Positions 1 to 17,539 of a stretch of DNA of 17,539 bases are shown here, one piece after another (the stretch's first letter is position 1; the number at the start of each line of letters is the position of its first letter). Both the position numbers and the translations under genes were made by a program. The notes beneath the pieces are model-generated. The model saw nothing but the letters and a program-made list of their open reading frames with translations. It had not been told where the DNA came from and ran no database searches. The stretch lies in contig JANXMO010000415.1 of the NCBI GenBank assembly GCA_025354615.1, positions 1 to 17,539 on the forward strand, given 5' to 3'. This stretch comes from Burkholderiales bacterium. Lineage in GTDB: Bacteria; Pseudomonadota; Gammaproteobacteria; Burkholderiales; Burkholderiaceae_C.

Positions 1-1
1 C

Positions 2-286
2 CGGGCGCCGTCGTCTACCCCCAAGAAGGTCAAGAACAGAGACGAGGCAAGTTACTCATTCGGCTTTCTTGTTACCGGCTATTCGCCGGAATCGATCCAG
101 AAGGCGCAGGAGCGCTGCAGAAAACTTCGGGAAGTTTGGGATGAAGCGAATTGGATGAAAAGGGCTCAGCCCCAGCGAATCAGAACAAAAGCATACGAAA
201 CGCAGGCGGGTGCCGACACATGTGCAGAGCTTGCACGCAAGGCTGGATGGCTGTGCGTTGAGATCAAAGAGGTGCTCAAAGCATGA
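2..286 (+). CDS. Unrecognised phage protein, 5'-truncated by window edge
   Basis: A frame is open from base 2 to the TGA at 284-286, giving the last 94 residues of a protein whose start lies outside the window. It is basic, rich in Lys, Arg, Glu and Gln, with a helical middle (SIQKAQERCRKLREVWDEAN). The C-terminus, ADTCAELARKAGWLCVEIKEVLKA, reads as another amphipathic helix. I see no known motif. The case for it being real is the uninterrupted frame to the window edge and the exact ATGA overlap (283-286) with the next small gene, the junction style of the whole operon downstream. The function is unknown; by position it belongs to the early replication-type operon. Confidence 0.6.
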   Translation, partial: RAPSSTPKKVKNRDEASYSFGFLVTGYSPESIQKAQERCRKLREVWDEANWMKRAQPQRIRTKAYETQAGADTCAELARKAGWLCVEIKEVLKA

Positions 287-459
287 AGGACGGCGACAGC
301 TCAAAGCGTGCGGCCGATGCGCCGCCACGCATGGCAGGAATCGGAATGCTGTCTATTTTTGTTTGCGCTCGATGCAATCAAAACAAGGGTCTGTTGGGGC
401 GCAAGTATTTGATGGTTCGCGGGGCGAAGCAGTGGGTTTGCAAGGGGTGTGTGAAGTGA
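283..459 (+). CDS. Small zinc-ribbon protein (58 aa)
   Basis: ATG at 283 to TGA at 457-459 gives 58 residues. The second half holds a CxxC (CARC) and, about 25 residues on, another CxxC (CKGC) at the very C-terminus, separated by a basic stretch containing GRKYLMVRG. This is the pattern of a four-cysteine zinc ribbon, which usually binds nucleic acid or a protein partner. The N-terminus is basic and probably disordered. It overlaps the upstream stop as ATGA and the downstream GTG start as GTGA, so it is flanked by exact 4-nt overlaps and is probably translationally coupled on both sides. Zinc binding is inferred from spacing; the specific role is unknown. Confidence 0.65.
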   Translation: MKDGDSSKRAADAPPRMAGIGMLSIFVCARCNQNKGLLGRKYLMVRGAKQWVCKGCVK

Positions 460-1163
460 ATCAATCTCAATTGGTCAAATATGAGGCGGCTTGCCGCGCG
501 CTGGCTGAGTGCAAGGCCATCGATGAAGTGAAGGTGTGGGCCGACAAGGCGGCAGCAATGCAGGCTTATGGGCGCATGGCGAAGGACAAGACGCTTGAGG
601 TGGATGCGGCGGAAATACGCATTCGCGCTGAACGGCGTTTGGGCGAAATGATTGCGCTTCAGAAGGGCTTACAGGGCCTCGCGAAGCCCGGGCCGAGATC
701 GGTCGTTTCAAACGACCGAATTCCAACGCTTCAGGATTCAGGCATCAGCAAAGACCTTTCTAGCCGTGCGCAGAAGTTGGCGGCAGTCCCCGCGGCCGAA
801 TTCGAGGCTGAAGTGGGCGAGTGGCGTGACCGGGTGACGCAAGAGGGCAAAAGGGTGTCGGCCCGGCTTGAGCAGGCTGGCGAGCGGGCCATGGACGCAG
901 CGCAGGTCGAGGACGGCGCGCCAAGTGCAGAAGAAATTGCGGCGATGGAGGCCGAACAAGAAGGCGAGTTGGCTGCGTTCCAACTGCTAATTGGTGCCGA
1001 CGATGCATTGGGAACCGCACTGAAAGAAGTCAAGCGACAAGCGGCTTTGATCCGCATTCTGGAAGAGCGTCTGCGCGGCCTGCAGTCAAGCTGCAATGAA
1101 TACATGCGGCTTGTGAAGATGTGGCGCAAGAAGTTTGAGAAAGTGACGGGGGCAGCAGCGTGA
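456..1163 (+). CDS. Conserved phage coiled-coil protein
   Basis: I take the GTG at 456 as start (235 aa). It follows a strong AAGGGG ribosome site at 442-447 and overlaps the previous stop as GTGA; the in-frame extension upstream to 210 overlaps two other genes and has no conserved character. The N-terminus, LVKYEAACRALAECKAIDEVKVW followed by AEIRIRAERRLGEMI, matches from memory a family of hypothetical proteins common in proteobacterial and actinobacterial phages and prophages, which also share the PTLQDSGISKDLSSRAQKLA segment. The C-terminal third (about 150-230) is strongly helical and charged, probably coiled coil. The PTL..GISK..SSRAQK block resembles a helix-turn-helix, so DNA binding is possible but not shown. 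It sits just upstream of the helicase. Confidence 0.8.
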   Translation: MNQSQLVKYEAACRALAECKAIDEVKVWADKAAAMQAYGRMAKDKTLEVDAAEIRIRAERRLGEMIALQKGLQGLAKPGPRSVVSNDRIPTLQDSGISKDLSSRAQKLAAVPAAEFEAEVGEWRDRVTQEGKRVSARLEQAGERAMDAAQVEDGAPSAEEIAAMEAEQEGELAAFQLLIGADDALGTALKEVKRQAALIRILEERLRGLQSSCNEYMRLVKMWRKKFEKVTGAAA

Positions 1164-2701
1164 GCGGGCTACTTTTTGACCTGCCCGCGCCGTATTACGG
1201 CAGCCCTACTTTCCCGCCGCCGCGACCATTTCAGGACGTGGCCCATCAGGCGTTAAGGGATGGCGCGCGGGATGGGCACCGGTGCCAATTGCTCATGAGC
1301 CCCACCGGTTCAGGCAAAACGTATCTCGGCCTTCGCCTGGCGCATGAAGCGCTTGCACGTGGGCGCCGTGCCGTCTTTGTGGCTGATAGAAAAACCCTGA
1401 TTGAGCAGACATCCAGCACGGCAGATGGCTACGGGTTGAGTGCTCACGGGGTAATGATGGCCGACCACCCGCGAAATGACCCAGACATGCCGTTTCAGAT
1501 CGCCAGCGCGCAGACATTGGCGCGGCGGCGGTTCCCCGATGCTGACTTAATCATCATCGACGAAGCGCACACGCAGCTTGCCGCGTGGACGGAGCACATT
1601 CCGAATTGCCGGGCCAAGGTTGTTGGCTTGTCAGCCACGCCGTTTAGCAAGGGGCTGGGCAAGTTATTTACAAACCTAGTTAACGCGACGACGATGCACG
1701 AGCTTACGCAGTCGGGCGTGCTGGTGCCGATGCGGGTTTATTCCTGCACCACAGCGGACATGGCTGGCGCTGCAACGGCAGGCGGCGAGTGGACGGACGT
1801 GGCCGCACAAGAGCGCGGCATGGCCATTGTTGGCGACGTGGTTGCCGAATGGGCAAAGTTTGGAGAAGGGCGGAAAACAATTGTTTTCGGCTCGACGATT
1901 GCGCACTGCGAGGAACTTTGCAAGCAATTCAACGAGGCCGGCGTGATGGCGGCGCTGTTCACCAGCAACACAACCGCAGATGAGCGCAAGGGGCTGTTGA
2001 ACGAGTACCGCAAACCGGATTCAAGTTTGCGCGTGCTTATCAGCGTGGAGGCCTTGGCAAAGGGCTTTGATGTGCCTGACGTTGGCTGTGTGGTCGATTG
2101 CCGGCCGCTAAGGAAGTCGCTTTCCACGGCCATCCAGATGTGGGGGCGCGGGCTTCGGTCATCGCCCGAAACCGGAAAACGCGACTGCATTTTGCTGGAT
2201 CACTCCGGCAACATCATTCGTTTTGCCAAGGACTTTGAAGAAATCTACTTCAACGGGCTGTCGTCGCTGGACATGGGCGAAAAACTGGATGCAGACATTC
2301 GCAAAGAGCCGCCTGAGAAGGAAATAGTCGCCTGCCCATCTTGTGGCTACAAGCCAATGATGCGGCGTTGCATGGCGTGTGGATTTGAGGCGAAAGTGCA
2401 GGCGCTTGTGGAGCATGAGCCCGGCCAGATGCGCGAAGTGGTCATCGGCAAAACCAAGATTGCGAACGACGGCCGACACCTGTACCAGCAGATTTGCACT
2501 TACACCAGGGCGCACGGCAACCCAGAGACAGCCAAAGGGCGCGCCGCGCACCTGTACAAAAACATCATGAACGAGTGGCCGAACAGCTACAGCTACGAAA
2601 GCACACCGAACACTGATATTGCGCCGAAGACGTTAAGCAAGATCAAATCAATTTACATCGCCAAGGCCAAAGCCTTCAAGGCGCAAAGGGAAGCGGCGTG
2701 A
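1160..2701 (+). CDS. DEAD/DEAH-box superfamily 2 helicase
   Basis: This 513-aa protein carries the superfamily 2 helicase motifs in order: a Q-motif-like RPFQ at 22-25, Walker A SPTGSGKT at 47-54, Walker B DEAH at 134-137, motif III SAT at 158-160, IVFGST near 241-246, a C-terminal RecA lobe with VEALAKGFDVP near 296-306, and motif VI QMWGRGLR at 326-333. A zinc-finger-like C392xxC395...C404xxC407 follows, then a C-terminal helical tail. This is the layout of phage ResIII/UvrB-type helicases such as those near toprim primases, which unwind DNA with ATP during phage replication. The GTG start overlaps the upstream stop (GTGA) and the gene is likewise coupled to the toprim gene. The family call is certain; the exact role (origin melting, fork helicase or repair) is inferred. 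Confidence 0.95.
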   Translation: MSGLLFDLPAPYYGSPTFPPPRPFQDVAHQALRDGARDGHRCQLLMSPTGSGKTYLGLRLAHEALARGRRAVFVADRKTLIEQTSSTADGYGLSAHGVMMADHPRNDPDMPFQIASAQTLARRRFPDADLIIIDEAHTQLAAWTEHIPNCRAKVVGLSATPFSKGLGKLFTNLVNATTMHELTQSGVLVPMRVYSCTTADMAGAATAGGEWTDVAAQERGMAIVGDVVAEWAKFGEGRKTIVFGSTIAHCEELCKQFNEAGVMAALFTSNTTADERKGLLNEYRKPDSSLRVLISVEALAKGFDVPDVGCVVDCRPLRKSLSTAIQMWGRGLRSSPETGKRDCILLDHSGNIIRFAKDFEEIYFNGLSSLDMGEKLDADIRKEPPEKEIVACPSCGYKPMMRRCMACGFEAKVQALVEHEPGQMREVVIGKTKIANDGRHLYQQICTYTRAHGNPETAKGRAAHLYKNIMNEWPNSYSYESTPNTDIAPKTLSKIKSIYIAKAKAFKAQREAA

Positions 2702-3552
2702 GATTCGACGACTTTGCCCGGGCGCACGGTTTGATTCTCGACAGGGTTATCGCTGGGCGATGGGTGCGCGTGCCTACCGTTGACCACCCAAAGAAGCGGA
2801 ACGGCGCTTATAAGTATTTGGGCGACATTGGATTTGTCCAGAACCACGCGACACAAGTGGACGTGAGCGAGTGGCGGCCCGATGCGGATGCGCCAAAGTT
2901 GGATCCAGCCAGGATTGCAGCACAGGCGGCCGACTTCCAGCGGCGATTGATTGCGGGCCAGGAGCGCGCGGCAAAGCGCGCTGCGGAACTGATTGCAGAC
3001 GCAGCTCAGGAAGAGCACGGCTACTTGAGCTACAAGGGATTTTCAGGTGCTCGCGGCCTTGTCGGGCCGAGTGGCGCTTTGATTGTGCCGATGCGTGACT
3101 GGCGCACCAATGCGCTGTCAGGCGTGCAAAGAATTCGCTGGCTGGCAGATGAACGGCGCTACGAAAAGAAGATGTTGCCCGGTATGAAAGCCAAAGGCGC
3201 CATTTTGCGCATTGGATCGCCTCAGGCAGGCCGCACGTGGCTGGTTGAGGGTTACGCCACAGGACTGAGCGTTAAAGCCGCCCTGGACTCCCTGCGCCTG
3301 CGTGATGCCGTCGTGGTGTGTTTCAGCGATGGCAATTTAACGCACGTCGCAAAGCAGTTGAGCGGCCCGCGGTTTGTTTTCGCTGACAACGATGCAAGCG
3401 GAGCGGGATTACGTGCCGCTGAGGCTACGGGGCTGCGCTATTGCATGTCGCCTACAACTGGGCATGACGCGAACGATATGCACCGCTCTGAGGGCGTCTA
3501 CAAGGTCGCCAGTCTCATGGTTCAAACGGCTGCGGGTTCGCCCATGGGGTAG
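2698..3552 (+). CDS. Toprim-domain protein (phage primase-like)
   Basis: A 284-aa protein with a C-terminal toprim fold: VEGYATG at 183-189 (catalytic Glu184), DNDASG at 230-235 and DAND at 257-260 provide the acidic metal-binding residues. The N-terminal part, with GRWVRVPTVDHPKKRNGAYK (21-40) and FVQNHAT, is typical of short phage and plasmid toprim proteins that replace a full DnaG. No cysteine zinc-finger set and no helicase domain are present; the neighbouring gene supplies helicase. Its likely job is RNA primer synthesis, or a related phosphotransfer reaction, at the phage origin. The GTG start overlaps the helicase stop by 4 nt. Termination at TAG 3550-3552 is followed by the only sizeable gap in this operon. 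Confidence 0.9.
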   Translation: MRFDDFARAHGLILDRVIAGRWVRVPTVDHPKKRNGAYKYLGDIGFVQNHATQVDVSEWRPDADAPKLDPARIAAQAADFQRRLIAGQERAAKRAAELIADAAQEEHGYLSYKGFSGARGLVGPSGALIVPMRDWRTNALSGVQRIRWLADERRYEKKMLPGMKAKGAILRIGSPQAGRTWLVEGYATGLSVKAALDSLRLRDAVVVCFSDGNLTHVAKQLSGPRFVFADNDASGAGLRAAEATGLRYCMSPTTGHDANDMHRSEGVYKVASLMVQTAAGSPMG

Positions 3553-3830
3553 ACAAAGCCAATTAAAGCACTGCGTCGGGGGACATGGTTTAACCACGGC
3601 GGCGCAGGAAGACCCCTTTACCGTGGGAAAGACGAGGAAGCAAAGGGAATGGGTGGCGAAGCTAGCGCCCATGCGTCGAACGGCTGGCGAGTCATGGGTG
3701 CGACGGGTGTCGGATTTGTGTAAAGGACTCAGGATGGGCTGAGTCCGTCTGCTCGGGGTGTGGGATGGGGGTAGACAGGTGAAAGTAATAAGGAATACGG
3801 GTTAAACATCTTGAATGGGGTAACTACGTC
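3553..3830 (+). other. Gap between toprim and DUF1064 genes; hairpin inside
   Basis: About 280 bases with no convincing gene in an operon otherwise packed with 4-nt overlaps. It contains a perfect 8-bp inverted repeat, GGACTCAG (3725-3732) and CTGAGTCC (3739-3746), with a 6-nt loop; no T-run follows, so it is not a standard terminator. The segment 3745-3800 is purine-rich. A basic 39-codon frame (GTG 3623 to TGA 3740-3742) and an open stretch in the toprim frame after its TAG (to TAA 3721-3723) exist but lack support. No good sigma70 promoter was found. It could hold a structured RNA, a replication-related site or a decayed gene. Confidence 0.5.
3725..3746 (+). repeat. Perfect 8-bp inverted repeat (stem-loop)
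   Basis: GGACTCAG, loop GATGGG, CTGAGTCC. It lies in the only long gap of the early operon, 85 bases upstream of the TTG start of the DUF1064 gene. Lacking a U-tract it is unlikely to terminate alone; it could be a protein-binding palindrome, an RNA-processing site or a stabilising 3' structure for the upstream message. Confidence 0.5.
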
Positions 3831-4163
3831 TTGAGCAAATACGGAAACAAAAAAACCGAGCTGTACGGCATAACTTTCGACAGCCAGCGTGAAGCCAGCA
3901 GATGGTTGGCGCTTAAGGCATTGGAGCGTGGCGGCTACATCACTGACCTCAAACGCCAAGTGCCTATCGAGCTTGTGACCGGTATCAGGTTGCCCGGATC
4001 GACTCGCAAGCGGCCGGCTATCCGCCTCGTTGTTGATTTTGTTTATCGCGACAACAAGAACCAGTTGATTTACGAGGATTCGAAGGGCATGGAGACGCAA
4101 GTGTCCAAGATCAAACGGCACCTGGCGAAGGCGCTGCACGGCATTGAGGTGAAGACGGTATGA
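3831..4163 (+). CDS. DUF1064 family protein, PD-(D/E)XK-like nuclease
   Basis: A 110-aa protein matching the DUF1064 phage family: N-terminal YGNKKT (4-9), FDSQREASR near 16-24, and a core VVDF (Asp69) followed by YEDSKG (Asp83, Lys85). The Asp...(D/E)xK spacing is that of the PD-(D/E)XK nuclease superfamily, to which DUF1064 has been assigned, so a small DNA-cutting enzyme, perhaps acting on recombination intermediates, is likely. The start must be the TTG at 3831: the same frame is closed a few codons upstream and no ATG or GTG fits. A GGGG element at 3817-3820 may serve as ribosome site. It is coupled to ninB by an ATGA overlap (4160-4163). Activity is inferred from motif only. Confidence 0.85.
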   Translation: MSKYGNKKTELYGITFDSQREASRWLALKALERGGYITDLKRQVPIELVTGIRLPGSTRKRPAIRLVVDFVYRDNKNQLIYEDSKGMETQVSKIKRHLAKALHGIEVKTV

Positions 4164-4615
4164 AACTCACCGCCACCCTTTTCAATGCCCAGCAAGGGCA
4201 CACAGAGCTGATGCGCATTTGGCACAGCGCCAAAGCAATGCTGATAGCTGGCCACCGAATGAGCCTCACGCTTGCAAAACAGACCCGCAGCGTGGAGCAA
4301 AACGCCATGTTGTGGTCAGTGCTGGGGGATATCGCAAGTCAAGTGGAATGGCACGTTGACGGCCGCGCACAGAAGCTCAGCGGAGAAGACTGGAAGGACA
4401 TTCTGAGCGCCGGCCTGGCGAAGCATCAGCGCGTTGCGGCGGGGATTGAAGGCGGGTTTGTGATGCTCGGGCAGCGCACGTCAAAGATGACGATTGCAGA
4501 CATGTCGGAGCTGATAACGCTGGGCCATGCCTTCGGCGATGAGCGCGGCGTCAAGTGGTCGCGGACTAGTTTGGGCCGGGATTTTCCGGATGAATACTTT
4601 GAGGATGCCGCATGA
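4160..4615 (+). CDS. ninB: NinB recombination protein
   Basis: At 151 aa it is close to lambda NinB (about 146 aa). It shares the family signature in order: RSVEQN with LW..LGDI (44-58), QVEWH (61-65), the EDWK segment (76-79), GFVMLGQRTSKM (99-110) and AFGDERGVKW (124-133). Lambda NinB (Orf) binds single-stranded DNA and SSB and helps strand-annealing recombination, standing in for RecFOR. Here it is flanked by a DUF1064 nuclease and a YbcO-like protein, as in lambdoid nin regions. Both ends are ATGA overlaps. The family assignment is firm; function is carried over from lambda. Confidence 0.93.
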   Translation: MKLTATLFNAQQGHTELMRIWHSAKAMLIAGHRMSLTLAKQTRSVEQNAMLWSVLGDIASQVEWHVDGRAQKLSGEDWKDILSAGLAKHQRVAAGIEGGFVMLGQRTSKMTIADMSELITLGHAFGDERGVKWSRTSLGRDFPDEYFEDAA

Positions 4616-4770
4616 AATCGATCGCATCGGGCTTGTTAAGCATATTCGTGACGGGGATGCTGTTGGCCGGTCCGGCTTACTTAATCGGTGGAGTTGAATG
4701 GCTTCAAGGCTCGCTCTTTACATACGGGACTTTGATGCTTCTCATTCTTGGCGAGAAATTGGGCGAATGA
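4612..4770 (+). CDS. Small double-spanning membrane protein (52 aa)
   Basis: ATG 4612 to TGA 4768-4770. The protein is hydrophobic with one Lys at position 2 and short polar ends: a first membrane segment at about 5-25 (IASGLLSIFVTGMLLAGPAY), a short GGVEW turn, and a second at about 33-47 ending in GEKLGE. The first segment is rich in small residues; no clear signal-peptidase site. It is real by context: its start overlaps the ninB stop (ATGA) and its stop overlaps the next start (ATGA). Small hairpin membrane proteins in phages include holins, superinfection-exclusion proteins and membrane anchors. The location in a recombination cassette, far from any visible lysis gene, gives no clear hint. 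No family recognised. Confidence 0.75.
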   Translation: MKSIASGLLSIFVTGMLLAGPAYLIGGVEWLQGSLFTYGTLMLLILGEKLGE

Positions 4771-5075
4771 TGGCCTCATTCTTTAAAGAAAATTATCACC
4801 ATAGCGAGCCCTGGCGCCGCGCTGTTGCAAGCCTGCCCTGTGTTCTATGCGGCCGCCACGGGGAAACGCAATGCGCGCACCGCAACGAAGGCAAGGCCAT
4901 GGGCAAAAAACTGATGGATGACGTGTGGACGGCAGCGCTGTGCGTCACGTGTCACTCAGACATCGACCAAGGGCGAGAAATGAGCCGAGAGGAACGGCGA
5001 GAGCGAATGGACAAGGCGATTTTGCTGACAGTGCGCGAGCTAGCGCGGGCGGGACTTTTGGAGATCAAGCGATGA
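4767..5075 (+). CDS. YbcO/DUF1364-like HNH-type nuclease
   Basis: Start set at ATG 4767, which overlaps the upstream stop as ATGA, giving 102 aa; the longer in-frame version from 4698 would overlap most of the membrane-protein gene. Metal-site residues are C25xxC28, the AH pair at 37-38, and CxxCH at 59-63 followed by SDIDQ, the pattern of the E. coli YbcO (DUF1364) family found in lambdoid prophages. These are small zinc-containing HNH/His-Me-finger-like proteins thought to cut DNA and often occupying the slot of Holliday-junction resolvases such as RusA or NinG. That fits its place after NinB. The C-terminal helix (73-102) is charged. Nuclease activity is inferred. Confidence 0.82.
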   Translation: MMASFFKENYHHSEPWRRAVASLPCVLCGRHGETQCAHRNEGKAMGKKLMDDVWTAALCVTCHSDIDQGREMSREERRERMDKAILLTVRELARAGLLEIKR

Positions 5076-5434
5076 GCCGAGGAATGTTCAACTTTTTTGG
5101 ACGCTGCGACTATCCGCAGCCACAGCCGGCGCCGATGTACGAAATCAAACCGCCGCCGTATCTGCCTATGCCAATGTCGCCCAACACAACCACAACAGTA
5201 ACCACAACCGCGCCGGAAGTCCGAGAACAGCCGCCACCAAGTCAAAACGAGCTGCCCGCTGTGTGGGACTTGGTACTGCAAGACATGGCAGCACGCGACA
5301 AGCTGGGCCAAGAGCGCTACGGCACACGACTGCAGCCGCACAACGGGCGGGACATGCTGCGCGATGCACTGGAAGAGGCCTTAGACATGGTTGTTTACCT
5401 GCGCGGGGCGATTTATGAAAGGGATGGGAAATGA
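5072..5434 (+). CDS. Phage protein with Pro/Thr-rich linker and MazG-like C-terminus
   Basis: Start chosen at ATG 5072 (ATGA overlap), giving 120 aa. A short N-terminus with FNFFGRCDYP is followed by a low-complexity Pro, Thr and Val region (15-58, with a TTTTVTTT run), then a compact helical domain (62-118) containing RYGTRLQPHNGRD and EEALDMVVYLRGA. That domain resembles many small phage proteins described as MazG-like, where the EE..D helix binds magnesium in nucleotide pyrophosphohydrolases; only part of the usual set is seen. It might cleave nucleoside triphosphates or be a non-catalytic relative. The flexible linker suggests tethering to a partner through the N-terminal segment. Family call from memory, moderate. 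Confidence 0.7.
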   Translation: MSRGMFNFFGRCDYPQPQPAPMYEIKPPPYLPMPMSPNTTTTVTTTAPEVREQPPPSQNELPAVWDLVLQDMAARDKLGQERYGTRLQPHNGRDMLRDALEEALDMVVYLRGAIYERDGK

Positions 5435-5676
5435 CTTGCCCCCAATGCGCCATCGCAGAAACAGAAATTCGCAGCCCGCTTTTTAAGTCAAACTGCGATA
5501 ACTGCGCCGCCAGACTGCTTGCACAAGGGCTCGCAGCTTGGCGCGCAATCAACGCCCGCACTGGTGTTGACCTGCAGTCAGAAATAGAGAAGATATGGGG
5601 CGTGGAGCGCTACGCGGAGGGGCGCAGGGCAGTTTGGGGCTGGATGCAGCGGCTGGATATCGGGAAGACGGTTTGA
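5431..5676 (+). CDS. Small zinc-ribbon protein (81 aa)
   Basis: ATG at 5431 overlaps the previous stop (ATGA). Cysteines at C3xxC6 and C22xxC25 form a zinc-ribbon pair near the N-terminus, followed by a helical Ala/Trp/Arg-rich part (AWRAINA, IEKIWGVERYAEGRRAVWGWMQRL). No family recognised. It is the last gene of the rightward operon and converges on the leftward cassette with only 20 bases between the stops. A DNA- or RNA-binding accessory role is plausible but unproven. Confidence 0.7.
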   Translation: MTCPQCAIAETEIRSPLFKSNCDNCAARLLAQGLAAWRAINARTGVDLQSEIEKIWGVERYAEGRRAVWGWMQRLDIGKTV

Positions 5677-5696
5677 CTTTCTCTATCGCCCAAAAT

Positions 5697-5951
5697 CTAT
5701 CGTACAAATTGATTTATATGCCCAAAATTGTCTGATAGTCGGCACCCCGGATGCTGATCAGTCGCAAGTAAAAACAGCGCCCAGCGCGCCGGGTCGATGT
5801 TGCGCCGCCCGGACTCAATGAGCCACCACGAGTTTCGACCCCGCAAGCCGGCCAGCAGCGCCGCTTGCTCTTGAGTCATGTCAATCGCGGTGCGGGCGAG
5901 CGTGACTGCCGCAGCCGTGGGTTCGGGAAGGCCGGCGAATGGATTGATCAC
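5697..5951 (-). CDS. XRE-like helix-turn-helix protein
   Basis: An 84-aa protein whose residues about 18-70 read as an XRE/Cro-type helix-turn-helix: ARTAIDMTQEQAALLAGL, then a recognition-helix region with NSWWLIESGRRNIDPARWALFLLATDQHP. The 'ESGRR.I.PA.W.LFLL.T.QHP' ending is common in small phage and prophage HTH proteins of beta- and gamma-proteobacteria. It starts at GTG 5951, overlapping the upstream stop as GTGA, and is the last gene of the leftward operon. It may repress its own promoter near 7296-7324, or act elsewhere as a Cro-like switch protein. HTH class is fairly sure; the target is unknown. Confidence 0.75.
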   Translation of the reverse strand: MINPFAGLPEPTAAAVTLARTAIDMTQEQAALLAGLRGRNSWWLIESGRRNIDPARWALFLLATDQHPGCRLSDNFGHINQFVR

Positions 5952-6160
5952 GCTTCGATTTCACGCGAAAAAATTGAACTCATCAGCCGGCCGGCAACGG
6001 ATGCATCTTCAACGCCATCGATACTGCGGTAGTCGCCGAATTCGATAACATATTCTGCGCCGTTCAAGCGCGGTTCCCACATAATTCCATGCCACATTAC
6101 TTTTTCGGCAGATTCTTTTTCGGCCGTTGATGTTACTGTTATCGTAATCATTATGTTCAA
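5948..6160 (-). CDS. Unrecognised small acidic protein (70 aa)
   Basis: The frame runs from TTG 6160, which overlaps the upstream stop as TTGA, or alternatively from ATG 6151 three codons later (67 aa); neither has a clear ribosome site. The N-terminus alternates hydrophobic and Thr residues (ITITVTST), and WHGIMWEPRLNGAEYVIEFGDY suggests a small beta-rich fold. No family recognised. It lies between a 172-aa unknown gene and the HTH gene in the low-GC leftward operon and is probably made from the same message. Confidence 0.6.
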   Translation of the reverse strand: MNIMITITVTSTAEKESAEKVMWHGIMWEPRLNGAEYVIEFGDYRSIDGVEDASVAGRLMSSIFSREIEA

Positions 6161-6675
6161 TCGTTGTAATCGTTTTTCAGTTCCTTGCGAGCTTCTGCGC
6201 GTTTAGTTCTATCTGGGTAAGCCCCGAGCAATATCCGCTCGCGAATATATTCCGGAAAATCATCGTCGATCCGGTAACCGCCCTTTTTTGAGGTATACGC
6301 AATTGCGTCGTCTGCCCTGAAGTTTTGCTCGATCATCCAGCGCACAATTCGGGCGGTATTTTTTGCGTTTTCGCAACCCGCGACACAAGCATATGCTGCG
6401 AATTTTTCTTCAGCGTCATCGGCTTTTGTGTTAACGCCTCTAAACCATTTTATAACTTCACCGTCCGCGTCGTCCTCGACGGGATTTTTGTTTCTCCAAA
6501 AATCACTTTCGGGGTTTAAAAGCAAAGCATCTGCAACGTTTTCGATAGCGCCGTCAATCAGCGCCGCAATGAATGTTTTATCCCCGTCATTATTTTTTTT
6601 GTGTTCAAGCTTCATGAAAGAGTATGGCGCGCGAAGTTGAGTTACTAACTCATCGCGATTTGATGTTTTAATCAT
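6157..6675 (-). CDS. Unrecognised acidic protein (172 aa) of leftward cassette
   Basis: ATG at 6675 overlaps the previous stop by one base (TAATG). The protein is acidic, rich in Asp, Asn, Lys and Ala, with no cysteine motif other than a CVAGC pair near 97-101. The middle (about 35-70) and C-terminal half look mainly helical: EEKFAAYACVAGCENAKN, then ARIVRWMIEQNF, then YIRERILLGAYPDRTKRAEARKEL. No membrane segment or signal peptide. The nucleotide sequence has clear AT-rich tracts and looks nearer 42-45% GC than the flanks, suggesting a separate origin. I cannot assign a family. Being the largest gene of the cassette it is the best candidate for its main activity. Confidence 0.65.
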   Translation of the reverse strand: MIKTSNRDELVTQLRAPYSFMKLEHKKNNDGDKTFIAALIDGAIENVADALLLNPESDFWRNKNPVEDDADGEVIKWFRGVNTKADDAEEKFAAYACVAGCENAKNTARIVRWMIEQNFRADDAIAYTSKKGGYRIDDDFPEYIRERILLGAYPDRTKRAEARKELKNDYND

Positions 6676-6923
6676 TATGTCAATTCCTCGCTTTTCCGGT
6701 AATCTTTGGGTATATGTTTAAGCACTTCCGGCGGCGCGAAAATCATAAAAGCGCCACCCGCCGCAATGGCTTCTGACATTGCTTGTGCTGCCGCCTCCTC
6801 CGGACTTTGCCCAGCTCTATATCCTGATCTTGTCTTTGTTTTATTGCCAAAACCCGGTTTTACAGCAATTTCATAGCCATCGGTATAGCTGCATTTCGTG
6901 ATCGAAATAAGCGTGTGTTTCAT
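6675..6923 (-). CDS. Unrecognised small protein (82 aa)
   Basis: The frame is open from 6989, but I take ATG 6923 as start because the longer form overlaps the upstream gene by about 60 bases while this start lies 7 bases after that gene's stop. It begins MKHTLISITKCSY, then has a Lys/Gly/Thr-rich stretch (KPGFGNKTKTRSGYRAG), an Ala-rich helix (SPEEAAAQAMSEAIAAGGAF) and PPEVLKHIPKDY. A short beta strand, basic loop and helix could bind nucleic acid or protein, but nothing is recognised. The ribosome site before 6923 is weak, which suggests reinitiation after the upstream gene. Confidence 0.6.
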   Translation of the reverse strand: MKHTLISITKCSYTDGYEIAVKPGFGNKTKTRSGYRAGQSPEEAAAQAMSEAIAAGGAFMIFAPPEVLKHIPKDYRKSEELT

Positions 6924-6930
6924 TATTCGA

Positions 6931-7257
6931 TCAAACTGAAGCAACAAGCGTTGTGAACTCGTCTTGTGTTTTTCCAAAAGCTTGCGCATACACGCTCAAA
7001 GCAGAGCCGTGTTGTGCGATGAGCGCGTTCGCAAGCGTGTATTTTTGGGCAGCAGTAACTTTTGCGTATTTGCTTTTCTGAGCGTTGCGAACTGTTTGCG
7101 CAATGCTGTTGATCTTTTCGTCGCTGATCTTGTCTGTCAAAGCCAAGAATTCTGGGTAGCTGACGAGCGATTCGACGGTCTGACGATCGTTCAAAGCCGG
7201 GCCGTGTTGCGGCTGGGTCATGCGCTTGAAAGCTTCTGCTGCGTAGTCGATATGCAT
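6931..7257 (-). CDS. Unrecognised helical protein (108 aa), first gene of leftward cassette
   Basis: ATG 7257 is preceded by a good ribosome site on the minus strand (GGAG seven bases upstream). The protein is largely helical and Gln/Ala-rich. The C-terminal half has KSKYAKVTAAQKYTLANALIAQHG, reminiscent in style of short phage proteins that end with a '.KYGKLT..Q...' segment, but I cannot name a family. No cysteines, membrane segment or signal peptide. As the promoter-proximal gene with the best ribosome site it should be the most highly expressed member, as early-acting phage proteins such as anti-host factors often are; that is inference. Confidence 0.65.
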   Translation of the reverse strand: MHIDYAAEAFKRMTQPQHGPALNDRQTVESLVSYPEFLALTDKISDEKINSIAQTVRNAQKSKYAKVTAAQKYTLANALIAQHGSALSVYAQAFGKTQDEFTTLVASV

Positions 7258-7271
7258 TTTTAATCTCCGCT

Positions 7272-7319
7272 TGCTGTGTTGCTGTCGATGTATGTACTGT
7301 ATGACATAGCAACACAGCA
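7272..7319. promoter_or_regulatory. 12-bp perfect inverted repeat, likely operator
   Basis: TGCTGTGTTGCT (7272-7283) and its exact reverse complement AGCAACACAGCA (7308-7319) are separated by 24 bases, with 36 bp between arm centres. Each arm holds TGCT twice, eight bases apart. One arm fills the -35/-10 spacer of the leftward promoter; the other lies just past its expected start. Such placement suits a repressor that bridges two sites or blocks polymerase. Confidence 0.75.
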
Positions 7320-7324
7320 GTCAA
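7296..7324 (-). promoter_or_regulatory. Leftward sigma70-type promoter
   Basis: On the minus strand, -35 TTGACT (7319-7324) and -10 TACAGT (7296-7301) with exactly 17 bases between. Matches to consensus are 5/6 and 4/6. Transcription would start near 7289, giving a leader of about 30 bases before the ATG at 7257. The inverted repeat at 7272-7319 overlaps it. Confidence 0.7.
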
Positions 7325-7353
7325 GCGGTTTTGCAATCTTTTTTGAAAAAGTT

Positions 7354-7381
7354 TTGCGAAAGTGCAGCCGACAGATATGCT
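7354..7381 (+). promoter_or_regulatory. Possible rightward promoter for the late regulator
   Basis: TTGCGA (7354-7359) and TATGCT (7376-7381) with 16 bases between match consensus 4/6 each. It would start about 25 bases before the TTG at 7413. It is weak, so an activator or read-through transcription may also be needed. Confidence 0.35.
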
Positions 7382-7388
7382 TGTCTAA

Positions 7389-7412
7389 GCAACTATTGCC
7401 GGGGCAACTATT
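7389..7412 (+). repeat. Direct repeat GCAACTATT x2 with internal palindrome
   Basis: GCAACTATT occurs at 7389-7397 and 7404-7412, a 15-base period, ending right at the TTG start at 7413. Between them TTGCC-GG-GGCAA (7396-7407) is a near-perfect palindrome. It could be an operator for the late regulator gene or a translation-control hairpin covering the ribosome site GGGG (7401-7404). Confidence 0.4.
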
Positions 7413-7799
7413 TTGAAAAACGACGCACTCGACGAGTTAGCGCTTGATGACATATTGAGCCGTTGGCATGCCTGGGCCTCGTTGTCTACAGATGTGCGCG
7501 GCTATGCTCGGCGCAGCTTAGTGTGCGGCGACTATCGAGTAAGCAGACAGTACGACGACAGTAACGGCGCACTTGATAGCGATTTAGAGTCATCGCGCAT
7601 GAGAGACGTCGATTTTTGCGTGACAGAGATGCAAGAGCCGCATCGATCTGCAATCTATCAAGATGCGCGACGGCTTTGCACCGGTGTCGCTGTGTTTATC
7701 AGTCCGAGACTGCCGGCTGATCGACTTGAGCGCGCGCAGCTTATTGCAGATGCGCGCACGATGATTGCTAAGTCGCTTTACAAAGCTGGGATCATGTAA
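7413..7799 (+). CDS. Probable Q-type late antitermination regulator
   Basis: A 128-aa protein from TTG 7413, with GGGG eight bases upstream. The N-terminus LDDILSRWHAWAS resembles the start of phage-82/DLP12-type antitermination Q proteins (a leading helix with RW.AWA). The later part, VDFCVTEMQEPHRSAIYQDARRLCTGVAVF with the final helix ARTMIAKSLYKAGIM, follows the helical plan of that group. Overall similarity by eye is weak and the usual central HTH is not obvious. The context is stronger: it lies last before packaging, and right behind it are a promoter-like pair (7777-7805) and an intrinsic terminator (7852-7882), as with lambda Q, pR' and tR'. A different late activator is the main alternative. 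Confidence 0.5.
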   Translation: MKNDALDELALDDILSRWHAWASLSTDVRGYARRSLVCGDYRVSRQYDDSNGALDSDLESSRMRDVDFCVTEMQEPHRSAIYQDARRLCTGVAVFISPRLPADRLERAQLIADARTMIAKSLYKAGIM

Positions 7800-7805
7800 G
7801 ACAAT
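7777..7805 (+). promoter_or_regulatory. Candidate late promoter (pR'-like)
   Basis: TTTACA (7777-7782; 5/6 match) and GACAAT (7800-7805; 4/6 match) with a 17-base spacer, overlapping the end of the regulator gene. Transcription would begin near 7812 and meet the terminator at 7852-7882 after roughly 70 bases, like the short lambda 6S RNA. Inferred from sequence match and position. Confidence 0.45.
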
Positions 7806-7851
7806 CACGGCATTGGGCCGCCGCATGCCCGTAACAAATGCAGTAACTACT

Positions 7852-7882
7852 ACCCGCCCTGAGCAATCTCGGCGGGTTTTTT
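7852..7882 (+). terminator. Intrinsic terminator before the packaging genes
   Basis: ACCCGCC (7852-7858) pairs with GGCGGGT (7871-7877); an inner GAG/CTC pair closes a CAAT loop with a two-base bulge; six Ts follow (7877-7882). It is a strong rho-independent signal placed 31 bases before the small terminase start, so late genes need read-through or antitermination. Confidence 0.88.
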
Positions 7883-7913
7883 GTTTTTCGCCGGACCCCG
7901 CAAGGGAAGGCCA

Positions 7914-8297
7914 ATGGAATCAAATAATCAAACAAAACCAAACGGCAGGGGCGGGCGTCGGCCTGGATCTGGGCGCAAAGCCGGAAGCGCGACTGTAAAG
8001 ACTCGGGAGATTGCGGACAAAGCGGCGCAGGCCGGCATTACGCCGCTAGAAGTCATGTTAGACAACATGATCTTTGCGCACACAAAAGCGGCCGACTTGT
8101 TGCAGTCAATCATTGATGCCGGCGCTGAGTTGCCGGATGGCTTTGACTCACTTAAAGAGTTGCTGAGATTTCGGGCGATGGCGCAGGAGTCTGCGAAAGA
8201 CGCGGCGCCTTACATTCACCCCCGCTTGCAAGCGATTGAGCACACCGGTGAGGGCGGCGGGCCGGTGAAGCACTCAATCAGAGTAGTGTTTGGCTGA
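7914..8297 (+). CDS. terS: Terminase small subunit
   Basis: ATG 7914 (127 aa) follows AAGGGAAGG at 7902-7910; the in-frame codons back to 7881 overlap the terminator and are rejected. The N-terminus is a basic glycine-rich arm (GRGGRRPGSGRKAG) typical of small terminases that touch DNA, then helices with ITPLEVMLDNMIFA and a C-terminal segment ending HSIRVVFG. The small subunit recognises phage DNA, forms a ring and stimulates the large subunit. The assignment rests on the basic arm, the 'TPLEVML..M' pattern common in these proteins, and the 8-base overlap with the large subunit. Confidence 0.8.
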   Translation: MESNNQTKPNGRGGRRPGSGRKAGSATVKTREIADKAAQAGITPLEVMLDNMIFAHTKAADLLQSIIDAGAELPDGFDSLKELLRFRAMAQESAKDAAPYIHPRLQAIEHTGEGGGPVKHSIRVVFG

Positions 8298-9555
8298 GAC
8301 GATCGCGCGGTTTCCGCCAAAACTGAGTTTTTTATTTGCGCCCGCGCGTTACAAAGTTGCGCACGGCGGTCGCGGTAGCGGCAAGTCATGGAGTTTTGCT
8401 CGTGCGCTGTTAATTCAAGGCAGCGAGCGGCCGCTGCGCATTCTGTGCGCGCGGGAAGTTCAGAAGTCGATTAAAGACAGTGTGCACAAGCTGCTGTCAG
8501 ATCAAATCTCGGCGCTTGGCCTGGGCGGCTTCTACGATATTTTTGAGACAGAGATTCGCGGCAAGAACGGCACCGAATTCGCTTTTGCAGGCCTGGCCGC
8601 GCACACAATCGCTACGATCAAATCGTTTGAAGGCTGCGACATTTGCTGGGTCGAAGAAGCGCAGGTTGTCAGTAAAAAATCGTGGGAAGTGCTGACGCCG
8701 ACTATCAGAAAAGAGGGCTCAGAAATCTGGGTGACGTACAACCCCGAACTAGAGACAGACGCAACGCACGCCATGTTTGCGGTTGACCCGCCGACCGGCG
8801 CAGTGGTGGTCGAAGTTAACTACGCCGACAACCCATTTTTTACTGCAACGCTTGAGCAAGAGCGGCAGGACTGCGAGCGTAAGGCGCCAAAGGATTACCC
8901 GAACATCTGGGGTGGAAAGTGCAAGCCGGCTGTTGCTGGGGCTATTTATTACGATCAGATAGTAGAAGCACAAGCCAGCAAACGAATCCGCAGCGTGCCG
9001 CGTGACCCGACACTGCCCGTGCACCGCGTGTGGGACTTGGGATTTAACGACTGCATGTCGATCATTCACGTTCAGCGCGTTGTCAGCGAGTTAGCGATCG
9101 TTGGCTATGTAGAGGACACAGGTCGGACTCTTGCGGACTACATCGCTGACTTTAAAGGCGACGACTACGCGGGCTGGGTGTGGGGCAAAGATTTCCTGCC
9201 GCATGACGGGTTTGCCAGGCGCCATCAGACCGGCAAGACAGACAGCGAAGTATTGGAGGCGCTGGGATGCAAAGTGGATCGCACGCCGAATATGGAAGTG
9301 GAGCAAGGAATCAGGCAGGCGCGCATGGTGTTTCCGCGCGTCTACTTTGACAAAGACAAAGCCGCTCGACTCATCGAGTGCTTAAAGCGGTATCGGAGGC
9401 AGATTGGCGTGGCGACGCAGGAAGCGGGCGCGCCGCTACACGATCAGTACTCGCATGGAGCAGACAGCTTTAGATATCTCGCACTCGTGGCCGATCAACT
9501 GCGCAACGAGGCGCAGAAACCGCTGCCGAAAATCAATCGCAAATTTGTAAGGTAA
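8290..9555 (+). CDS. terL: Terminase large subunit (PBSX-type)
   Basis: A 421-aa packaging motor. ATPase lobe: Walker A GGRGSGKS at 26-33, Walker B ICWVEEAQ at 118-125 with catalytic Glu, and coupling motif TYNP at 149-152. Nuclease lobe: RVWDLGFND (Asp249) and SHGADSFRYLAL (Asp392) give the RNase H-like metal residues. Order and length fit the PBSX/Terminase_3 family. It pumps DNA into the prohead and cuts the concatemer. The start is TTG 8290, because an in-frame TAG lies at 8284-8286 and no better codon follows soon. The 8-base overlap with terS suggests coupled translation. Confidence 0.96.
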   Translation: MAETIARFPPKLSFLFAPARYKVAHGGRGSGKSWSFARALLIQGSERPLRILCAREVQKSIKDSVHKLLSDQISALGLGGFYDIFETEIRGKNGTEFAFAGLAAHTIATIKSFEGCDICWVEEAQVVSKKSWEVLTPTIRKEGSEIWVTYNPELETDATHAMFAVDPPTGAVVVEVNYADNPFFTATLEQERQDCERKAPKDYPNIWGGKCKPAVAGAIYYDQIVEAQASKRIRSVPRDPTLPVHRVWDLGFNDCMSIIHVQRVVSELAIVGYVEDTGRTLADYIADFKGDDYAGWVWGKDFLPHDGFARRHQTGKTDSEVLEALGCKVDRTPNMEVEQGIRQARMVFPRVYFDKDKAARLIECLKRYRRQIGVATQEAGAPLHDQYSHGADSFRYLALVADQLRNEAQKPLPKINRKFVR

Positions 9556-9558
9556 TCA

Positions 9559-9795
9559 ATGACCATCGAAGACCAAATCCGGGACTTGCTTGCCAAAGCC
9601 GAGCCGCTGCGCAGCCTGCCGGACGATGAGCCGGCAAAGGTGCCGCTCACTGCAATCGTTGACGAGATCAACGCACTGCGAGCAATTCAGGCCGCTGATG
9701 CTGCTGAGTGCCCAGCCGATGACTCGGCGATCGAGGGCGACGACGCGGCAGATTCAGAGGGCCGCAAACCCGGCCGGCCGAAGAAAGCTGACTGA
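9559..9795 (+). CDS. Small acidic protein with AT-hook-like tail
   Basis: A 78-aa protein starting three bases after the terL stop. A short helical N-terminus (IEDQIRDLLAKAEPLRSL and IVDEINALRAIQAADA) leads to an acidic stretch (DDSAIEGDDAADSE) and ends with GRKPGRPKKAD. The GRP-containing basic end resembles an AT-hook, which binds the minor groove of AT-rich DNA. Small genes between large terminase and portal are common; this one may assist packaging or portal assembly. No family recognised. Confidence 0.7.
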   Translation: MTIEDQIRDLLAKAEPLRSLPDDEPAKVPLTAIVDEINALRAIQAADAAECPADDSAIEGDDAADSEGRKPGRPKKAD

Positions 9796-9797
9796 GC

Positions 9798-11906
9798 GTG
9801 ACCGAAGATCAACTGCGCGTCTACATTGAGAATCAGGAGACACGCGCGCGCAGGGAGACCGTAGCCGAGGAGCAGGCCAAGGCCATGCATTACTACCTTG
9901 GGCGCCCGCTGGGCACTGAGGAAGAGGGCCGATCTACCGTCATCAGCTCGGACGTGTGGGACGTAGTTGAAGGCCTGTTGCCCATCGTGCTCAAGCCGTT
10001 TGTGTCGAGTGACGAGGTAGTCAGTTTTAACCCGGTCGGCGCCGAGGACGAAGAAGCCGCAAAGCAGGAAACGGATTACATCAACTTCAAGGTCACGCAG
10101 GAAAACGACGCATTTGAAGTTTTCATGGCCTGGGCCAAAGCCGGGCTGCTGCAGAAAAATGGCGTTGTGAAGTATTGGTGGGAAGACTCCCGCCGCGTGC
10201 AGATTGAGACTTACAAGGGCATTTCTGACGACGTTTATACAGCGTTGATTGCTGACGAAAATGTCCACGTACTTCAGCACACCGAATACCCGGGTCAGGC
10301 CAGCATTGACCAAGCCACGGGCCAGCAGATGCCAGGCGAACCCACTCACGATTTCAAAGTGCGGATCGTCAACAAGGACGGCCAGGTCAAGTACGCGGTG
10401 ATTCCGCCAGAAGAATTGCTTGTGAGTTCTGATGCGCGCAGCCCCGACCCGCGCAAATCGCCATTCCTTCAGCACCGCACGCGCAAGACGATCAGCGCAC
10501 TGCGGGAGATGGGCTACGACGTTGACGATGACATAAGCGACGCGGGGACTGGCAATGCATCGTTTGATATCCAGGCCGCTGCACGCAACATTGACGGGCA
10601 GCAGTTGGGGGACTTTGACGGCGGTGGTGACCCGTCAATGCGCGAAGTGTGGTTTCGCGAAAGTTATTGCTTGGTTGACTATGACGGCGACGGCATTGCA
10701 GAGCGGCGACTAGTCTGCATGGTCGGCACAACGGTGCTGGCGAACGAGGAGATCGAGGAGTGGCCGTTCGCCGGCTGGACACCCTACCCGCAGCTGCACC
10801 AGTTCGACGGCCGTTGCCCGGCTGATGAGACGGTAGAGATTCAAGACGTTAAATCCACACTCTGGAGGCAGTCTCTTGACAACATCTACACGATCAATAA
10901 CAACCGCACGTTTGTCGGCAACAAGGTCAATCTTGACGACATGCTGGACAACCAGATTGCAGGCATTGTCCGAGTCGATGACTCAGTGGTTGGCAATCAA
11001 GCGATGTCGATGCCGATCACCCCCATTGGGCAGGTCGTACAGCCGATGATTGAGTATCTGGACAGCGCCAAGGAAAACCGCACCGGATTTACACGTTATA
11101 ACCAAGGCACTGATGCCAACAGCCTGAATAAAACGGCAACTGGTGTGCGGATCATTGCAGAAGCCGGGAATGAGCGTGTGGGACTTGTGTCCCGTTGCAT
11201 GGCTGAGCAGGGCATGAAGGCGCTGATGGTGGGCATACACGGCCTTTGCCGCCGCCATGCGACCAAGGCTGAGACGATCCGATTGCGGGGCAAGTGGGTG
11301 ACGATAGATCCGCGCTCATGGCAGACGCGCCATGACATGACGGTGAGCGTAGGCCTGGGCACTGCTGATAAGACGATGCAACTGCAAGCGCAGGACAGTA
11401 TTGTAAAAATGCAGGCAGGGCTGACGCAGGCCGGGATTGTTAGCCCGGAAAACATTTACAACGCAGCGTCAAAGTATGCCGAACTGACCGGCGAAAAGAA
11501 CCCTGACAAGTACTTCACGCATCCCGAGAAGATGCCTAAGAAGGAGCCGCCAGACCCTATGCAAGACCCCGAGGTCATGTTTAAGGCCGCTGAGGTCAAG
11601 CAGAAGGACAGGGCGCTTGACCAGCACGACCGTGAGCTTGACCAGGCAGACGCCAAGCTTGGCATCGAGTCGCAGAACGCGCAGGTCGATGCTTTGATGC
11701 GGCACCACGAATTGGAATTGAAAACCGAAATGCACCAGCGCGACATGGCCGCACCGGCGGCCACGCAACTGCAGGCCGAACAGCAGCAGCACAGCATTGG
11801 AATGGACGTGCGCAAGCAGGACGCGGCAGAGCAGGGCCAAGCGCACTCGCAGACCCTGGCTGAGCAGCAGGCGCATCAGCAATCGGAGCAGGAGCCGACC
11901 AAATGA
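9798..11906 (+). CDS. Portal protein (P22-like family)
   Basis: At 702 aa it is close to the P22 portal (725 aa). The N-terminal half has VISSDVWDVVEGLLPIVLKPF and VKYWWEDS; the centre has FDGRCPADETVEIQDVKSTLWRQ, NRTGFTRYNQGTD, LNKTATGVRIIAEAGNER and a tract ending VGLGTADKTMQLQAQ, blocks shared by P22-type portals. The last 130 residues are a Gln/Glu/Ala-rich helical barrel tail with HDRELDQADAKLG and many QQ pairs, matching the long P22 barrel. It forms the dodecameric DNA gate at the capsid vertex. The GTG start at 9798 follows the previous stop directly. The stop overlaps the next ATG (ATGA). Confidence 0.93.
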   Translation: MTEDQLRVYIENQETRARRETVAEEQAKAMHYYLGRPLGTEEEGRSTVISSDVWDVVEGLLPIVLKPFVSSDEVVSFNPVGAEDEEAAKQETDYINFKVTQENDAFEVFMAWAKAGLLQKNGVVKYWWEDSRRVQIETYKGISDDVYTALIADENVHVLQHTEYPGQASIDQATGQQMPGEPTHDFKVRIVNKDGQVKYAVIPPEELLVSSDARSPDPRKSPFLQHRTRKTISALREMGYDVDDDISDAGTGNASFDIQAAARNIDGQQLGDFDGGGDPSMREVWFRESYCLVDYDGDGIAERRLVCMVGTTVLANEEIEEWPFAGWTPYPQLHQFDGRCPADETVEIQDVKSTLWRQSLDNIYTINNNRTFVGNKVNLDDMLDNQIAGIVRVDDSVVGNQAMSMPITPIGQVVQPMIEYLDSAKENRTGFTRYNQGTDANSLNKTATGVRIIAEAGNERVGLVSRCMAEQGMKALMVGIHGLCRRHATKAETIRLRGKWVTIDPRSWQTRHDMTVSVGLGTADKTMQLQAQDSIVKMQAGLTQAGIVSPENIYNAASKYAELTGEKNPDKYFTHPEKMPKKEPPDPMQDPEVMFKAAEVKQKDRALDQHDRELDQADAKLGIESQNAQVDALMRHHELELKTEMHQRDMAAPAATQLQAEQQQHSIGMDVRKQDAAEQGQAHSQTLAEQQAHQQSEQEPTK

Positions 11907-12352
11907 CTGTTATCGCATGGGACGGGATCACGCTTGCTGCTGACAAGCGAGCTTGTTTGGGAGCCATGGTTGGCACAGTAACGAAGATCCGCCGCATTGG
12001 TGATTTGATCGTCGGCGGCGCTGGCGAACCGGCTTTTATTGGCGCAATGATGGCGTGGATTGAAGGCGGACGGGATCAAGAAACTTTCCCAAAGCAACAG
12101 CAAGACAAAGACGACTGGTCGCCAATCCTGGTAATCGAGCCGGACGGCACCCCATCAATTTATGAGCGGACAGCATTCCCTGTTCGGAACGAGCAAAAGC
12201 ACATTGCAATTGGCTCTGGCCGAGAGTTCGCGAGAGCAGCTATGTACCTTGGTTGCGACGCCCGAAAAGCCGTAGAAGTTGCGATTGCGCTGGACTGTGG
12301 TTGCGGCAACGGTATTGACACACTCACCATGGCACCAGATGGACAGCCTTGA
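11903..12352 (+). CDS. HslV/proteasome-beta-like Ntn-hydrolase
   Basis: A 149-aa protein that aligns by eye with HslV and proteasome beta subunits: Thr2 exposed after Met removal (MTVIAWDG), Asp14 in LAADKRA (HslV Asp17 position), Lys28 in TVTKIRRIGD (HslV Lys33 position, which sits in KKVRRL), a glycine-rich VGGAGEPAF, and IAIGSGREFARAAM at 101-114 matching HslV IAIGSGGPYAQAAA. So all main catalytic residues of an N-terminal threonine peptidase are present. The ending LDCGCGNGIDTLTM recurs in phage homologues. Placed between portal and scaffold, it is a candidate prohead protease or virion quality-control enzyme. No HslU-like ATPase is nearby. Fold call is strong; substrate unknown. Confidence 0.85.
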   Translation: MTVIAWDGITLAADKRACLGAMVGTVTKIRRIGDLIVGGAGEPAFIGAMMAWIEGGRDQETFPKQQQDKDDWSPILVIEPDGTPSIYERTAFPVRNEQKHIAIGSGREFARAAMYLGCDARKAVEVAIALDCGCGNGIDTLTMAPDGQP

Positions 12353-12638
12353 ATTTAAGACGCGCCGCGGTGACGAGGCAGAACGCTTACTTAACAGCCC
12401 GATGCTCAGGCAAGCGTTTGAAGATGTGCGCGCAGGCCTGGCGAATACGTGGGCGGCACTCGATACAACTGACGAACGGTATAGCGAGTTCTCGAAGGAC
12501 TTGCACCGAAAAATGAAGATGTTGGCCAGTGTCGAGATGTGCATTAAAGAGCACGTCAGCACCGGAAAGATTGCACAGAAATCCATCGAGGCCGCCACTA
12601 AGCGGCCTTTTTCTTTTAATCAACTGAAACAAACATGA
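12339..12638 (+). CDS. Small helical late protein (99 aa)
   Basis: ATG 12339 overlaps the Ntn-hydrolase gene by 14 bases; the extension back to 12279 is rejected because it overlaps far more. The protein is helical and charged (MDSLEFKTRRGDEAERLLNS; ERYSEFSKDLHRKMKMLA), with no membrane or metal motif. It resembles small proteins often found in the head region of short-tailed phages, and the early RRGDEAE..L.....Q.F..VR pattern is common there, but I cannot give a function. Its last codons coincide with a rho-independent terminator (12589-12617), so the C-terminal ATKRPFSF is encoded by the hairpin. It overlaps the scaffold start as ATGA. Confidence 0.72.
   Translation: MDSLEFKTRRGDEAERLLNSPMLRQAFEDVRAGLANTWAALDTTDERYSEFSKDLHRKMKMLASVEMCIKEHVSTGKIAQKSIEAATKRPFSFNQLKQT
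12589..12617 (+). terminator. Intrinsic terminator inside the 3' end of a gene, before scaffold
   Basis: AGGCCGC (12589-12595) and GCGGCCT (12602-12608) form a 7-bp GC-rich stem with a 6-base loop, followed by TTTTT, C, TTTT. It lies within the coding end of the 99-aa gene and 18 bases before the scaffold ATG. It would cut scaffold and coat transcription unless ribosomes or an antiterminator override it. Confidence 0.7.
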
Positions 12639-13582
12639 CAAACGCAATTGAGTCGCAGACCCCGACTGGCCAAGAAGCAGAAACGCCGACCTTGGACACG
12701 GGCAGCGATGATGAGGCGATCAACGCGCTCATGAAGAGCGAACCCGAGGCCGATGAAGCCACGGAAACACCAGCCGACGAGACCGAAGACGGCGCAGACG
12801 CGGAACCCGATAACGGGGAAACCGACGAAGCGGACGAACCTGCGGAGAAGCTCGCCGAGGTGGAGTACGAGGGCAAGACTTATCAAGTCCCGCCCGGGCT
12901 GGAAAAAGCCGTCCTGCGACAAGCTGACTATTCACGAAAGATGAATGAAGTCGGGGCAAAGGAAAAGGAATACACCCAACGGATTGAAACCGCTGACAAG
13001 CTGATTGAAGGCGCTGAAAGCTACGCCAAGTCACTGGCCGAGCTGTCAATACTGGATGCGCAGATTAAGGAGTTCGAGGGTGTTGATTTCGATCAACTCG
13101 AAAGCACTGACCCCGGGAAAGCCTCTTTGCTGGCCTTAAAGCTCATGCGACTGCAGAACGCACGGGACAAGACAGAGCGCAACTCCAAGCAAATCGATGC
13201 GGAGATCAATGCCAGCCGCTCGCAACAAGTAGCGGCAAAGCGCGAGGCAATGCTTAAAACGCTTGCCAAAGATGTGCCGAACTGGGGCGATGAGTTGGGG
13301 ACAAAGATCACCCAATACGCCGTTTCAAGCGGCTACAGCATCGACGAAATCAGCGCGGTGACAGATCCGAAGTGGGTAGTTGCTATGGACAAGGCGCGCA
13401 AATTCGACGCCATTCAGGATGGCAAAAAAGACGCCAAGTCCAAGGCAAAAGATGCACCCCCCGTAGCGAAGCCAGGCGCCAAGCGCGCGTCCGTGAATGC
13501 GGCTGCCGACTCGATGGCCCGGCTTCGTCAAACCAATTCAACAGAGGATGCCGAGCGCGCTCTGTTGGCAAGAATGAAATGA
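12635..13582 (+). CDS. Capsid scaffolding protein
   Basis: A 315-aa protein just upstream of the coat gene. It has a very acidic disordered N-terminus (about 15-75, rich in Glu, Asp, Ala and Thr), VEYEGKTYQVPPGLEKAVLRQADYSRKM in the following segment, long helical coiled-coil regions (about 105-205), and a basic C-terminus (about 265-315, KKDAKSKAKDA and KPGAKRAS). Scaffolds characteristically have an acidic front, helical rod and basic coat-binding tail. They guide procapsid assembly and leave or are digested. The start overlaps the previous stop (ATGA). Position plus composition make the call good; sequence similarity to named scaffolds was not checkable. Confidence 0.82.
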   Translation: MTNAIESQTPTGQEAETPTLDTGSDDEAINALMKSEPEADEATETPADETEDGADAEPDNGETDEADEPAEKLAEVEYEGKTYQVPPGLEKAVLRQADYSRKMNEVGAKEKEYTQRIETADKLIEGAESYAKSLAELSILDAQIKEFEGVDFDQLESTDPGKASLLALKLMRLQNARDKTERNSKQIDAEINASRSQQVAAKREAMLKTLAKDVPNWGDELGTKITQYAVSSGYSIDEISAVTDPKWVVAMDKARKFDAIQDGKKDAKSKAKDAPPVAKPGAKRASVNAAADSMARLRQTNSTEDAERALLARMK

Positions 13583-13592
13583 GGCACTAAAA

Positions 13593-14543
13593 ATGGCTGT
13601 TCCAAGCAATACCCTCCAAACTTATCAATCGAGCTACAACGCCGAGGACGTTTCAGACGTTATTTTCAACGTGTCGCCGTTGGACACGCCGCTGTTGTCG
13701 ATGGCCAACCGCACCGAGGCGGAAGCGACCTACACCGAGTGGCCCATTGAGTCTCTGTCGGCAGTTGACCCCAATAACGCCAACATTGAAGGCGACGACG
13801 CGACGATTGACGCCAGCTCGACGCCTGTGCGGGTCGGAAACTACACGCAGTTGATGGACAAGACGCTTAGCGTTACGACCACTCAAGACCGAATTAAGAA
13901 GTACGGCGCAAAAGAGGAATTTGTCCGCCAGAAGGTCAAGAAAGGCAAAGAGCTGAAGCGCGACATGGAGTCCATCATGTTGCTGAACCAAGCGCGAGTT
14001 ATTGGCGCGGCTGGCACGGCTCAGAAGATGCGCTCTATGGGATCGTGGCTGACAACCAACGTCAACCGCGGCGCCGGTGGCGCCAGTGGATCGACTACCA
14101 CCGCAGCGACGGACGGAACGCAGCGCGCGTTCACTGAAGCGTTGTTCCGCGCGACCATTGTCACAGCAATTACCAATGCCGACGAATTGCCAGATACGGT
14201 TCTTGCGGGACCTGCAAACCGCGCGAATATCTCTTCGCAGTTGTCGGGTAATTCGACGCGGTTCTATGAGCTGAAAGACGGCCAGCTGAACGCGAGTATT
14301 TCGGTGTACCGCAGCGACTACGGCCCGCTGAAGATCATGATGGATCGATTCCAGCGTGAGCGGGATATGTGGTTCCTCAATCGCAAGATGATCGCCATCC
14401 GCACGCTTGAACCGATGCAGTACGTGGACTTGGCCCGCACTGGATTGACTCGCAAGGGCCAGATGTGGACCAACTTTACGCTGCAGGTGAGTAATGAGGC
14501 GGCCCATGCGGTGCTAGCCGATCTCAACACAGCGGTTATCTAA
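13593..14543 (+). CDS. Major capsid protein (SU10/DUF5309-type, HK97 fold)
   Basis: A 316-aa protein beginning MAVPSNTLQTYQ, with SDVIFNVSPLDTPLLSM near the N-terminus, a TYTEWPIESL element, and a C-terminal part ending YVDLARTGLTRKGQMWTNFTLQVSNEAAHAVL. The 'SP.DTP..S......A....EW..D.L' opening and the 'R......TGD....' style ending are shared by SU10-type coat proteins, which adopt the HK97 fold and build the icosahedral shell. GAGG precedes the ATG by about nine bases, a good ribosome site for a highly expressed gene. A strong terminator follows directly. Family call from memory of conserved blocks. Confidence 0.9.
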   Translation: MAVPSNTLQTYQSSYNAEDVSDVIFNVSPLDTPLLSMANRTEAEATYTEWPIESLSAVDPNNANIEGDDATIDASSTPVRVGNYTQLMDKTLSVTTTQDRIKKYGAKEEFVRQKVKKGKELKRDMESIMLLNQARVIGAAGTAQKMRSMGSWLTTNVNRGAGGASGSTTTAATDGTQRAFTEALFRATIVTAITNADELPDTVLAGPANRANISSQLSGNSTRFYELKDGQLNASISVYRSDYGPLKIMMDRFQRERDMWFLNRKMIAIRTLEPMQYVDLARTGLTRKGQMWTNFTLQVSNEAAHAVLADLNTAVI

Positions 14544-14561
14544 AGCGCTTCAACTCCAACT

Positions 14562-14584
14562 AGGCCCCTTCGGGGGCCTTTTTT
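14562..14584 (+). terminator. Strong intrinsic terminator after the coat gene
   Basis: AGGCCCC (14562-14568), TTCG tetraloop (14569-14572), GGGGCCT (14573-14579), then TTTTT. The UUCG loop makes it very stable. It sits between the coat gene and the downstream virion genes and would lower their expression relative to coat. Confidence 0.92.
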
Positions 14585-14599
14585 ATTGGGCAAACGTAA

Positions 14600-14947
14600 A
14601 TGGCTGAACGCGAATACCTGGGCGGCGTCACCAACACGACACTGCACATTGAGACCGACGGGACGATGCACGTCGAAGAAAAGCAGGACGTTGAAGGGAT
14701 TCTTCACTATGCACACGCCGCCCGTGAGCACCGCTACAGCGCCGATGCCTGTGACGGCATGTTGCGGCACGAAGCAGAGGTTCCATTCACCGTTTTCCAG
14801 GCCGAATGTCAAAAGCGCGGGGTTGTGCCGTTCAGCGAGGAATCGAACTTGGTAATGGAGTCGATCCTTGCCAACCCGAATTACTCACGTTTCTTGACTG
14901 CGGCAAAGACCCGTGATCCCCGAATCATCATGAAGGGTTCACGTTGA
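14600..14947 (+). CDS. Virion-region protein of unknown function (115 aa)
   Basis: ATG 14600 lies 16 bases after the T-run of the terminator. The protein has HIETDGTMHVEEKQDVEGILHYAHAAREHRY, a mixed middle, and LVMESILANPNYSRFLTAAKTRDPRIIMKG at the end. The C-terminal 'N.ANP.YS.FLTA....DPRI....' block is familiar from proteins encoded after SU10- and T7-like coat genes, but I know no assigned function. Position between coat and adaptor suggests a role in the neck or in head completion. It overlaps the adaptor start by 4 nt (TTGA). Confidence 0.75.
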   Translation: MAEREYLGGVTNTTLHIETDGTMHVEEKQDVEGILHYAHAAREHRYSADACDGMLRHEAEVPFTVFQAECQKRGVVPFSEESNLVMESILANPNYSRFLTAAKTRDPRIIMKGSR

Positions 14948-15591
14948 GCGACATCACCACGCTGGCGAGCTTCTACACAGAAGTAACCAGGCTGATGGAC
15001 GGCGAAGACCCGACCGTTTCAGATGTGAGCGTTGATTCTCTTAACAGGCTTTTGAGAGTCGCCCAGCGGCGCATTTACCGCCACATGCGCACTCGATACA
15101 ACGAAAAAGCATTTGCCGGCGTCGTGTCCACAGGCAACCTGGCGCCCATCCCAGCCGACTTTGAAGCGGGTTCCGATCTTCAGGTGGGCGGCGTCTCGCT
15201 TGAGCCCGTGCCGCGACAAGTTCTCGACCAGTACCAGCAGGACTATGTGGGCAACAGCGGCAAGCCACAGAAGTTCACCCGCGTTGGCTCGGCGTTCAGT
15301 TTCTGGCCGGCGCTCACCGATGGCACGGCCATCAACGGCACTTACTACGCCAGGCTGCCCGACCTGACTGATTCGTCAATAGCCACCAATGCGCTATTCC
15401 AGGTGGCGGATGACTTGTTCATCTTCGGCTGCCTTGTTGAGTCCGCCACTTTCTTCGGCGCCGACAAGCGAATGCAGGTGTGGGAAGCCAAATACCAATC
15501 AATCAAGTCCGACCTAAACCGCTCGGACATGCGTGCCGCCTACAGCGTAGGCCGCGCCAAGCGCACAAGCTCCACAAGGATTCTTAAATGA
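14944..15591 (+). CDS. Head-tail adaptor protein (SU10-type)
   Basis: A 215-aa protein from TTG 14944. It has an N-terminal helical part (LASFYTEVTRLMDGED, SLNRLLRVAQRRIYRHMRTRYNEKA) then a beta-rich centre (LAPIPADF, LEPVPRQVLDQYQ, FTRVGSAFSFWPAL, INGTYYARLPDL) and a helical end with FGCLVESATFFGADKRMQVWEAKY and a basic tail. This matches the adaptor family of short-tailed phages such as SU10, a ring under the portal that joins the tail. Fits its place after the coat and before the tailspike. Overlaps both neighbours by 4 nt. Confidence 0.85.
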   Translation: MSDITTLASFYTEVTRLMDGEDPTVSDVSVDSLNRLLRVAQRRIYRHMRTRYNEKAFAGVVSTGNLAPIPADFEAGSDLQVGGVSLEPVPRQVLDQYQQDYVGNSGKPQKFTRVGSAFSFWPALTDGTAINGTYYARLPDLTDSSIATNALFQVADDLFIFGCLVESATFFGADKRMQVWEAKYQSIKSDLNRSDMRAAYSVGRAKRTSSTRILK

Positions 15592-17492
15592 CGACTATTG
15601 CTGCTGGGGCGATTGATACCTACATCTTCGGCGACAACTTGACCGTGCTTTCAGTTCGCCCAAGCCCGCTGGGCCGGCTTCAGGTAACTGTTTTACGCAA
15701 CGGAATTGTTGTATTCGGCGACAACGTGACGACGCCTCGCACGATTGGGCCATTCCGCACCGGGGACATAGTCAAGCTGGCTGCTATCACGGGGCCAACG
15801 GACTACGAAACGGTTACATCCTCCAACGGCGTCGTAGTGGTCAACGCAGCCGAGAAATTCGGGATTGTCGGCAACACCGGCGTTGACATGACGTCACGGC
15901 TGTCCACTGCGCTAAATGCGGCCTTCAATGAGGGCTATGAGCTGCTGCTGCCGTATGGTGATATCAACATCAGCGGCGAAATCGTTGTGTCGGCTTCGCA
16001 GGCGCAGACCTACACGGTTTTAGGCGCCACTCCGAATTGGCGCAAGCCTGTTGCAGTGCGTGGCTATGGGCCTCTGGCCACCAACATCATCCAGAACCAG
16101 GCCGGTGCGCGGCACTTTTATTACTTGCCAACCAGCGGCAACATTGCACACGCGCGCTTCTCCGACTTCTGCCTTTCCAATGCGACGCCGAGCTATACCA
16201 ACATCAATCAGGCTGGCATCCAGATCGGCGGCGGGGCTGTTGACCTGGTAGGCGAGAACATCACGCTACACAACGTCAGCGGGCGCGGACTCTACTCTGT
16301 CTTGCGCGTCGATGACCTGACCGGCCTAACCGTCTCGGGATCGTTTCAAAACGGCCTGTTTCGCTACTACTGCGAGGGCGGCTACAACTCGGACTTCTTC
16401 CATTTCAGCAACTTCGAATCGAGCTTTGACCACCCGCAGGACGTGGTGTGTAGTTCATCCACCGGAACGACGATCAGCGGCATCAATGCGGCCATCACGG
16501 CCTATATCTACCCCGGCATGGGCATTACTGGACAGGGCATCCCTGCCGATACAACGATCCTTACCGTGGGCGTCACATCGCTGACCACTAGCAATGCGGT
16601 CACTGCCGTCACGTCGTTCAGTACGCACCTGGGCACGATGCTTTCGCTGCTGGGCAATGACGGAACAGCGTATTCGGGTTCAGGCTTCGCCACGGTAGCC
16701 AACGCTGCCAACTACTTCAACAAGACGCGCGCCAGCAATCCGAACGTCATCACCTTCGAGAAAGTTCTATTCAACCGGGCGCAAAACTTGGTTGAGGACT
16801 ACGGCAACGCCTACAACTTGGCGATCAAACAGTGCTACATGGAGCGGCCGCAAAGCATAGCGCTGTTAGGGACAAACTCGACTGGCGCCAATTCGGGTAT
16901 TGCGATTGATGGAATCATGGTGTCGCAGCCTCAAACCCTGAGGCAGCCGCTCATCAAAATCCAGGCGCAGGAGCCACGCGGCTACATACGCAACGTGGTG
17001 ACCGATGGAACGCCGAACAACACGCGAACAGTGTATATGCCAAACCTGAGCAGCAACACCAACAGCTCGAACTTAGCCATCGAAAACTGTTTCGGTCAGG
17101 CAGAGGCGGCCAACAGCCCACCAATGAACATCCAGCAGCCGGTGCGTTTCGGAGGCAACCAGTGCACAGGGCAATACACGTTCGCCGGCACAGCCAATCC
17201 CACGATGGATTGGATCGGCGTGAGGCGAATGATCGTCACTGCGCCGGGCGGCAATGTTGGCATTCAGAACCCCGGCAGCGTGTACCCGGCTGACAACCAA
17301 GAGATCGAGATTGTTGTTGTGGCTGACGGCGCCATTACGGTGGCCTATGCGCCCGCCTGGGTGAACGCTGACGGCAGCGCCATCTCCACATCGGCGGCGG
17401 CATCAGGAGCCGGAAAAGTGTACGTCGCGCGCTTCATCAAGGTGCAAGGCGCTGCCCGCATGAAATTGATCAACGCACCCGCCTGGGGTTAA
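15588..17492 (+). CDS. Tailspike, pectate-lyase-like beta-helix
   Basis: A 634-aa receptor-binding protein. Residues 1-76 form a small domain (MTTIAAGAIDTYIFGDNL...) that probably docks to the virion. From 88 it reads as a pectate-lyase-3 style beta-helix: AEKFGIVGNTGVDMTSRLSTALN, LLLPYGDINISGEIVVSA, then repeating beta strands (ENITLHNVSG, LTGLTVSGSFQNG, ITFEKVLFNRAQN). Residues about 287-345 look like an inserted small domain with YPGMGITGQGIPADTTIL. A C-terminal beta domain (about 545-634) may trimerise. Such proteins bind and often cut host surface polysaccharide. No catalytic residues can be named by eye. ATG overlaps the adaptor stop (ATGA). Confidence 0.87.
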   Translation: MTTIAAGAIDTYIFGDNLTVLSVRPSPLGRLQVTVLRNGIVVFGDNVTTPRTIGPFRTGDIVKLAAITGPTDYETVTSSNGVVVVNAAEKFGIVGNTGVDMTSRLSTALNAAFNEGYELLLPYGDINISGEIVVSASQAQTYTVLGATPNWRKPVAVRGYGPLATNIIQNQAGARHFYYLPTSGNIAHARFSDFCLSNATPSYTNINQAGIQIGGGAVDLVGENITLHNVSGRGLYSVLRVDDLTGLTVSGSFQNGLFRYYCEGGYNSDFFHFSNFESSFDHPQDVVCSSSTGTTISGINAAITAYIYPGMGITGQGIPADTTILTVGVTSLTTSNAVTAVTSFSTHLGTMLSLLGNDGTAYSGSGFATVANAANYFNKTRASNPNVITFEKVLFNRAQNLVEDYGNAYNLAIKQCYMERPQSIALLGTNSTGANSGIAIDGIMVSQPQTLRQPLIKIQAQEPRGYIRNVVTDGTPNNTRTVYMPNLSSNTNSSNLAIENCFGQAEAANSPPMNIQQPVRFGGNQCTGQYTFAGTANPTMDWIGVRRMIVTAPGGNVGIQNPGSVYPADNQEIEIVVVADGAITVAYAPAWVNADGSAISTSAAASGAGKVYVARFIKVQGAARMKLINAPAWG

Positions 17493-17495
17493 CAC

Positions 17496-17539
17496 ATGAC
17501 GACTATTGCAGCGGGTGCAACTGGCACCTATACCTTCCC
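17496..17539 (+). CDS. Second tail protein, N-terminus only (3' truncated by window)
   Basis: ATG 17496 starts three bases after the tailspike stop. The 14 codons visible, MTTIAAGATGTYTF, copy the tailspike N-terminus (MTTIAAGAIDTYIF), with near-identical DNA for the first 12 bases and high similarity after. This is a tandem paralogue of at least the docking domain. What follows is beyond the window. Confidence 0.75.
   Translation, partial: MTTIAAGATGTYTF

Follow-up and report, generated by a model that had tools for sequence, protein, structure and literature searches.

The window, that is, the whole 17,539-bp contig analysed here (G000:C360), belongs to a MAG of 2.8 Mb in 697 contigs that is 81% complete. 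It is phage DNA, and encodes an SU10-type portal (607 bits), a major capsid protein (260 bits), Terminase_3, NinB, a helicase and a Toprim protein. Five small ORFs run leftward at 5697–7257, between rightward early genes, which end at 5676, and a rightward gene at 7413 (Table 1). We confirm the gene coordinates, the flip in direction and the junctions reported by the first-pass annotation: the first two genes are separated by a 7-nt gap (6931/6923), the second and third overlap by 1 nt (at 6675), and the last two junctions are 4-nt overlaps (6160/6157 and 5951/5948). As a row of co-directional small genes with phage genes on both sides, the cassette has the anatomy of one transcription unit. 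We refer to its first four genes by the lengths of their products (o108, o82, o172 and o70), and to the last as the HTH gene. The fourth ORF opens with TTG, and its true start may instead be an ATG at 6151, which would shorten the protein to 67 aa.

Table 1. Coordinates of the cassette, of its flanking gene, and of related features in the window and in other loci
Feature	Position	Strand	Remarks
o108, first gene, 108 aa	6931..7257	-	family found upstream of AcrIF24 homologues; candidate Acr or anti-defence protein
o82, second gene, 82 aa	6675..6923	-	distantly related to AcrIF5; candidate type I-F anti-CRISPR
o172, third gene, 172 aa	6157..6675	-	acidic (pI 5.1); candidate new Acr
o70, fourth gene, 70 aa	5948..6160	-	acidic (pI 4.5), without family; candidate new Acr
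HTH protein, last gene, 84 aa	5697..5951	-	Aca10-like; likely operon repressor
Cassette promoter, TTGACT-17 nt-TACAGT	7296..7324	-	match to consensus alone
Inverted-repeat arm TGCTGTGTTGCT	7272..7283		downstream of leftward -10 hexamer; likely operator half
Inverted-repeat arm AGCAACACAGCA	7308..7319		between -35 and -10, touching -35 hexamer; likely operator half
g128, right flank, 128 aa	7413..7799	+	in relatives, other rightward ORFs directly precede its homologues
Protospacer	13139..13170	-	30/32 matched by a spacer of the MAG type I-F array; 5' flank TC
Plasmid o108-family genes	L124:4857-5216; L125:4875-5213; L126:4875-5213		module with vWA gene
Solitary CRISPR-DR4-like repeats	L099:43-67, 90-115; L102:7360-7387	-	46-47 nt apart in rows, next to AcrIF24 homologues

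Composition, promoter and variability of the site

The cassette had been described as low in GC, and this holds for most of it. GC is 46.5% in 5952–7260 against 56.1% in the whole window, and among stretches of equal length clear of this region (taken in 10-base steps) the lowest value is 54.3%. The count of 25 G/C reported for 6541–6600 is correct, and the four promoter-proximal genes lie at 45–50%. The HTH gene, however, has 59.6% GC, so the low-GC part consists of the other four genes and the promoter.

A promoter of the cassette's own, under regulation, had also been proposed, and one is predicted upstream of the first gene from a pair of consensus-like hexamers; a perfect inverted repeat lies over it. 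The region contains 2 promoter-like sites where 2.8 would be expected, which is no excess over chance. The arms of the repeat are 12 nt long and 24 nt apart; they flank the -10 hexamer and thus overlap the operon promoter, and no other perfect 12-nt inverted repeat in the window has a spacer of 40 nt or less. A repeat in this position is where an operon repressor would be expected to bind.

The terminase of the phage matches those of Pseudomonas phages, JBD90, H66 and LKA5 among them, at about 53%, and that of one IMG/VR contig at 69%. None of the five cassette proteins has a match, at E 1e-3 or at E 1, in 80 terminase-related loci, of which 48 have at least 3 kb upstream of the terminase (in the remaining 32 the block could not have been seen whole). 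The block is therefore not universally conserved, as the accessory role first suggested for it implied. Relatives of g128, the right-hand neighbor, occur in seven of the 80 loci. One of these has no upstream sequence, and two (L054 and L055) are 99.9% identical to each other; in each of the five remaining distinct loci the g128 homologue has, directly upstream, a rightward ORF that abuts or overlaps it (these ORFs were called mechanically, and in L073 only 260 bases are present there). The IMG/VR contig with the nearest terminase carries, at a comparable place upstream of the terminase, five other small leftward ORFs (L002:5330–7363, - strand), picked by script and without Pfam matches. The presence of other ORFs at a comparable place, and the lack of the block in relatives, fit a variable accessory site.

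Two further features of the phage may be mentioned. The early region includes a Betaproteobacteria-1 RNA (Rfam RF02932) at 3569–3692 on the + strand, with 84.4 bits for a gathering threshold of 49.4. Right after the portal gene, 11903–12352 (+ strand) gives a partial match to a proteasome subunit (PF00227; 25.2 bits, cut-off 22.4).

The proteins of the cassette

None of the four genes other than the HTH gene was convincingly matched in Pfam, PHROGs, NCBIfam or PADLOC. The best match concerned o82, which matched two PHROGs without known function at E 0.0054 and 0.038, values that we take as chance. When the cassette proteins were compared with a panel of 34 proteins, two relationships alone fell below E 0.01: that of o82 to AcrIF5, and that of o108 to its own family.

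The similarity of o82 to AcrIF5 extends over the full length of the protein (25 of 77 residues identical), and none of 20,000 shuffled sequences attained its score. The E-value is 1.3e-5 in the panel and 0.069 PDB-wide. AcrIF5 was also the best match, a weak one, of a poor, single-sequence structure model of o82; Foldseek with this model gave no significant match. The relation is a remote one, since tblastn with o82 found nothing at E 10 in a collection of phages that includes JBD5, whose gp36 is identical to the PDB AcrIF5 across residues 5–76. Neither IMG/VR nor the plasmids yielded a relative of o82, 399 genomes of the family yielded its own copy alone, and no intermediates linking it to AcrIF5 were found. 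Two matches to alignment A4 were dropped. One, at E 1.5e-4, was antisense in an unrelated locus, which indicates that E-values of this order can arise by chance; the other was at E 0.0076. On sequence grounds we regard o82 as a remote, full-length relative of AcrIF5 and as a candidate type I-F anti-CRISPR. AcrIF5 is described as blocking the recruitment of Cas2/3 to DNA-bound Csy complex (PMC13131331, PMC13381967).

That a helix–turn–helix gene stands last in the cassette was noted from the start, and the only PDB match to its 84-aa product, up to E 10, is 7xi5 (E 5.6e-5), the structure of Aca10. Pfam HTH_31 matches it only below cut-off, and no relatives were found in the phages collection or in IMG/VR. 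Residues Q27 and R50 align with the DNA-binding Q22 and R44 of Aca10; other residues stand in place of R34 and Q37, as would suit a different DNA site. In Pseudomonas citronellolis, Aca10 binds the promoter of the acrIC7–acrIC6–aca10 operon at a palindrome of two 10-bp half-sites 1 bp apart (PMC9410881). With this operon, as described there, the cassette shares an Aca10-type last gene in which the equivalents of Q22 and R44 are kept, and an inverted repeat over the promoter; it differs in the loss of R34 and Q37, in its partner genes, and in its operator, 12-nt arms 24 nt apart rather than a palindrome of the Aca10 type. Because phages commonly carry HTH proteins of this general type, and because the operator spacer is 24 nt and not 1, we call the protein ‘Aca-like’ and not Aca10. 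Judged by sequence, it is likely to be the repressor of the operon.

Relatives of o108 occur both in phages and on plasmids. One, 39% identical, lies in a genome of the same family as the MAG (by the tool's grouping), G051, which we take to be Azohydromonas lata, order Burkholderiales; its locus is the same as IMG/VR contig L103, where the gene is identical, and as A. lata locus L123. A second lies in IMG/VR contig L102. At both phage loci a homologue of AcrIF24 directly follows the o108 relative (E 2.7e-63 to PDB 7xi1; 37% identity to AcrIF24 of LESphi3), and 10-nt palindromes are present upstream. Within the 34-protein panel, matches in the o108 family reach E 2.9e-24. In the acrIF23–acrIF24 operon of Pseudomonas aeruginosa prophages, which is described as having an upstream palindrome with 8-bp half-sites (PMC9638941), AcrIF24 is preceded by AcrIF23, and the o108 family, lying directly before AcrIF24 homologues, takes the AcrIF23 place. 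Neither o108 nor o172 can be equated with AcrIF23, as sequence similarity is absent.

The plasmid relatives, five records from Delftia and Pectobacterium, cover 63% of the query. In each of the three plasmids inspected a vWA gene is close to the o108 relative and no recognized Acr was seen; one of them, L125, also has an ArdK-family regulator nearby. The o108 family is thus not confined to acr loci, and with the vWA gene it possibly forms a plasmid anti-defence module. The L125 gene just before the o108 relative (4348–4878) has a weak similarity to AcrIF23 (E 0.0013, 10 bits). As a single sequence, o108 found nothing in IMG/VR and only three records, at E 0.6 to 1, in the phages collection. 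Several other candidates were set aside: MamY (E 0.012), taken as chance; a vacuolar sorting protein, the best hit (E 0.077) of a PDB search with three o108 members; and two matches to alignment A1 (E 0.004 and 0.008) that sit in long open frames of 879 and 650 aa.

No relatives of o172 were found in IMG/VR (five pattern stretches), in the GTDB contigs (90 stretches) or on plasmids. The phages collection gave two matches at E 3, and 199 genomes gave its own copy only. Its similarity to the plasmid gene L125:4348–4878 has E 0.012 in the panel, one to late blight R1 (E 0.15) was taken as chance, and its structure model has a pLDDT of 45. For o70, no relative was found in the profile libraries, the PDB or small protein panels. 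Both proteins derive their standing as anti-CRISPR candidates from operon membership only. The initial description of the three promoter-proximal genes as matching nothing stands for o172, but not for o82, which resembles AcrIF5, or for o108, which has relatives in phages and plasmids. Its other expectation, that these proteins are not routine phage regulators, is upheld in that the last gene alone resembles a regulator.

A matching spacer in the same assembly

The MAG itself carries parts of a type I-F CRISPR–Cas system. Contig C661 encodes Cas1 (506.9 bits to the type I-F model TIGR03637) and, adjoining it, Cas3f. The latter scores 525.4 bits, under the full-length cut-off of 565.95 because only its N-terminal 438 residues were scanned. 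Csy1 and Csy3 were sought and not found in the MAG (81% complete); the cas3f gene reaches the contig end, and so they may be unassembled. Among 149 genomes searched, the MAG included, 11 have Csy3, and G051 has two.

A type I-F array (L121; 11792–12095) lies at the end of a second contig, C70; its last repeat is degenerate, and one of its spacer intervals is only 23 nt. Six spacers are readable, and one matches the phage in 30 of 32 positions. The others have at least 8 mismatches to the window, and at least 11 if 32 nt long, and each of 300 shuffled copies of the matching spacer has at least 10. The two mismatches fall at guide positions 6 and 30, both every-sixth positions; in type I-F systems every sixth base is described as flipped out of the guide–target duplex, and the PAM is given as CC (PMC7305327). 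The protospacer is flanked by TC instead, and the match may therefore be to a weakened target. Binning and the matching spacer suggest that the phage contig and the array come from one organism; the MAG may be that of the phage's host.

Interpretation of the cassette

We interpret the cassette as an acr–aca operon directed against type I-F CRISPR–Cas, and put the probability of this at roughly four in five. Four observations argue for it: the likeness of o82 to AcrIF5, the Aca10-like last gene, the linkage of the o108 family to AcrIF24, and the spacer against the phage in a type I-F array. They also support the accessory, anti-defence role that was originally suggested, to the extent that activity can be surmised from them. 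Expression, repression and inhibition might proceed as follows. When the phage enters a cell or a lysogen is induced, the leftward promoter would yield a burst of four small proteins. o82 would target the DNA-bound Csy complex in the manner of AcrIF5, leaving Cas2/3 unable to destroy the phage, and o108, o172 and o70 would probably add anti-CRISPR or anti-defence functions. As the last product, the HTH protein would bind the inverted repeat over the promoter and shut the operon down.

Known loci resemble this arrangement in part. The AcrE1–AcrF3–AcrIF5–HTH locus of JBD5 (NC_020202, 18396–19594) is also a row of small genes with an AcrIF5-type gene and an HTH gene last, but it is co-directional with the head genes on its flanks, its partner genes are others, and its HTH protein is not close to that of the window (E 0.02 in the 34-protein panel). 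The acrIF23–acrIF24 operon of LESphi3 likewise has an inverted repeat at its promoter, begins with a small gene and ends with an HTH-bearing one; unlike it, the cassette has no AcrIF24, and o108 and o172 are dissimilar to AcrIF23. The kind of system would be a known one. To judge from the sequences, the combination of genes and its unknown members appear without counterpart in the searches made, the literature having been queried by known names only.

We think it an even question whether o108, o172 and o70 represent three undescribed families of anti-CRISPR or anti-defence proteins, with o108 widespread and used alongside AcrIF5-like or AcrIF24 partners in phages and in vWA-gene modules on plasmids. 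A broader reading overlaps with the main one and is not exclusive of it, namely that the cassette targets several host defences, such as restriction and abortive infection, and CRISPR only in part, o82 being one member of a mixed set. Anti-CRISPR genes are described as clustering with other anti-defence genes (PMC7648647), and the o108 relatives on plasmids have a vWA gene nearby, joined in L125 by an ArdK-family regulator, but no recognized acr. The phage partners that can be named, however, are type I-F anti-CRISPRs, and the array of the MAG has a spacer against the phage; we hold this reading possible but tentative. An ordinary regulatory or lysogeny module, in which the HTH protein is a Cro- or repressor-like regulator and the small genes are morons with no anti-defence role, seems unlikely: a switch, too, could consist of leftward genes with an HTH gene and operator placed between the early and late regions, and low GC would suit any recently acquired moron, but the HTH gene stands at the end of the operon, an Aca is the one solved structure related to its product, o82 resembles AcrIF5, and a regulator explains none of the other four genes. 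That the block is a low-GC insert which is not translated, its ORFs being chance frames, is highly improbable, for even though four of the five have no described family, they overlap tightly in one direction, and o108 (E down to 2.9e-24) and o82 have relatives.

Read as an acr–aca operon, a nameless block of phage genes becomes a defined anti-CRISPR locus that has, in a Burkholderiales setting, a remote relative of AcrIF5 and three candidate new inhibitors. With a type I-F spacer against the phage in the same MAG, both sides of the conflict would be readable from one assembly, and the o108 family could mark anti-defence loci on phages and plasmids. Solitary CRISPR repeats (‘Racr’) are reported near acr genes (PMC10651486), and while the window has no CRISPR-like repeats, units resembling them (Rfam CRISPR-DR4, 30–33 bits; gathering 35) adjoin both of the AcrIF24 homologues that lie next to o108 relatives. 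Those in L099 and L102 are candidate RNA anti-CRISPRs.
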